Source: Pseudomonadota bacterium
GTDB taxonomy: Bacteria > Pseudomonadota > Alphaproteobacteria > GCA-2746255
Assembly: GCA_040752895.1 (NCBI GenBank)
Contig: JBFMHN010000006.1
Span: 1-64,000, forward strand
DNA length: 64,000 bases
Direction of reading: 5' to 3'
The first letter of the stretch is position 1, and every line of letters begins with the position of its first letter. Below the pieces are notes generated by a model that was given only the letters and a program-made list of their open reading frames with translations, had not been told where the DNA came from and searched no databases. The position numbers were made by a program, and so were the translations under genes. Shown here piece after piece: positions 1 to 64,000 of this stretch.

Positions 1-1
1 C

Positions 2-64
2 AACCCGATCGGGGTGACCGAGAACGACATCTCGGTGGCGCGCCTCGAGAAGGGCGGCGACTAA
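2..64 (+). CDS. C-terminal end of an unidentified protein
   Basis: An open frame enters from the left edge and ends at a TAA at 62-64. It encodes about 20 residues ending in ...VARLEKGGD. The strong terminator just downstream supports this as a real gene end. The fragment is too short for me to assign a family. Confidence 0.6.
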   Translation, partial: NPIGVTENDISVARLEKGGD

Positions 65-90
65 AGCCTACTCGTTGCGTTTAAATACCG

Positions 91-124
91 CTGGCGGAGC
101 CCAAAAGGCTCCGCCAGTTTTTTT
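91..124 (+). terminator. Rho-independent terminator of the left-edge gene
   Basis: A perfect 11-bp stem (CTGGCGGAGCC / GGCTCCGCCAG) with a 5-nt loop is followed directly by seven T residues. It lies 26 nt after the stop codon of the left-edge gene and is a textbook intrinsic terminator on the plus strand. Confidence 0.92.
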
Positions 125-130
125 GTGCAT

Positions 131-171
131 GAGAAATAAGAAAAGGCGCCGGGCCTTAAAGGCCCGGCGCC
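131..171 (-). terminator. Rho-independent terminator of hsp20
   Basis: An 11-bp perfect stem (GGCGCCGGGCC / GGCCCGGCGCC, 145-171, loop TTAAA) is followed on the minus strand by a T-rich tract (131-144, read TTTTCTTATT). It lies 24 nt beyond the hsp20 stop codon. Confidence 0.88.
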
Positions 172-195
172 AGTCGTTTCGATGCGCAAATACGT

Positions 196-666
196 TCAGG
201 CCGCGCTCTTGCCGCCTTCCAGCAGTTTCTTCAAACCACCTTTCGTGATGGAAATTTCAACCTTGCGCGGCTTCATCGCCTCCGGCAACTCACGGACGAG
301 GTCGATATGCAGAAGGCCATTCTCGAGATGGGCGTCTGCGACCCGAACATGTTCCGCAAGCCGGAACTCGCGGGCGAAGCTGCGGCCGGCGATGCCGCGA
401 TAGAGGTAAGTCGCGTTCTCCGGCTCGCCTTTCCGCTCACCCCGAACGGTAAGCGCGTTCTCACGCGCCTCGATGTCGAGGTCCTCCTGCCGGAAGCCGG
501 CCACCGCGATGCTGATGCGGTAGGCGTCCTCGCCCAAGCTTATGACATTGTATGGCGGATAGTTCGAGAAGGACTCATCGACCTGCATGGCGTTCTCGAA
601 ATAGGGCGCCAGGCGGTCGAAGCCGATCATCGAACGGAACAGGGGGGTAAAATCAACGTGAGTCAT
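196..666 (-). CDS. ibpA: Small heat-shock protein, Hsp20/IbpA family
   Basis: 156-residue ATP-independent holdase chaperone that binds unfolding proteins in the cytoplasm. The alpha-crystallin domain spans roughly residues 35-130 and includes EDAYRISIAVAGF, an ENALTVRGER strand and GIAGRSFAREFRL. The N-terminus MTHVDFTPLFRSMIGFDRL is typical of the IbpA-like class. The start at 666 is chosen because AAGGAG (676-681) sits about nine bases upstream; the in-frame start eight codons earlier would place that Shine-Dalgarno inside the gene. A CIRCE operator and a sigma-70-like promoter lie upstream, so HrcA control is expected. The gene is monocistronic between its own promoter and terminator. Which IbpA-type paralogue this is cannot be told from one window. 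Confidence 0.95.
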   Translation of the reverse strand: MTHVDFTPLFRSMIGFDRLAPYFENAMQVDESFSNYPPYNVISLGEDAYRISIAVAGFRQEDLDIEARENALTVRGERKGEPENATYLYRGIAGRSFAREFRLAEHVRVADAHLENGLLHIDLVRELPEAMKPRKVEISITKGGLKKLLEGGKSAA

Positions 667-724
667 TTCTACATTCTCCTTACGAAGCAATGTTTTCAGG
701 CGCCCGCCGACTGGCCGGGCGGTG

Positions 725-751
725 TTGGCACTCCTATCAAGAGAGTGCCAA
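725..751 (-). promoter_or_regulatory. CIRCE operator (HrcA-binding site) of hsp20
   Basis: A perfect inverted repeat: TTGGCACTC, nine bases, GAGTGCCAA. The CIRCE consensus is TTAGCACTC-N9-GAGTGCTAA; the one substitution per arm is symmetrical and pairing is preserved. It sits just downstream of the promoter at 760-788 and 59 bases before the hsp20 start, the usual position for HrcA repression at the transcription start. Confidence 0.92.
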
Positions 752-759
752 CTGTCCCC

Positions 760-788
760 TATTTGGTTCGGGCCGGCCTTTTTGTCAA
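760..788 (-). promoter_or_regulatory. Sigma-70-type promoter of hsp20
   Basis: On the minus strand a perfect TTGACA (783-788) is followed after 17 bases by CAAATA (760-765). The predicted transcription start falls at the edge of the CIRCE repeat. The -10 match is weak, but spacing, -35 box and operator position agree. Confidence 0.65.
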
Positions 789-872
789 GGGGGCGGGCTG
801 AAATGTAACTTACTGAAAATTATTAATATTTTTTGGAAAAATCCGGGGCGGGCGCGCTTGAAACACCGCCTT

Positions 873-2453
873 CTAGCGCGACCCTTCGAGCAGGACCGCG
901 GCGGCCTTCGCCACCTCGCCCGGCGGCCCCCCCGCGGCGAGACGATGCCAGCGAACCGGGCCGGTTTCATACAGAAGCTGCTGGCGGACAACTTCGGGTG
1001 TGGCGTCGGAAGCGTCGGCCCGTCTTTCACCCACCCGCGCGATCAAGGTCTCGGGCGAGGCCTCGAGCCAGAGGCCGACGAAAGCAGCCCCGAGCTCCCC
1101 GGCGATGGCCTCAAAGGCCTCGCGCTCGCCGGCGTGCGCGAAAACGGCGTCCACTATGACGGCGTGGCCGGCGGCAAGCGCGCTTCTCGCCCGTCTTTCC
1201 ATTTCCTCGTAAACCCGCCGGCTGACTTCCGGCGTGTAGGCGGAAGGCGGAAGGGGAACGGTTTCCGCAACGCCGAAAAGCTGCTTGCGGAGCACGTCGC
1301 TGCGCACATGGAGCGCGCCCGGCGCGACCCCGACGCCGGGACTCAAGGCACGGGCAAGCGAGGTCTTGCCGGTCCCGGAAAGGCCGCCTATGCCGATCAG
1401 GCGGGTGGGTTTGGGTGTCAGATAGGCGGCCGCCTCTTCGAAATAGGCCATGGCCTCGGCGCGGAGCGAGGCTGCCGCGGAAGCCGCGCCCTGGCTTGCC
1501 TCGGCGATGGCGCTTACCTTGGCGCGGACGGCCGCCCGGCAGGAAAGAAAAAGCGGCAAGGCCCGCAGCCCGGAGAAGTCCTCCGTTGCTTGGAAATAAC
1601 GGTTGAAGACCAGGTTGGCGAAGGAGCGCAGGCCTCGGTGATCGAGATCCATCAGAAGAAAGGCGAGATCGTCGAGCACATCGATCGCAGCGAACCGATC
1701 GTTGAACTCGATCGCGTCGAAAAGGGTGGGCTTCTCCTCGAACAGGCAGATATTCCGAAGGTGCAGATCGCCATGGCAACGGCGCACGAAACCCGCCTCG
1801 ACCCGTTCATCCAGCAAGCCCCCGACGCGTTCCAGGCTTTCCCGGAGCCCTGCCCGCAAGGCGGCGACCATGGCCGGCGGGAACAGGTTCGGCCGTTCGT
1901 CGAATTCGGCAAGATTTTCGTCGATCACCCAACGCATGGCCTTGCCCCCCCCGCCCACCGCCGCCTCCCCGTGCAGCCGCGGGGCCGCGCCGTGAAAAGC
2001 GCGGATGACGTCCGCCGTCTCCGCCATACGCCCGACATCAAGCCGGCCTTCCCTGGCCATCCGGTCGAAAAGCGCGGCCTGATCGAAGCGACGCATGCAA
2101 ACGGCCCATTCGATCGCCTTGCCTTTTCCGCCGATGGCAAGCCCTGCCGCTTCCCGCGTGATCGGCGCGGCGTCCAGGTAAAGCTTGGGCGCCGTGCGGC
2201 GATTGATGGCGATCTCCCGCTCGCAGGCCCACCGCCGGCGTTCGAGCGTCGAGAAGTCCAGGAAGGGGAAGCAAACGGCGCGCTTGATCTTGTAGGCCCG
2301 ATCGCCGGCCAGGAAGACGACGGCGGCGTGGGTGTCGATCCGCTCGACCTTGGAGACGCCGGGACCGTAGCTCGCGGGGGAAGAAAGAAACGCCAGAACC
2401 TCCCGCTGGTCATCAACGGGAAGCCGTCTTGCGTCCTTCGTCTTGCCCGTCAT
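873..2453 (-). CDS. Two-domain protein: APH-like kinase fused to P-loop (gluconate-kinase-like) ATPase
   Basis: 526 residues with two kinase-like modules. The N-terminal part (about 20-330) has an aminoglycoside-phosphotransferase fold with HGDLHLRN (catalytic Asp and metal-binding Asn) followed by LFDAIEFND. The C-terminal part (about 355-526) starts with GIGGLSGTGKTSLAR, a Walker A loop, and resembles the AAA_33/gluconokinase family. This fusion architecture is recurrent in proteobacteria; its substrate is not established and nothing here points to antibiotic resistance. It lies 9 bp downstream of gph, suggesting co-transcription. The start has no strong Shine-Dalgarno, so its position is less certain than the frame. 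Confidence 0.85.
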   Translation of the reverse strand: MTGKTKDARRLPVDDQREVLAFLSSPASYGPGVSKVERIDTHAAVVFLAGDRAYKIKRAVCFPFLDFSTLERRRWACEREIAINRRTAPKLYLDAAPITREAAGLAIGGKGKAIEWAVCMRRFDQAALFDRMAREGRLDVGRMAETADVIRAFHGAAPRLHGEAAVGGGGKAMRWVIDENLAEFDERPNLFPPAMVAALRAGLRESLERVGGLLDERVEAGFVRRCHGDLHLRNICLFEEKPTLFDAIEFNDRFAAIDVLDDLAFLLMDLDHRGLRSFANLVFNRYFQATEDFSGLRALPLFLSCRAAVRAKVSAIAEASQGAASAAASLRAEAMAYFEEAAAYLTPKPTRLIGIGGLSGTGKTSLARALSPGVGVAPGALHVRSDVLRKQLFGVAETVPLPPSAYTPEVSRRVYEEMERRARSALAAGHAVIVDAVFAHAGEREAFEAIAGELGAAFVGLWLEASPETLIARVGERRADASDATPEVVRQQLLYETGPVRWHRLAAGGPPGEVAKAAAVLLEGSR

Positions 2454-2462
2454 TCAAAAGGC

Positions 2463-3149
2463 TTAGTCGAGCCGTTCGAGCACGTCGAGGAGTTCGGAAA
2501 ATTCGCCGATCGTGACATCGGCGCCGAGTTCCTCCGGGCTTAGGGTCGAATAGCCATAGCGGCAAAAGACGTGCGGGATGCCGGCGTTTCTAGCACCTTC
2601 GACATCCACGTCCATATCGCCGACGAGAACGCCGTCCTTGGGCCCCCCGCCCGTCGCGGCAAGCGTCTTCAGGACGTGCGCCGCTTCGGGCTTCTTCGTG
2701 CCGTCGAAGCTGTCGCCGCCGGCGATGAATGCGAAAAAGTCCGCAAGGCCGGTCATCTCAAGTGTACGCACGGCGGAGGCCTGCGGCTTGTTCGAGCAGA
2801 CGGCCAGGCGCAAGCCCGCTTCCCGCATGGTCTCCAGCGTTTCGACCACGCCCGCATAGGGTGCCGTCAATTGCGGTTCGGGGTACTCGTAATATTGACG
2901 GAAGCGTGCGACCTTTTCCTTGAGGTCCGCCTCGGAAAGCGTCTCGCCACGCAACGCGAAGGCGCCGAGGACAAGATCGGAGGCATGGCCCTTGAGGAGT
3001 GGCAGCACCTCTTCACGTTCGACCGGAGCATGCCCCGCCGCCGCGAGCAACTTGTTGAAGGCGGCCTCAAGGTCGGCGACGCTGTCGATCAGCGTTCCGT
3101 CTATGTCAAAAAGAATGGTCGCGCGTCGAAAGGCCACGGGCAAAACCAT
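2463..3149 (-). CDS. gph: HAD-superfamily phosphatase, phosphoglycolate phosphatase type
   Basis: 228 residues. HAD motif I FDIDGTLIDS is near residues 14-23 (nucleophile Asp and acid/base Asp). Motif II is in AVCSNKP, motif III Lys in GTKKPEAAHVL and motif IV in GVLVGDMDVDVEGA. The helical cap between motifs I and II fits the Gph/PGP subgroup, which removes phosphate from 2-phosphoglycolate formed by DNA repair or oxygenase side reactions. HAD substrate assignments from sequence alone are soft; pyrophosphatase or sugar-phosphatase activity is possible. It follows the Sel1 gene by about 50 bp and precedes the APH/ATPase gene by 9 bp on the same strand. Confidence 0.85.
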   Translation of the reverse strand: MVLPVAFRRATILFDIDGTLIDSVADLEAAFNKLLAAAGHAPVEREEVLPLLKGHASDLVLGAFALRGETLSEADLKEKVARFRQYYEYPEPQLTAPYAGVVETLETMREAGLRLAVCSNKPQASAVRTLEMTGLADFFAFIAGGDSFDGTKKPEAAHVLKTLAATGGGPKDGVLVGDMDVDVEGARNAGIPHVFCRYGYSTLSPEELGADVTIGEFSELLDVLERLD

Positions 3150-3202
3150 ATAAAGAAGACCGCGCGCAAGTCAAGGCGGCGACGCGGCCGGGCCGAAGGG
3201 GC

Positions 3203-4096
3203 TCAGTACCGCGGCTTCACGTCCTCGCGGATCAAGGTTTTGGCCAGAGCCTTCGCCGCCGCAATTTCGGTGTCCGTCATCTTCACTTCCAACTCCGCGC
3301 GCGCAACGACGGAAGCGTGCAAACCTTCCTCATAGGCGAGCGTGTACCAGGCGTAGGCTTTGATAATGTCCTTCGGCACGCCCCTCCCTTTCGCATGAAC
3401 ATCCCCGAGGGTGTATTGAGAATAGACGTAGCCTTCCTCGGCCGCCCTCTCGATCCACAGTACGCCTTCCTTCTCGTTCTTCTCGACGCCGATGCCTTCC
3501 ATATACATGACCCCGAGACTGTGGTGCGCCGTCGGCTCTTTCTGCCTGGCCGCCTCGCGCATCCATCGAAAGGCCTCGTTTGCGTTCTTTTCGACGCCCT
3601 TCCCGTCCTTGTAGGCGACGGCAAGGTTATACTGGGCGTAGAGGTCCCCCAGCTTGGCCGCTTTTTGCCACCATCGGACGGCTTCCTCGAAGCTAGGCTC
3701 CGTGCCGATGCCTTGCGCGTAAAGGATGCCCATATTGCTGATCGCCTGGAGATAATCCTGCCCGGCCGCCTTGCCGATCCAGTGAAAGGCCTGCCTGCCG
3801 TCCCGAGGCACGCCGCGGCCGCTGGCATAGAGAAGGCCAAGTTCGTTTTGGGCCATGGCTTCGCCCGCCTCCGCCGCCGACTGGTACCAACGAACCGCCT
3901 CGGCGTAGCTCTGGCCCATGCCGCGGCCTTCGACGTAGCGTTTCGCAAGCCTGGCCTGGGCGGCCGTATTGCCCACTTCCGCCTTTGCGATAAGGGTTGC
4001 GACCGTTTCGTCTTCGCGATCAAGAACGAACCAGCCCGCCGCCACGAGGACAACCACGGCCACCAGCACGCCAAGCCACGTCTTCGCCCGTTTCAT
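3203..4096 (-). CDS. Sel1-repeat protein with N-terminal membrane anchor
   Basis: 297 residues. The start at 4096 follows an AAGGGGGG Shine-Dalgarno; an upstream in-frame start is less likely. Residues about 5-25 (WLGVLVAVVVLVAAGWFVL) form a signal anchor. The rest is about six tandem 36-residue Sel1/TPR-like repeats with the hallmark A.YE..G.GV.KN..EA..W. and AAE.G...AQ...G patterns (for example GKGVEKNANEAFRWMREAA). Sel1 repeats are helical protein-binding scaffolds often found in envelope or signalling proteins. The partner is unknown. The solenoid is expected to face the periplasm. Confidence 0.85.
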   Translation of the reverse strand: MKRAKTWLGVLVAVVVLVAAGWFVLDREDETVATLIAKAEVGNTAAQARLAKRYVEGRGMGQSYAEAVRWYQSAAEAGEAMAQNELGLLYASGRGVPRDGRQAFHWIGKAAGQDYLQAISNMGILYAQGIGTEPSFEEAVRWWQKAAKLGDLYAQYNLAVAYKDGKGVEKNANEAFRWMREAARQKEPTAHHSLGVMYMEGIGVEKNEKEGVLWIERAAEEGYVYSQYTLGDVHAKGRGVPKDIIKAYAWYTLAYEEGLHASVVARAELEVKMTDTEIAAAKALAKTLIREDVKPRY

Positions 4097-4205
4097 TAAA
4101 AATCCCCCCTTCCCGCGCCCTTTTTCAAGTCTAGACCAAAAGCGAAGGCAACCCTGCCGGAAAGCCGGACGGGTGGCTGGAGCGCCGCGCAAGAACAAGC
4201 GAGCC

Positions 4206-4240
4206 CAAAAACAAGAAGGCCCGCACGTGGCGGGCCTTCT
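4206..4240 (-). terminator. Terminator of the cold-shock gene
   Basis: An 11-bp stem AGAAGGCCCGC / GCGGGCCTTCT (4214-4240, loop ACGTG) is followed on the minus strand by TTGTTTTTGGG. It begins 26 nt past the cspA stop codon. Confidence 0.8.
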
Positions 4241-4265
4241 CTTTATTTATTGTCTCGTTGGCGCG

Positions 4266-4475
4266 TCAGTCGACGAGCTTTAGGTTCTCGGCCGCGCTCT
4301 TGCCATTCTTGCCCCGCTGCAGTTCGTACTCGACGCGCTGGCCTTCGTTAAGGCCCGGCAGCCCGGCACGCTCGACGGCGGAAATATGGACAAAGACGTC
4401 CTTTGAACCATCCTCGGGGCTGATGAATCCATACCCCTTGGCTGGGTTGAACCACTTCACGGTTCCATTGCTCAT
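4266..4475 (-). CDS. cspA: Cold-shock protein, CspA family
   Basis: 69-residue single cold-shock domain: [18 protein letters not shown] carries the RNP-1 motif (KGYGFI) and VFVHIS is RNP-2. It is a nucleic-acid chaperone that melts RNA structure. Length and sequence are typical of a CspA-type five-stranded barrel. AAGGAAG precedes the ATG by eight bases. The leader upstream is long and the gene has its own terminator, so it is monocistronic. Whether it is cold-induced or constitutive cannot be told from the coding sequence. Confidence 0.97.
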
Positions 4476-4650
4476 AGAAATCTTCCTTCTCGTATTAAGT
4501 GCTTGTATCGTTACCTACGCCTCATGCGTGGGCATATCTCAGTTCACAAAATCCTGGGGTATCTGGCTCGGTTGGTGGAACGAAGCGCATACGCAGGGCC
4601 TTCGAGGACTGATCGTAAACGATATAGGCACAGACCGATTAATTTGCCAA
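4476..4650 (-). promoter_or_regulatory. cspA promoter and long 5' leader
   Basis: The 347 bp between cspA and the divergent gene at 4823 hold no convincing gene. On the minus strand TTGGCA (4645-4650), 18 bases, then TATATC (4621-4626) makes a plausible promoter. It would give a leader of roughly 140 nt. Long structured leaders are the norm for cold-inducible csp mRNAs (about 160 nt in E. coli cspA). The promoter assignment is by eye. The remaining 4651-4822 presumably holds the promoter of the divergent rim cassette; I see no clear boxes there. Confidence 0.5.
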
Positions 4651-4822
4651 TAATTTTCGCAACGGCTTTCCGCGGGCGGGCGTTCGCCTAGCGTTTCCGC
4701 CCCCCCCAACCCCCGACCGGCCAAAAAGCGAGGGTTCGCTGGCAAGGCAGGTATAATAAAATCCTGTGACGTAACGCGGCCGCCCGTACAAGATGCAAAT
4801 AGAACACGTAGAAACGGCTTGA

Positions 4823-5419
4823 ATGCAAAAACGAAAGCATTCCCTTTCGGCTTCAAAAAAGCTGACAAAAAAATCCCCAAAGGCCACGATCGGGTGGCGC
4901 GAATGGGCAGCGCTTCCCGAACTGGGCGTCCGCAACATCAAAGCCAAGGTGGACACCGGCGCGCGCACCTCCGCGCTTCACGCCTTCGCCGTTCGCCCGT
5001 TTAAAAAGAACGGCAAGGACTGGATTCACTTCCACGTGCACCCCCTCCAAAGAAACGATAAGCTGGTGAAGGTGTGCGCCTGCCCCGTTCACGATTACCG
5101 ATGGGTGACGAACTCCGGCGGCCATCGGGAACAGCGTTTCGTCATCAAAACGTGCCTGCGCCTGGGCGAGGAGGAATGGCCGATCGAGGTTACATTGACG
5201 GACCGGGACCAGATGGGCTTCCGGATGCTGGCCGGGCGGACGGCAATCGTCGGCCGCATGGTGGTGGACCCGGCGAAGTCGTTCTGCCTAGGTCGCCGGA
5301 AAAAACGCCAGGGTCAGCCAACGGAACGCCGCATCCCGCAGCGGCCCGACATCGGGGAACGTCGTCCCCTGAAAATACGGGGAACGCCGCCGAAAAATGC
5401 AAGGGACGAAGAGGAATAA
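4823..5419 (+). CDS. rimB: RimB-like retropepsin-fold protease ('ATP-dependent zinc protease' family, PF05618)
   Basis: 198 residues. The domain spans about 20-155: IGWREWAALPELGV then AKVDTGARTSALHAF, where DTGA is the retropepsin-like catalytic signature. It continues with RFVIKTCLRLGEEEW and a C-terminal MLAGRTAIVGRMVVDP repeat-like lobe. The family is annotated as an ATP-dependent zinc protease, but the DTGA motif fits an aspartic-protease fold; in Pseudomonas RimB acts with RimK. The C-terminal 45 residues are basic and low-complexity. No clear Shine-Dalgarno precedes the ATG. It lies 3 bp upstream of rimK, the first gene of a three-gene cassette. Confidence 0.85.
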   Translation: MQKRKHSLSASKKLTKKSPKATIGWREWAALPELGVRNIKAKVDTGARTSALHAFAVRPFKKNGKDWIHFHVHPLQRNDKLVKVCACPVHDYRWVTNSGGHREQRFVIKTCLRLGEEEWPIEVTLTDRDQMGFRMLAGRTAIVGRMVVDPAKSFCLGRRKKRQGQPTERRIPQRPDIGERRPLKIRGTPPKNARDEEE

Positions 5420-5422
5420 TAC

Positions 5423-6328
5423 ATGAAAGTCGCGATGCTGGCACGCAACCCGAACCTTTACTCGCACCGCAGGCTGGTCGAGGCCGCTACGGCGCGGGGG
5501 CATACGCTCGACGTCATCAACACGCTTAACGTCTATATGAACATTACCTCGCACCGGCCTGAGTTGCGTTACAAGGGCCAGGCGCTGACCGGCTACGACG
5601 CCGTCATTCCGCGCATCGGGGCGTCGGTCACTTTCTACGGCCTGGCCGTTCTGCGCCAGTTCGAGATGATGGGGGTGTGGCCCTTGAATGAGTCGGTCGC
5701 GATCGGCCGCTCGCGGGACAAGCTGCGCTGCCTGCAACTGCTTGCCCGCGACGGCATCGGGTTGCCCGTCACGACCTTCGCGCATTCCTCGAAATTCGCC
5801 GACGACATCATCAACCTTGCCGGCGGCGCGCCGGTCGTCATCAAACTCCTGGAAGGCACGCAGGGCATCGGCGTCATGCTGGGCGAGACCCACAATTCCG
5901 CCAAATCCGTGATCGAGGCGTTCCAGGGCGTCAATGTCAACATCCTGGTGCAGGAGTTCATCCGGGAAGCGAACGGTTCCGACATTCGCTGCTTCGTCAT
6001 CGGCGACAAGGTGGTGGCGACGATGCAGCGTCAGGGCAAGGAAGGCGAGTTTCGCTCGAACCTGCATCGTGGGGGTTCGGCGAAAATGATAAAGATCACG
6101 CCGGAAGAACGCTCGACGGCGACCCGGGCGGCGCGCATCCTGGGTCTCAACGTCTGCGGTGTGGACATGCTGCGTTCGACCCACGGGCCCGTCGTCATGG
6201 AGATCAATCCTTCCCCCGGCCTGGAAGGCATCGAGGCGGCGACCGGTCTCGATCTCGCCGGAAAGATTTTCGATTTCATGGAAAAACATGCAAAACCCCA
6301 CCGGACAAAGACCCGCGGCCGTGGTTAA
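5423..6328 (+). CDS. rimK: RimK-family ATP-grasp alpha-L-glutamate ligase
   Basis: 301 residues, the usual RimK length. The preATP-grasp domain (1-95) includes [19 protein letters not shown] and [12 protein letters not shown]. The ATP-grasp domain has [25 protein letters not shown] (glycine-rich lid), VQEFI and the metal-binding [15 protein letters not shown] near the C-terminus. RimK adds glutamate to the C-terminus of ribosomal protein S6 and can make poly-alpha-glutamate. The target here is unproven because rpsF is not in the window. GAGGAA precedes the ATG by eight bases. The C-terminal coding end overlaps the next gene by about 40 bp. Confidence 0.93.
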
Positions 6329-7388
6329 GGAGAGGCGCGACCCCTTCGAGATCGGCGGCGTCACCATACCGGCTGGCACGCGGCGAACCGTCGATTTGCC
6401 CCTAAGCCTACTTTCCAACCACACACCGATGACGGTGCCGGTTCACGTCGTCCACGGACGGAAGGAAGGTCCGCGCCTTTTCGTGTGCAGCGCGCTGCAC
6501 GGGGACGAGATCAACGGCGTCGAGATCATCCGCCGGCTGTTGCAACTGCAACGCCTGTCGCGGCTTAAGGGAACGCTTTTGGCGGTGCCGGTCGTCAACG
6601 TCTACGGCTTCGTCTCGAACACCCGCTACCTGCCGGACCGCCGTGACCTTAACCGCAGTTTCCCGGGCTCGGCCAACGGCTCGCTCGCCGGACAGCTCGC
6701 TAACCTTTTCCTTCAGGAAGTCGTGTCCCGCTCGACCCACGGGATCGACCTGCACACCGGCGCCATTCACCGCACGAACTTTCCCCAGGTCCGGGCCGAC
6801 CTCACGAATCCGGAAGTCCTCCGCCTCGCCTACGCTTTCGGCGCGCCGCTTGTTCTCGATGCGGTCTTGCGCGAAGGCTCCTTAAGGCAATCCGCCATAA
6901 AGCAGAACGTGCCGACGCTTACCTACGAGGCGGGCGAGGCGTTGCGTTTCGACGAGTCGGGCATTCGGGTCGGGCTTCGCGGCGTCCTTCATGTCATGGG
7001 GGCGCTCGGCATGCTGAGCACCCCTGAAATTTCCACGAAGAAGCCGGAGAAAAAGAAAAAAATGGCTTCCGTCCTCGCCCGGGCGAGCTATTGGGTCCGC
7101 GCCCCTTCCGGCGGCATTCTGCGGACGTCGCACCTGCCCGGCGAACGCATCAACGCGAATGCGAAACTGGGTTCCATCTTCGACCCTTTCGGCGAGAAGG
7201 AAATCGTCGTAACGGCAAACAACCCCGGCATCCTGATCGGACGAACGAACCTGCCCGTTGTCAACCAGGGGGACGCTCTCTTCCACATTGCCAGCGTCGT
7301 CGACGTTGCGGTCGCCGAGAAGTCGATCGAGCAATTCCGCGAGGAGGTCGAAGAGAAAACCGAGCTGGAGGATCTGGACATCGTCTAG
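6288..7388 (+). CDS. Succinylglutamate desuccinylase/aspartoacylase-family zinc amidohydrolase
   Basis: About 366 residues of the M14-related AstE/AspA family (PF04952). Zinc ligands and catalytic residues are visible: [12 protein letters not shown] (His, Glu), [11 protein letters not shown] (His) and LTYEAGE (general base Glu). The C-terminal 100 residues form an extra beta domain ([14 protein letters not shown]... [18 protein letters not shown]). The ATG at 6288 overlaps rimK by 41 bp; a GTG at 6321 is the alternative. AstE cleaves N-succinylglutamate in arginine catabolism, but no other ast gene is present. Its place behind rimK suggests it trims or reverses RimK-made glutamyl bonds, or acts on a RimK product. 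That role is inference. Confidence 0.85.
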
Positions 7389-7409
7389 AAAGAAGACGCG
7401 CAGCAACGC

Positions 7410-8189
7410 CTAGGGAGTCGCGGAAGAAGCCTCTTTTAGGCGACCCGTTTTCTTCAGCACGCGGATGGCGGCGAAGGCGGCGGTCGCAACGATCAGGATG
7501 ACGATAAACAGACGCCCGCCGGCGGATTCGAGAAAATCTCCCGCCCGCCAGTGCGCAATGCCATCCACCAGAAACGCGGCGACAATCCAGGCATAGACGT
7601 TGCTGTTTTCCTTGAGCAGCACCCGGCGCCAGTTGAAGCGTTGGTCGTGAAAAATACCGCGAACCCCGCGGAGATTCGGCAGCCACCTGGCCACTTTTTG
7701 ACAATAGGCTTCGTATTCGTCGCCGAATTTTTCGCGTAAATAGTTCTCTTCCGCAGCGACCAAGGAAACGTATAAAAACAAAACCACCGCGCCCCCCAGA
7801 AGGAAAATGGGCAGACGGCCGGTAAGCATCAACAGCGCGAACACCATCAACAGATTGCCGATGTAGAGAGGATTGCGGGAGAGCGTGAAAGCCCCTCCCG
7901 TCACCAGTTGTTTGGCGTAGACCTGTTTGTTGAGGCCGCCGCGCTTTATGTACTCGAGCCCAACCGTTATGACGCGCACCGCTTCTCCGAAAGCGGCCAA
8001 AAGGAGGGCAAAAACATCGAGAATAAAATCAAGCCCGGCGTCGCCGTATGGGTAGCGCGGCGGAAAAACTACGATGAAAGCGATGAGCAAAACCGGAAAG
8101 ACCACGTTCCGTTTCCGAAACATGAAGTTTCCGATGCGGATGACTGCGGAATTTGAATAGAGGAAACCGAGGCGCAAAGAAGACGGCAT
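7410..8189 (-). CDS. Isoprenylcysteine carboxyl methyltransferase/phospholipid methyltransferase-like membrane protein
   Basis: About 259 residues with five or more hydrophobic segments. The signature LSRNPLYIGNLLM followed by EENYLREKFGDEYEAY is that of the ICMT/PEMT family of membrane S-adenosylmethionine-dependent methyltransferases. The C-terminus adds two more membrane helices. The in-frame TTG at 8222 lies inside the upstream cmoA gene; the ATG at 8189 lies 5 bp after the cmoA stop and fits coupled translation, although its Shine-Dalgarno is poor. Substrates of bacterial members are mostly unknown. It is transcribed with cmoA and convergent with the aspartoacylase-like gene. Confidence 0.78.
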   Translation of the reverse strand: MPSSLRLGFLYSNSAVIRIGNFMFRKRNVVFPVLLIAFIVVFPPRYPYGDAGLDFILDVFALLLAAFGEAVRVITVGLEYIKRGGLNKQVYAKQLVTGGAFTLSRNPLYIGNLLMVFALLMLTGRLPIFLLGGAVVLFLYVSLVAAEENYLREKFGDEYEAYCQKVARWLPNLRGVRGIFHDQRFNWRRVLLKENSNVYAWIVAAFLVDGIAHWRAGDFLESAGGRLFIVILIVATAAFAAIRVLKKTGRLKEASSATP

Positions 8190-8194
8190 TTTAT

Positions 8195-8989
8195 CTAGGT
8201 CTTGATCGCAAGCATTCCGCAAAAATTATACCAGCGGAAAAACTCGTCTACTTGCCCGAACCCCACCTTGGTAAGCATTTCCCTGTTTTCTTCAAAGTGA
8301 TAGGGAATGAGAACGTTTTCCAACGCCTCGCGCTTCCGGGAAATCTCGATTTCGCTGTAACCGTTGCGCACCTTGAAGTCGTAGTAGTGCTTGATGAAGA
8401 GACGGTTCAACAGCGAAGACGGAAAATTCAACTTCTCGACCAAAAGAAGGCAGCCATTCGGGTTCATGCCCCGGAAAATCGACTCGAGTATTTTCTGCCG
8501 GTAAAGGGGGCGAATAAATTGCAGAGTCAGCACCATCACGACGACCGAGGCATTCTCGACCCCGCGGAAGTCATGCAAATCTTCCTCGACCAGATTGTAC
8601 AACCGTTGGGTGCCGCAGGATTCCAGTTTGAGGCGCGCCTTCTGCAGCATCTCGCCGGAATTGTCCACGCCAACGAAATGCACCTGCGGATCAATGGCGG
8701 CGTCCAATTTCGCAAGGGTGGTGCCGGTCGCGCACCCCAGATCGAAAAGGCTGCTGCCCGGCGTCGCGAAGTCACCCGCCATTTCCACGATCATGCGCTG
8801 GATTTCCGTATAGAACGGCACCGAGCGCGTAACCATGTTGTCGAAGACGCCCGCGGTTTCCTGGTCGAAGCTGAAATCTTTGATAGCCGCCTCCGGATTG
8901 GCGAACAGGCGGTCCTCCAGCTGGCTATCGGCGACTTTGCCTTGTCCTTCTCCTTCCCGTGGGAAAGACGTGACGGACCCTTTTTTCAT
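8195..8989 (-). CDS. cmoA: CmoA-like carboxy-S-adenosyl-L-methionine synthase
   Basis: 264 residues. SAM-binding motif I is LFDLGCATGTTLAKLD and motif II is HFVGVDNSGEM. The rest tracks E. coli CmoA closely: FDNMVTRSVPFY, VVVMVLTLQFIRP, YDFKVRNGYSEIEISRKREALENVL and the closing FRWYNFCGMLAIK. CmoA converts SAM and prephenate to carboxy-SAM, used by CmoB to make cmo5U34 in tRNA wobble positions. GGAG precedes the ATG at 8989 by seven bases; an earlier in-frame start lacks one. cmoB, normally adjacent in gammaproteobacteria, is absent here, so a related SAM methyltransferase role remains possible. Confidence 0.85.
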   Translation of the reverse strand: MKKGSVTSFPREGEGQGKVADSQLEDRLFANPEAAIKDFSFDQETAGVFDNMVTRSVPFYTEIQRMIVEMAGDFATPGSSLFDLGCATGTTLAKLDAAIDPQVHFVGVDNSGEMLQKARLKLESCGTQRLYNLVEEDLHDFRGVENASVVVMVLTLQFIRPLYRQKILESIFRGMNPNGCLLLVEKLNFPSSLLNRLFIKHYYDFKVRNGYSEIEISRKREALENVLIPYHFEENREMLTKVGFGQVDEFFRWYNFCGMLAIKT

Positions 8990-9146
8990 CCAAAGTCTCC
9001 ACGCCAATGTTCGGGGCGACGCCACAATATAAGTTGGGTGACGGGGCTTGGCTAGCCACTTTCACGGTCGGTCTTGCCGGACCAAAGAAGACAAAAGGAG
9101 AAAGGGGAAGGCGGGCCGGCCGGCCGCCTCCAGCCCCGCTTCACCC

Positions 9147-9476
9147 TTACTTGCCGTGCATTTCCTTCAGATGCTGCTGCAGCAGATCTTCCATCCGGCC
9201 CTGCATTCCTTCTTGCATCGGCCCGCGATGCCCTTCCCCCATCCCGCGTCCGCCCTGCATGTGGCCGTACTTTCCCCACATGCCCGCCGGGTGGTGGCCG
9301 GAGACGGCCGCGTAGCCTGCTCCAATCAGCGGAAGGAGTGCCAGAATGAAAAGCCACGCCCCCAGCACATGGCCGAAGGTCCGGAATTTCCCTTCCGTCC
9401 GGCAGGAAGCGAACAGCACGAAATAGCCTACCGTCACCAACGCGGTGGCGAGCAGCAACGCGCACAAAACAAACAT
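9147..9476 (-). CDS. Small membrane protein with Met/His/Gly-rich tail
   Basis: 109 residues, family not recognised. Two hydrophobic segments (about 2-20 and 35-58, ending GAGYAAVSG) are followed by a tail rich in Met, His and Gly: HHPAGMWGKYGHMQGG, then RGMGEGHRGPMQEG. Such tails often bind copper or other soft metals; this is only suggestive. AAGGAGG precedes the ATG at 9476 by six bases, which decides against the longer in-frame start. A weak GC-rich palindrome at about 9110-9128 may end transcription. The neighbours (cmoA, GST) give no functional clue. Confidence 0.65.
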   Translation of the reverse strand: MFVLCALLLATALVTVGYFVLFASCRTEGKFRTFGHVLGAWLFILALLPLIGAGYAAVSGHHPAGMWGKYGHMQGGRGMGEGHRGPMQEGMQGRMEDLLQQHLKEMHGK

Positions 9477-9593
9477 CGAGTCCTCCTTCGTCGTTTCAGA
9501 ATAAGGAACGCCCGCCAGCATAGCGCGTTACCGGGGCTGGCGTCCCCTGCGGGATAACGCCGCGTTCCGGCGGAGAAAACGGGGCGAATCCTG

Positions 9594-10223
9594 CTAGTTC
9601 CGGGCGCTCGGGCGAAGGCTCACATGGGCGTGCCAGCGCCGCAGGTGGGTGAGGCCTTCCGGGACCTCGAGCTTGGCACCGGCGGCGAAATCCACGGTGA
9701 CCAGCAAGGTGATGTCCGCCACGCTGTAGGCGGGACCGGCGACGAATTCGCTTTCGGCGAGGCGCACGTCCATCGCCTTGAAAAAATTTTGGACGCGCAG
9801 CCGGCCGCGTTCGGCAAGAGCTGGTATCTGTTCCACGGCCGCAAGACCGGTCATCGCCCGGCCCTTGAGGCCCTTCGCCGTATTGCGGAAGGCCTCGGCG
9901 ACAGCGAAGAAGCCGTCCATCTCGCAGCGGTGCTCCCACATGGCGATAACGGCTTTTTCTTTCCCGTTACGGCCCATTAGCGGCGGGTCGGGATAGGCTT
10001 CCTCGATATAGCGACAGATAGCAATGGCTTCGCTGATCGCCGTGCCGTCGTCGAGTTCAAGCACCGGCACCGTGCACCACGGGTTCAACTTACCAAACTC
10101 CGCCGTCAGCTGCGCGCCGCCGCGCAGGTCCACTTGCACGCTGGGCAACGTGACGCCCTTCTCGGCCAGGAAGATGCGAACCCGACGCGGGCTGGGTGCG
10201 CTGCTGCAATCGTAAAATTTCAT
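9594..10223 (-). CDS. Glutathione S-transferase family protein
   Basis: 209 residues with the two-domain GST layout. The thioredoxin-like N-domain begins MKFYDCSSAPSPRRVRIFLAEKG, continues with the cis-Pro turn NPWCTVPVLEL and the glutathione-binding DDGTAISEAIAICRYIEE. The helical C-domain contains FVAGPAYSVADITLLVTVDFA, the conserved N-capping box region. It conjugates glutathione to electrophiles or acts as a reductase; the substrate class cannot be assigned. It is monocistronic between divergent or unrelated genes. Confidence 0.92.
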   Translation of the reverse strand: MKFYDCSSAPSPRRVRIFLAEKGVTLPSVQVDLRGGAQLTAEFGKLNPWCTVPVLELDDGTAISEAIAICRYIEEAYPDPPLMGRNGKEKAVIAMWEHRCEMDGFFAVAEAFRNTAKGLKGRAMTGLAAVEQIPALAERGRLRVQNFFKAMDVRLAESEFVAGPAYSVADITLLVTVDFAAGAKLEVPEGLTHLRRWHAHVSLRPSARN

Positions 10224-10534
10224 GGCACGGCATATCCGGTTAGCGAACGTTCGATGGCGTGGCGTACTCTAAGGAATTCGAATTCCCGTCGCCACCGGGA
10301 AAGAAAATACTTCCCTATGAAAACCATTCACGCGATGATGTTGAGAAAATGTGGCCGTTTCATGGGTTCGTGCGGCGGAAAGCCGATGAATCATTGAAAA
10401 GCTCGCAACCTGTAACCACATAAATTCAATCGCCAGGTTCGTCTTTCTCGAAGATGGCCTGTTTGGGCTGCGATCGGATTCTTGCCAGGTTTTCCCCTCG
10501 GAAAACCCCTTTGGATCGCATGCAGAAGGGTCAA
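10224..10534. other. Intergenic region without a supported gene
   Basis: The 311 bp between the GST start and the desaturase fragment hold no frame with a credible start or protein. The only distinct element is a perfect 14-bp AT-rich palindrome GGAATTCGAATTCC at 10273-10286, about 50 bp upstream of the GST start. It could be an operator for the GST gene, but nothing else supports that. Confidence 0.5.
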
Positions 10535-10846
10535 ATGAAACCTACGTCCATAAGGACGACTTCCGACGAGAACCAGGCGGCCCTTAGGGCTTCCGTTGCC
10601 CACTTCCAAGCGCCGATTCTGACCAAGAGTCTTATCCAAATCGGGACATCGTTCGGTTGCTTCCTGGCCATCACCGCTGCCATGTACGTGACGGCGGGAA
10701 TCTCTTACTGGATCGCATTTGGCCTGATCCCGCTGGCGGCCGGCCTCCGAGTCTGGCGTTTTACCTTATGGGATGAGGACCTCCAGAAGATGGTGACCTT
10801 CCGAGCGGCCGCTGCCGCGAGCACCGGAAAGGCGCGCCTTACATGA
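10535..10846 (+). pseudogene. Truncated N-terminus of a fatty-acid desaturase-like protein
   Basis: 103-residue frame. Residues about 15-75 (LRASVAHFQAPILTKSLIQ, then a double membrane span, ISYWIAFGLIPLAAGLRVWRF) resemble the first 70-80 residues of membrane fatty-acid desaturases. In those, the segment 'YWL.LLLA.PAAGFLVRLF' is followed by the first histidine box HDCGH. Here the sequence changes to TLWDEDLQKMV at that point, and no histidine box appears in any forward frame. AGAAGGG precedes the ATG by four bases. It may be a remnant or a repurposed small membrane protein. It overlaps the next gene by ATGA, implying it is still translated. Confidence 0.55.
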
Positions 10847-11034
10847 AGCCGATGAGGAATAAAGTGGATTTCGAATATTTCGAGCCCGCCCCGGAGCCCG
10901 CCGAGGAACCGAAGGCGCGACTCTGTCTCGCGTGTCGCACGCCGTTCCAGAGCGCCTGGGCGGGCGAACGCGTCTGCCCGAAATGCAAGTCCCGCGCCGG
11001 CTGGCACCGGGGCCGGAATACGATCTGGTCCTGA
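10843..11034 (+). CDS. Small zinc-ribbon protein
   Basis: 63 residues. Two CxxC knuckles (CLACRTPFQSAWAGERVCPKC) make a treble-clef or rubredoxin-like zinc site; the acidic/proline N-terminus and WHRG end are typical of very short alphaproteobacterial zinc-finger proteins of unknown role. The start overlaps the preceding stop as ATGA, so the two are translationally coupled. No catalytic domain is present. Confidence 0.75.
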   Translation: MKPMRNKVDFEYFEPAPEPAEEPKARLCLACRTPFQSAWAGERVCPKCKSRAGWHRGRNTIWS

Positions 11035-11078
11035 CGGCGTGACGGCTGACCGGCGTCTTGCAACGCCCCCACCCCGCG

Positions 11079-11154
11079 TGGCGTCCCCTAGGGGATTCGA
11101 ACCCCTGTTGCCGCCGTGAGAGGGCGGTGTCCTGGGCCTCTAGACGAAGGGGAC
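11079..11154 (-). tRNA. tRNA-Glu (CTC)
   Basis: 76 nt read on the minus strand. It starts GTCCCCTTCGTCTAGAGG and has anticodon stem CCGCC/GGCGG around loop CTCTCAC, giving anticodon CTC. The T-arm is GGGGTTCGAATCCCC and the acceptor closes as AGGGGAC with discriminator G. The 3' CCA is encoded (11079-11081). Apart from the anticodon, the core is nearly identical to E. coli tRNA-Glu. Confidence 0.97.
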
Positions 11155-11220
11155 CCGTAGCGAAGCAAGGGGCGGAGTGTTGCCCTATCCCACCGCCATA
11201 AGCAAGGGGGTTTGCGCAGT

Positions 11221-11655
11221 TTAAGCGGGGGTGACGATGGGAATTTCCTCGAACGCCCGCCCCGTCGCGTCCAAAAGATGCGCCGTCACCGCCTCCACCC
11301 GCCCCGCCCGCACAGCGGCGATCACCCAGACGTATTCCTTGTCCCACGCCATGGAAAGGTCGATGGCAGAAGGCTGCGCGGGGTGTTCGGGGTGGGAGTG
11401 GTAGTGGCCGATGATGTCGTCTGCCGTTCCTTCGCAGGCCCGCATCACGTCGAAACGAAGCCTGGGGTCGATCTCGAAGCGGTCCTTGCGCGCCTCCTGA
11501 TCGATCGCGACGTTCCGGCTCGGCACGACCCACGTCACGACACAATCGCCGTTCGCCTGCCGCCGTCCGACCAAAAGCCCGCACGCCTCATAGGGATAGG
11601 CCTTTTCCGCTTCGCGGCGGATACACTCCAGGCCTTCCGGGGGCAGCCGGATCAT
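11221..11655 (-). CDS. JAMM/MPN+ metalloprotease (M67, Mov34 family)
   Basis: 144 residues, a complete stand-alone bacterial JAMM domain. Visible are EACGLLVG (catalytic Glu) and HYHSHPEHPAQPSAIDL (the H-x-H-x10-D zinc-binding pattern, with the PSAID Ser). The family hydrolyses isopeptide or peptide bonds next to ubiquitin-like folds, or releases thiocarboxylate sulfur carriers in cysteine and cofactor synthesis. No ubiquitin-like, ThiS-like or E1-like gene is present in the window, so its substrate is open. It overlaps the upstream DUF6476-like gene by four bases. Confidence 0.9.
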   Translation of the reverse strand: MIRLPPEGLECIRREAEKAYPYEACGLLVGRRQANGDCVVTWVVPSRNVAIDQEARKDRFEIDPRLRFDVMRACEGTADDIIGHYHSHPEHPAQPSAIDLSMAWDKEYVWVIAAVRAGRVEAVTAHLLDATGRAFEEIPIVTPA

Positions 11656-11960
11656 CGCCCCTTCTCGAGTTCGACCGTGCCGAGAAGCCGCCCGTCGTTG
11701 AGATCCAGAATCAGGATGCGGCCAGCCCCGTCGGCCAGACGAAGCCGGAGAAGAAGGCGGTCGCCTTCGGCTTCCGTCCCTTCAAGACGGGCGCCCTTCG
11801 GCAGCGTCACCTTCGCCGTCTCGAAGGCGGGAAGGTGGCCCCCGCCGGGAGCGCCTTCCAGTTTTCCCGACATCCGGCCCGCGATCGTGACCCCCAGAAA
11901 GACGATCCCGCCCAGGATAAGGACCCCCAGAAAGACAACCAGGAACTTGAGCCCACGCAT
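11652..11960 (-). CDS. DUF6476-like single-span membrane protein
   Basis: About 102 residues. A membrane helix (GLKFLVVFLGVLILGGIVFLG) is followed by a small beta-rich domain with ETAKVTLPKGARLEG and LLLRLRLADGAGRILILDL. It matches my recollection of an uncharacterised alphaproteobacterial family. An in-frame ATG at 11984 would overlap the rluD start exactly (shared CATG); the ATG at 11960 opens at MRGLK, as relatives do, so I prefer it. It is coupled to the JAMM gene by an ATGA overlap. Confidence 0.65.
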   Translation of the reverse strand: MRGLKFLVVFLGVLILGGIVFLGVTIAGRMSGKLEGAPGGGHLPAFETAKVTLPKGARLEGTEAEGDRLLLRLRLADGAGRILILDLNDGRLLGTVELEKGR

Positions 11961-11982
11961 GGTTTCGGTCCAGTCTCCTGCC

Positions 11983-12969
11983 ATGACGGCGGCAAAAAAG
12001 GAAAGCGCTCAACCCCTGCGCACGATCCACGCAACCGCGAGCGAGCGGGAGAAGGGGCTTCGCCTCGACCGCTTCCTGGCCGAACGCCTGCCGGAACTTT
12101 CGCGAAGCCGCCTTAAGCAGTTGATCACATCGGGGCAGCTTGCCCTCGGCGAGCGGACGATAACGGACCCCAACACGCGGGTCAAACCGGGGCAAGCCTT
12201 CCGGCTCACCCTGCCCGCCGTGACGCCGGCCACACCCTTGGGCGAGGCCATACCCTTGGCGATCGCCCACGAGGACGCGGACCTGCTCGTCGTCGACAAG
12301 CCGGCCGGTCTCGTCGTCCATCCCGCCCCCGGCAACCCGGACCGCACGCTGGTGAACGCCCTTATCGCCCATTGCGGGGAAAGCCTTTCCGGAATCGGCG
12401 GCGTGGCGCGCCCCGGCATCGTGCATCGGCTGGACAAGGACACCTCCGGCCTCCTGGTCGTCGCCAAGAACGACTTCACCCACCGGGCCCTTACCGAACA
12501 GCTCCGCGCCCGCACGCTAAAGCGCGTCTACCTCGCCCTCGTCTGGGGGGTGCCGGCGCCGGCCTGCGGCACCATCCGGGCCGCCATCCATCGCCATCCC
12601 AAGCATCGCAAGAAGATGGCCACCGTTACCCGCGGCGGCCGCGAAGCCATCACCCATTACCGCGTCGTCCGGCGCTTCGGCAAGCTCGCAAGCCTGGTCG
12701 AATGCCGGCTGGCGACCGGGCGAACCCATCAGATCCGAGTCCACCTCGCCCATCTTGGCCACCCCCTGCTCGGCGATCCCCTCTATGGCCGGAAGCCGCC
12801 GGCCGGCCTGCCCGTGGGCCCGGCGGCGGTGTTGCGGACCTTTCACCGCCAGGCTCTACACGCCCATGTGATCGGATTTGAGCACCCGCGAAGCGGCAAG
12901 CTGCTAGAGTTCACGAGCGACTTGCCGATCGCTTTCGCCCAGTTGATATCCAGCTTAGATGTCCTTTAA
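11983..12969 (+). CDS. rluD: 23S rRNA pseudouridine synthase, RluD family
   Basis: 328 residues. An S4 RNA-binding domain (LRLDRFLAERLPELSRSRLK, about 25-85) precedes the pseudouridine synthase core. The catalytic motif is GIVHRLDKDTSGLLVVAKN, with Asp in RLDKDTSG. Further motifs are GRTHQIRVHLAHLGHP and GDPLYG. RluD makes pseudouridines in helix 69 of 23S rRNA. The open frame extends far upstream, but that part is the antisense shadow of the JAMM gene. No good Shine-Dalgarno precedes 11983. It lies upstream of rpoH on the same strand, as in many alphaproteobacteria. Confidence 0.93.
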   Translation: MTAAKKESAQPLRTIHATASEREKGLRLDRFLAERLPELSRSRLKQLITSGQLALGERTITDPNTRVKPGQAFRLTLPAVTPATPLGEAIPLAIAHEDADLLVVDKPAGLVVHPAPGNPDRTLVNALIAHCGESLSGIGGVARPGIVHRLDKDTSGLLVVAKNDFTHRALTEQLRARTLKRVYLALVWGVPAPACGTIRAAIHRHPKHRKKMATVTRGGREAITHYRVVRRFGKLASLVECRLATGRTHQIRVHLAHLGHPLLGDPLYGRKPPAGLPVGPAAVLRTFHRQALHAHVIGFEHPRSGKLLEFTSDLPIAFAQLISSLDVL

Positions 12970-13005
12970 CTTTTCACGTAGTTAACTGAAAAGCTGTAAT
13001 TTTTA

Positions 13006-13035
13006 TTGACAAAGCCATGGCGAATCGGGTAAATT
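13006..13035 (+). promoter_or_regulatory. Putative rpoH promoter
   Basis: TTGACA (13006-13011), 18 bases, TAAATT (13030-13035), in an AT-rich stretch between rluD and rpoH. It would give a leader near 57 nt. A 7-bp inverted repeat CTTTTCA/TGAAAAG (12970-12993) directly after the rluD stop may be a weak terminator or operator. Confidence 0.55.
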
Positions 13036-13098
13036 TGCGCGCAAAAGCCGAGAGTGCCAAACGCACCCAAACGGGCGACCGCCCGGGAGGATGAAACC

Positions 13099-13995
13099 AT
13101 GCCGAACGTACCTGCGATCTTAACCACGACTCTCCCCTTCTCGCCGGAGAACAACCTTGGCCGCTATCTCCGGGAAATTCGGAAATTCCCGATGCTGGCG
13201 CGCGAGGAGGAATACATGCTGGCCAAACGTTTCGCCGAACACGGCGACACCGAAGCGGCCCATCGCTTGGTGACGAGCCATTTGCGTCTCGCCGCCAAGA
13301 TCGCCATGAGCTACCGCGGCTACGGATTGCCGCTGGCCGACCTCATCTCGGAAGGCAACGTCGGAATCATGCAGGCGGTGAAACGGTTCGACCCGGAGCG
13401 CGGCTTCCGGCTGGCGACCTATGCGATGTGGTGGATTCGCGCCTCGATCCAGGAATACGTCCTGCGCTCATGGTCCCTCGTGAAGATGGGGACGACGGCC
13501 GCCCAGAAGAAACTTTTCTTCAACCTGCGGCGGTTGAAGGGCCAGCTGCAGGCGATCGAGGAAGGCGATCTCTCGCCCGAAATCGTCACGGAAATCGCTG
13601 ACCGTCTCGACGTGCCCGAAAGGGAAGTCGTCGAGATGAACCGCCGCATGGCGAGACAGGACCATTCCCTGAACGCGCCCCTTCGCGTGGACGGCGAAGG
13701 GGAATGGATGAACTGGCTCGAGGATGACCACCCCGATCAGGAAACCGCCTTCGCCAAAAAGGAAGAATCATCGAACCGCCACGCTTTCCTGAAGGCAGCG
13801 ATGAAAGGCCTGAACGACCGCGAGCGCCACATCCTGACCCAGCGTCGCCTGCGCGACGATCCGCTGACGCTCGAGGAATTGAGCAAGGAATTCAACATCT
13901 CGCGCGAGCGTGTCCGCCAGATCGAAGCGCGGGCTTTCTCAAAACTCCAGAAAGCGGTGAAGAACGCCGCTATCGAACAACAGATTCACGCGTAA
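13099..13995 (+). CDS. rpoH: RNA polymerase heat-shock sigma factor, sigma-32
   Basis: 298 residues. Region 1.2 is NLGRYLREIRKFPMLAREEE. Region 2 includes LRLAAKIAMSYRGYGLPLADLISEG and FRLATYAMWWIRASIQEYVL. The RpoH box QKKLFFNLRRLK separates it from ordinary sigma-70. Region 4 has LTLEELSKEFNISRERVRQIE. It directs transcription of chaperone and protease genes. GGGAGG precedes the ATG at 13099 by eight bases, which excludes the start 15 codons earlier. Heat-shock targets in this window could include hsp20, ftsH and pepF, though hsp20 has a sigma-70-like promoter with CIRCE. Confidence 0.97.
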   Translation: MPNVPAILTTTLPFSPENNLGRYLREIRKFPMLAREEEYMLAKRFAEHGDTEAAHRLVTSHLRLAAKIAMSYRGYGLPLADLISEGNVGIMQAVKRFDPERGFRLATYAMWWIRASIQEYVLRSWSLVKMGTTAAQKKLFFNLRRLKGQLQAIEEGDLSPEIVTEIADRLDVPEREVVEMNRRMARQDHSLNAPLRVDGEGEWMNWLEDDHPDQETAFAKKEESSNRHAFLKAAMKGLNDRERHILTQRRLRDDPLTLEELSKEFNISRERVRQIEARAFSKLQKAVKNAAIEQQIHA

Positions 13996-14018
13996 CCCAC
14001 CGAACGCCACCCGCCTCG

Positions 14019-14048
14019 GGAAGCAGAAAACTCAGGTTTTCTGCTTCC
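14019..14048. terminator. Perfect hairpin between convergent rpoH and membrane-protein gene
   Basis: A perfect 12-bp inverted repeat GGAAGCAGAAAA / TTTTCTGCTTCC with a 6-nt loop. It contains the last codons and stop of the minus-strand gene (stop at 14032-14034) and lies 24 bp after the rpoH stop. It probably ends rpoH transcription, though the T-run is inside the stem, not after it. Confidence 0.5.
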
Positions 14049-14532
14049 GCTGTTGCAGGTCGCCCGCGATCTCCTCGCCCCATTCCCCGATCAGCTCTTC
14101 CCGAAGCCTGGCAAGCTTTTCTTTCCGTTGCGCGGCGCGCATTTCCACGACCAGCGCGACGACATGAGGCACCCCGAAATAGAGCAGCCAACCAAGGCTC
14201 GCCGCCCCGTACATGACCGCCCAGGAATAGGGATCCGAAAGCGCTGCGAAGGCAGCGTCCGCCTGCCCCGCTCCGCCGACCACCCACTGATTGAGCAGGT
14301 AAGGAGCGACACCGACCAGATTCATGGCGAGGACGCATTTTCCGGCCACCTTTCCCACGTTGCGGTCAACGACGAAGGCAATCCAGGAAGGCAACAGGCC
14401 AAGGACCAGGAGGATGACGCTTGGAAGCGCCACGGTCGCAGCGCCCGAAAGCACGAGAATGCCAACGATCCACCAAAGTCCCATGTGTATGGTCCCGCCG
14501 GGTGCCTGTCTCTTGATCGGTTTTCTTGCCAT
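14032..14532 (-). CDS. Polytopic membrane protein of unknown function
   Basis: 166 residues. AGGGGG precedes the ATG at 14532, favouring it over the earlier in-frame start. The N-terminus is basic (MARKPIKRQAPGG). Three or four hydrophobic segments follow (WWIVGILVLSGAATVAL, VILLVLGLLPSWIAFVV, CVLAMNLVGVAPYLL, SWAVMYGAASLGWLLYFGV). The C-terminus is charged and helical (EMRAAQRKEKLARLREELI), predicted cytoplasmic. It lies 10 bp downstream of the pseudokinase gene on the same strand, so the two probably work together. I do not recognise the family. Confidence 0.7.
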   Translation of the reverse strand: MARKPIKRQAPGGTIHMGLWWIVGILVLSGAATVALPSVILLVLGLLPSWIAFVVDRNVGKVAGKCVLAMNLVGVAPYLLNQWVVGGAGQADAAFAALSDPYSWAVMYGAASLGWLLYFGVPHVVALVVEMRAAQRKEKLARLREELIGEWGEEIAGDLQQRKQKT

Positions 14533-14542
14533 GCCCCCTACT

Positions 14543-16566
14543 CTAAATGCGTTGCGAAAGTAGAACGCCAAGAGCGATCAACGCGATCAGCATGGAAAAT
14601 CGCGCCGCGAGCAGGCGGCCCATGACGAGCGCGCTCAGCGACAGCCCCTGCAATTGCTGTTCGATCTTCGCCGTCTCTGCAACCATTCGCATGAACTCAC
14701 CGCGCGCCATCGCGTAGGCGCGGTGGTCGGCCCGTCTGCGAGCCGGGTTGCCGACCAGGTTGTAGAGTTCGACGAGACTGCCTCTTACGGCGATCTGCTC
14801 CACGGATTCTTCCAGTTGCTTGCGCGTGGCCTGGTTGTGATAACTCGAAATGACTGGCGGCAGCATCCTCAACATCCAACCGGCGAGCCCGGGCACCTTC
14901 GCGGGCCCGTAACGGTCCTGAAGGCTGGCCAGCAGGCCGAGAACCCCGAACACGCGTTCGGCGGAACCTCTTGGCGAGACGAGCGAAGCCAGAAACGTAT
15001 CCACCTTGCCGGGAAAATGGGTCGCAATGAAGGCGGTGATGTGGTTGTCCATCGGTTCGACCATCCTCTGCAACTGGCCGGTTGCCGCCTCGAGCGTCGA
15101 CAGCAGTTCGGAAACGCCGGTGCAATACCTTGGCAGGACGAGCGTGCTTAAGCACCGCGCGCCGGGAACCAGTTCGTAGAGGCAGCGCTCGAGCCCGAAG
15201 CCAAGCCCGCGGCGGCCGATGAAGTGCTGAAGCCGATAGAGGCGCTGCAGAAGCTTGCGGTTGGCGACAATCGGTCCCTGCGCCGTTACCCAAAGCTGGG
15301 CGAGGTTGAGGCGGATAACCTCGGTGAAATTATGGCGTATTTCGTCGTCGGCGAATCCGACGGCCAGCATGGTCCCGAGGCCGTCGATGGTGGCGGAAAA
15401 ATTCCGGTAACGGATCGGCGCTTTCGGATCGAGCAGAATGGCGACCCGCGCGACAAGCTGCTCGGCCGAAATTGTCGAACTCCGGCTCGCCACGACCTCT
15501 TCCATCAAGTAGCGCGCCATTTCGGGATTGACAATGCTGCGCACCACCCAGGATTCGAAGCGGGTTTCTCGGATAGCCCGCGCAGCGTCCTGGGGGTGTT
15601 GCGTAAAGGCGTACGCCAACGAGCGTCCGGTGACGTGCGGTTCTTGCCGGAACGTGAAGACATGCGGCGCATGATCCGCCACGTTTGGCAAATTAGGGTC
15701 GTGATATTCGTCCAGCCAGCGTTCGACGCGGTCCAGAGTCCATCGCCGTTCCCGCGCGTCCATCAACAGGCCTTTGAGCAGTTCCATGGCGCGCAGTGAG
15801 AGCGCGCGCTTGCCCACCAAAAAAGCGTAGGAACTCTCCTGTATCTTGCGTTGCAGGATGGTTTCGCCGCTGGCCTCGTTCGTGGGCAGACTTCCCAAAA
15901 GAAGCGACAGTACCGTGACCCCCAGCGCATAAAGATCGTCGGCGATTTCCCCCCGGCCGCGGCCAGCCGGATGGGCAAGGCCGCTTTCGATCGTCTCGAA
16001 AAGAATAGGCTGGGCGTATGCGGGCGGCTCCACGGCGAATTCGCCAAGCACGGCCCGCTTCTCCGTCTTATCGTCGGCAAAAAAAGATTGTCCGGCCGGA
16101 TGCCGCGATGGGTGAGACCGGAAACGTCGAGCTGACGCAACACCTCTACCGCCGGGACGATGACGATGGATGTGACTTCCTTCTCCGTCATCGGCGGCCC
16201 CGGCTCCGTGAGCGAGCGCCAAAGCCGGCGACCCGAACGCTCATAGATCAAGGCCGGCTGTTCGCCGCGGTCGGGAGACCATTCGACGACCCCCTCTTCC
16301 ACCAGCTTCGGGACGCCGCGGAGATCGTTCTGCCGCAAATGCGCGAGAACCTGCCAGCGCAGCGGCAGCCCGGGATCGCATATATAGGCAACCAGCGGCC
16401 TATCGGCGTTTCGGATGTCCTCGGCCCGGTAGGCCTTCGCGGTGAAGGAGTCGTGGTCTGGCAGAGCCGCTTCCCGAAGGATGCGGTACCGCCCTTTTAC
16501 CAAAACTTCGCCGCCGGTAGGCGTTATTCCCTGTGTAAGGGGTTCCGCCTGTTCCGTTCCCACCAT
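14543..16566 (-). CDS. Tail-anchored protein-kinase-like protein (predicted pseudokinase), frame interrupted at a T7 run
   Basis: One gene read in two frames. Frame 1 runs from 16566 to about 16080 and frame 2 continues to the stop at 14543; adding one T to the 7-T run (A7 at 16079-16085, plus strand) joins them into about 674 residues. The N-lobe starts GRYRIL (25-30). The beta-3 lysine position reads VAYI, the catalytic loop is HRGIRPDN (153-160, HRD Asp replaced by Gly), and the DFG region reads LGEFA. All three catalytic signatures are degenerate, so I predict a pseudokinase. A helical region of about 390 residues follows and ends in a tail anchor (FSMLIALIALGVLL). It lies 118 bp after purA. 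The frame break may be a sequencing error, decay or programmed frameshift. Confidence 0.75.
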
Positions 16567-16684
16567 TTTTATCCCGCTTTCGGACAGTTCGGGCCTTGCC
16601 GATTATGCGGCGGGAAAGCAAAGAAAACGTTAATGTGGCGACGGTATTCTTAGAAATTCGCGCGTTAAATCAATGTATTAACCA

Positions 16685-19134
<2,450 letters not shown>

Positions 19135-19226
19135 GCGTGTCTCCCCTGTCCCGAGGGGATTGACCAGTGAGGTAAAAGCCCGGGTGAGATTCCTACTAGC
19201 TGGTTTCCCGGCCAACGGCAAACGGA

Positions 19227-19253
19227 AATCCCGGCCGGTGCAGCACCGGGATT
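19227..19253 (-). terminator. Possible terminator or attenuator between serA and hisZ
   Basis: Inverted repeat AATCCCGG / CCGGGATT with an inner GTGC/GCAC pairing, in the 143-bp serA-hisZ gap. On the minus strand it is followed by TTCCGTTTG, a weak T-tract. It could reduce read-through into hisZ-purA. Confidence 0.35.
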
Positions 19254-19277
19254 GGGGGAATTTCCAGGCAAGGTTCT

Positions 19278-20858
19278 CTAGAAAAAAAGCAGATTGGCTT
19301 GCAGCACTTCCGGAATCGCCCGCACCTGCTCGAGGGTGGCGACATCCACCCGGCCGTCCACCCGGATCAACGCCAGGGCATTGCCGCCCGCTGCGGCGCG
19401 GCCCAGATGGAAAGTGGCGATGTTGACTCCGCTGCTGCCAAGCACGGTCCCCAGCTTGCCGATAAAGCCCGGCTTGTCCCGGTTCGCCACGAAAAGCATA
19501 TACGGCCCAAGCTCGGCCTCGACGGCGATGTCGTTGACCTGTACGACGCGGGGCTTGTCCTCTCCGAACAGGGTGCCGGCCACGGTCTGCGTTTGCTTTT
19601 CCGTCTTCACGACGAGACGGATCAGCGTTTGGTAATCCGCCTTGCGCTCATGCCGAACCTCGGTGACGTCGATATCGCGCTGGCGCGCAATCGTCGGCGC
19701 ATTCACCATGTTCACGGATTCCATGAGCGGCGAAAGCAGGCCCTGCAGGACAAGGGCCGTCAGCGGCCGGGCGTTCAGTTCCGTCACATGGCCGGCGTAT
19801 TCGATGGTGACCGCCTCGATTCCACCCCCCTCGGTCATCTGCCCGGCAAAGCTGCCGAGTTGCTGCGCCAGGGTCATGTAAGGCCGCAGCCGCTGGGCTT
19901 CCTCCGCCGTCACCGAGGGCATGTTGACGGCGTTGGTCACGGCGCCCGTCAGAAGGTAGTCCGACATCTGTTCTGCAACCTGCAGGGCGACGTTCTCCTG
20001 AGCCTCGGTCGTCGAGGCTCCCAGATGGGGCGTCGCGATGACCCGGTCCATCCCGAAGAGAACGTTTTCCTTCGCCGGCTCTTGGGGAAAAACGTCCAGG
20101 GCGGCGCCGGCAACCTTGCCTTTCTCGATCGCCTCCTTGAGATCCTTCTCGACAACGAGTCCCCCGCGGGCGCAATTGATGATGTGAACGCCGTCGCGCA
20201 TCTTCGTGATCGCCTCGGCGTTGATCATATTTCGCGTCGAATCGTTAAGCGGGGTGTGCAGCGTAATGAAGTCGGCCCGCGCGAAGAGTTCATCGAGCTC
20301 GACCTTCTCGATGCAGAGGTCCGTCGCACGCTCCGGCGACAGGTAAGGGTCGTAGGCCACCACCTTCATCTTGAGGCCAAGCGCCCGGTCGGCCACGATC
20401 GAGCCGATATTGCCACAGCCGATGACACCTAGGGTCTTGCCGGTCAGCTCCACCCCCATGAAACCCGACTTCTCCCATTTTCCGGCGTGGGTTGAAGCGT
20501 TCGCGGCCGGCAACTGGCGGGCAAGCGCGAACATGAGGGCAATGGCGTGCTCGGCGGTCGTAATCGCGTTGCCGAAAGGCGTGTTCATGACGATGACACC
20601 GCGCGCGGTCGCCGCCGGCACGTCCACGTTATCGACGCCGATGCCGGCGCGACCGATGACCTTGATCTCGCCCGCCGCGTCGAGGATGTCGGCCGTTACC
20701 TTCGTCGCCGAACGAATGGCGAGGCCCTGATAGGCGCCGATGCACGCCTTGAGTTCTTCCGGCTTCATACCGGGCTTCACATCCACCTCGATGCCCCGCT
20801 CGCGGAAGATTTCCGCTGCGCGCGGGCTCATTTTGTCGGCAATCAGAACTTTCGGCAT
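19278..20858 (-). CDS. serA: D-3-phosphoglycerate dehydrogenase (long form)
   Basis: 526 residues, the long SerA type with an intervening ASB domain and a C-terminal ACT domain. It oxidises 3-phosphoglycerate to 3-phosphohydroxypyruvate, the first step of serine synthesis. Landmarks are RAGIGVDNVD, GVIGCGNIGSIVADRA (NAD-binding GxGxxG), NCARGGLV and the catalytic HLGAST. The ACT domain (about 455-526) carries NRDKPGFIGKLGTVLG, so serine feedback is plausible. The ATG at 20858 (MPKVLIADKMS) matches relatives; the upstream in-frame start overlaps serC. It lies 11 bp after serC. Confidence 0.96.
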   Translation of the reverse strand: MPKVLIADKMSPRAAEIFRERGIEVDVKPGMKPEELKACIGAYQGLAIRSATKVTADILDAAGEIKVIGRAGIGVDNVDVPAATARGVIVMNTPFGNAITTAEHAIALMFALARQLPAANASTHAGKWEKSGFMGVELTGKTLGVIGCGNIGSIVADRALGLKMKVVAYDPYLSPERATDLCIEKVELDELFARADFITLHTPLNDSTRNMINAEAITKMRDGVHIINCARGGLVVEKDLKEAIEKGKVAGAALDVFPQEPAKENVLFGMDRVIATPHLGASTTEAQENVALQVAEQMSDYLLTGAVTNAVNMPSVTAEEAQRLRPYMTLAQQLGSFAGQMTEGGGIEAVTIEYAGHVTELNARPLTALVLQGLLSPLMESVNMVNAPTIARQRDIDVTEVRHERKADYQTLIRLVVKTEKQTQTVAGTLFGEDKPRVVQVNDIAVEAELGPYMLFVANRDKPGFIGKLGTVLGSSGVNIATFHLGRAAAGGNALALIRVDGRVDVATLEQVRAIPEVLQANLLFF

Positions 20859-20869
20859 GGCGTGTCCGT

Positions 20870-22024
20870 TTATGAGTTTGCTTTCACTTCGGCAAAGGCC
20901 CAGTCCAACCAAGGCAGAAGCGCTTCCAGATCGGTCTTCTCGACCGTACCGCCCGCCCAGATTCGAAGACCGGGTGGCGCGTCCCGATAGCCGCCGATAT
21001 CATAGGCGACGCCTTCCTTTTCCAGCAGGCCAACCAGCCGTTTCAACGCGGCGGCTTGGGCGTCCTTGTCGAGGGATTCGAACCAGGGATCCGCGACCTT
21101 GAAGCAAACGGAGGTCGAGGAGCGGGCCGAAACCGCCTCCGCCAGGAAAGCGATCCAGGGGGTCTTTTCAACCCAGGCGGCAAGAACGGCAAGATTGGCG
21201 CGGCTGCGTTCGATGATCGCATTGCGCCCGCCGACATCTTCCATCCATCGCAGGGCATCGAGCGCGTCCTCGACGCAGAGCAACGACGGCGTATTGATGG
21301 TGGCGCCCTCGAAAATCTCCTCGATCAGCTTACCGCCTTTCGCCAGCCGGAATACCTTCGGCAACGGCCAGGCCGGCACGTAGCTTTCGAGCCGCTCAAC
21401 GGCGCGCGGGCTCAAGATCAGCACGCCGTGTGCCGCCTCCCCGCCCATGACCTTCTGCCAGGAATAGGTGACGACATCGAGCTTTTCCCACGGCAAGGCC
21501 ATCGCGAAGACGGCCGAGGTCGCGTCGCAAAATGTAAGCCCCTGGCGGTTCGCCGAAATCCAGTCGCCGTCAGGCACGCGAACACCGGAGGTTGTTCCGT
21601 TCCACGTAAAGACGACGTCGCGGTCGGTGTCCACCGCCGCCAGGTTTGGAAGCTTGCCGTAATCCGCCTCGAAAGCGCGGACATCGGCGAGCTTCAGCTG
21701 CTTTGTGATGTCCGTGAGCCAGCCTTTACCAAAACTTTCCCACGCCAGCACATCAACGCCGCGCGCACCCAGCATCGTCCACATCGCCATCTCGAAGGCG
21801 CCGGTGTCCGAACCCGGCACCAGGCCGATTCGGTAACCGTCCGGCAGGCCAAGCAGATCGCGGCTGCGGGCAAGCACTTCCTGAATCTTCGCCTTGCCCG
21901 GTTTCGAGCGGTGCGAGCGCGCAACCGTCGCGTCCTTCAGGGCTTCCAGCGACCATCCCGGCCGCTTGGCGCAGGGGCCGGATGAAAAACAAGGATTCTT
22001 CGGCCGGGGGATCGGCTTCTGCAT
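20870..22024 (-). CDS. serC: Phosphoserine aminotransferase (alphaproteobacterial type)
   Basis: 384 residues, PLP-dependent class V fold. It converts phosphohydroxypyruvate and glutamate to phosphoserine, following SerA. The start [25 protein letters not shown] is typical of the alphaproteobacterial/methanogen SerC subfamily. Substrate-site [19 protein letters not shown], the cofactor segment [16 protein letters not shown] and the lysine region [15 protein letters not shown] are visible. It heads the serC-serA-hisZ-purA operon and is divergent from the SLC13 gene across 187 bp. AAGGTAAAGG precedes the ATG. Confidence 0.95.
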
Positions 22025-22211
22025 GGCCTTTACCTTCAGAGACGGTGCCGGGTGGGGTAAAATCGCGCGAAGTCTAGTGGGGAGGGGTGCGGTGCGTCAA
22101 TGTTAGATCGGGGTAAATTGGCGATTTGCCGGGAACGCGAATGGTGGCTACCCTTTCCATGCAGCGAAGGCCCATCGGCCCGTAAAGCATACCGAGAGGA
22201 AGCGCCCCGCC

Positions 22212-23987
22212 ATGACGCTCGACCAGACCACCCTGTTCGTCATCCTACTGGCGGCGCTGGCGTTTTTCGTGTGGGGCCGGTGGCGCTATGACGTCGTGGC
22301 GATCGGCGCGCTGTTGGCCGCCGTTTTTTTCGGGATCGTGCCGGCCGGCCAGGCCTTTGTCGGCTTCGGCCATCCGGCCGTTATTACGGTCGCTGCCATC
22401 CTGATCATTTCACGGGCGCTGCATCATTCCGCAATTCCAGGCCTGCTGGCGAGCGGCATGGCCCCCTTCGGCCGCCATACGACCCTGCAGGTAGCGGCGC
22501 TTACCTTTCTCGTCGCCATCTTTTCCTCCTTCATGAACAACGTCGGCGCGCTTGCCCTCATGATGCCGGTTGCCCTGCAACTGGCCTCGAAAACCGGGCG
22601 GCCGGCGTCCGTCGTCCTGATGCCGCTTTCGTTCGGCTCCCTTCTGGGTGGTCTGGTAACAATGATCGGCACGCCGCCGAACATCGTCATCGCGAACTAT
22701 CGCACCACGATCAGCGGCGCCCCTTTCGGCATGTTCGACTTTTCGCCGGTCGGAATTGGCGTGGCCGTCGTCGGCGTGTGCTTCATCGGAATTATCGGCT
22801 GGCGGCTGTTGCCGCAACGGAAAGGGGATGCCCTAACCAACGCGGCCTTTGCCCAGATCGAAGATTACATTACCGAGGTGCGGCTGGAAGGGACTTCGAA
22901 ATATGTCGGGGCGACGCTCCAGGAACTCGAAGCGCTTAACGAGGACGTCGCCGTGGTTGGCCTCATTCGAGGGGAACGGAAATTCCTGGCCCCTTCCCGC
23001 TACCTCCGCCTTCAAGAAGGTGACGTTCTTATTCTCGAGGCCGACCCCGAGACCCTGCGAGCGCTGGTGAACGCCGCCAAGCTCGAGCTGATCGGCAGCG
23101 AAGGCCTGAGCATAGAAACCATCCATTCGAACGACGTCAGCCTGATCGAGGCGGTCGTCCCGCCCGGCTCGAAGATGGAAAGCCAGACTTCTCAAGACCT
23201 GCGTTTGCACGACCGTTTCGGGATCAACATGCTTGGCGTCGCTCGACATGGCCTGCCGGTGAAAGAACGATTGGGCCGGGTTCGCTTCCAGGCCGGCGAC
23301 GTCCTGTTGCTGCAAGGCGAAACGGCCGCCCTCTTCGAGGCGTTGTCCGAACTTGGCTGCCTGCCGCTTGCCCACCGCGATCTTCGTCTGGGCAAACGGC
23401 GACGGACTTTGCTTCCCGTCGGCATTTTCGCGGTCGCCATCGCCCTTACCGCTTTCGGCGTACTGCCGGCCGCCATCGCTTTCATCGGCGCCGTTTTCGC
23501 CTTCATCCTCTTCAACGTCCTCTCCTTGCGCGAGGCCTATGAAAGTGTCGAGTGGCCGATCATCGTCCTGCTCTCCGCCATGATTCCGGTCGGACAAGCC
23601 CTGGAAACGACAGGGGGCACCTCGCTTATCGGCGGCGTCTTCGTGGGCATTTCCGAATACCTCGACCCGCCGATGATTCTCGTCCTCCTTATGATCGCCA
23701 CCATGCTGCTGTCGGATATCATGAACAACGCCGCCACCGCGGTGCTCATGGCGCCGATCGCGGCCAGCGTCGCCATCGGACTCGGAGTCAACACGGACTC
23801 CTTCCTGATGGCGGTGGCGGTGGGAAGCTCCTCGACCTTCCTCACCCCGATCGGCCATCAATCGAACACGCTGGTTCTGGGACCGGGCGGTTACAAATTC
23901 GGTGATTACTGGCGGATGGGGCTGCCGCTCGATATCCTGATCGTCGCCGTCGGCGCTCCGCTCATCTTGTATTTTTGGCCGCTTTAG
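22212..23987 (+). CDS. SLC13/DASS-family permease with two RCK-C domains
   Basis: 591 residues. Two blocks of membrane helices flank a cytoplasmic insert. The first (about 5-205) includes FGHPAVITVAAILIISRAL and SSFMNNVGALALMMPVAL, the first SNN-type loop; the second (about 405-590) repeats it as SDIMNNAATAVLMAPIA and ends with PIGHQSNTLVLGPG. The insert carries two TrkA-C/RCK-C domains (about 215-285 and 305-390). Such proteins carry dicarboxylates, sulfate or similar anions with sodium; the RCK-C pair may sense a ligand. The substrate cannot be fixed. Its stop overlaps the convergent thiD stop by four bases. Confidence 0.9.
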   Translation: MTLDQTTLFVILLAALAFFVWGRWRYDVVAIGALLAAVFFGIVPAGQAFVGFGHPAVITVAAILIISRALHHSAIPGLLASGMAPFGRHTTLQVAALTFLVAIFSSFMNNVGALALMMPVALQLASKTGRPASVVLMPLSFGSLLGGLVTMIGTPPNIVIANYRTTISGAPFGMFDFSPVGIGVAVVGVCFIGIIGWRLLPQRKGDALTNAAFAQIEDYITEVRLEGTSKYVGATLQELEALNEDVAVVGLIRGERKFLAPSRYLRLQEGDVLILEADPETLRALVNAAKLELIGSEGLSIETIHSNDVSLIEAVVPPGSKMESQTSQDLRLHDRFGINMLGVARHGLPVKERLGRVRFQAGDVLLLQGETAALFEALSELGCLPLAHRDLRLGKRRRTLLPVGIFAVAIALTAFGVLPAAIAFIGAVFAFILFNVLSLREAYESVEWPIIVLLSAMIPVGQALETTGGTSLIGGVFVGISEYLDPPMILVLLMIATMLLSDIMNNAATAVLMAPIAASVAIGLGVNTDSFLMAVAVGSSSTFLTPIGHQSNTLVLGPGGYKFGDYWRMGLPLDILIVAVGAPLILYFWPL

Positions 23988-24823
23988 GCCTCGTCGTCAT
24001 CGTCCGACCCGTTTTGCAAATCATTCGGGTGGCCGCCCACCGTATGGGCATGGTTGATCGGCCCATGGCCATGGCCGAAGCCGGGCGCGGTGCGGATCGC
24101 CTCCCACACATAGGCCCTGGCCCTCAGGATCGCCTCGCGCAGCGTGCTGCCCTGGGCCAAGCCGGTGGCGATAGCCGAGGCCAGAGTGCAGCCCGTTCCG
24201 TGGGTATGGGGGGTCGCGATCCGCGGGCTTTCAAAAATCTCAATTCCCTCGGGCGTCGCCAGCACGTCCTGAATTTGCGACTGGTCGATATGGCCGCCAG
24301 TGATAAAGACCGCCTGCGCGCCAAGCGTCAGCAGGGTTTCCGCGGCGTGCACGACTTCCTTCACCACCGTCAGGCGAAGCCCGGTCAGGGCTTCCGCCTC
24401 CGGCACGTTCGGCGTCATCACCGTCGCCCGCAGAAGCAGCCGCTCCTTCAATATGTTCACGGCGGCGGAGTCGAGTAGGCGCGCGCCCCCCTTCGCCACC
24501 ATCACGGGGTCCACGACAAGGGCGATATCGGGCGCCATGCGTTCAAGAACGTCCGCGACCGCCTCGATCACCCCGGCGGTATGCAGCATGCCGGTTTTGA
24601 TCGCATCGGCGCCCAGGTCGGAAAGGACGGTTTCCATCTGCAACCGGACAAAGTCCGGCGGTACTCCAAGCACGCCCGCCACTTTTTGCGTGTTCTGCGC
24701 GGTAAGTGCGGTAAGTGCGGTAAGCGCGTACCCGCCAAGGGCCGTTACCGTCTTGATGTCGGCCTGGATACCGGCCCCGCCACCGGAATCGGATCCGGCG
24801 ACGGCGAGAACCCGCCCTCGCAT
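23984..24823 (-). CDS. thiD: Hydroxymethylpyrimidine/phosphomethylpyrimidine kinase
   Basis: 279 residues, ribokinase fold. It phosphorylates HMP and HMP-P in thiamine biosynthesis. The start RVLAVAGSDSGGGAGIQADIK is diagnostic, with VVDPVMVAKGG and the catalytic HGTGCTLASAIA near the C-terminus. The ALTALTALTA stretch is written with a near-perfect tandem nonamer (gcggtaagt on the plus strand, 24702-24730). The C-terminal tail (HGHGPINHAHTVGG, then acidic) is longer than usual. It is 23 bp downstream of glmM and overlaps the SLC13 stop. thiE lies about 20 kb away on the plus strand. Confidence 0.95.
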   Translation of the reverse strand: MRGRVLAVAGSDSGGGAGIQADIKTVTALGGYALTALTALTAQNTQKVAGVLGVPPDFVRLQMETVLSDLGADAIKTGMLHTAGVIEAVADVLERMAPDIALVVDPVMVAKGGARLLDSAAVNILKERLLLRATVMTPNVPEAEALTGLRLTVVKEVVHAAETLLTLGAQAVFITGGHIDQSQIQDVLATPEGIEIFESPRIATPHTHGTGCTLASAIATGLAQGSTLREAILRARAYVWEAIRTAPGFGHGHGPINHAHTVGGHPNDLQNGSDDDDEA

Positions 24824-24846
24824 GGTTGCTTCCCCTTCCCTCGGAA

Positions 24847-26190
24847 TTAGCGGACCGCGCGTTCGATCGCCGTCACGATGTTGCCAACGACGCGGTCGAC
24901 CACGGCCTCGTCCTTCCCTTCGGCCATGATCCGAATGACGGGCTCGGTGCCGGACTTCCGGATAAGCAGGCGCCCGTTCTTGCCCAGGGTCGATTCGCCT
25001 TCCTGGATCGCCCGCAGGACATCGGAATTTTCAAGCGGCATCGAATTCGCGAAGCGCACATTGCGCAACAATTGCGGCATCGGATCGAAACAGCGGACAA
25101 CTTCGCTGGTGGGCTTTCCGGTCCGCACGATCTCGGACAGCACTTGCAAAGCCGCGATCAGGCCGTCGCCGGTCGTTCCGAAATCGCCGAAAACGATATG
25201 ACCGGATTGCTCGCCGCCGATGTTGTAGCCGTGCTTGCGCATGTGCTCGACGACGTAACGGTCGCCGACCTGCACGCGGACAAGACCGAGCCCCAGCGTC
25301 TGAAGGTAGCGTTCCAAGCCCAGGTTCGACATGACGGTCGCGACGATGCCGCCGCCCTTTAGCCGTTCCATTTCCTGCCAGGAACGCGCGACGAGCGCCA
25401 GGATCTGATCGCCGTCCACCCGCTCGCCATGCTCGTCCGCCATCACCATGCGGTCGGCATCGCCATCGAGCGCGATACCCAGATGCGCCTTGTGTGCGAC
25501 GACCGCTTCACACATCGCCGCCGACGACGTAGATCCGCAATTCTGGTTGATGTTGAAGCCGTCCGGCGAAACCCCGATGGGAACGACCTCCGCACCCAAT
25601 TCCCAGAGCACGGTGGGAGCCACCCGGTAGGCCGCGCCGTTCGCGCAATCGACGACAATCCGAAGGCCGTTCAGCATCCGCCCTCGCGGAAAGGTCATCT
25701 TGACGTGTTCCATATAGCGGCCGAGCGCATCGTCCAGCCGCATCGCCCGGCCCAGCCGATTCGAAGCCACAAGGTCCTTCTCGCCGCCATTGTCGATTCG
25801 CGCTTCGATCGCCACTTCGATCTCGTCGGAAAGCTTGCGGCCCTCCGGATCGAAAAATTTTATTCCGTTGTCCTGGTAGGGATTGTGGGAAGCCGAAATC
25901 ATCGCGCCAAGATCCGCCCGCAGCGAGCGCGTCAGCATCGCAACGGCCGGCGTCGGCAACGGCCCGACCAGGATGACGTCCATGCCCATCGCGATGAATC
26001 CGGCCGTCAGCGCCGGTTCAAGCAAATAGCCGGAAAGCCGCGTGTCCTTGCCAATCACGACCCGGTGCCGGTGATCGCCGCGGAGGAACTGGCGGCCGGC
26101 AGCCATGCCGATTTTCAGCGCGGTCTCCGCGGTCATCGGTTCTTGATTGGCGGTGCCGCGGATACCGTCTGTGCCAAAAAGTTTCCGCAT
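24847..26190 (-). CDS. glmM: Phosphoglucosamine mutase
   Basis: 447 residues. It converts glucosamine-6-phosphate to glucosamine-1-phosphate for UDP-GlcNAc synthesis. [15 protein letters not shown] starts the protein; the phosphoserine loop is [16 protein letters not shown]; the metal-binding loop is [12 protein letters not shown]; and the sugar-binding GGEQSGHI and C-terminal [15 protein letters not shown] are intact. AAGGA lies nine bases before the ATG at 26190. It follows folP by 65 bp in the ftsH-folP-glmM order common in proteobacteria. Confidence 0.97.
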
Positions 26191-26255
26191 ATTCCATGTC
26201 CTTCGGAAACCTTGAGTCGGGATTATAGCAGAGGGCCCTGTAGGAAAAAGAAAAT

Positions 26256-27386
26256 TCAACGCGCGGGGCTTTGGGAAAGCGCCGCGAAGGCGCGAAGAGC
26301 GAGCGCCGATTCCGGAACGTCGTGGACGCGCAGGAATTGCACCCCCTGGTTCAGAGCGGTCAAACCGGCGGCAAGGGAAGGGGCGAGGCGCTGCTTCGGC
26401 TTCAGGTTCTTCGGCCCGGCCAGAAAACTTTTTCGGGAAACGCCGATCAGGATAGCCGCGCCCAGACCGTGAAAAAGGCCGAGCCTCTCAAGGACCTCCC
26501 GGTTGTGAGCGGCCGTCTTGCCGAAACCGATCCCGGGATCGACGCAAAGATTGCCGCGCCGGATTCCAGCTTTTTCGCAGGCGGCAACCCTAGCTTCCAG
26601 GTAGTCGAAGACGTCAAGGGTAACGTCCTCGTAAATCGGGTTCTCCTGCATCGTCTTGGGTTCGCCTTGCATGTGCATCAGCACGACGGCGGCCTGTCGC
26701 TCGGCAACCAGCGGCAAGGACCGCGCGTCGTGCGTCAACGCCGTCACGTCGTTCACCACCCGCGCCCCGGCCGCCAGGGCGGCGTCCATGACGGCAGCGT
26801 GGCGCGTGTCGATGGAAACGGGAATGTTTTGCGCGGCAAGATTGCGAACGACAGGAAGCACACGGCGAAGCTCCGCCTCCGCCGTGACGGGTGCCGCCCC
26901 CGGCCGGGTGGATTCGCCGCCGACGTCAACGACCGCCGCCCCCGCCTCGGCCAGGAAGCGACCGTAAGCGATGGCGGCCTGCGATTCCGCATGGTCGCCG
27001 CCGTCCGAAAAACTGTCGGGCGTCACGTTGAGGACGCCGAAAAGGCGCGGGCTCGCGAGGGCGAGGCCGGCGAAGGGCGGTCTTGGGCCGGTAAGGCCGG
27101 CGGTAAGCCCGGCGATTCGCGTCGCCCAGGCATCACCGGCCCGACGGGCCCAGTCTTCGATGATGGGAAGTGGCGCCCGCCACCTGCGAACGCCGCCGGG
27201 GCCGCGCCAAACAAGCTCGCAGCGCCGAAAGGCGACAGGGCCGCCGGCCAGCGGGAGAGCCGCGCCCCTGGCAAGGGCGGCCTTTGCCGCGGTGCCGGAA
27301 AAAAGATCGCACGGGCGCAGGTAAAGATCGCACGGGCGCGTCTTCGCGGCATCGGGCGGCCAAGCCTCAAGCTGCCAGTCCGGCAT
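26256..27386 (-). CDS. folP: Dihydropteroate synthase with N-terminal extension
   Basis: 376 residues. The TIM-barrel DHPS core begins near residue 112: [16 protein letters not shown], then [52 protein letters not shown] and GVSRKSFL. It joins 6-hydroxymethyl-dihydropterin pyrophosphate to p-aminobenzoate. The first 110 residues are an extension seen in some alphaproteobacterial DHPSs, of unknown role. It lies 13 bp downstream of ftsH. The sulfonamide-site loops look ordinary. Confidence 0.94.
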
Positions 27387-27399
27387 GAAGGCGGAAAAT

Positions 27400-29337
27400 T
27401 CAGCTGCCGGGCTGCGGGGTCGGCGCCAGCCCGCCGGCCGCCGCGCCTTCGTCTCCGCTGGTGGGTACGGAGGATTGCGGCACGCTGCTCTTGGCCGGCG
27501 CTTCCGCTTCGTCGTCGTCGGTCGGCCGATGGATCGGCTCGCCCCTCAGAAGGGTCTGGATTTCCGCGCCGGTCAGCGTTTCATATTCCAGAAGCCCCTT
27601 GGCCAGAATCTCGAGCTGGTCCCGCTTTTCCGTGATGATCTTACGCGCGAGCGCGAGCGCCGTTTCGACAATCTCGCGGATTTCCGAATCGATAAGCTCC
27701 GCCGTCGACTCCGAGATGTGCTGTTGCTGGGTCACGGCGTGGCCCAAGAAAAGCTCCTGTTCGTTCGCCTGGTAGGTGAGCGGGCCAAGCTTGTCGCTCA
27801 TCCCCCACTCCGTCACCATGCGGCGCGCGATCCGCGTCGCCATGGCGATGTCCTGGGAGGCCCCGGTCGTCACCTTCGCGCGCCCGAAGACAACCTCTTC
27901 GGCGACGCGACCGCCCATCGCCACAGCAAGATCCGCTTCGAGCCTCGCCCGCGATTCGGAAATCCGGTCGCCTTCGGGCAGGCGCATGACGAGCCCCAAG
28001 GCCCGCCCGCGGGGAATGATTGTCGCCTTATGGACGGGATCGGATTCCGGCATGTTAACGGCAACCAGCGCATGGCCGCTCTCGTGATAGGCGGTGAGCC
28101 GCTTTTCCTCTTCCGACATAACCATCGAACGGCGCTCGGCGCCCATCATAACCTTGTCCTTCGCCTCCTCCATCTCCTGCATCGTGACGAGACGCTTCAT
28201 CTTGCGCGCCGCCAAGAGGGCCGCCTCGTTCACGAGGTTGGCGAGATCGGCGCCGGAAAAGCCCGGCGTGCCGCGCGCAATCGTCCGCGCGTTGACGTCG
28301 GGCGCCAGGGCGATCTTCTTCATGTGGACTTTCAGTATCTTCTCCCGGCCCATGATATCCGGCACCGGCACAACGACTTGCCGGTCGAAGCGCCCCGGGC
28401 GCAGCAGCGCCGGGTCCAGCACGTCGGGCCGGTTGGTCGCCGCGATGATGATAACGCCTTCGTTCGATTCGAAGCCGTCCATTTCGACCAGAAGTTGGTT
28501 CAGCGTCTGCTCGCGCTCGTCGTTGCCGCCGCCCAGGCCGGCGCCGCGATGCCGTCCAACGGCGTCGATTTCATCAATGAAGATCAGGCAGGGCGCGTTT
28601 TTCTTGCCCTGCTCGAACATGTCGCGCACGCGGCTCGCGCCGACGCCGACAAACATTTCGACGAAATCCGAACCGGAAATCGAGAAGAAAGGCACGTTCG
28701 CCTCGCCCGCGATTGCGCGCGCCAGCAACGTTTTGCCCGTCCCCGGCGGGCCGAGCAGCAAAACGCCTTTCGGAATTTTTCCGCCAAGGCGCTGGAAACG
28801 GTGCGGGTCTTTCAGAAAGTCGACGACTTCCTCGAGTTCCTGTTTCGCCTCGTCGATCCCGGCGACATCATCGAAAGTCACGCGCTCACGGTGTTCCGTA
28901 AGCAGCCTGGCGCGGGATTTTCCGAACCCCATCGCCTTGCCCCCGCCGGACTGCATCTGGCGCATGAAAAAGATCCAGACCCCAATCAAAAGCAGCATCG
29001 GGAACCAGGAGATGAGGATGCCGAAAAGCGACGGCACGCCGTCCTCGTCCGGTGCGGCGGTGATCCGCACGCCACGGTCCGTCAGGCGGCTGACGAGTTG
29101 CGGATCATCCGGCGCGTAGGTCGTGAACGGCTGGCCGTCCTGCAGATGGCCTTGAATGCGATGGCCCTGAATCGTGACATCGCGCACCTGCCCGCCCGAT
29201 ACGTCCGCTAGGAAGTCCGAGAAAGCCAGCTCCTGCTCCCCCTCGGGTTGACGGGGCCCCTGAAACAGGTTGAAGAGCGCCACCACCAAGAGGACGATGA
29301 CGACCCAAAGCGCCAGATTCCTGCCGAAATTATTCAC
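27400..29337 (-). CDS. ftsH: ATP-dependent zinc metalloprotease FtsH
   Basis: 645 residues, inner membrane. Two N-terminal helices (about 7-22, [17 protein letters not shown], and 105-125) flank the periplasmic domain. The AAA module has GPPGTGKT (Walker A), [11 protein letters not shown] (Walker B) and an arginine-finger region ([10 protein letters not shown]). The protease has HESGH (zinc) with a distant Glu/Asp. The start is the GTG at 29337 ([11 protein letters not shown]), with AAGGA five bases upstream; the longer in-frame start adds residues unlike the family. FtsH degrades SecY, LpxC and RpoH in other bacteria. It follows tilS, as in many proteobacteria. Confidence 0.97.
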
Positions 29338-29428
29338 CGTTTCCTTGCCTCTCCTTCGCGGATAACTGTGCAAACGCCTCACTGGAATTCAGAAAGCCTA
29401 CCACGCGGAAGTGGCCGACCGTCCTATA

Positions 29429-29456
29429 AAGATAGGGAGTCGCCCTTTCTACACAA
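29429..29456 (-). promoter_or_regulatory. Possible ftsH promoter
   Basis: On the minus strand TTGTGT (29451-29456) then TATCTT (29429-29434) with 16 bases between. The -10 context CCCTATCT resembles the heat-shock consensus used by RpoH in alphaproteobacteria, and ftsH is a classic RpoH target. The match is partial and overlaps the tilS end. Confidence 0.3.
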
Positions 29457-30786
29457 TAGAAAAAGTAGGCCCCGCCAGCGGTGGAATGGACGCAAAAACC
29501 AGGCGTTTCAAGATGATCCCCGCAGCCCCGTCTTGCCCATAGCCGAGATGGGGCACGGCGAGGACACCGCGCCTGTCCCAAATCGCCGGCAGCGTCGGCC
29601 GAACGGCGGGCGGAATAGCGCACGCCCGCAGCTCGGGCCGCGCGGCCACCACCTCGGCCCAACCTTCCCCGCCGAGACGGCAAAGCCGAAGGGCCTGGAT
29701 ACGTTTCGCTTTGGCGGAGGCCGCCTTCGCCGCCACCACCTCGACCTGGAAGCGCCCATCCCAACGAAGTTCCGCCGCTGGCCGCAAGGCAAGGCTTTCG
29801 CCCGCCGCCCGCGCCTCGCGACAAATGAGGAAACCTGTCCCCACCGGCAGCACCCGGCAGCCGCCCAAGGTGCGCCCGCGCCCGAGCTTTTCCTCCCGCA
29901 ACATCTTGTAGAGCCGGTCGAGCCGGTCGAGCCTCGGAGCGTAGGGCGCGCCGCCGACCAGCCGCAGCAGCCGGCCAAGCCCGAACCGCCCCACCTCCGA
30001 AGGGGCCGCCAGAAACGCCTCGCGCCGTAAACGGGCATAGCCTTCCGGGTAAAGGCTTGCCGATTTTGCAAGAAGGGCGGCGACTGTTACGTCCAGGCGC
30101 GCCCGAAAGGCACCGAAGCACATCGCCGCCGCGGCGAGGCGGGCAGGCGTCAGGCCTTCCTCGGCCAGCATGGGCAAAAGCGCCCGCAGGCGGACGCGGG
30201 CGAAGGCGGGATTCTCGTTCGAGGGATCCTCGAGCCAGGCCTGCCCCCGGCAAACGAGCGTCGCCCGCAGGCGGGCGCGCGAAAGCCCGAGCAGCGGACG
30301 CAAAAGTCTAACCTGCTCCCGTTCGGCGAGCCGCGGCATACCGGCAAGGCCTTCGAGGCCGCTTCCCCGCGACAACCGCAAAAGGAACGTCTCTGCCTGG
30401 TCTTCCTGATGATGGGCGAGAAGAAGGTGCAGGATGCCTTCCCGCCGGCAACGTTCCGTCAGCAGATCGTAACGCGCCTGGCGGGCGGCCGCCTGAACGC
30501 CGGTCTTCGGCTTTGCCCCTTCCCAACGAAGGACGCGATGGGGGATGTCTCGTGCCTTCAGCCAGCGGCCGACCTTTCGCGCCTCGGCAGCGGCGGAAGG
30601 GCGAAGCCCGTGATCCACCGTTAACGCCAGCGCATGGCCACCGCGCGCCCGCGCCCATTCGTCGGCTAAAAGCATGAGCGCCAGGCTGTCGGCGCCGCCC
30701 GAAACCGCAACCGCCAGACGCGGCCCAGCCTCGAAGGGGCCGAGCCCGGCCATAAGGTCGGCAAATTCCTCCGCGCCCACAGACAT
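29449..30786 (-). CDS. tilS: tRNA(Ile)-lysidine synthetase
   Basis: 445 residues. It modifies C34 of tRNA-Ile(CAU) to lysidine so that it reads AUA. The PP-loop LAVAVSGGADSLALMLLAD is followed by TVDHGLRP, GVQAAARQARYDLL, LLLAHHQEDQAETFLLRLSRGSG and LEDPSNEN. The ATG at 30786 follows GTCGGGG; an in-frame TTG eight codons upstream is less likely. It is 25 bp downstream of cpoB. The C-terminal domains are weakly conserved, as usual. Confidence 0.93.
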   Translation of the reverse strand: MSVGAEEFADLMAGLGPFEAGPRLAVAVSGGADSLALMLLADEWARARGGHALALTVDHGLRPSAAAEARKVGRWLKARDIPHRVLRWEGAKPKTGVQAAARQARYDLLTERCRREGILHLLLAHHQEDQAETFLLRLSRGSGLEGLAGMPRLAEREQVRLLRPLLGLSRARLRATLVCRGQAWLEDPSNENPAFARVRLRALLPMLAEEGLTPARLAAAAMCFGAFRARLDVTVAALLAKSASLYPEGYARLRREAFLAAPSEVGRFGLGRLLRLVGGAPYAPRLDRLDRLYKMLREEKLGRGRTLGGCRVLPVGTGFLICREARAAGESLALRPAAELRWDGRFQVEVVAAKAASAKAKRIQALRLCRLGGEGWAEVVAARPELRACAIPPAVRPTLPAIWDRRGVLAVPHLGYGQDGAAGIILKRLVFASIPPLAGPTFSIV

Positions 30787-30811
30787 CCCCCGACGGCTTT
30801 CCGAAAGCAAG

Positions 30812-31786
30812 TTAAGGGCAAGCGCTCCGCTTGCGCTCGTCGGCGACGCGCTGCCGGACCGTCGCCGACGCGTTCTGGAACTCCTTCACGAGGCGGCCCA
30901 AGGCGGCGCAGGCTTCCTTCTTCTCACCCAGATTGCCAAGCGAGACCGCAAGCTTGAGGAGATTGTCCGGCGCCTTGGAACCTTTCGGCTCCTTTTGGTA
31001 GCCCTCCAGAAATGTCACGGCCGCCTGCCGAAAATCGTTCCGTACGAAATAGGTTTCCCCCAGCCAGTAAGTCGCGTTCGCAGCCAGCGCATCGTTCGGA
31101 TAGGCCGCGAGGAAGGCCTTAAGCTCGCGCTCGGCCTCCCCATAGTCGCGACGGCTGAGCAACGAAAAGGCATGGTTGTAAGCCTCCTTCGGCGGCAGGC
31201 TGGCCGCCTGCGGCGGCGCCTCCCCGAGGATCGGCGCGGACGGCGGCGCGGACGGCTGTTCTTCGCCAGCCGGCGGCGGCGAATAGCCCGGTGTTGCCGT
31301 TGCCGCAGGCGCGCGTTGTTCGAGCGCGCCGAGCCGGAGTTCGAGATCGCTCCCCACGCGGTCGAGGCGTTCGCCGAATTCGGAAAGCCGGAACTGCAAC
31401 TCCTCGATCCGGCCGGTGAGTGCGCGAATTTCCGTCTCGATTTCCAGCATGCGAATTTCCATCCGGGCGGCCACTGTCGGCGCGGACGAATCGGGCGAGG
31501 CGGTCGTTGCTTCGATCGCGGGCGAAGTTGAGGAAGGCGCTGCCTTCCCGCGATAAACCTCCCGCTGCAGTATCTGCAAATCCCGTTCGAGCCGGCCCAA
31601 CCGATCAACCAGCGCGCCCAGATCGGAGTTCTGCGCCCGGGCGGGGCTGGTTTCGAGAAAACCCAAGAAAAACACCGCCACCAGAAGCCCGCCCCACAGG
31701 GCCAACCTTCCGGCGCTAGAACCGGATCGCGGCGATGTACGCTTGGCGGATTTCGGAAGCGGTGGTTTCATCACCTGAATACACAT
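30812..31786 (-). CDS. cpoB: Cell-division coordinator CpoB (YbgF), Tol-Pal associated
   Basis: 324 residues, periplasmic. An N-terminal signal/anchor (LALWGGLLVAVFFLGFLETSPARA) is followed by a coiled coil (LGALVDRLGRLERDLQILQ) and a second heptad region near 105-155. Then come a Pro/Ala linker and TPR-like repeats (KEAYNHAFSLLSRRDYGEAERELKAFL, about 195-310). CpoB links outer-membrane constriction and peptidoglycan synthesis. It is the last gene of the tol-pal cluster. The ATG at 31786 abuts a large hairpin that contains its GAGG; an ATG five codons further in is possible. Confidence 0.9.
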   Translation of the reverse strand: MCIQVMKPPLPKSAKRTSPRSGSSAGRLALWGGLLVAVFFLGFLETSPARAQNSDLGALVDRLGRLERDLQILQREVYRGKAAPSSTSPAIEATTASPDSSAPTVAARMEIRMLEIETEIRALTGRIEELQFRLSEFGERLDRVGSDLELRLGALEQRAPAATATPGYSPPPAGEEQPSAPPSAPILGEAPPQAASLPPKEAYNHAFSLLSRRDYGEAERELKAFLAAYPNDALAANATYWLGETYFVRNDFRQAAVTFLEGYQKEPKGSKAPDNLLKLAVSLGNLGEKKEACAALGRLVKEFQNASATVRQRVADERKRSACP

Positions 31787-31835
31787 CGTCCGTCCGCCTC
31801 GAAAGGTTCCCGGGAACCTCGGAGCCGGACGGACG
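31787..31835 (-). promoter_or_regulatory. Large RNA hairpin directly in front of cpoB
   Basis: A 10-bp perfect outer stem CGTCCGTCCG / CGGACGGACG (31787-31796 and 31826-31835) encloses a 16-base perfect palindrome AGGTTCCCGGGAACCT (31804-31819). It ends at the base before the cpoB ATG and includes its only Shine-Dalgarno candidate (GAGG). It could block translation, or stabilise upstream pal mRNA. Confidence 0.7.
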
Positions 31836-31877
31836 ATTGACTCGCAAGACTAAAGAGGGCCGATAACGTCGAGAGGG

Positions 31878-32357
31878 TTAATTGACTTTTGTTACCCCAC
31901 GACGATTTTGCGTCCACGCCGATTCGTCATGACCGAGGACGGTCGGCCGCTCTTCTCCATAGCTGATCGTCGTGATCCGGCTTGCCGACACGCCGAGCGC
32001 CACAAGGTAATCCCTCACGGCGTTCGACCGACGCTCGCCGAGCGCGAGGTTGTATTCCCGCGTGCCCCGCTCGTCACAATGCCCTTCGACCGTAACGGTC
32101 AAGTTCGGGTTCTGCTGCAGCCATTCGGCTTGAGCCTTCAGCGTTTTTTGCGCATCCGGCCGTATTGCGTATTTATCGAAATCGAAGAAAACCCGGTCAC
32201 CGACCTTGGCGACGAGTTCCTGTTGTGGGCTCATCGCCACAGTGGAACCATCCGAGCCCGCACCACCAGCCCCAGCACCACGACCGGCGCCTGTGGATTG
32301 AGTTTCGCAGGCGGCCAGAAGGACGAGCGCTGCAAACATTACGAAAATTCGACGCAT
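31878..32357 (-). CDS. pal: Peptidoglycan-associated lipoprotein
   Basis: 159 residues. Lipoprotein signal [17 protein letters not shown] with lipobox LLAAC. A Gly/Ala-rich linker leads to the OmpA-like domain (about 55-159): [37 protein letters not shown] and the diaminopimelate-binding Asp/Arg pair. Pal tethers the outer membrane to peptidoglycan and binds TolB. The ATG at 32357 follows GGAGA by nine bases; a TTG one codon earlier is also in frame. It is 167 bp after tolB, so it may have its own promoter. Confidence 0.96.
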
Positions 32358-32524
32358 CAATTTGTCTCCCGATCGAGATTTGAGTGTTTAAACCATATAG
32401 GAGGTTTACAAATCCTGAAGAACACTTACCGGACGCTTGACCGCCCTCCCCGGCGGCTGCCCCGTCCGATCCCCATGCTACCCTTTGTGAATCCTGCGGT
32501 TTCCTTAACCATACGGGGCTGAGA

Positions 32525-33877
32525 TCAGGGAATCAAGGGGGACCAAGCCGGATCCGAGCCATCCAAAGGGGTTACAACTTCCCTTTCATTTTGGCCGGTG
32601 AGGTCCACCGAGTAAAGCCGGACGCGATCGTTAAGGCCGTCCCTGCCGCCCGGAATCTGCCGAAAAAACATCAGCACGCGGCCGTTCGGCGCCCAGGTCG
32701 GCCCCTCGTCCCGGAAGCTTTCCGTCAATAGCCGCTCGCCGCTGCCGTCCGGCTTCATCACCCCGATGAAGAACCGGTTTTGATGGATTTTCGTAAAAGC
32801 GATGAGATCGCCGCGCGGCGACCACACCGGCGTGCCATAGCGGCCTTTCCCAAAGCTGATCCGGTGAACGTTCTGGCCGTCTACGTCCGTTGTGTAAAGC
32901 TGGGGCGACCCGCCGCGGTCGGAAAGGAAGACAACCTGTTTGCCGTCCGGCGAGAAGGAAGGCGACGTATCAATGGCCGGATTCGAGGTCAGCCGCGTCG
33001 AACGCCGCGTGGCAAGGTCCAGGATATAAATATCCGAATTGCCATCCTTCGCGTAGCTCATGATTATTTTTGAATCATCGGGCGAAAAACGCGGCGCGAA
33101 CGTCATGCCGGGAAACTCGCCGAGACGTTCCTGCAGGCCGGTTTCGATGTTGAAGATATAAACCCTGGGAAGGTTTCGGTAATAGGAAAGGAAAGCGATT
33201 TTCTGCGCCGTCTGCGAAAAGCGCGGCGTCAGGACCAGCGTCTCCCCGTCCGTCAGGAAACGGTGGTTCTCACCATCTTGATCCATGATCGCAAGCCGTT
33301 TGATCCGGTGTATCCCTGGCCCGCTCTCGGCAATGTAAACGATACGCGTGTCGAAATAGCCGCGCTCGCCGGTAATCCGTTCGTAGACGGCGTCCGCAAT
33401 CTTGTGGGCGACCCGGCGCCAGTTTTCCGGCGTCGTCTGGTAGGTAAGCCCCTGCATCTGCTGTTCCGCAACGACGTCCCAGAGACGGAATTCGACCCGC
33501 AGGCGGCCGTCGCGTTGCACCTGGACTTCGCCGTTGACGAGCGCCTGGGCACCAATCACGCGCCAATCCGCAAACCGCGGCTGAATGTCGAGGGGAATTT
33601 CCTTCTCGATATAGGCCTTCGGATCAACCCCCCGGAAGAGGCCGGAACGCTCAAGATCGGAAAGAACGACGAAAGTGATCTGCTGGCCGATCCCCGTCTC
33701 CTTGCCCGTCTTCCCCTTAAAATCTGGAGTGGCGATCGGCAAGGGTTCGACCACCCCCCGCGTGATGTCGATCTTGAGCTCTGCCCGGACCGGAGCGGTG
33801 AGGAAGAAAACGGAAAGAAACGCGCCGAGAACGAAGACCCAAGTCCGCTTTTCTTGTTTTTCTCGACGGTTGATCAT
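32525..33877 (-). CDS. tolB: Tol-Pal system periplasmic protein TolB
   Basis: 450 residues. Signal peptide ([22 protein letters not shown]) followed by the N-terminal alpha/beta domain and a six-bladed beta-propeller with repeated SPDGK-like blades ([64 protein letters not shown]). It interacts with Pal. The ATG at 33877 overlaps the tolA stop as ATGA and follows AAGGA by about ten bases. The longer in-frame reading extends into tolA and is not real. Confidence 0.95.
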
Positions 33878-34725
33878 GTGCCAAGCATTTCCTTCGGATT
33901 GAAACTCAACGTGAACGTCTTCCATTGCTCGTACTTTTCCGGTGGCAATCGAAGCGGGCTGCACCGCGGATTGATGACGGCGCGATAGGCGCTTTCCGCC
34001 GCCGTCCGGAAGAAGGGATCGCGCCGCATGCGTTCCGTATCGAGAATGCGCGCCTGCTGGATGGTGCCGTCCGAGTTGACGGCGACCCAGATATCAACGA
34101 CGAGGTTCTCGGCGTCCTTTGCCCCCACCGGCACGTTCCAGCAGCGGCTGATCTGGCTGCGGATGGCATCCAGCTCGCTCAGCGTCAACGCCCGCGAGGG
34201 GTCGAATTGCTTCGGCGCCTGCAGCACTTCCGGCGCCGGTTTCAAGGGCGCCTGTTCCGGTTTTTTCTCGCGGAACTTTTCCACCGTTTTGAGGACGGAG
34301 GCGAAGGGGTCCGGTTCGACCGCCGGCTTCGGTTTGACCGCCGGCTTCGGTTTGACCTGCGGCTTCGGTTTGACCTGCGGCTTCGGCGGCACGACCGCCG
34401 CCACTTTTTCCGTTTTCGGCACGGCCGGGACCGGCAAGGGTGGCGGCTCGCTCTCCGCGTGCGCTTGCGGTTCGGCGGCGACTTCCTGCGCAGGTGGCGG
34501 CTCGCTCTCCGCGCGCGCTTGCCGTTCGGCGGCAACTTCCTGCACCGGCTTCGGCGGCGGCGGGCTGGGCGTCGGCAGATTTGTCCGCTGATCGATCGTC
34601 ACGAGATCGACGACGATCGGATGGTCTTCGGCCGGCGAAGGCTCAAACAAGAGGGGCACTCCGAAATAGGCGATCAGAATCAGTATGGCATGAAGGGCGG
34701 CCGAGCCGATGAGACCGTTGCGCAT
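33874..34725 (-). CDS. tolA: TolA/TonB-like energy transducer
   Basis: 283 residues. A signal anchor ([21 protein letters not shown]) precedes a proline/lysine-rich linker and a C-terminal TolA domain (about 175-283: [32 protein letters not shown] and [17 protein letters not shown]). TolA spans the periplasm and transmits proton-motive force from TolQR to TolB-Pal. The linker contains two sets of in-frame tandem repeats (separate entries). Alphaproteobacterial TolA linkers are shorter than in E. coli, which has a long Ala/Lys helix. It lies 5 bp after tolR. Confidence 0.92.
34318..34389 (-). repeat. Four 18-bp tandem repeats in tolA linker
   Basis: Four consecutive 18-bp units (gaccgccggcttcggttt or gacctgcggcttcggttt on the plus strand) encode the repeated hexapeptide [12 protein letters not shown]. 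They extend the periplasmic Pro/Lys linker without changing frame. Confidence 0.9.
34439..34546 (-). repeat. 54-bp direct duplication in tolA linker
   Basis: Two adjacent copies, period 54 bp (34439 and 34493), encode QEVAAE-x-QA-x-AESEPPP twice. Base differences are few, pointing to a fairly recent in-frame duplication. Confidence 0.88.
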
Positions 34726-34730
34726 CGAAA

Positions 34731-35189
34731 CTAGCTTTTTTGACCCGGCTTTTGCCCTTCGCCGCTGGTCCGCGCGACCAGGCCGACCCGGTTAAATCCG
34801 GCAGCGCTGATTAAGCTCATCACGTCCATGATACGGCCGTAATTGATGGTCTGATCCCCCCGGATGAAGATGCGCGCCTCCGGGTTGTTGCCGCTGATGG
34901 CGACAAGGCGCGGTGCAAGTTCGGCAAGTTGAATTTGCGTTTCCTGGAGAAAGACCTCGCCGTTCGCATTGATGGACACGACAAGCGGCTCGTCCTGGCC
35001 GCTGAGAACGCCGGCATCCGACTTCGGCAGATCGACCGGCACGCCGACCGTCATCAAGGGTGCCGTCACCATGAAGACGATGAGAAGCACGAGCATGACA
35101 TCCACCATCGGGGTGACGTTGATCTCGCTCATCGGCCGGTAAGTGGTTCGCGTGCCGCGCTCGCCGCCCTCTTGCAAATAAATGGCCAT
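34731..35189 (-). CDS. tolR: Tol-Pal system protein TolR
   Basis: 152 residues, ExbD/TolR family. An N-terminal segment SEINVTPMVDVMLVLLIVFMV carries the essential membrane Asp; the periplasmic domain follows (VPVDLPKSDAG, GDQTINYGRIMDVMSLI). AGGAG precedes the ATG at 35189 by nine bases, excluding the long upstream in-frame extension that lies within tolQ. TolR couples TolQ-driven proton flow to TolA. It starts 1 bp after the tolQ stop. Confidence 0.96.
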   Translation of the reverse strand: MAIYLQEGGERGTRTTYRPMSEINVTPMVDVMLVLLIVFMVTAPLMTVGVPVDLPKSDAGVLSGQDEPLVVSINANGEVFLQETQIQLAELAPRLVAISGNNPEARIFIRGDQTINYGRIMDVMSLISAAGFNRVGLVARTSGEGQKPGQKS

Positions 35190-35190
35190 G

Positions 35191-35919
35191 TTAAGCCTGC
35201 TCCTCGGCGCCGCGGGCGAGAATGGCGCTGAATTCCGTGGTGAATCCTTCGATGCGGTTTGCGTAGCGTTTGAGTTCGTTTGAAATCTTGTTAAAGGCGA
35301 TAACGGCGGGGATGGCTGCAATCAGCCCCATGGCCGTTGCAAACAGGGCTTCCGCGATACCGGGGGCGACAACCGCAAGCGAGGTGTTCTTCGAAATCGC
35401 GATCGACTGGAAACTGTTCATGATTCCCCAAACGGTGCCAAAAAGCCCGATAAAGGGCGCCGTCGAGCCGACGGAGGCGAGAAAGGTGAGGTGACGTTCC
35501 AGCCCTTCCATCTCACGGCCCAGGGTAAGGCGCATGGCGCGGTCAACCCGTTGCAGGACGGAGCCGACACGCTCTTCCGCGACCGCCCCCTTAGCCGTGG
35601 AGTTCTTCCATTCCCGCATGCCGGCACTGAACACCGCCGCCATCGGGTCCTGCGGGTTGTGGCCGGCGCGGTCGTAGAGCGTATCGATCGAGCCGCCGGA
35701 CCAGAAGGTTTCCTCGAAGCGGTCGGCGATCGCGCGCAGCCGGCGCAGCCTCAAGAGCTTGTCGAAGATGATCGCCCAGCTCCAGAAGGACGCCGCCAGC
35801 AGAAACAGCATGACCAGCTTGACGAGGGGGTCGGCCTGCAGAAAAAGGCCCCACACCGATATGTCCATCGCCCCCACCGACTGTCCGGCAGCTATAGACT
35901 CGATGACATTTTCTTCCAT
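35191..35919 (-). CDS. tolQ: Tol-Pal system protein TolQ
   Basis: 242 residues, MotA/TolQ/ExbB proton-channel family. Three membrane helices: near 25-50 (LVKLVMLFLLAASFWSWAIIF), 140-160 (FLASVGSTAPFIGLFGTVWGI) and 180-205 (ALFATAMGLIAAIPAVIAFN). The conserved TAPFIGLFGTVWGIM and GLIAAIPAV channel segments are intact. ATG shares its A with the ybgC stop (TAATG), so translation is coupled. Confidence 0.97.
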   Translation of the reverse strand: MEENVIESIAAGQSVGAMDISVWGLFLQADPLVKLVMLFLLAASFWSWAIIFDKLLRLRRLRAIADRFEETFWSGGSIDTLYDRAGHNPQDPMAAVFSAGMREWKNSTAKGAVAEERVGSVLQRVDRAMRLTLGREMEGLERHLTFLASVGSTAPFIGLFGTVWGIMNSFQSIAISKNTSLAVVAPGIAEALFATAMGLIAAIPAVIAFNKISNELKRYANRIEGFTTEFSAILARGAEEQA

Positions 35920-36371
35920 TAAGCGCTCCGTTTCCTCTTGGAGGTGAAATGAGATGCGTACGCCTTCAAGGCATCCCTTAGTTCCATCGGCATGCGGACG
36001 GCCTTTCCGTCCGAGCGAATGCAGGCAACCCGCACGATCAGGCGCACAAGCTCCGTACCGTCTCGGCGGATTGCCTGCTCGACCTTGAGGCTTGCGCCGC
36101 CGGCATCAAGGAGGCGCGTCTCCACGTCGAGCAGGTCGTCCAGACGGGCGGAGGCCAAGTAGTCCGCCGTGCAATGCCTGACCGCAAAGGCAACACCGAA
36201 ACGTTCATCCGTTCGCTCGAAGCCGAGGCTGCGTAAAAATTCCGTTCGCGCACGTTCGGCAAAACGCAGGTAATTCGCATAATAGACGATTCCGCCGGCG
36301 TCGGTATCCTCGTAATAGACACGGATGGCAACGTGATGCCCCTCGCCCGCCGCTTTCCGGAATTGGGTCAT
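35919..36371 (-). CDS. ybgC: Acyl-CoA thioester hydrolase YbgC
   Basis: 150 residues, hot-dog fold. The start of the domain [32 protein letters not shown] carries the catalytic Asp of YEDTDAGG. It is the usual first gene of tol-pal clusters and hydrolyses short or long acyl-CoA or acyl-ACP, with a proposed link to phospholipid metabolism. It overlaps ruvB by four bases upstream and tolQ by one base downstream. Confidence 0.95.
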
Positions 36372-37420
36372 CCGTTTTCCCCTTCGCCGCCCGCCTCCAG
36401 AAAGTCAAACTGGGCAAGCGTTTTCGGCGCCTCCAGCCCGAGATGGCGGTAAGCAAGCGCGGTCAGCGTCCGCCCGCGCGGGGTACGCTGGAGAAGGCCG
36501 CGTTGAATGAGAAACGGCTCGATCACTTCTTCGATCGTGTCGCGCTGCTCGGAAAGCCCGGCCGCCAGCGTCTCGACGCCGACCGGGCCGCCGCCGTAAT
36601 GCTCGGCGATGCGGGCAAGGTAGCGCCGATCCATCGAGTCCAGACCCAGCTCGTCCACTTCGAGCTGCCGCAGCGCTGTGTCCGCCGCCTTGGCATCGGT
36701 CGAGCGTACGCCGCCGCCGACGGCGGCGAAGTCCCGCACGCGCCGAAGCAGCCGGGTCGCCACCCGCGGCGTGCCGCGGGAACGCCGGGCGATTTCCGCC
36801 GCCCCGTCAGCGGTGAGGTCGAACTTGAGAACCGCCGCCCCGCGGCGGACGATCTGCTCGAGCTCGGCCATCTCGTAGAAGACGAGCCGCATCGGAATGC
36901 CGAAGCGTTCACGCAGCGGAGTCGTGATGAGGCCCGAGCGCGTCGTCGCCCCGATCAGGGTGAAGGGCGGCAGGTCGATTCGCACCGAGCGCGCCGCCGG
37001 CCCTTCGCCGATCACGAGGTCGAGCTGGAAGTCCTCCATCGCCGGGTAGAGCACTTCCTCGACCGCCGGGTTCAGGCGGTGAATCTCATCGATGAAGAGA
37101 ACGTCGCGCGGCTCCAGGTTCGAGAGAATGGCCGCAAGATCGCCGGCCCGCACGATGACGGGCCCGGAAGTGGCCCGAAAACCGACGCCGAGTTCGCGTG
37201 CCACGATCTGGGCAAGGGTGGTCTTGCCAAGGCCAGGCGGCCCATGGAAAAAGACGTGGTCCAGCGCCTCCTTCCGGGCGCGGGCCGCCTCGATGAAGAC
37301 GCGCAGGTTCCCGCGCAACGCCTCCTGGCCGATAAACTCGGCAAGCGTGAGCGGGCGAAGCGATGCCTCCGGTGCATCCGCCGTCGCCGCAGCCGTATCG
37401 AGGAGGCGGGTTTTCGTCAC
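36368..37420 (-). CDS. ruvB: Holliday junction branch-migration helicase RuvB
   Basis: 350 residues. AAA+ ATPase with [10 protein letters not shown], Walker [17 protein letters not shown], Walker [15 protein letters not shown], sensor [17 protein letters not shown] and the winged-helix C-domain ([30 protein letters not shown]). RuvB drives RuvA-bound Holliday junctions. It overlaps ruvA and ybgC by four bases each, part of one tight transcript ruvC-ruvA-ruvB-ybgC-tol. Confidence 0.98.
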
Positions 37421-38025
37421 GAGGCAAGCTCCTTCAGTCCGGCCCGGATCAACGCCTCAACCGAGGCCTTGGGCCCCAAGTCCTGCCGGGCCCGGCCAAC
37501 GGCGCCGAAAGCTTCGTCCCGCCGGTAGCTTAAATTGACGAGGGCTGAAATCGCATCCGCCGCGGCCGGGTCCGGGGGAACGATCGCCCCCCCATGGGCG
37601 GCGGCGCCAAGGCCGAGACCGCCCACTTTGTCCTTCAACTCGCTGACCACGCGGCCGGCCAGTTTCGCGCCGACCCCTTGCGCCCGGGTGATCGCCTGGG
37701 CATCCGCCGCCGCGATCGCCCGGGCAAGCTCGGCCGGTGAAAGGGCGGACAGAATGGCCAGCGCCATCTTGGCGCCGACGCCTTGGACGGTGAAGAGAAG
37801 CCGGAACCAGTTCCGCTCGGTCGCGTCGAGAAAACCGAAGAGGTGAATGTAGTCTTCCCGTATGTGCGTCTCGATATAGAGCGAGATCGGCTCGCCCGCA
37901 CGCGGCAAGGCGCCGCGCGTTCGGGCGGAAGCATAGACGAGGTAACCGACGCCGTTCACGTCGACGACAAGAAAATCGTCATCCCCATTCACGGAATCGA
38001 GAACGCCGGTAAGTTTTGCGATCAT
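37417..38025 (-). CDS. ruvA: Holliday junction-binding protein RuvA
   Basis: 202 residues. OB-fold domain [15 protein letters not shown], tandem helix-hairpin-helix region ([20 protein letters not shown] and [17 protein letters not shown]) and the mobile C-terminal domain III that contacts RuvB ([17 protein letters not shown]). The ATG at 38025 overlaps the ruvC stop (ATGA), so the 11-codon longer reading is not used. Confidence 0.97.
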
Positions 38026-38534
38026 GCGCGCACTTTCTCCTGGGCTTTTTGCGCCCAACGTTGCCAGGTGGCGCGATGGTGGGCGTGGCAGATCGCCACG
38101 GCCAGGGCGTCAGCGGCATCCGCCGTCTCGAGCCGAGCGCCGGGAAGCAGCATGCGGACCATGGCGGCGATCTGGTCCTTCGCGGCATGGCCGGTGCCGA
38201 CGACCGCCTTCTTGACCAGATTCGCCGAATATTCGGCCACGGGAAGCCCGGCCTCGGCTGGCGCCAGCAGCACAACGCCGCGGGCCAGGCCAAGTTTCAG
38301 GGTCGAGGCCGGGTTGCGGTTGACGAAGATCGCCTCGACCGCGGCGGCCTCCGGCCGATGGGCCGCGATCACTTCTCGCAGGCCCTCGTAAAGCCGGACG
38401 AGGCGGTCGGGCGCGGAGGGCCCCTCGCCCGGCCGGATGGCGCCGTCCGCCACATGGCTGAGCCGGTTGCCCGTGACGTCGATCACGCCCCACCCTGTGA
38501 TTCGGATACCCGGATCGAGACCCAGGAGTCGCAT
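38022..38534 (-). CDS. ruvC: Holliday junction resolvase RuvC
   Basis: 170 residues, RNase H-like fold. Catalytic acidic residues are in [26 protein letters not shown] and the C-terminal [14 protein letters not shown]. It cuts Holliday junctions symmetrically. First gene of the ruv operon, 28 bp after the yebC stop, so yebC may belong to the same transcript. Confidence 0.97.
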
Positions 38535-38562
38535 CTTTTCACCTCTGGCGATCGCGAAGGCT

Positions 38563-39312
38563 TCAGGCGCTTAGCCTGGCGATCGCTTCGTCGGAAATTT
38601 CATAATTCGCCGAAACCGTCTGCACGTCGTCGCTGTCTTCGAGCGCTTCGATCAGGCGAAAAAGCGTTTCCGTGTCTTCTTCGCTTACCGGCGTCGTGAC
38701 CTTCGGTTTCCACGTAAGGCCCGCGCTGTCCGCGGGCCCGAACTTGCCTTCGAGGCTTTCGCGAACCGCGTTGAAATCCTGCGGCGCGCAGGTGATTTCG
38801 TGAAGCGTCTCATCCGATACGACATCTCCGGCGCCGGCTTCCAGGGCAGCTTCGAAAATGGCCGCCTCCGAAATTTTCTGCGCCGCATACTGCACGAGTC
38901 CGACGCGGTCGAATTGAAAGCTCACGCTGTTCGCTTCGCCCAGACTGCCGCCGTGCTTGTTGAAAGCGGTGCGGATGTCGGCCGCCGCGCGGTTGCGATT
39001 ATCGGTCAGCGCTTCGACGATGATGGCGACCCCGCCCGGGCCATAGCCTTCGTAGCGGATCTCTTCGTAATTCGCGCTTTCGTCGTCGCCCGCCCCGCGG
39101 CGGACAGCGCGTTCCATGGTGTCTTTCGGCAGATTGGCCACCCGCGCCGCGGCGATTGCCGCCCTAAGCCTCGGGTTGCCGGTTGCATCCCCTCCGCCCA
39201 TGCGGGCCGCCACCGTAAGTTCGCGAATGACTTTCGTGAACAATTTGGCGCGCTTAGCATCCTTCGCGCCCTTGCGGTGCATGATGGTTTTGAATTTCGA
39301 ATGGCCAGACAT
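38563..39312 (-). CDS. yebC: YebC/PmpR-family protein
   Basis: 249 residues. The start [25 protein letters not shown] is characteristic of the family, followed by [50 protein letters not shown] and the acidic C-domain. YebC proteins have been described as transcriptional regulators and, more recently, as factors easing ribosome stalling. It sits next to ruvC as in most proteobacteria. The ATG at 39312 agrees with the family; an earlier in-frame start does not. Confidence 0.96.
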
Positions 39313-39341
39313 CGAATCTAGGCTACCCTTAAGGAATTCGC

Positions 39342-40391
39342 GTGCCATCTATACCAGATGATGGGCGTGAATGCACGAAACCCGCAGAATGTATTCGATT
39401 TTCATATGGGGAGGGGCAACCGATAACGACCCTCTTTTTAACCCACCCGGCCTGCCTCGCCCATGACCCAGGCCCCGGCCACCCGGAGAGCGCGGACCGG
39501 CTCCGGGCGGTGCTTGGCACCATGAAAAACAAAGAATTTCAATTACTTGAACACGAAGACGCCCCCCTCGCCACGCCCCAGGACCTGGCCCGTGTCCATC
39601 ACCTGACCTATGTCGAAAGCTGCCTGAGGGCCATCCCCGAGCGCGGCCTGCGCGCGCTGGACCCGGATACCATCGTCTCGCCGGGCTCGGGCCAAGCGGC
39701 GCTGCGCGCCGCCGGCGCGTTGTTGGCCGGCGTGGACGCGGTGGCCACCGGCCAGGCGCTAAACGCCTTCGCCGCCGTCCGCCCGCCCGGCCACCACGCG
39801 ACGCCGGATCGTGCGATGGGGTTCTGCCTATTCAACAACGTGGCGATCGGGGCGGCCTATGCGCGGGCGCGTTACGGGTTTTCGCGCCTCGCCATCGTCG
39901 ATTTTGATGTCCACCACGGAAACGGCACCCAGGCGATCTTCGAAGCCGACCCCGACACGTTCTACGCCTCGACGCATCAGGAAAACATCTTTCCCGGTAC
40001 CGGCCGGCGGGACGAACGCGGGGTGGGCAACCTTTGCAACGTGCCGTTGCCGGCCGGTGCGGGAGGCGAGGCCTTTCGGGAAGCCATGAAAAACGCGGTG
40101 CTGCCGGCGCTGGCCGCGTTCGAGCCGGATTTTCTATTTATCTCCGCCGGCTTCGATGCCCATCGCGGGGACCCGCTGGCCGGGCTTCGGTTGGAGACCG
40201 AGGATTATGCCTGGGTGACGACGAAGCTGCTGGAAATAGCCGCCGCCACGTGCGGCGGCCGGGTTGTTTCCGCCCTCGAAGGCGGCTACGCGCCGGACGA
40301 TCTGGCGGCGTCCGCCGCCGCCCACGTCCGCGCCCTGATGGGCGGGAGGCCGGCCTTAGGCCTGCCCGTCGAAAGGCCAGGCGGGGCTTAG
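39342..40391 (+). CDS. Histone deacetylase-family amidohydrolase
   Basis: 349 residues if started at the GTG 39342. Active-site signatures are complete: HDPGPGHPES, RPPGHHATPDRAMGFCLFNN (His pair), DFDVHHGNGTQ (zinc Asp and His), SAGFDAHRGDPL (zinc Asp) and LEGGYAPDDLA. Bacterial members deacetylate acetylpolyamines or protein lysines. The family-like N-terminus TTLFLTHPACLAHDPGPG is preceded by an ATA codon (39423) with a strong GGGGAGGGG at ideal distance, while the GTG has AAGGA six bases upstream and adds 27 unconserved residues. The start is therefore unsure. Its end overlaps the convergent phosphoesterase by 36 bp. Confidence 0.9.
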   Translation: MPSIPDDGRECTKPAECIRFSYGEGQPITTLFLTHPACLAHDPGPGHPESADRLRAVLGTMKNKEFQLLEHEDAPLATPQDLARVHHLTYVESCLRAIPERGLRALDPDTIVSPGSGQAALRAAGALLAGVDAVATGQALNAFAAVRPPGHHATPDRAMGFCLFNNVAIGAAYARARYGFSRLAIVDFDVHHGNGTQAIFEADPDTFYASTHQENIFPGTGRRDERGVGNLCNVPLPAGAGGEAFREAMKNAVLPALAAFEPDFLFISAGFDAHRGDPLAGLRLETEDYAWVTTKLLEIAAATCGGRVVSALEGGYAPDDLAASAAAHVRALMGGRPALGLPVERPGGA

Positions 40392-41180
40392 CCTTCCCCC
40401 CATCCGCAGCGGCGCAACCCGCGAAGCAAGGCCGGTCTTCGGATTCGTCTCGACGAAGACGCCACAAAGCGTCGCCTCGCCTTCGGCCGGACTGAAGGGC
40501 TCCGTCCGGATCGGGCGCAGGAAGCGCTTGATCGACGTCTCCTTCTTCATGCCGATCACCGAATCGTAATCCCCGCACATGCCGAGGTCGGAAATATAGG
40601 CGGTGCCGCCCGGCAAGATCTGGGCGTCCGCCGTCGGCACGTGGGTGTGGGTGCCGGCCACCAGCGTCACGCGCCCATCGAGGTAATGGCCAAGTGCCAT
40701 TTTTTCGCTGGTCGCCTCGGCGTGGATATCGACGACGATGGCGCCCACCGTGCCGCCCAGCCGGTGGTTGCCGAGCACCCTTTCGATCGCCACGAAAGGA
40801 TCGTCGAGCGGTTCCATGAACAACCTTCCCATCGCCTGCAGAACGAGAACGGACTCGCCCTTCGCGGTCGGGAAGACGCCGCTGCCAAAGCCCGGCGTCG
40901 TCAACGGGTAGTTGAGCGGCCGCAACAGCTTTGGATCGTTCTCGATATAGCCGACGATCTCGCGCTGCGCCCAGGCGTGGTTGCCGAGCGTCAGCACGTC
41001 AACGCCTACCTCATAGAATTCCCGGCAGAGTCGTTCCGTGATGCCGAAGCCGCCGGCCGCGTTCTCGGCGTTCACGACGACGAGGTCGAGCTGCAGCCGT
41101 TCGCGCAGTTCCGGCACCCGCGCGAGAATGGCCTCGCGCCCGGCGCGGCCGACCACGTCTCCGCAAAAAAGAATCCGCAT
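40356..41180 (-). CDS. YmdB-like metallophosphoesterase (TIGR00282 family)
   Basis: 274 residues. Metal-binding calcineurin-like motifs: MRILFCGDVVGRAGREA, VVVNAENAAGGFGIT, LTLGNHAWAQRE and GTHTHVPTAD. In Bacillus and others, YmdB hydrolyses 2',3'-cyclic AMP and affects biofilm and motility decisions. The C-terminal 35 bp overlap the convergent deacetylase gene. It lies 1 bp after fau's stop region on the same strand, so it is probably downstream in the 6S RNA-fau transcript. Confidence 0.9.
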   Translation of the reverse strand: MRILFCGDVVGRAGREAILARVPELRERLQLDLVVVNAENAAGGFGITERLCREFYEVGVDVLTLGNHAWAQREIVGYIENDPKLLRPLNYPLTTPGFGSGVFPTAKGESVLVLQAMGRLFMEPLDDPFVAIERVLGNHRLGGTVGAIVVDIHAEATSEKMALGHYLDGRVTLVAGTHTHVPTADAQILPGGTAYISDLGMCGDYDSVIGMKKETSIKRFLRPIRTEPFSPAEGEATLCGVFVETNPKTGLASRVAPLRMGGRLSPAWPFDGQA

Positions 41181-41181
41181 C

Positions 41182-41760
41182 TCACTCCGCCTTAATCAAA
41201 ATGGCCTCGCGCTCCGTCACCACCCAGTCGAGCGCCTGGTCGGCGGCGGTGGAAGGCACCCTGGGCAGTTCCTGCCCGGCATAGGCAAGCCCCACGGCAA
41301 GCACCCGGCCTTTCGCGCGCAGGCCGGCGATCGTCCGGTCGTAATGGCCGCCGCCATAGCCGAGCCGACGGCCCTGGCGGTCGAAGGCAAGCAAGGGCAC
41401 GAACAGCAGCGCGGGGCATAAAAGCGCCGCCCCGTCGGCCGGCACTTGAATCCCGAAAAGGCCGCTTTCCAGTTGGTCCCCCGGCCGCCATGACCGGAAA
41501 CGAAGGGGCTCTCCCTTCGCCGCGACGGGAAGCGCGCAGCGGCACCCGGCTTGCGCGAGCTTGAAAAGCAGCGGGCGGGGATCCGCTTCATCCCCGATCG
41601 GCCAATAGCCACCGACGACGGCGCCGGTTTCCCAGGGCACCGCTTCCAGGAAGCGGGCGGCCAAGTGGGCAGGCGCTTCTTCGCCGGCCGCTGCCCGCGC
41701 TTCCTTGCGAAGGCGCTTCGCCTTTTCCCGAACGGTTCGTTTATCGAAGGCCGGACTCAA
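41182..41760 (-). CDS. fau: 5-formyltetrahydrofolate cyclo-ligase
   Basis: 192 residues from the TTG at 41760 (LSPAFDKRTVREKAKRLRKEA), which has GGGGA eight bases upstream. The ATG at 41844 lies inside the 3' end of the 6S RNA and would add 28 unconserved residues. Motifs are VVGGYWPIGDEADPRPLL, RCALPVAAKGEPLRFR, and LVPLLAFDRQGRRLGYGGGHYDR, the ATP/substrate site. It converts 5-formyl-THF to 5,10-methenyl-THF. The zapA-6S RNA-fau order is conserved across proteobacteria. Confidence 0.92.
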   Translation of the reverse strand: MSPAFDKRTVREKAKRLRKEARAAAGEEAPAHLAARFLEAVPWETGAVVGGYWPIGDEADPRPLLFKLAQAGCRCALPVAAKGEPLRFRSWRPGDQLESGLFGIQVPADGAALLCPALLFVPLLAFDRQGRRLGYGGGHYDRTIAGLRAKGRVLAVGLAYAGQELPRVPSTAADQALDWVVTEREAILIKAE

Positions 41761-41830
41761 AGAGGAAGTCCCCGGAAGGGAAAACGAACGGGCATCTTCC
41801 CGGAAAGAGATGGGCCGGAAAAAAAGAGGT

Positions 41831-41992
41831 GGGTAAGGCTGCATCGGCCGTCGGGTGTTTCAGTATCCTCTGTGACCCGCCTAAGCAGGTGGGCGCCATA
41901 TACCGAGACCACGGCCCCGGCAGGGACAGCTCCCTTGAGATAAATATTGGTCCCAGGGATTTCGATACCTGACGGGCCGCGAAGCCTTACCC
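41831..41992 (-). ncRNA. ssrS: 6S RNA (SsrS)
   Basis: About 162 nt on the minus strand between zapA and fau, where 6S RNA is encoded in most proteobacteria. The ends pair perfectly: 5' GGGTAAGGCT with 3' AGCCTTACCC. Further pairs are GGTATC with GATAC(T) and a partial CGGCCCGTC with GGCCGTCGGG. The middle contains a purine/pyrimidine-rich rod with an open region and an apical GGGAGCTGTCCC hairpin. This long interrupted rod mimics an open promoter and binds sigma-70 RNA polymerase. Assigned from synteny and fold; exact ends are approximate. Confidence 0.88.
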
Positions 41993-42003
41993 GTTCCTTT
42001 AAT

Positions 42004-42333
42004 TTAGGCGGAAACCAGGCGGTCGGCAATGTTCTCGATTCGGGCGGCAAACGTGTCGAGCTTGGCGGCGATCCGGGCCGGATTCGCAGACGCCGCCTGG
42101 GTGCTGTCGTTTTTCATCTTCGCCACCTCCGCGTACGCATCGGCCAGTTCATCGGCGATCAAGAGCGACACCATCACCAGAAGCCGCGCATCCCCGATCT
42201 GCCCGACCGACGTGATGAGTTCCTTTACCCGCTTGTCGACGAAGGCGGCGAGCCGTTCGAGATGTTCTTCCTGGCCGTTGTCGCAGGCGATGTCGTAATC
42301 CCGCCCGTTGATGGCAACGCTTACCTGCGTCAT
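42004..42333 (-). CDS. zapA: Cell-division protein ZapA
   Basis: 109 residues. MTQVSVAINGRDYDIACDNGQEEHLERLAAFVDKRV is the ZapA globular domain; a coiled coil follows (LLIADELADAYAEVAKMKND). ZapA bundles FtsZ filaments. The ATG at 42333 has GGGGG upstream and lies one base after the stop of the DUF4164 gene; the longer reading is within that gene. It lies 11 bp upstream of the 6S RNA. Confidence 0.94.
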   Translation of the reverse strand: MTQVSVAINGRDYDIACDNGQEEHLERLAAFVDKRVKELITSVGQIGDARLLVMVSLLIADELADAYAEVAKMKNDSTQAASANPARIAAKLDTFAARIENIADRLVSA

Positions 42334-42334
42334 G

Positions 42335-42547
42335 TCATTCCCCCAGCGCCTGGCGCAACCGGTTGATTGCCGAATCGAGACGCTTGGAAACGTCGCGGAT
42401 CTCCTGGCGTTTTTGCGAATCGTTTGCCGCGGTGGAAGGCGCGGCGACCGCCGCCAGGGGGGCCGCCCCCGGACGCGCTTCAAGCGCGGCTTCGAGCCGC
42501 AGAATCGCCTGCTCCAGCCGTCTTTCCGCCGCCCCCATGTCCGTCAT
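42335..42547 (-). CDS. DUF4164 coiled-coil protein
   Basis: 70 residues of almost continuous amphipathic helix: AERRLEQAILRLEAALEAR, an Ala/Pro hinge, then RQEIRDVSKRLDSAINRLRQALGE. The DUF4164 family is found immediately upstream of zapA in alphaproteobacteria. By position it may assist ZapA in division; no function is established. Its stop and the zapA start are separated by one base. Confidence 0.85.
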   Translation of the reverse strand: MTDMGAAERRLEQAILRLEAALEARPGAAPLAAVAAPSTAANDSQKRQEIRDVSKRLDSAINRLRQALGE

Positions 42548-42627
42548 GGCAACTCTCTGATGCTTCTTGGATTTTTCCGCAAATCGTGCGCCCCAGGGCA
42601 GGAGGATACGCCCGGCTTCCTTCCCCC

Positions 42628-42661
42628 GTCAACCGATGGCCGACCATGGTTGACGGCCATC
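42628..42661. promoter_or_regulatory. Two interlocked inverted repeats upstream of gap
   Basis: Order A-B-spacer-A'-B': GTCAACC (42628-42634), GATGGCC (42635-42641), six bases, GGTTGAC (42648-42654), GGCCATC (42655-42661). A pairs with A' and B with B', all seven positions perfect. In RNA this is an H-type pseudoknot topology; in DNA it is two overlapping operator-like palindromes. It lies 98 bp before the gap ATG in the 211-bp divergent region shared with DUF4164-zapA. Confidence 0.65.
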
Positions 42662-42758
42662 GAAGACGGCGGCATTTTCTCCGCCACACACCTGCGCCCA
42701 AGGCGCTATAACAAGCGACGGCCCGTGGCCGCCTCAACAGGAAAGGGACAAAGCGCGA

Positions 42759-43766
42759 ATGACGATTCGGATTGGCATTAATGGATTTGGACGGATTGGC
42801 CGGCTTGTCCTCCGGGCCATCGCCGAGACGGTTCGGAGCGACCTCGTCGTGGTCGGAGTCAATGACCTCGGGCCGGCGGAAACGAACGCCCATCTCCTGC
42901 GTTACGATTCCGTGCACGGCCCCTTCCCCAGCAGCGTCAAGGTCGGCGAAGGGCAGATGGACATTGGCCGGGGCCCGATCCGTGTCACGGCCGAGGCCGA
43001 ACCCGCCAAGCTCGCCTGGGGGGACTTGGGCGTCGACGTCGTCCTCGAATGCACCGGCCGGTTCCTCAAGCGTGAACAAGCCGCCCGCCACCTCGAGGCA
43101 GGCGCCGGCAAGGTCCTGATCTCCGCCCCGGCGAAGGACGTGGACCTGACCGTCGTCTACGGCGTCAACCACGACCGCCTGGCGCCCGGAATGACGATCG
43201 TCTCGAACGCGTCCTGCACGACGAACTGCCTGGCGCCGGTCGCCGACGTGCTGCACCGAACGATCGGCATCGAGCGCGGCTTCATGACGACGGTCCATTC
43301 CTACACCGCCGATCAGCAGATCGTGGACGCGCTCCATAAGGACCTGCGTCGCGCCCGCGCCGCCGCCGTCTCGATGATCCCGACCTCGACCGGGGCGGCG
43401 CGCGCCGTCGGCCTCGTCTTGCCGGAACTGAAGGGCAAGCTTGACGGAACCGCGATTCGCGTGCCGACCGCCAACGTCTCGCTGGTGGACCTCACCTTCG
43501 TCGCCGCCAGGAAAACGACACCGGAGGAAATCAACGCCGCCATGACGGAAGCCGCGCGGGGAAGGCTCGGAGGAATCCTGGCGGTAAGCGACGTGCCTTT
43601 GGTTTCAGCCGACTTCAACCACACGCCTTACAGCGCCACCCTAGACCTTGCCGAAACGCAGGTGGTCGAGGGCACGCTTGGCCGCGTGCTGGCCTGGTAC
43701 GACAACGAATGGGGCTTCTCGAACCGGATGCTGGATACGGCGGCCTATCTCGGGAACCTGCAATAG
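42759..43766 (+). CDS. gap: Type I glyceraldehyde-3-phosphate dehydrogenase
   Basis: 335 residues. [19 protein letters not shown] binds NAD; the catalytic Cys is in [14 protein letters not shown]; substrate-binding [20 protein letters not shown] and the end [15 protein letters not shown] are intact. It oxidises and phosphorylates glyceraldehyde-3-phosphate. The Asp/Asn residue at the end of the second strand, VGVNDLGP, fits NAD use. pgk, often next to gap, is absent: the following genes are an unknown protein and class I aldolase. Confidence 0.97.
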
Positions 43767-43767
43767 G

Positions 43768-44172
43768 GTGGGCGGACGCGCCGTCATCGTTCACGACCTG
43801 CCGCAGGCGCTTGCCGCGCTGGCGGCGGCGGCGAGGCTCAACCGGCCGATCACGCTCCGAACCCCTTACGGGGCCGCGAGCTGCGCAGGGGCTGGCTACT
43901 TCCAAAAGGTGGCCGAGCTTGCTAAGCGGCAATACCCGGGTGTCACTGCCGTTTTCGTGCTCGATTGCGGCGACGCGGCCGGCCAGGCGCTTGGCGCCCT
44001 CCGCGCCGGCTGGAAGCGAATCCGGTTCGAAGGCACGGCGGCAACGCTTGCGAAGGTCGCCGACATCGCCGGCCAGACGGGCGCTGTACTCGATACGGAT
44101 GCGACGCCGGCACGCGATCTTTCGCAGGCGGAAGACCCGGAAAAGGCCACCGCCGAATGGCTGGAGGAATAG
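43768..44172 (+). CDS. Conserved hypothetical protein between gap and fba
   Basis: 134 residues from the GTG at 43768, one base after the gap stop, so probably coupled. The long upstream part of this frame is shadow of gap. Composition: LPQALAALAAAARLNRPITLRT, GYFQKVAELAKRQYPGVTAVFVLDCG, LGALRAGWKRIRFEGTAATLAKVADIA, an alternating helix/strand pattern that suggests a small alpha/beta domain. No catalytic motif is obvious and I do not recognise the family. Its place between two glycolytic genes suggests a link with triose-phosphate metabolism. Confidence 0.75.
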   Translation: MGGRAVIVHDLPQALAALAAAARLNRPITLRTPYGAASCAGAGYFQKVAELAKRQYPGVTAVFVLDCGDAAGQALGALRAGWKRIRFEGTAATLAKVADIAGQTGAVLDTDATPARDLSQAEDPEKATAEWLEE

Positions 44173-44277
44173 CCTTTCCAGCCGTTTGCAAATGCCCAGC
44201 ACCTAGGCTATGAAGCCGCCTTGAATCCGATTGCAACGCCAACGACCGCATCCCTTCGGGAGGAGTAACGTCCCGCC

Positions 44278-45216
44278 ATGAAGTCCCCCCGCCCCCGTTC
44301 CCGCGTTCAGGAAATTCTCTCCTGCTACGAAGGCGAAAGCCGCGAAACGAAGAAAAACCTTGCCCGCATTCTGATGCATGGCCGGCTCGGTGGAACGGGC
44401 AGGCTTGTCATTCTTCCGGTTGATCAGGGTTTTGAGCACGGGCCGGCGCGAAGCTTCGCGCCGAACCCCGACGCTTACGACCCCCACTACCATTACCGGC
44501 TGGCGATCGATGCCGGCCTTTCGGCCTACGCCGCGCCACTTGGGATGCTCGAGGCCGGCGCCGAGACCTTCGGCGGCCAGATCCCGACCATCCTGAAAAT
44601 GAACAGCGCAAACAGCCTCTCCCGCGAAAAGGAAGCCGCCGACCAGGCCGTAACAGCCACGGTCGAGGACGCGCTTAGGCTTGGCTGCGCGGCGGTCGGC
44701 TTCACGCTCTACCCCGCCTCGGACGCCGCCTACGGGATGATGGAGGAGCTGCGCGAGATCGCCCGCGAGGCGAAGAGGATGGGCCTGGCCGTTGTCGTCT
44801 GGTCCTACCCGCGCGGTGGCAACCTTTCAAAGGAAGGCGAAACCGCGATCGACATCGTGGCCTACGCCGCCCATATGGCCTGCCTGATGGGCGCCCATAT
44901 CGTGAAGGTGAAGCTGCCGACCGCGCATCTCGAATCGCCGGAAGCGAAGAAAGTCTACGAGAAAGAGAAGATCGACATTGCCACACAGGCCGCGCGCGTC
45001 CGCCACATCGTGGAATGCTGCTTCAAGGGTAGGCGGCTCGTTGTCTTTTCCGGCGGCACCACGAAGGGCGCCGACAGCCTCTACGAAGACGCCCGCGCCA
45101 TCCGGGACGGCGGCGGCACCGGCTCGATCATCGGGCGCAACACCTTCCAGCGCCCGCGCGAAGAGGCGCTCAAGATGCTCGACACCATCCTCGACATATA
45201 CCAGGGGAACGCTTGA
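44278..45216 (+). CDS. fba: Class I fructose-bisphosphate aldolase (FbaB/DhnA type)
   Basis: 312 residues, TIM-barrel Schiff-base aldolase. RLVILPVDQGFEHGPARSFAPNPDAYDP opens the family domain; VVVWSYPRGGNLSKEG and AHIVKVKLP, containing the Schiff-base Lys, and VFSGGTTKGADSLYEDARA follow. It cleaves fructose-1,6-bisphosphate to triose phosphates without metal. GGGAGGAG precedes the ATG, rather far (12 bases). The stop overlaps the thiE start. With PFK (53.5 kb) and gap this would give an upper EMP route. Confidence 0.93.
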   Translation: MKSPRPRSRVQEILSCYEGESRETKKNLARILMHGRLGGTGRLVILPVDQGFEHGPARSFAPNPDAYDPHYHYRLAIDAGLSAYAAPLGMLEAGAETFGGQIPTILKMNSANSLSREKEAADQAVTATVEDALRLGCAAVGFTLYPASDAAYGMMEELREIAREAKRMGLAVVVWSYPRGGNLSKEGETAIDIVAYAAHMACLMGAHIVKVKLPTAHLESPEAKKVYEKEKIDIATQAARVRHIVECCFKGRRLVVFSGGTTKGADSLYEDARAIRDGGGTGSIIGRNTFQRPREEALKMLDTILDIYQGNA

Positions 45217-45875
45217 TCCAAGCGCGCCACACACGCCTTTACCTTCTGACCCCGCCGGAGATCGAGCCGAAGGCGTTCGCCGAAAAACTGGCCGAGGCGC
45301 TGGACGCAGGCAACGTCGCCTGCGTGCAGCTACGCCTGAAGGGCGCCTCCGACGACGCCGTTCGCGGCGCGGCGGAACGGCTGCTTCCCGTCTGCCACGC
45401 GCGCGCCGTGCCCCTGCTCATCAACGACCGGCCGGACCTGGCGAAGGAAACCGGTGCCGATGGCGTCCACGTCGGCCAGCAGGACGCCCTTTGCGCGGAG
45501 GCCCGCCGGGTCTTAGGTAAGGACGCCATCGTCGGGGTCACCTGCCACGGCTCGCGCCACCTCGCGATCCAGGCCGTCGAGGCGGGCGCGGATTACGTCG
45601 CCTTCGGCGCCTTCTTTCCCACGACGACGAAGGAAACGAAGGCGCACCCGCACCCGGAAATCCTCACTTGGTGGGCCGAAACGACGGTGGTGCCCTGCGT
45701 GGCGATCGGCGGCATCACGGTCGAGAACTGCCCCCTCATGGTGCAGGCGGGGGCCGATTTCCTGGCCGTGCTGCGTGGGGTGTGGGCGCGCGAAAGGGGG
45801 CCGGGAGAAGCCGTCCGCGCCTTCAACCGAGCGATCCGGGAAGCGGCCGATGCGCCGCCGCCGGAGGCGGCTTGA
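45213..45875 (+). CDS. thiE: Thiamine-phosphate synthase
   Basis: 220 residues, TIM barrel. RLYLLTPPEI begins the domain; VQLRLKG, LLINDRPDLAKETGADGVHVGQQD, VGVTCHGSRHLAIQAVEAGADYVAFGAFFPTTTK and IGGITVENC are the phosphate and pyrimidine sites. It joins HMP-PP and thiazole phosphate. The start is TTG at 45213, overlapping the fba stop (TTGA). In the SAHR-type loop, GSRHL replaces the more usual CHSS-like pattern. Confidence 0.88.
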   Translation: MIQARHTRLYLLTPPEIEPKAFAEKLAEALDAGNVACVQLRLKGASDDAVRGAAERLLPVCHARAVPLLINDRPDLAKETGADGVHVGQQDALCAEARRVLGKDAIVGVTCHGSRHLAIQAVEAGADYVAFGAFFPTTTKETKAHPHPEILTWWAETTVVPCVAIGGITVENCPLMVQAGADFLAVLRGVWARERGPGEAVRAFNRAIREAADAPPPEAA

Positions 45876-45977
45876 AGGACCGGCGGCCCTTCCATTGCCT
45901 AGCTGCCGCCAACCTGATAGGTTCCGCGCCGATTTTTCCCAAAACTTTCGGTTTCCAATAATTCGGTTTCCAGCAAC

Positions 45978-46544
45978 ATGAAAATCAGTGGCAACGCCGT
46001 ACGTCCCGGCATGGTGATCGAGCACAAAAGCAGGCTGTGGCGCGCCGTGAAAATCCAGCACACCCAGCCCGGCAAGGGCGGCGCCTACCTCCAGGTCGAA
46101 TTGAAGGACATCCGGGACGGCACAAAGCTCAACGAACGCTTCCGTTCGAGCGAAAGCGTCGAACGCGTCCGCCTGGACCAGCGCGAATACCAGTATCTTT
46201 ACCGGGACGGCGAAAACCTGACCTTCATGGATACGGAAACTTTCGATCAAGCCACGGTCAACGAAAGCATGGTCGGGGACGCGGTGGATTTTCTTCAGGA
46301 CGGCATGGTGGTCACGGTCGAAGCTTACGAAGGCAAACCGGTCGGCGTCACGCTTCCCGACACCGTCGTTTGCACCGTCACCGAGACGGAAGCCGTCATC
46401 AAGGGGCAAACGGCCGCCGCCTCCTTCAAGCCTGCCCTGCTCGACAACGGGGCTCGCATTTCCGTGCCGCCGCATGTCGTTAGCAACGACAGGATCGTGG
46501 TCAGCGTTTACGAACGCGCTTACGTCGAACGCGCGAAAGGCTGA
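45978..46544 (+). CDS. efp: Elongation factor P
   Basis: 188 residues, three beta-barrel domains. Domain I MKISGNAVRPGMVIEHKSRLW carries the tip lysine in QPGKGGAYLQVEL, the position modified by EpmA in enterics. Domain III ends with RISVPPHVVSNDRIVVSV. EF-P rescues ribosomes stalled at polyproline. The proline-rich OmpA-like protein and TolA in this window are good candidate clients. EpmA/EpmB are not here. Its stop overlaps the next start (TGATG). Confidence 0.97.
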   Translation: MKISGNAVRPGMVIEHKSRLWRAVKIQHTQPGKGGAYLQVELKDIRDGTKLNERFRSSESVERVRLDQREYQYLYRDGENLTFMDTETFDQATVNESMVGDAVDFLQDGMVVTVEAYEGKPVGVTLPDTVVCTVTETEAVIKGQTAAASFKPALLDNGARISVPPHVVSNDRIVVSVYERAYVERAKG

Positions 46545-47353
46545 TGGCCGTCCACTCCGCCCTTATCAACGTCATGGAGACCGCCGCCCGCAAGGCCGCG
46601 CGGTCGCTTGTGCGGGACTTCGGCGAGGTCGAGCAGTTGCAGGTCTCGAAGAAGGGACCGGGCGATTTCGTGACGAACGCCGATATCAAGTCCGAGGCGA
46701 TCCTGCGCAAGGAGTTACGCCGCGCCCGCCCCGACTACGGCCTGCTGCTTGAAGAAGGCGGGGCGGAAGCCGGCAGCGACCCGGCGAACACCTGGCTCGT
46801 CGATCCGCTCGATGGAACATCGAATTTCCTGCACGGGATTCCCCACTTCAGCATCACGATCGCGCTGAAGCGCGACGACGCGATCGTCGCGGGGGTCATC
46901 CTGGACCCCATCAAGGACGAATTTTTCTGGGCGGAACGGGGCAGCGGCGCCTTCCTGAACACCCGGCGGCTTCGCGTTTCGGCCCGCAAGCGCCTTGAAG
47001 ACGCGCTGCTTGCCTATGGCGAACCCTTCGGCGGCCGCGAGGGCAAGGAAGCCTTCGCCCGCGTCCTTCCCATGGTAATGGAGCGAACGGCCGGCATTCG
47101 CCGGTCGGGCGCGGCGGCGCAGGATTTGGCCTATGTCGCGGCGGGCCGGTTCGACGGCTACTGGGAAAAGGGCTTGAAACCCTGGGACATGGCCGCCGGC
47201 ATCCTCCTCGTCCAGGAGGCGGGCGGCTACGTGACGGAGATCGAGGGCGGCAAACACATGCTGCAATCGGGAAGCGTGCTGGCCACCAACGCCCATCTCT
47301 ACCCCACCGTCGCCGACCTTCTGCGGTCGGCTTATGCCGGAACCAGCCCTTGA
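46544..47353 (+). CDS. suhB: Inositol-monophosphatase-family protein (SuhB-like)
   Basis: 269 residues. Metal sites: LLEEGGAEAG (EEGG), the signature VDPLDGTSNFLHGIPHFSI (DPLDGT) and the late GLKPWDMAAGILLVQEAGG (WDxAAG). Alphaproteobacterial members beside efp are annotated as inositol-1-phosphatase; SuhB also binds NusG and RNA polymerase in E. coli. ATG shares its A with the efp stop, so the two are coupled. CysQ-type activity is an alternative. Confidence 0.9.
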   Translation: MAVHSALINVMETAARKAARSLVRDFGEVEQLQVSKKGPGDFVTNADIKSEAILRKELRRARPDYGLLLEEGGAEAGSDPANTWLVDPLDGTSNFLHGIPHFSITIALKRDDAIVAGVILDPIKDEFFWAERGSGAFLNTRRLRVSARKRLEDALLAYGEPFGGREGKEAFARVLPMVMERTAGIRRSGAAAQDLAYVAAGRFDGYWEKGLKPWDMAAGILLVQEAGGYVTEIEGGKHMLQSGSVLATNAHLYPTVADLLRSAYAGTSP

Positions 47354-47427
47354 TAATGGGTTGATTCCCGGTCCGAATCTTCCGACGCCCATTGTTTCGT
47401 CCGGCGCCCTGAGTTAAGCTTTCGCGG

Positions 47428-48720
47428 ATGTTCCCTCACCCTCTTTTCCGCATTGGCATCGGCGCACTCCTGTTGTCTGGGGCGCCGGCGTTAGCCGAGC
47501 CATCTACCGTCGTCATCGGCGGCAGCGGCAAGCCGGCCGTCACGGTCGACATGGGCGTGCTGGAGACGCTCGACCGCCCCACCATGAGGCGTTATCTGCT
47601 TATGCCGGGATCGGGACCGGCCAACGACGGCCGCGTCGAGTTGCGACGGCCGGGCAGCCTAGCAGCCGGGTCGGGGACGACCCCGCCAGCTCCGGAGCCG
47701 GCCGAGTCTGAATCTGCAACCCTATCGCCGCCGGCCGAGCCCGTTATGGCACCGGTTGAGACGGCGGTCCCGCCGCCGCCGGCCAGGCCGGTCGTTGAAA
47801 TACCGCTGACCCCGCCGCCGCTGGCCCAGCCGAAGATAGCGCCGCCGAAAGAGGTGGTCTCGGCCCCGGCCCCAGTCCCAGCCCCAGTCCCGGTCCCAGC
47901 CCCAGCCTCGGTCCCGGTCCCGGTGAAGCCGGTCGTTGAAACGCCGCTGACCCAGCCGAAGGTAGCGCCGCCGAAAGAGGTGGTCTCGACCCCAGCCCCA
48001 GCCCCGGTCCCGGTGAAGCCGGTCGTTGAAACGCCGCTGGCCCAGCCGCCGCTGACCCAGCCGAAGGTAGCGCCGCCGAAAGAGGTGGTCTCGGCCCCGG
48101 CCCCGGCCCCGGCCCCAGTCCCGGTCCCGGTGAAGCCGGTCGTTGAAACGCCGCTGACCCAGCCGAAGGTAGCGCCGCCGAAAGAGGTGGTCTCGACCCC
48201 AGCCCCAGCCCCAGCCCCGGTCCCGGTGAAGCCGGTCGTTGAAACGCCGCTGACCCCGCCGCCGCCCGTCAAGCTGACGGAGCCGAAGTCGTTCCCGCTG
48301 CCGGAGGCAAAACCGCAGACCAGCGCGGCGGCTGTCCCGGCCAAGCGGCCGGAGCAAGCCGAAGAAGTGGCTAGTCTTTTGCCGCCGGCGTCCGCCTTCA
48401 AGGCCGGCGAGCCGCTGCGCCTCGCGTTCGGAAGCGAAAGCGCGCTGCTGTCCGATACCGCCAAGATCGCGCTCGAAAGCTTCGCCCGCCAATTGAAGGA
48501 AAAGCCCAGCTTGAGGATCCAGCTTCTGGCCTATGCCAGCGGCACCCAGGAAACCGCGCTCCAGGCGCGGCGGCTGTCCCTTTCCCGCGCCTTGGTCGTG
48601 CGTTCCCACCTGATCGAGCAAGGCATATCGAGCATCCGGATGGATGTCCGCGCGCTCGGCAACAAGGCCGAGGGTGAGCCGTCCGATCGCGTCGACCTCG
48701 TCATCGCGAACGACGAATAA
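47428..48720 (+). CDS. OmpA-like protein with proline-rich repeat stalk
   Basis: 430 residues. A signal peptide (FRIGIGALLLSGAPALAE) is followed by about 100 residues with VVIGGSGKPAVTVDMGVLETL and a Pro/Ala/Val stalk (about 105-290) of four tandem repeats containing PPKEVVS and PVPVKPVVETPL. The C-terminal OmpA-like domain (about 325-430) reads LAFGSESALLSDTAKIALESFA, then IQLLAYASGTQETALQARRLSLSRAL and ends RVDLVIANDE. It probably anchors to peptidoglycan, with the stalk spanning the periplasm. Such runs of prolines would need EF-P, encoded just upstream. Confidence 0.82.
   Translation: MFPHPLFRIGIGALLLSGAPALAEPSTVVIGGSGKPAVTVDMGVLETLDRPTMRRYLLMPGSGPANDGRVELRRPGSLAAGSGTTPPAPEPAESESATLSPPAEPVMAPVETAVPPPPARPVVEIPLTPPPLAQPKIAPPKEVVSAPAPVPAPVPVPAPASVPVPVKPVVETPLTQPKVAPPKEVVSTPAPAPVPVKPVVETPLAQPPLTQPKVAPPKEVVSAPAPAPAPVPVPVKPVVETPLTQPKVAPPKEVVSTPAPAPAPVPVKPVVETPLTPPPPVKLTEPKSFPLPEAKPQTSAAAVPAKRPEQAEEVASLLPPASAFKAGEPLRLAFGSESALLSDTAKIALESFARQLKEKPSLRIQLLAYASGTQETALQARRLSLSRALVVRSHLIEQGISSIRMDVRALGNKAEGEPSDRVDLVIANDE
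47827..48255 (+). repeat. Four in-frame tandem repeats in the OmpA-like gene
   Basis: Units begin at 47827, 47953, 48058 and 48160 with lengths 126, 105, 102 and 96 bp. Each starts CAGCCGAAG and contains the shared codons for APPKEVVS and PVKPVVETPL. Length differences come from runs of Pro-Val/Pro-Ala codons, and all are multiples of three. It is a minisatellite-like region likely to vary in length among strains. Confidence 0.92.
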
Positions 48721-48727
48721 CGAAGAC

Positions 48728-50545
48728 TCAGGAAGCCGCCTCGGACGACGATCGGAGGAGGTCCGGCTCGAACTGAAGTTCGGCCAGCCGCGCATAGAGA
48801 GGGGACGTCTTCAGCAGCTCGGCGTGGGTGCCGATCGCGGTGATTGCGCCATCCTTGAGGACAACGATCCGGTCGGCCGTCAAAACCGTCGAGAGGCGGT
48901 GGGCGATCACCAGCGTCGTCCGTCCCGCCATCAGGGTTTCCAGCGCCCCCTGGACGACCCACTCGCTTTCCGAATCCAAGGCGCTCGTGGCCTCGTCCAG
49001 AAGAAGAACGGCCGGGTTGCGCAGGATAGCCCGGGCGATGGCGATGCGTTGTTTTTGCCCGCCGGAAAGACGCACGCCGCGTTCGCCCAGGAAAGTGTCG
49101 AAGCCCTTCGCCAGCCGATCGAGGAATTCGGCCGCGTTTGCCGCCTCCGCGGCGCGGCGTACCTCGGCGTCCGTCGCTTGCGGCCGGCCATAGCGGATGT
49201 TCTCCCAGGCGTTGGCCGAGAAGATGACCGGATCCTGGGGAACAAGCCCCAAACGCGCGCGTATTTCGGCGAGGTCGGCGTCCTTAAGCGCCACGCCGTC
49301 GAGGGCGATGCGCCCCTCTTGCGGATCGTAAAAACGAAGCAGGAGCTGAAAGACGGTCGATTTTCCGGCCCCTGACGGGCCGACCAGGGCCAGCTTCTCG
49401 CCCGGCGCGATCGCAAGCGTGAAATCGCGAAGCGCCGGCCGCTCCGGCCGCGACGGGTAGGCGAAGGTGACGCGCTCGAAGGCGACCGCCCCTTTCGGCG
49501 GTACCGGCAGAGAGACGGGGTTGAGAGGTGCCTCGATATCCGGGCGCAGCGCCAAAAGGTCCATCAGGCGTTCCGTCGCCCCCGCCGCGCGCTGAAGATC
49601 GCCGATCACCTCGCTGATCGCACCGACCGAACCCGCCACGACGACGGCGTAAAAAACAAACGCGGCGAGTTCGCCCGCGCTTAAATCCCCGGCCAGCACG
49701 TCGCGGCCGCCAACCCAGAGAATGCAGCCGATGGCGCCGAAAACCAGAACGAGGACGAGGACGGTAAGCCACGCCCGCACGCGCACCCGATGCATGCCGA
49801 CGCGAAAGGCGTCCTCGACGCGGCCCGTGAAACGCGCGCGGTCGATCGCTTCGTGACCGAAAGCTTGCACGGTGCGAACGGCGTTGATGCTTTCCTCCAC
49901 ATAGGCACCGACGTCGGCCACGCGATCCTGGCTTGCCCGCGAAAGCCGGCGAACGCGCCGCCCGATCACCAGGATCGGAACGACGACGAGGGGAACGCCG
50001 AGCGCCACGAGCAACGTCAGCCTCGGGCTGGTGACGGCAAGCAACGCAAGCCCGCCGACCAGCAGCAGCACGTTGCGGAGCGCCATTGAAAGGGAGGCGC
50101 CGACGACGGTCTGCAGCAAGGTCGTGTCCGTCGTCAAACGCGAAAGCAGCTCGCCGGTCTTCGTGACCTCGAAGAAACTTGGGCTCAGGCGAAGGATGTG
50201 CGAGAAAACCTCGCGGCGGATATCGGCGACGACCCGTTCACCCACCCAGGAAACGAGATAGAACCGCCCATAGGTCGCCACCGCCAAGAGCACGATGACG
50301 CCAAGCAGCGCCATAAGCGCCTGATCAAGCAACGCGACGTTGCCGCCGCGGAAGCCTTCATCCACAAGGGTGCGAAGCCCGATGCCGAGGACGAGCACGG
50401 TGGCGGCGGCGAGGGTAAGCGCCAGGAAGGCGCCAAGGATGCCAAGCGCATAAGGCCGCAGGAAGGGCCCGAGGCGGCGAAGATGCCGAAGCTCCTTTTT
50501 GCCCCCCCCTTCGGGGCCGGCGGGCGGTGTGGCTTGCGCGTTCAA
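48728..50545 (-). CDS. ABC transporter, fused permease and ATPase (MsbA-like exporter)
   Basis: About 605 residues. Six membrane helices (about 30-320) precede the ATPase: Walker A LVGPSGAGKSTVFQLL, Q-loop LVPQDPVIFS, signature VRLSGGQKQRIAIARA, Walker B VLLLDEATSALDSE and H-loop VIAHRLSTV. Half-transporter that dimerises; relatives export lipids or drugs, and this branch is often labelled MsbA-related. The start is unclear: a TTG at 50545 gives a short N-tail; the ORF can extend to a TTG at 50605. It is divergent from rpmE and convergent with the OmpA-like gene. Confidence 0.88.
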   Translation of the reverse strand: MNAQATPPAGPEGGGKKELRHLRRLGPFLRPYALGILGAFLALTLAAATVLVLGIGLRTLVDEGFRGGNVALLDQALMALLGVIVLLAVATYGRFYLVSWVGERVVADIRREVFSHILRLSPSFFEVTKTGELLSRLTTDTTLLQTVVGASLSMALRNVLLLVGGLALLAVTSPRLTLLVALGVPLVVVPILVIGRRVRRLSRASQDRVADVGAYVEESINAVRTVQAFGHEAIDRARFTGRVEDAFRVGMHRVRVRAWLTVLVLVLVFGAIGCILWVGGRDVLAGDLSAGELAAFVFYAVVVAGSVGAISEVIGDLQRAAGATERLMDLLALRPDIEAPLNPVSLPVPPKGAVAFERVTFAYPSRPERPALRDFTLAIAPGEKLALVGPSGAGKSTVFQLLLRFYDPQEGRIALDGVALKDADLAEIRARLGLVPQDPVIFSANAWENIRYGRPQATDAEVRRAAEAANAAEFLDRLAKGFDTFLGERGVRLSGGQKQRIAIARAILRNPAVLLLDEATSALDSESEWVVQGALETLMAGRTTLVIAHRLSTVLTADRIVVLKDGAITAIGTHAELLKTSPLYARLAELQFEPDLLRSSSEAAS

Positions 50546-50677
50546 TTGAAATCCAATCCAGTGATTTTCCGGGCGGAAACTATCAATTGTAGCGGCCGCC
50601 AACAAGCCAAGCGCCCTGCCCCTTGTTTCGGGCCTCCCCCTTCGCTATAACGGCGGCCGGCAATGAAGGCACAAAAG

Positions 50678-50908
50678 ATGAAGAAAAATACCCACCCCGA
50701 TTACCACACCATCACCGTTGCCCTGACGGATGGCAGCACGTTCACGACCCGCTCGACCTGGGGCAAGGAAGGGGACACGCTGAAACTGGACATCGACCCG
50801 CTTTCGCACCCGGCGTGGACGGGCGTGCATCGCCTGATGGACAGCGGCGGCCAGCTTGCGAAGTTCAAGAAGCGCTTCAAGGGCCTTGGCCTTAAATCCT
50901 CCTCTTAA
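50678..50908 (+). CDS. rpmE: 50S ribosomal protein L31
   Basis: 76 residues. [19 protein letters not shown] begins the protein, followed by [27 protein letters not shown]. It lacks the CxxC zinc site, i.e. the C-minus form common in alphaproteobacteria. The ATG at 50678 follows AAGG by eight bases; the ATG five codons earlier is less likely. Single gene. Confidence 0.95.
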
Positions 50909-50914
50909 GGCCAT

Positions 50915-51100
50915 CTATTTTCGGAAAAGGCCCTCGGCACCGGCGCCGTGCTTTTGCTTGGCGCGGATCGTTTCTTTCGCGCGCGCAATCTCGTGCTCCA
51001 GCTCGGCGATGTAACTTTTTAGCTCCTCGATACCCAGGCAGCCGAGATCCTTAGGCTTCGGCTTTGCCTTCCGTGGCAAATCTTCGTCGTCGAAGTCCAT
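50915..51100 (-). CDS. DUF1192 small protein
   Basis: 61 residues. DDEDLPRKAKPKPKDLGCLGIEELKSYIAELEHEI is the family pattern: acidic start, LxxLGIEEL core, then an amphipathic helix. GGAGG precedes the ATG by six bases. The family is alphaproteobacterial, of unknown function, and commonly beside the quinone-oxidoreductase gene as here (divergent by 94 bp). Confidence 0.85.
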   Translation of the reverse strand: MDFDDEDLPRKAKPKPKDLGCLGIEELKSYIAELEHEIARAKETIRAKQKHGAGAEGLFRK

Positions 51101-51194
51101 GCTTTCCTCCGCCGAATCGGGCTTGCGTGCGGATTTTTATCATACTACACCCGGCAGGAAGCCTCCCCCGCAATCGCGCCATTACCGTTTTTCG

Positions 51195-52196
51195 ATGACC
51201 GAACCCCTTCCCCCGACGATGACCGCGATCGAAGTTACCGCGCCCGGCGGACCGGAGAAGCTCGCCGCTGTCGCGCGCGCGCTGCCCGTCCCCGGTCCGA
51301 ACGAGGTTCTGATCAAGGTCGCGGCGGCCGGCGTGAACCGCCCGGACATCATGCAGCGCGAAGGGAGTTATCCGCCGCCGGCCGGGGCTTCGGACATTCT
51401 GGGGCTTGAGGTCGCCGGCCGCGTCGTCGCCTTGGGGCCGGGGGTGGCAACACCGAAACTCGGCGAAGAGGTAACCGCGCTGGTCACCGGCGGCGGCTAC
51501 GCGGAATACTGCACGGCGCCGGCGCCGCTTGCCCTGCCCATCCCCGCCGGACTCGGGCTGGTCGAAGCCGCCGCCATCCCGGAAACCTTCGCGACGGTCT
51601 GGACGAACGTCTTCGACCGCGCCGGCCTTCGGCCGGGGGAGACTTTTCTCGTGCACGGCGGCACGAGTGGCATCGGAACGACCGCGATCCAGCTTGCCAA
51701 AGCCTTCGGCGCGCGGGTGCTGACGACGGCGGGAAGCGAAGCAAAATGCGCTTTTTGCGAAAAACTTGGCGCCGATCTTGCCATTGCCTACCGGCAGACG
51801 GATTTCGTCCAAGCCGTGAAGGCGTTCACCGGCGGCCGGGGCGCCGACGTCATTCTCGACATGGTCGGCGGCGACTACGTCCAGCGCAACCTGGATTGCC
51901 TGGCGACGGAAGGCCGCCTCGTTCAGATCGCCTTCCTGAAAGGGGCAAAGGTCGAGCTTAACCTTCTGCGCCTCATGCTGAAGCGGCTCACCCTTGCCGG
52001 TTCCGTGCTGCGCTCCCGCACGGTCGAGGAAAAAGTCGTCATCCTGAAAGCCCTTCGCGAACGGGTCTGGCCGCTTTTCGAGGCGAAACGGGTGCGCCCA
52101 ATCGTCGATTCGACCCACCCCTTGCGCGAGGCGGCAGCGGCGCACCGGCGGATGGAAAGCGGCCTGCATATCGGAAAAATCGTGCTCATTCCCTGA
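51195..52196 (+). CDS. NAD(P)H-quinone oxidoreductase, PIG3/zinc-type MDR family
   Basis: 333 residues. MDR superfamily member without the zinc ligands of alcohol dehydrogenases: MTAIEVTAPGGPEKL, VAAAGVNRPDIMQREGSYPPP (PIG3-type), FLVHGGTSGIGTTAIQLAKAFGA (NADPH-binding) and GRGADVILDMVGGDY. It reduces quinones or enones. The ATG at 51195 is chosen; MTAIEV at 51219 is also possible because neither has a good Shine-Dalgarno. Confidence 0.9.
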   Translation: MTEPLPPTMTAIEVTAPGGPEKLAAVARALPVPGPNEVLIKVAAAGVNRPDIMQREGSYPPPAGASDILGLEVAGRVVALGPGVATPKLGEEVTALVTGGGYAEYCTAPAPLALPIPAGLGLVEAAAIPETFATVWTNVFDRAGLRPGETFLVHGGTSGIGTTAIQLAKAFGARVLTTAGSEAKCAFCEKLGADLAIAYRQTDFVQAVKAFTGGRGADVILDMVGGDYVQRNLDCLATEGRLVQIAFLKGAKVELNLLRLMLKRLTLAGSVLRSRTVEEKVVILKALRERVWPLFEAKRVRPIVDSTHPLREAAAAHRRMESGLHIGKIVLIP

Positions 52197-52249
52197 GGGG
52201 GAAGCCCGCCGGCGCTCCGGTTATCCTGCCGTTCCCCCCGATCGCACGC

Positions 52250-52278
52250 TTTGCTTTCCGGCCCGGACCGCGTATAAT
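52250..52278 (+). promoter_or_regulatory. trcR promoter
   Basis: TTTGCT (52250-52255), 17 bases, and a perfect TATAAT (52273-52278). The start would fall near 52285, giving a leader of about 77 nt with GGAGGA before the trcR ATG. Confidence 0.65.
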
Positions 52279-52361
52279 CTGGGGAAGTCATCTCCCGACA
52301 AGGAATTGCGTAATTTACGGCCCGCCGCGCCCATGCCGGCTGGGCCGGCCCCGGAGGAACT

Positions 52362-53105
52362 ATGCCGAAACCCCTCATGCCAAAGGCAACGGCCGTCTGG
52401 CTGATCGAGAACACGACGCTCACCTTCGAGCAGATTGCCGATTTCTGCGGGCTGCATAGTCTGGAGGTGCAGGGCATCGCGGACGAGGAAGTGGCGATCG
52501 GGATCGTCGGCGCCAACCCCGTCGAGGCCGGCGAACTCACCCTGGAAGAGATCGAGCGTTGCCAAGGGGACCCCTCGGCCCGGCTCGTGATAGTGAAGCC
52601 ATCCTTGCCGATGCCGGTCGCCCGGGCGAAAGGACCACGCTACACGCCGGTGGCCAAACGCCAAGACCGCCCGGACGCCATTGCCTGGCTGCTGAGTCAC
52701 CATTCCGAATTGAGCGACGCCCAAATGTCGCGCTTGGTCGGCACGACGAAGCCAACCATCGCCGCCATTCGCGAGCGCACCCATTGGAACATCCAGAACC
52801 TGAAGCCGCAAAGCCCGGTGAAGTTCGGCCTTTGCACCCATACGGAACTGCAAAACGAGATCGAAAAAGCGGAGCGGGCGGCGGAAAGACGCAAGGTGCG
52901 CGAGGCCCGTGCTGCAAAGGCCGCCGCGGGGCCCCAATCCGGGGAGACGGCGGAAGCGGAAAGCGAAACGGCGGCGGAAACCCCCGCTCCGACGACAAGA
53001 ACGCTGCCCGGCGCGTGGCAGCCGCATCTGCCCGCCACGACGGCCCCGGACGAAGAGACGGACACGGCCCTTGCGGAAGACGAACGGATGAACGGGAACG
53101 GCTAG
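52362..53105 (+). CDS. trcR: Cell-cycle transcriptional regulator TrcR (DUF1013)
   Basis: 247 residues. The family's start MPKPLMPKATAVWLIENTTLTFEQIADFCGLH contains a helix-turn-helix; a second HTH-like segment is LSDAQMSRLVGTTKPTIAAIRERTHW. VQGIADEEVAIGIVGANPV between them is diagnostic. The Ala/Glu-rich C-tail (about 190-247) is disordered. TrcR is confined to alphaproteobacteria and linked to CtrA-type cell-cycle control. GGAGGA precedes the ATG; the upstream TATAAT box is strong. Confidence 0.94.
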   Translation: MPKPLMPKATAVWLIENTTLTFEQIADFCGLHSLEVQGIADEEVAIGIVGANPVEAGELTLEEIERCQGDPSARLVIVKPSLPMPVARAKGPRYTPVAKRQDRPDAIAWLLSHHSELSDAQMSRLVGTTKPTIAAIRERTHWNIQNLKPQSPVKFGLCTHTELQNEIEKAERAAERRKVREARAAKAAAGPQSGETAEAESETAAETPAPTTRTLPGAWQPHLPATTAPDEETDTALAEDERMNGNG

Positions 53106-53197
53106 AGACCGGGCCAAGCCGTCCCTTAATGTAATTTTTCAGCCAAAAACTTCGTAAAAAAAATCCCGACGCAGCCGTTCCGAGCGGCTACCCGCCG

Positions 53198-53365
53198 CTA
53201 GCCGGTGGCAAGCTTGAGGAGTTTATCCTTGATGCGGAGTTTTTCGCGTTTCAATTTATGGATGTAGGTGTTGTCGGGAAGGGGTCGTTGGTTTTCTTTT
53301 TCGATTTTGATTTCCAGATCGGCGTGTTTCTTTTTTAATTCCTGCACGTTCCTTACTTCCGTCAT
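53198..53365 (-). CDS. YdcH/DUF465 small helical protein
   Basis: 55 residues: EVRNVQELKKKHADLEIKIE, then NTYIHKLKREKLRIKDKL, the two-helix DUF465 pattern. GGAGG is seven bases before the ATG at 53365, deciding against the longer reading. The function is unknown. It is transcribed toward trcR and followed on its strand by a short run of T (A7 at 53157-53163) that may aid termination. Confidence 0.88.
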   Translation of the reverse strand: MTEVRNVQELKKKHADLEIKIEKENQRPLPDNTYIHKLKREKLRIKDKLLKLATG

Positions 53366-53454
53366 ATAGAACCTCCTGCCAAGTCCGAAGAAGCCCATAA
53401 CCTAAAAAGCGTACCCCTTCCACTTCGGCTTGACCAGACGGAAGCGCAAGCGTC

Positions 53455-54540
53455 TCAATCCCCAAGCGAAATTCCGAGACCGCGGGCGGTCGCCACCAGG
53501 CTGCCTTCCGGATCCACGCCATGGTGGCGCACCAGTACTTCCGAAATCGGGACCGCGACGACGCGTCGGTTCTGCCAAGCCACCATCTGCCCGAATTTCC
53601 CCTTGGCGATCAGGTCAACTGCGTGGACGCCGAAGACGGACGCCATCAACCGGTCGCGCGGCGTTGGCACGCCGCCGCGCTGCGTATGGCCAAGCACGGT
53701 GACACGGGTTTCGGCACCCGCAAGCTCGGCAAGCCACTCGCCCAGATAATGACCGATCCCGCCGTAGCGGACGTTGCCGGCTTCGTCCCGCACGCCGACC
53801 GCTTCGCCGTTTTCCGTCCGCAGGCCTTCGGCCGCGATGACGAGGGCGTGGTTGCGCCCCTTTTCCCGCAAGTTCGCGATTTTTTTGGCAACTTTTTCGA
53901 GCCGGTAAGGAATCTCCGGGATCAGGATGGCGTCGGCTCCGCCGGCGATCCCAGCGGCCAGGGCGATATGCCCGGCATCCCGCCCCATAACTTCCAGAAT
54001 CATGACGCGGCTGTGGCTGGCCGCCGTCGGCTGCAAGCGATCCAGCGCTTCCGTCGCCACGTAAACGGCGGTGTTATAGCCGACGCAGCTTTCGGTGAAG
54101 CCGATGTCGTTGTCGATTGTCTTCGGAATCGCGACGATATTCAAACCGCCCTTCTCGGCGATTTTCTGGAAGATTTTCAGGCTGCCATCCCCACCAACGA
54201 CGACAAGGGCGTCGAGGTCAAGCGCACGGTAGCCCTCGATAATCTCGTCCGAACGGTCCTTCTTGCCGCCGTCCGGCATCGGAAAGGCGAAGGGGTTCCC
54301 CTTGCTGGTGGTGCCGAGGATCGTGCCGCCCATACGCAACACCTCGCCCGTAACGAGCCGGGGCGTGAGTTCCTCGTAATCGAGCGGCCGGCGCAAAAAT
54401 CCCGCCGTTCCATCGCGAATGCCGAGAACCTGCCAGCCATAGGTTTCGATCGCCCGATGGACGACGGCGCGGAGCACCGCGTTCAGGCCGGAGCAGTCCC
54501 CACCGCTGGTCAGGATGGCAATGCGTTTGACGTTCCTCAC
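53455..54540 (-). CDS. pfkA: 6-phosphofructokinase (mixed ATP/PPi-type signature)
   Basis: 361 residues from the GTG at 54540, with AGGAGG nine bases upstream; the longer frame is shadow. RIAILTSGGDCSGLNAVLRA starts the fold. VVGGDGS (116-120) has Gly where PPi enzymes have Asp, favouring ATP; IPKTIDNDI (139-147) has Lys as in PPi-type and long-form ATP enzymes. Catalytic TIDND Asp, VMGRDAGHIAL and LGHTQRGGVPTPRDR are intact. PFK is uncommon in alphaproteobacteria that use the Entner-Doudoroff route. The phosphoryl donor is best treated as undetermined. Confidence 0.93.
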   Translation of the reverse strand: MRNVKRIAILTSGGDCSGLNAVLRAVVHRAIETYGWQVLGIRDGTAGFLRRPLDYEELTPRLVTGEVLRMGGTILGTTSKGNPFAFPMPDGGKKDRSDEIIEGYRALDLDALVVVGGDGSLKIFQKIAEKGGLNIVAIPKTIDNDIGFTESCVGYNTAVYVATEALDRLQPTAASHSRVMILEVMGRDAGHIALAAGIAGGADAILIPEIPYRLEKVAKKIANLREKGRNHALVIAAEGLRTENGEAVGVRDEAGNVRYGGIGHYLGEWLAELAGAETRVTVLGHTQRGGVPTPRDRLMASVFGVHAVDLIAKGKFGQMVAWQNRRVVAVPISEVLVRHHGVDPEGSLVATARGLGISLGD

Positions 54541-54634
54541 GGGCCGTTTCCTCCTCTTCCAAGCCTTAAGCGGCGAAACGCCACCCGGAAGGGGGGCATG
54601 CGCGGGAAAGCCCCCTATGGCCGGAACCAAGCGA

Positions 54635-55393
54635 TCAGCGATCGGACTCCTTGAGGGTCTTCGTCTTCCCCTCCGCCTTCCGGTCGTGCTTTTGCACATA
54701 CATTTCCCGGTCGGCCGCCTCGATCGCGCGGTCAATATCCTCCGTCCCCTCGAAGAGGTGCACACCATAGGAAACGGAAAGCGACATCGGTTTCCCCTTC
54801 CAATCGAAGGGGCTGGCCTCGATCAGCTCCGCCAGGGCGGCCGCTTTTTCCCGCCCCGCCTTGAGGCCGGTTTGGGCAAGCAGGACACCGAATTCATCCC
54901 CTCCCAGCCTTCCCAGGATGTCGGAATCGCGAACGTTGCCAAGGATAAGCTGGGTTACATGCCGAAGCGCCACATCGCCCGCCGCGTGGCCTTCCGAATC
55001 GTTGATCTGCTTCAACCCATCGAGATCGAAATAAAGGATGCAGCCGGTCGAGCCATAGCGTTCCGCATAGGACATCATCCGCGCCAGATGCCGAACGAAG
55101 GCGCGACGGTTGGCGATCGAAAGAAGCGGGTCGTGATCCGCCTCGTGCTCAAGCCTTCCCACGCGCTCCTTGAAAGCCGCAAGCTCGTGGCGCAGCCGGT
55201 CCACTTCCGCCATCAGATCGAGAAGGGCCGCCCGCACCTTCGGCGTGAGTTCCGCTTCCGGGATTCCCATGACGGAGGCGACGTCCTGGACGCCCTCAAG
55301 GGCGATGTCGGCCGTGCGGTCCGTCGCACGTTTCCCCCCAGCCGACGCCACCCCGGACACACCACGCAGCGGGTTGGTCTTTTCGACCTTCAT
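54635..55393 (-). CDS. GGDEF diguanylate cyclase
   Basis: 252 residues. An N-terminal helical region with a coiled coil (LLDLMAEVDRLRHELAAFKER, about 65-95) leads to the GGDEF domain (about 95-240): HDPLLSIANRRAFVRHL, LYFDLDGLKQINDSEGHAAGD, active site GRLGGDEFGVLL. An RDSD inhibitory site lies five residues before GGDEF, so product feedback is expected. It makes cyclic di-GMP from GTP. GGGAAGG precedes the ATG at 55393. The protein is probably cytoplasmic; no sensor domain is recognisable. Confidence 0.95.
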   Translation of the reverse strand: MKVEKTNPLRGVSGVASAGGKRATDRTADIALEGVQDVASVMGIPEAELTPKVRAALLDLMAEVDRLRHELAAFKERVGRLEHEADHDPLLSIANRRAFVRHLARMMSYAERYGSTGCILYFDLDGLKQINDSEGHAAGDVALRHVTQLILGNVRDSDILGRLGGDEFGVLLAQTGLKAGREKAAALAELIEASPFDWKGKPMSLSVSYGVHLFEGTEDIDRAIEAADREMYVQKHDRKAEGKTKTLKESDR

Positions 55394-55579
55394 GCCGCCT
55401 TCCCCACCCACCAGGCCAAAACAACAAAGCCAGGCGCAAGGCCCAGCCACTCCTTGAAACCCTAGCATAACACGTCCATCAAATCCTTAACGGAGCCGGC
55501 TTGCCTCGCAAGGGGCCCTCCCTTACATTGCGCCCTTTCCGGCACATCGCGCCCTTTTCGGCGCAGGCGAAAAGGCCGC

Positions 55580-56071
55580 ATGGGATCGAAAAAACCGCTG
55601 GTCGGCATTCTGATGGGCAGCCAGTCCGACTGGCAAACCATGCGGCACGCCGCCGAAGCCCTTGAGGAACTTGGCGTTCCTTACGAAAAGAAGATCGTCT
55701 CCGCCCACCGCACGCCGAAGCGGCTTTACGACTACGCGGCGGCGGCTCGCGAGCGGGGTCTTAAGGTGCTGATCGCCGGCGCCGGCGGAGCCGCCCACCT
55801 GCCCGGCATGGTCGCTGCCCTGACAGCCCTTCCGGTCCTCGGCGTGCCGGTCGAAACGAAGACGCTGAAAGGCCTCGACAGCCTGCTTTCGATCGCCCAG
55901 ATGCCCGGCGGCGTACCGGTCGGCACGTTAGCCGTCGGCAAGGCGGGCGCCAAGAACGCCGGACTCCTTGCCGCCGCCATCCTCGCCCTTTCCGACCCAA
56001 GGGTGGCAAAGACGCTTGACGCCTGGCGCAAAAAACAAACGGCGGGCGTCGCCAAGACGCCCAGCGACTGA
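55580..56071 (+). CDS. purE: N5-carboxyaminoimidazole ribonucleotide mutase
   Basis: 163 residues. [31 protein letters not shown] (catalytic His) and [18 protein letters not shown] are diagnostic for class I PurE. It converts N5-CAIR to CAIR in purine synthesis, receiving substrate from PurK. A second gene, purK, starts 8 bp downstream. Confidence 0.97.
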
Positions 56072-56078
56072 ACGCGCG

Positions 56079-57164
56079 ATGAGGAATTCGGTCCTGCCAC
56101 CGGGCGCAACGATCGGCATCTTCGGCGGCGGGCAGCTTGGCCGGATGACGGCGCTGGCGGCGGCCAAGCTTGGCTATCGCACCCATATCTTCGACCCCGA
56201 AGCGGACTGCCCGGCCGCCCAGGTCACGCCGTACCGCACGGTTGCCGCCTACGCCGACCTGGAGGCGCTGGCGAAATTCGCCGGCGCAATCGATGTCGCG
56301 ACCTTCGAATTCGAGAACGTACCGGCGGCGGCCCTGGCTGGCGTCGAGGCCCGGGTACCGGTCCGGCCGAAAAGAGAAATCCTCTGCATCGCCCAGGACC
56401 GCCTCCGGGAAAAAGACTTCCTGCGCGGGATCGGCGTGCCGACGGTCGCCTACGGGCGGGTGGAAACGGCGGCGGACATCGGCCGCCTGGCGCCTGAGAT
56501 CGGCTGGCCGGCGGTCCTCAAAGGGGCGCAACTCGGCTATGACGGCAAGGGCCAGCGCCTCCTCGACGCGACGACGGACGCGGCGGCCGTCTGGCGCGAG
56601 CTTGACGCGGAGTGCGCCATTCTCGAATCCTGGGTCGATTTCAAATGCGAAATATCCGTTCTCGTCGCGCGCGGCCTGCGTGGCGAAACGGCGACGTTTA
56701 CCCCGGCCGAGAACCGGCACGAAAACCACGTTCTCCGCGAGACAATCGCGCCCGCCACCTGCGCGCCGGAAACCAGCCGGAAAGCGCAGGCCGTCGCGGA
56801 AAAGATCGCCGTCGCACTCGACCTCGAAGGCCTGCTCGCGGTCGAGTTCTTCGTCACCAAAGAAAACGGGCTTCTGGTGAACGAGCTTGCCCCGCGCCCC
56901 CACAATTCCGGCCACTGGACGATGGATGCCTGCGCGACCAGCCAGTTCGAACAGTTCGTCCGCGCCATTGCCGGCCTTCCTCTGGGCGCGACGGAACGCC
57001 ATTCGGACGCCGTCATGACGAATTTGCTAGGCGCGGAGGTCGAACGCTGGCGGGAGATCGCCGCCGAACCGGGGGCAAGCCTCCATCTCTACGGCAAGAA
57101 AGAAGCGCGCCCGGGCCGCAAGATGGGACACGTCACGAAGCTCTTGCCGAAGACCGGCCCTTAG
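56079..57164 (+). CDS. purK: N5-carboxyaminoimidazole ribonucleotide synthase
   Basis: 361 residues, ATP-grasp. TIGIFGGGQLGRMTALAAAKLG, FEFENVPAAAL, VLKGAQLGYDGKGQ and VNELAPRPHNSGHWTMDAC are intact, along with a metal-binding EFFV segment. It carboxylates AIR with bicarbonate and ATP. The ATG at 56079 is used; the longer reading is inside purE. The stop overlaps the convergent COQ9 stop by four bases. Confidence 0.96.
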   Translation: MRNSVLPPGATIGIFGGGQLGRMTALAAAKLGYRTHIFDPEADCPAAQVTPYRTVAAYADLEALAKFAGAIDVATFEFENVPAAALAGVEARVPVRPKREILCIAQDRLREKDFLRGIGVPTVAYGRVETAADIGRLAPEIGWPAVLKGAQLGYDGKGQRLLDATTDAAAVWRELDAECAILESWVDFKCEISVLVARGLRGETATFTPAENRHENHVLRETIAPATCAPETSRKAQAVAEKIAVALDLEGLLAVEFFVTKENGLLVNELAPRPHNSGHWTMDACATSQFEQFVRAIAGLPLGATERHSDAVMTNLLGAEVERWREIAAEPGASLHLYGKKEARPGRKMGHVTKLLPKTGP

Positions 57165-57826
57165 CGCCGCGCCGCCCATCGCCGCTTGAGCGGCCCCGTT
57201 ACGCAACCGACCAGCTTTTCGGCCCGCCCGCGGATTTCCGGGATCCGCATGACGTCGGCGATGCGGCGGTCGAGGAACGCCCACGTATCGGCGAAACCCT
57301 CCGAAGAATCGTTCAGCCAGCAAAAGAAGGTCGAGGCGTAAACGCCGGCGAGCAGGCTGCGCTTCGTGTAGTAGCTGAAATCCGCCGAGCGGTCGCCGAG
57401 CGCATGCCAGATGGCGTCCGCCGTCCGCCAGACGGCCGCCGCCGCCAAAGGGGCGTTCGGGGGCAGCAGGAGATAGCTGGCCAAGCGCCGCGAAGCTTCG
57501 CGGCGGGAGGCGTTCTGTTCAAGCCGGGTGCGGATGGCCAAGGCGACACGGTCGCGGAACCGCATGGCGCCGAGGTCCTTCGTCTTGAGGGCCGTCACCA
57601 TCTGGCGATCCGAGATATCCATGAAATAGCGGAAGAGGTCGGCCGGCCCGCGCGGAAAGGCCTGCAAAAGAACGGCGTCCGGGACGCCCGCTTCCTTGGC
57701 CCCCATCTGCAAGGCTCGCGCCGACCACCCCTCGAAGGGAACGTGGCGAAGGGTGGCTTCGAGAATCGCAACTTTCGCCTTTCCAAGCTCCGCGCCCGCC
57801 TCCGCGTCGTGTTTTGCAACCGTCAT
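57161..57826 (-). CDS. COQ9-family protein
   Basis: 221 residues. The N-terminal TetR-like fold (AILEATLRHVPFEGWSARAL, about 15-80) and C-terminal COQ9 domain (TADAIWHALGDRSADFSYYTKRSLLAGVYASTFFCWLND) match the ubiquinone-biosynthesis accessory family, which presents quinone precursors to COQ7. GGGGA precedes the ATG at 57826. It is 10 bp downstream of def and on the opposite strand to rpsU, the usual alphaproteobacterial neighbourhood. Confidence 0.9.
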   Translation of the reverse strand: MTVAKHDAEAGAELGKAKVAILEATLRHVPFEGWSARALQMGAKEAGVPDAVLLQAFPRGPADLFRYFMDISDRQMVTALKTKDLGAMRFRDRVALAIRTRLEQNASRREASRRLASYLLLPPNAPLAAAAVWRTADAIWHALGDRSADFSYYTKRSLLAGVYASTFFCWLNDSSEGFADTWAFLDRRIADVMRIPEIRGRAEKLVGCVTGPLKRRWAARR

Positions 57827-57836
57827 CTCGCGTCCC

Positions 57837-58370
57837 CTATAAGGCTTCCAGGGTCTTTTCCATCTCGTCGATATAGCCGAAGGCGGCCAGGTCCCGCATG
57901 CGCATCGGATAAAGCACGCCATCCAGATGGTCCGCCTCGTGCTGGATGACGCGGGCATGATAGCCGCTTGCCTCGCGGATGACCGCCTCCCCTTCCGGCG
58001 TCACCCCATGGTAGCGCACGCGCCGGTAGCGCGGAACAAAGCCCGCCATGCCGGGAAGCGAGAGGCAGCCTTCCCAGCCTTCTTCCATTTCCTCCCCAAG
58101 CGGCTCGACGACGGGGTTGACGAGAACGGTGAGCGGCACGGCATGCGCCGCCTCGGTTTCGGAAAGCCTGGAGGCGGGCACTTCGAAGATGAGGACGCGC
58201 TTTCCCACCCCGATCTGGGGAGCGGCCAGGCCGACGCCGCCGGCTTGCCGCATCGTCTCGATCAGGTCGAGGACGAGGGCCGCGACCTCGGGCGAGGTCG
58301 GGTCCTCCACGGTTTCCGCGATCCGGCGCAGAACCGGATGTCCCATGCGAGCGATTTCACGAACGGCCAT
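57837..58370 (-). CDS. def: Peptide deformylase
   Basis: 177 residues. All three motifs are present: GVGLAAPQIGV, EGCLSLPG (zinc/iron Cys) and HEADHLDGVLY (two His and catalytic Glu). It removes the formyl group from nascent proteins. Relatives often sit beside fmt; here it lies between rpsU (divergent) and COQ9. It may be one of several deformylases in the genome. Confidence 0.95.
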   Translation of the reverse strand: MAVREIARMGHPVLRRIAETVEDPTSPEVAALVLDLIETMRQAGGVGLAAPQIGVGKRVLIFEVPASRLSETEAAHAVPLTVLVNPVVEPLGEEMEEGWEGCLSLPGMAGFVPRYRRVRYHGVTPEGEAVIREASGYHARVIQHEADHLDGVLYPMRMRDLAAFGYIDEMEKTLEAL

Positions 58371-58534
58371 TTCCTTACTATGGGGTCACGCCATTCCCAC
58401 TGCTAGGGCATATTTCCCCAGAAAGTGGTGGAAAACGGCGGGCTTTGGCCAGACCCCCCTTCCCAAACAAACGGCGCCGTGCTATGAAGCGCCCCACTTA
58501 GGGAGTCCGTCGTTCATTCGGGTCTTAAAACAGG

Positions 58535-58554
58535 CCGTTTCCCAAGGGAAACGG
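58535..58554 (+). promoter_or_regulatory. Hairpin overlapping the rpsU ribosome-binding site
   Basis: CCGTTTCCC / GGGAAACGG with AA between forms a perfect 9-bp inverted repeat. The last two stem bases are the first G of the GGGGGAG Shine-Dalgarno (58553-58559) of rpsU. It could restrict translation of rpsU or terminate weakly. Confidence 0.55.
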
Positions 58555-58565
58555 GGGAGTGGCAT

Positions 58566-58766
58566 TTGCAAGTTACGGTTCGCGACAACAACGTCGATCA
58601 GGCGCTTCGGGTGCTGAAGAAGAAGATGCAGCGCGAGGGCATTTTCCGCGAGATGAAGATGCGCCGCGCCTACGAAAAGCCGTCCGAGCGCCGCGCCCGC
58701 GAACACGCCGAGGCTATTCGCCGCGCCCGCAAGATGGAACGCAAGCGGCTAGAACGCGAACTCTAA
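58566..58766 (+). CDS. rpsU: 30S ribosomal protein S21
   Basis: 66 residues: [24 protein letters not shown] is the S21 signature, followed by a basic tail [21 protein letters not shown]. The start is TTG at 58566 with GGGGGAG seven bases upstream; no ATG or GTG is better placed. S21 helps initiation at the anti-Shine-Dalgarno region. Followed by a strong terminator. Confidence 0.95.
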
Positions 58767-58792
58767 AGAAACGCCGCGGCCCCCGACGAAGT

Positions 58793-58824
58793 AACCCCTC
58801 ACGCCTTGGCGCGAGGGGTTTTTT
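58793..58824 (+). terminator. rpsU terminator
   Basis: Stem AACCCCTC / GAGGGGTT (58793-58800 and 58813-58820) with inner CGCC/GGCG pairing and a TT loop, followed by TTTTTT. It starts 26 bp after the rpsU stop. Confidence 0.9.
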
Positions 58825-58842
58825 ATTTTCAAAAGCGCACGC

Positions 58843-58870
58843 AAAAAAAACGGCGGGGACAACCCCGCCG
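58843..58870 (-). terminator. pnt operon terminator
   Basis: On the minus strand CGGCGGGG / CCCCGCCG (58851-58870, loop of four) is followed by eight T residues (58843-58850). It lies 25 bp after the pntB stop. Confidence 0.93.
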
Positions 58871-58895
58871 CTTGCAACGCCCGCCTCATGCCGTC

Positions 58896-60284
58896 CTAGT
58901 GGAACGCCTTCACGATATCTTCCACGACTTTCTTGGCGTCTCCGAACAGCATCATCGTATTTTCCCGATAGAAGAGCTCATTGCCAACCCCGGCGTAGCC
59001 GGCCGCCATAGAACGCTTCACGAATAAAATAGTCTTCGCGTTCTCGACGTCGAGGATCGGCATGCCGTAAATCGGGCTCGCAGGATCCGTCTTCGCCGCC
59101 GGATTCGTCACGTCGTTGGCGCCGATCACGAAGGCGACATCGGTCGAGGAAAAATCCCGGTTGATTTCCTCAAGCTCGAAAACCTCGTCGTAAGGCACGT
59201 TCGCCTCCGCCAAGAGAACGTTCATATGTCCCGGCATGCGCCCGGCGACGGGGTGAATGGCGTAGCTGACCTTTACCCCCTCCGCCTTCAGAAGGTCCGC
59301 CATCTCGCGGAGCGCATGCTGCGCCTGGGCGACGGCCATGCCGTAGCCCGGCACGATGATGACGGAGGAAGCGTTCTTTAGGATGAAAGCGGCATCGTCC
59401 CCGCTGCCCACCTTCACCGGCCGGTCGCCGGCCGCGGCGGAAGCCGCTTGGCCTTCGCCGCCGAAGCCGCCGAGAACGACGTTAAAGATCGAACGGTTCA
59501 TCCCCTTGCACATGATGTAGCTGAGGATGGCGCCCGAGGAACCGACCAAGGCGCCGGTGACGATGAGGAGGTGGTTGTCGAGCGTGAACCCGATGCCGCA
59601 GGCCGCCCACCCCGAATAGGAGTTCAGCATCGAGATCACGACCGGCATATCGGCGCCGCCGATCGGCACGATGAGGAGGAACCCGATCAGGAAGGCAAGG
59701 GCCGCCATCGCCCAGAAGACCGGGACCGATTCGTTCGTCGCGAAATAGGCGGTCAGGCCTATGATCGCGACGCCGATAAGCGCGTTCAGCGGGTGCTGCC
59801 CCGGAAAGACCAGCGGCGAACCGGAAACCAGCCCCTGCAGCTTGGCGAAGGCGACGATCGAGCCGGAGAAGGTGATCGCGCCGACCACCATGCCGATCCC
59901 CATCTCGATCCGGTTCGAAACCGGGATCGCGCCGACCTCGCCGATGCCATAGGCCGCCGGCGCGTATAGGGCGGCGGCGGCGACGAGGACAGCGGTCAGA
60001 CCGACCAGACTGTGGAACGCCGCCACGAGCTGCGGCAAGGCCGTCATCTGGATGCGAAACGCGATGACGGCGCCGATGCCGCCACCGATGAGAATGCCAA
60101 GGACGATGAGCGAGTAGCTGACAACAGCCGGCGACAGCAGTGTTGTCGCCACGGCGATCGCCATGCCGAGGACGCCATAGATGTTGCCGGCCCGCGCCGT
60201 GACCGGCGAGGAAAGACCCCGGAGCGCCATGATGAAGAAGACCGAGGCGGCGAGATAGGCAAGCGCCGTAGTGGTTGCGGTCAC
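58896..60284 (-). CDS. pntB: NAD(P) transhydrogenase subunit beta
   Basis: 462 residues. Eight or so membrane helices (about 5-270) are followed by the NADP-binding domain III: VIIVPGYGMAVAQAQHALREM, HPVAGRMPGHMNVLLAEANVPYDEV and GANDVTNPAAKTDPASPIYGMPILDV. It couples hydride transfer to proton flow for NADPH supply. Third gene of the alpha1-alpha2-beta set, 15 bp after the alpha2 gene. Confidence 0.97.
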   Translation of the reverse strand: MTATTTALAYLAASVFFIMALRGLSSPVTARAGNIYGVLGMAIAVATTLLSPAVVSYSLIVLGILIGGGIGAVIAFRIQMTALPQLVAAFHSLVGLTAVLVAAAALYAPAAYGIGEVGAIPVSNRIEMGIGMVVGAITFSGSIVAFAKLQGLVSGSPLVFPGQHPLNALIGVAIIGLTAYFATNESVPVFWAMAALAFLIGFLLIVPIGGADMPVVISMLNSYSGWAACGIGFTLDNHLLIVTGALVGSSGAILSYIMCKGMNRSIFNVVLGGFGGEGQAASAAAGDRPVKVGSGDDAAFILKNASSVIIVPGYGMAVAQAQHALREMADLLKAEGVKVSYAIHPVAGRMPGHMNVLLAEANVPYDEVFELEEINRDFSSTDVAFVIGANDVTNPAAKTDPASPIYGMPILDVENAKTILFVKRSMAAGYAGVGNELFYRENTMMLFGDAKKVVEDIVKAFH

Positions 60285-60299
60285 GCTTTTCTCCCCCTC

Positions 60300-60641
60300 T
60301 TAACCTTTTTTCCGGTACATCCGCAGCATGCGCTGCGTCACGATGAAGCCGCCGAAGATGTTGATGGAAGCGAGAACCACACCTGCAAAACCGGCCAGTT
60401 TCGAAAACGTCGTTTCCATCGGCCCTGCCGCGATCAAGGCGCCGACGATGATGACGCTGGAGATGGCGTTGGTGACGGACATCAGCGGCGAATGCAGCGC
60501 CGGCGTCACGTTCCAGACGACGTAATAGCCGACGAAGATCGCCAGAACAAAGATCGTCAGCGCAAAGACAAAGGGGTCCGCATGGGCCGTCCCGCCCACC
60601 GCCTTCGTCGCAGTTTCCATCATTGCCTGCATGTTTTCCAT
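60300..60641 (-). CDS. pntAB: NAD(P) transhydrogenase subunit alpha part 2
   Basis: 113 residues, the separate membrane part of the alpha subunit (domain IIa). Hydrophobic segments are VFALTIFVLAIFVGYYVVWNV, LMSVTNAISSVIIVGALIA and LAGFAGVVLASINIFGGF. The split of alpha into two genes is normal for Rhodospirillum-type transhydrogenases. Four bases separate it from pntAA. Confidence 0.95.
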   Translation of the reverse strand: MENMQAMMETATKAVGGTAHADPFVFALTIFVLAIFVGYYVVWNVTPALHSPLMSVTNAISSVIIVGALIAAGPMETTFSKLAGFAGVVLASINIFGGFIVTQRMLRMYRKKG

Positions 60642-60644
60642 GGC

Positions 60645-61799
60645 TTATGCCCCCTTTCCGGAGAAGGCGGGATGAACGACCGCGCCGCCTTGCGTTAACA
60701 GCGTTCCCTTGATCACCTCGTCGGCCGGATCAATTTTCAGCGCTTTGGTTTCCTTGTCGACGAGAGGGGTGAGAAAGTTCACGAGGTTCTTCGCGTATAG
60801 CTGGCTCGCATCCTCGGCTATTCGGCTCGGCACGTTCGGATAGGCGACGATCGTCACGCCATAGGCCTCGACGATGCCGGGTTCGCTGAGTTCGCAATTG
60901 CCGTTGGCCTCGATCGCCAGATCCACGATGACGGAACCCGGCTTCATGTCGCGCACCATCGCTTCGGTGATGAGGATCGGCGCGCGCTTGCCGGGAATCA
61001 ACGCCGTCGTGATGACGATGTCCTGCTTCTTGAGGGTCGCGTGGATAAGATCGGCCTGCTTCTTCTTATAGTCCTCGCTCATTTCCTTCGCATAGCCGGC
61101 CGCGGTTTCGGCCGCGCTTGTTTCTTCCGACTTGACCTCGACGAAGGTGGCGCCCAGGCTTTCGACCTGTTCCTTGACGGCCGGACGCACGTCGAAGGCG
61201 GAGACGATCCCGCCAAGCCGCCGCGCCGTCGCGATCGCCTGCAAACCCGCCACCCCCGCCCCCAGAATAAGGACGCGCGCCGGCGCCACCGTGCCGGCCG
61301 CCGTCATCATCATCGGCATCGCCCGGCCGAACACGTTGCACGCCTCGAAGACGGCGCGGTAGCCGGCGAGGTTGCTCTGGGAGGAAAGAACGTCCATGCT
61401 CTGCGCCCGCGTGATACGCGGCAGAAGCTCCATCGCGAAGGCATCCACCTTCGCTTTTGCATAAGCCTCGAGCTGCTTCGGATCGGCGTAAGGGGCGAGC
61501 ATGCCGATCAGCTTCGCCCCCGCCTTGAGGTAGGACAGTTCGTCCGGCCCGTCTTCTTCCTGCGTCAGCGGCCGCTGAACCTTGAGCACGATGTCGGCGT
61601 CGCAAAGGGTGGCCTTCTCGTCGGCGGCAAGCGTTGCACCCGCCGCTTCATAGGCCGAATCGCGAAAGGAGGCGTCAGCGCCGGCGTCCGTCTCGACGAC
61701 GACCTCGAAGCCGAGGCCGATCAGCTTCTTTACCGAATCGGGCGTTGCCGCGACGCGCTTCTCATGCGCGCGCCGCTCCTTCGGAATACCAATTTTCAT
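60645..61799 (-). CDS. pntAA: NAD(P) transhydrogenase subunit alpha part 1
   Basis: 384 residues, soluble domain I. MKIGIPKERRAHEKRVAATPDSVKKL begins the alanine-dehydrogenase-like fold; ARVLILGAGVAGLQAIATARRLGG binds NAD(H). LDIEANGNCELSEPG and the C-terminal conserved helix region are intact. The ATG at 61799 fits the family and follows GAGGCTGG; the longer upstream reading is unsupported. First gene of the pnt operon. Confidence 0.96.
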   Translation of the reverse strand: MKIGIPKERRAHEKRVAATPDSVKKLIGLGFEVVVETDAGADASFRDSAYEAAGATLAADEKATLCDADIVLKVQRPLTQEEDGPDELSYLKAGAKLIGMLAPYADPKQLEAYAKAKVDAFAMELLPRITRAQSMDVLSSQSNLAGYRAVFEACNVFGRAMPMMMTAAGTVAPARVLILGAGVAGLQAIATARRLGGIVSAFDVRPAVKEQVESLGATFVEVKSEETSAAETAAGYAKEMSEDYKKKQADLIHATLKKQDIVITTALIPGKRAPILITEAMVRDMKPGSVIVDLAIEANGNCELSEPGIVEAYGVTIVAYPNVPSRIAEDASQLYAKNLVNFLTPLVDKETKALKIDPADEVIKGTLLTQGGAVVHPAFSGKGA

Positions 61800-61915
61800 T
61801 ACCAGCCTCGCCTCTTCCTGCCTGCTACCCGCAGCCCGCTCGCAAAAGTCGCCGAGTGTGACCTGTTCGATCGCGTTTGCCAAGGGGGCGACCAGGCCCT
61901 AACCGGGCCCCACGC

Positions 61916-63700
61916 CTACGACAGCGTTTCCAACTCGTCGAGAAGGCCGGCGATGACGTCAAGGCCGCGTCCCCAGAAGGCCGGGTCCGAAGCGTCCAGC
62001 CCGAAGGGGGCCAGTAATTCCCGATGCCGGCGGGTGCCGCCGGCCTTGAGCAGGTCGAGGTATTTCTCGGCGAAGCCCGCCTCGGCACCCTCATAGACGG
62101 CGTAGAGGGAATTCACCAGGCAGTCCCCGAAGGCATAGGCGTAGACGTAGAAGGGGGAATGGAGGAAATGGGGAATGTAGGTCCAGAAGACTTCGTAGCC
62201 CTTCTCGAAACGCAGGGCCGGGCCCAAGCTTTCCCTTTGCACGTCGAGCCAGATTTCCGACAGCCGGTCGGCCGCAAGCTCGCCCGCGCGGCGCGCGTCA
62301 TGGACGCGTTCCTCGAAGCTGTGGAAGGCGATCTGGCGGACCACCGTGTTCAGCATGTCCTCGATCTTCATGGCCAGCAGATTCCGCCGGCGGACGGCGT
62401 TTTTCTCGGCCGCGAGCAGCCGCCGGAAGGTCAGCATCTCGCCGAACACGGAAGCCGTCTCGGCAAGGGTGAGCGGCGTTTCCGAAAGCAGCAAGCCTTG
62501 CGGGCCGGCCAGCACCTGATGGACGCCATGACCGAGTTCGTGGGCCAGCGTCATCACGTCTCGCGGCTTGCCCTGGTAGTTCAACAGCAGATAGGGATGC
62601 GCCGAAGGCACCGTCGGGTGGGCGAAGGCGCCGGACGCCTTGCCTGGCCGGGGGGCGGCGTCGATCCAGGCCGAGTCGAAGAAAAGCCGGCCCACTTCCG
62701 CCAGCTTCGGCGTGAAGGCGGCGTAGGCTTCGAGCACGGTCGTCACCGCTTCCGCCCATGGAATCGGGCGCGTCTCCGCATCCGGCCATGGCGCGTTGCG
62801 GTCCCAGGTATCGAGCTTCTCCTGCCCGAAGGCGCGCGCCTTCAGGGCGTAGTAGCGGTGCGAAAGTTTCGGGTAAGCGTCGCGGACGGCGGTGACAAGG
62901 GCGTTCACGACCTCGTCCTCGACGTGGTTCTCGAGGTTGCGCGCCGAAACGGGTCTTGGGAAGTGACGCCATTCGTCCTCGATCGCCTTGTCCTTGGCGA
63001 GCGTGTTCGTGATCAGGGCAAAAAGTCGAACGTTCTCGCCGAGGACCTTCCCCAACGCCTGCGCCGCCTTCTTCCGAAGCGCCCCGTCCGGGCTGCTGAG
63101 AAGGTCGAGCGTCTCCGTCTCCGTCAGGAGTTTGCCGTCGACGGAAAAACGAAGGGCCGCCATCGTCTCGTCGAAAAGCCGCACCCAGGCGGCGCGCCCC
63201 GCAAGCTGCTTCTGATAGAGAAGCTTCTCAACCTCGTCGGACAATTGATGCGGACGAAAGACGCGAACATCCCGAAGCCACGGCGCGTAGCGGGCAAGTG
63301 CCGGGGCTTGCAGCTTCTCGGCCAGCGCCGCGTCCGAAAGGCGATTGATCTCAAGCGTGAAGAACAGAAGGTCGGTGCCGATCGCGTTCGTCTGTTCCTG
63401 CATGTTCTGCAGGAACGTGCCGGAGCTTGCGTCCGACACGTCCGCGGCATAGCGAAGGTAGGCGTAGGCCAGGACGCGGCCGATGCTTTCCTGAATTTTT
63501 TCATAGGCCGCGACCGCCTCGCCGAGGGCCTGGCCGGGCATCGCCGCGAGCTTGCCGGCGTGGGCCTCGCGGAAAGCCTTCGCCGCCGCAGCCGCCGAGC
63601 CGAGGTCGGCCGCAAGTTCCGGCGCGTCCGCACCGGCATAGAGACCCGCGAGATCCCATTCCGGAAGCCTGCCCAGTGGCGTGGCGCGGCTTTCCTCCAT
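61916..63700 (-). CDS. pepF: M3-family oligoendopeptidase F
   Basis: 594 residues. LPEWDLAGLYAG at the start and the zinc motif MTLAHELGHGVHQVL (about residue 385) with the downstream Glu in SVFGEM define the M3B/PepF type. It is a cytoplasmic zinc peptidase that degrades peptides of about 7-17 residues, recycling proteolytic products. It is transcribed before pntAA with a 116-bp gap; an independent transcript is likely. The divergent promoter region with the acyl-CoA synthetase is 109 bp. Confidence 0.95.
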   Translation of the reverse strand: MEESRATPLGRLPEWDLAGLYAGADAPELAADLGSAAAAAKAFREAHAGKLAAMPGQALGEAVAAYEKIQESIGRVLAYAYLRYAADVSDASSGTFLQNMQEQTNAIGTDLLFFTLEINRLSDAALAEKLQAPALARYAPWLRDVRVFRPHQLSDEVEKLLYQKQLAGRAAWVRLFDETMAALRFSVDGKLLTETETLDLLSSPDGALRKKAAQALGKVLGENVRLFALITNTLAKDKAIEDEWRHFPRPVSARNLENHVEDEVVNALVTAVRDAYPKLSHRYYALKARAFGQEKLDTWDRNAPWPDAETRPIPWAEAVTTVLEAYAAFTPKLAEVGRLFFDSAWIDAAPRPGKASGAFAHPTVPSAHPYLLLNYQGKPRDVMTLAHELGHGVHQVLAGPQGLLLSETPLTLAETASVFGEMLTFRRLLAAEKNAVRRRNLLAMKIEDMLNTVVRQIAFHSFEERVHDARRAGELAADRLSEIWLDVQRESLGPALRFEKGYEVFWTYIPHFLHSPFYVYAYAFGDCLVNSLYAVYEGAEAGFAEKYLDLLKAGGTRRHRELLAPFGLDASDPAFWGRGLDVIAGLLDELETLS

Positions 63701-63809
63701 CGTTTTTCCTCCTGCGATTCCGGTTTCTTGAAGGGGCGCGATTGCCCCTCCCCCTGTCTCGCATTAAACCATAAGCAGAAAAGGAGCGGCCGACTAAGTG
63801 GGGGGAGAG

Positions 63810-64000
63810 ATGGGATCCGCGTACGAAAGCTGGCGGAGTTTGCCGGCGATGTTTTTCGAGAAGGCGGCGGAGCTTGGCGGGAGACCCTTCCTATGGGCGA
63901 AGCGGGGGCCGAACTATCGGCCCCTGACCTGGCGGGAGACGGCGGAAGCCGTCCGCGCCTTCGCCAACGGCCTTCGCGCCATGGGCATTCACCCCGGCGA
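63810..64000 (+). CDS. Acyl-CoA synthetase (AMP-binding enzyme), 5' part
   Basis: The first 63 codons of a gene cut by the right edge. MGSAYESWRSLPAMFFEKAA, then GGRPFLWAKRG, YRPLTWRETAEAVRAFANGLRAMGI, the usual opening of long-chain acyl-CoA synthetases and other AMP-forming ligases. GGGGGAG precedes the ATG at 63810 by two bases, closer than usual, so the true start may be slightly later. No stop is seen. Confidence 0.8.
   Translation, partial: MGSAYESWRSLPAMFFEKAAELGGRPFLWAKRGPNYRPLTWRETAEAVRAFANGLRAMGIHPG

Follow-up and report, generated by a model that had tools for sequence, protein, structure and literature searches.

A conserved tail-anchored pseudokinase and its partner membrane protein: an apparently undescribed two-gene module of Alphaproteobacteria

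Results

Locus and reading frame

Two adjacent reverse-strand genes, one for a putative tail-anchored pseudokinase and one for a small membrane protein (the partner), lie between purA and an rpoH-type sigma factor gene in the window (the whole stretch of alphaproteobacterial DNA that was analysed, 64,000 nucleotides). The features of the locus are as follows.

13054..13995, forward strand: rpoH-type sigma factor gene, the convergent downstream neighbour, conserved
14532..14032, reverse strand: partner gene (166-residue membrane protein), directly 3′ of the kinase gene
16566..14543, reverse strand: gene of the tail-anchored pseudokinase, split in two ORFs here; a read-through product would have about 674 residues
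15686..16509, reverse strand: predicted pseudokinase domain (by mapping from relatives, about residues 20-294), from a profile match to solved kinases and the model of a relative
14747..15685, reverse strand: predicted all-helical domain (residues about 295-607)
14546..14746, reverse strand: long helix predicted at the C-terminus, of which the last 19 or so residues form a single membrane anchor
16079..16085, reverse strand: run of seven T (A7 on the forward strand), where the kinase frame is lost
16685..18040, reverse strand: purA (adenylosuccinate synthase), the upstream neighbour, conserved

The coordinates, the reverse strand, the ten-base gap from the kinase stop (14543) to the partner's ATG (14532), and the position downstream of purA are all as given in the original prediction, which had been made from the sequence of the window. 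That prediction also took the merged kinase for an intact gene, and here it has to be corrected: in the window the gene consists of two overlapping ORFs in different frames (15763..16566 and 14543..16222), and the frame is lost in the T run at 16079-16085, from which one T is missing. Since the kinase frame is continuous, at about 670-700 residues, in three congeners and in almost every other relative, the break in the window is a lesion or an assembly error, and the gene has been either recently inactivated or mis-assembled at the homopolymer. A true recent pseudogene would fit the loss of just one base in the T run, beyond which the sequence stays in one frame and is otherwise undamaged; however, homopolymers are common sites of sequencing error, and about 2 kb show no other damage, with the partner gene intact as well, so that we consider inactivation quite possible but somewhat short of an even chance. 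Programmed frameshifting at the T run was rejected: the congeners' bases differ there and the frame is read straight through, which makes a conserved slippery site, and hence a programmed shift, unlikely.

Kinase domain

The domain is predicted to adopt a two-lobed protein kinase fold (PF00069 superfamily). A family profile built from 21 relatives matched solved kinases at E = 3e-12, and PF00069 was found at E<=0.1 in 18 of 21 family members, with the C-terminal ORF of the window scoring 15.5 bits against PF00069, under the Pfam cut-off of 31.7. We used the AlphaFold model of one relative (L058; pLDDT 89.6, pTM 0.83) as a stand-in for the window protein; it has a kinase fold to about residue 300, and Foldseek with this model returned kinases from E 4e-9, all kinases among the matches listed. 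Matches to the NCBIfam models LanL and MAD6 were set aside, as they fall far under their cut-offs and are confined to the kinase region in the proteins listed; neither Pfam nor NCBIfam holds a specific model for the pseudokinase family.

Catalytic positions were tabulated for 108 sequences, and the register was taken from HMMER alignments with solved kinases. The beta-3 lysine position is isoleucine in the window (I62, in VAYI), and over the 108 sequences it is mostly I (60) or V (38), followed by L (4), with K only once. The catalytic loop of the window reads H-R-G at residues 153-155; the first two positions are well kept in the family (H in 105 of 108, R in 95), and the position of the HRD aspartate, 155, is A in 70, S in 21, G in 8, N in 4 and D in one. 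Both readings, HRG and VAYI without the beta-3 lysine, are those of the original prediction. The catalytic-loop asparagine (N160 in the window) is kept in 107 of 108 sequences (99%), arginine stands at the catalytic-loop lysine position in 102, and the DFG aspartate position is D or E in 102 (D 72, E 30, followed by Q 3 and P 3). In the window this last position is E176, and the triplet reads E176-F-A rather than the proposed GEF, because it is the acidic residue that lines up with the aspartate of DFG in those alignments; the three congeners keep HRG but not GEF. No glycine-rich loop stands out in the same table, and R70 is 97% conserved.

By its residues, then, the protein is classified as a pseudokinase on two of three criteria, with the metal and phosphate ligands of the C-lobe predicted to be kept. 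The view that every catalytic landmark is degraded was right for the beta-3 lysine and the HRD aspartate but too strong as a whole, since the loop asparagine and the acid at the DFG position are retained. Orthologues with an intact K/HRD/DFG set, which the original prediction had named as a refutation, were not found among the 108 sequences, in which a single HRD aspartate and a single beta-3 lysine occur; the prediction passes this check.

The retained residues (the loop asparagine, the arginine after the HRD position and the acidic DFG residue), together with R70, could also belong to an active but atypical enzyme, one that catalyses another reaction, relies on another basic residue, as in WNK, or employs a different base. 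WNK3, a kinase without the usual lysine, tops the Foldseek matches listed, although the order of kinases in that list means little, and degraded kinases such as SelO and SidJ can carry new chemistry, which sets a precedent (PMC12599244). Against this stand the loss of the HRD aspartate in 107 of 108 sequences, the lack of a conserved lysine at beta-3, and the lack of a discernible glycine-rich loop; on balance we think such an enzyme rather improbable.

Helical domain, membrane anchor and partner

The model of the relative L058 continues past the kinase fold with an all-helical domain to about residue 618 and then a single 66-residue helix (619-684) that runs into the membrane anchor. The helical domain carries two family motifs, GxGxERxLYExNxxxxCxS and DRHxxAF, and neither PDB nor Pfam yielded a convincing relative by sequence (the matches were two marginal ones in PDB, at E 0.018 and 0.24, and scattered Pfam matches in single members). 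The expected C-terminal anchor of the kinase was recovered: in 78 relatives the hydrophobic stretch is trailed by a median of 3 residues.

The partner is, as expected, a small polytopic membrane protein with a charged tail. Its AlphaFold model is all-helical and confident (pLDDT 89.9), and the protein probably has four membrane segments with both ends in the cytoplasm, an arrangement that fits the charge pattern over 42 relatives (positive-inside: an N-terminus and first inner loop rich in lysine and arginine, and an acidic outer loop). The invariant positions of the alignment include N71, W83, G114, P122 and, near the C-terminus, a WG pair. No PDB match below E 1 was obtained for the partner fold, and no Pfam family common to the partner members was found.

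Distribution and synteny

We searched 289 alphaproteobacterial genomes and found the kinase in 99 and the partner in 101; all 99 kinase genomes have both, and the partner is absent from 188 of the 190 genomes that lack the kinase. The two partner-only genomes are both incomplete, and one of them has the partner at a contig end. Relatives in which the partner is missing from beside the kinase would have spoken against the pairing, and such cases are few: the partner lies directly 3′ of the kinase, on the same strand, for 100 of 110 kinase copies, and some of the other ten are at a contig end or have their partner on another contig. Similarly, 71 of 80 loci from named genomes (Magnetospirillum, Azospirillum, Telmatospirillum, Rhodospira, Roseospira, Novispirillum, and many metagenome-assembled genomes) have the partner next door; the nine others, one of them at a contig end, come mostly from relatives of Magnetospirillum and Phaeospirillum. 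The two genes are a class-wide alphaproteobacterial module whose members co-occur obligately.

The usual gene order is purA, kinase, partner, and then rpoH and rluD in the opposite orientation, and the purA/rpoH synteny is fixed in distant families. Because this neighbourhood is itself conserved, the two genes might be adjacent by synteny alone and share no common function; the 99 out of 99 co-occurrence argues against this, as do the multi-copy genomes, in which the two genes have often been duplicated together in tandem or have moved as a unit away from purA, and we regard the idea as highly improbable. Co-divergence of paralogous pairs (r 0.88) was rejected as support: of 576 within-genome pairings, 30 score this high, counting the observed one, and two related genomes supply most of the signal.

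Some loci depart from the pairing. At L148:6002-8017 and L146:6573-8618 a second copy of the kinase stands with no partner beside it, and in two genomes (G017 and G149) the partners outnumber the kinase, four to one. A solo partner-type membrane protein (L160:6378-6899) follows, after 75 bases, a 994-residue ORF resembling a sensor histidine kinase; an ORF like a response regulator lies upstream. In a phylum-level sample of 249 genomes there was one match outside the class, a partial one that spans the kinase region plus some of the helical domain (G297:C21:438319-439179, profile positions 104-396, within a 907-residue frame).

Functional hints

FlhA is found in 89 of the 99 kinase genomes and in 77 of the 190 others (odds ratio 13, from counts uncorrected for phylogeny), and at the family level, likewise uncorrected, in 59 of 62 carrier families and 46 of 94 others; the odds ratio for a control, PhaC, is 2.4. 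In one genome (L139; G135:C2:119000-138000), two tandem pairs immediately precede flhA, a MotA-like gene and a sigma-54 activator. Some copies of the pair adjoin histidine kinase genes; for example, in Azospirillum ramasamyi (L169, NZ_CP029830.1) it lies away from purA, beside an annotated sensor histidine kinase and near phaC.

The enrichment of FlhA beyond the PhaC control, and the tandem pairs next to flhA, would fit a module linked to the flagellum or motility that places, assembles or regulates flagella. On the other hand, the counts ignore phylogeny, the flagellar neighbourhood was seen only once, 77 flagellated genomes do without the kinase, and ten kinase genomes lack FlhA. Five of these ten are 98-100% complete and all five keep the pair, most at the purA/rpoH locus (in G084, G115 and G211 it stands beside both purA and rpoH; in G063 and G198 there is an rpoH-type gene downstream and another gene upstream). 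A flagellar role is unlikely on this evidence, and the co-occurrence is suggestive only, as a hint to the pathway. Chemotaxis was dropped as a common factor of the FlhA-less carriers, CheA being present in 4 of 10.

Discussion

Proposed role

We see the module most probably as a non-catalytic membrane scaffold that may bind nucleotide. As a whole, the best explanation is that a non-phosphorylating scaffold or switch and its partner form one inner-membrane complex, a reading in which our confidence is evenly balanced. The kinase and the partner would touch through the anchor, the conserved cytosolic helix of the partner, or both. The pseudokinase would not phosphorylate; its pocket, which keeps phosphate and metal ligands, may bind nucleotide or another ligand, and the protein would work as a scaffold or an allosteric switch, in broad terms like EssB/YukC in type VII secretion, with the helical domain recruiting cytosolic clients. 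That the module serves signalling is something we infer. More tentatively, as a possibility we rate well below that of the scaffold complex, the pair could be an ancient, undescribed alphaproteobacterial membrane complex in which the kinase domain senses nucleotide state by means of its retained metal and phosphate ligands and relays it through the partner, with a role in the control of the cell surface or motility.

The unit occurs in about a third of the sampled alphaproteobacterial genomes, usually beside purA and rpoH, and it offers a clear target: the partner is present in every sampled carrier, and the tractable genera Azospirillum and Magnetospirillum carry the unit.

Comparison with known pseudokinases

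Little work has been done on bacterial pseudokinases, and, as far as tested, the present family is not among the seven that have been published. We found no paper on the alphaproteobacterial pseudokinase and its partner in the mostly open-access literature that was searched; two Azospirillum records annotate the pair as ‘serine/threonine protein kinase’ and ‘hypothetical protein’. The main claim of the original prediction, a conserved pseudokinase that is anchored C-terminally and tied to a second membrane protein, is supported, and its further statement that a two-gene tail-anchored module of this kind has no described function agrees with the literature searched. The two-gene module is real and conserved, apparently undescribed, and set apart from five of the seven published families.

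The seven bacterial families are those named in a 2025 review (PMC12599244); five of them (GLW, DYD, ActPs3, DLHK and CP1) each fail a tested feature, and ActPs1 and ActPs2 differ in taxonomic range, being mostly actinobacterial, with family-specific deletions and insertions (PMC12599244). In the GLW pseudokinases of proteobacteria, GLW replaces HRD (PMC12599244), whereas here HR(A/S/G) stands in place of HRD and the poly-Leu beta-3 motif is absent. DYD pseudokinases have arginine at the beta-3 lysine position (PMC12599244); none of the 108 sequences has arginine at position 62. The MviN/MurJ pseudokinase of mycobacteria (ActPs3), to which the original prediction had likened the kinase, is similar in being a pseudokinase linked to a membrane protein, but all three of its catalytic motifs are degraded (PMC12599244). 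Here the acid of DFG and the loop asparagine, lost in MviN, are kept, the proteins end at one anchor with no flippase domain or fusion, and the phylum is a different one; the comparison is not supported. DLHK proteins keep the HRD aspartate and have no membrane segment, whereas here the aspartate is lost and a C-terminal anchor is predicted; CP1 proteins, which are COG3899 fusions, also lack a membrane segment, whereas here, besides the anchor, there is a helical region without a Pfam match.

Hanks-type Ser/Thr kinases (PF00069) are alike in fold and in the overall order of motifs, but the beta-3 lysine and the HRD aspartate are missing here. In EssB, of type VIIb secretion, an outer domain follows the membrane segment, whereas almost nothing follows the anchor in the present proteins. 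They differ from EssB/YukC, too, in the 300-residue helical domain and the dedicated partner, probably of four segments, and no type VII secretion genes were recognised in the neighbourhoods read. What the two systems would share is a membrane-bound, cytosolic pseudokinase that serves as a non-catalytic scaffold (PMC12599244), and we take EssB/YukC as the closest functional model for the pair, likened to it by function rather than as an established relative.
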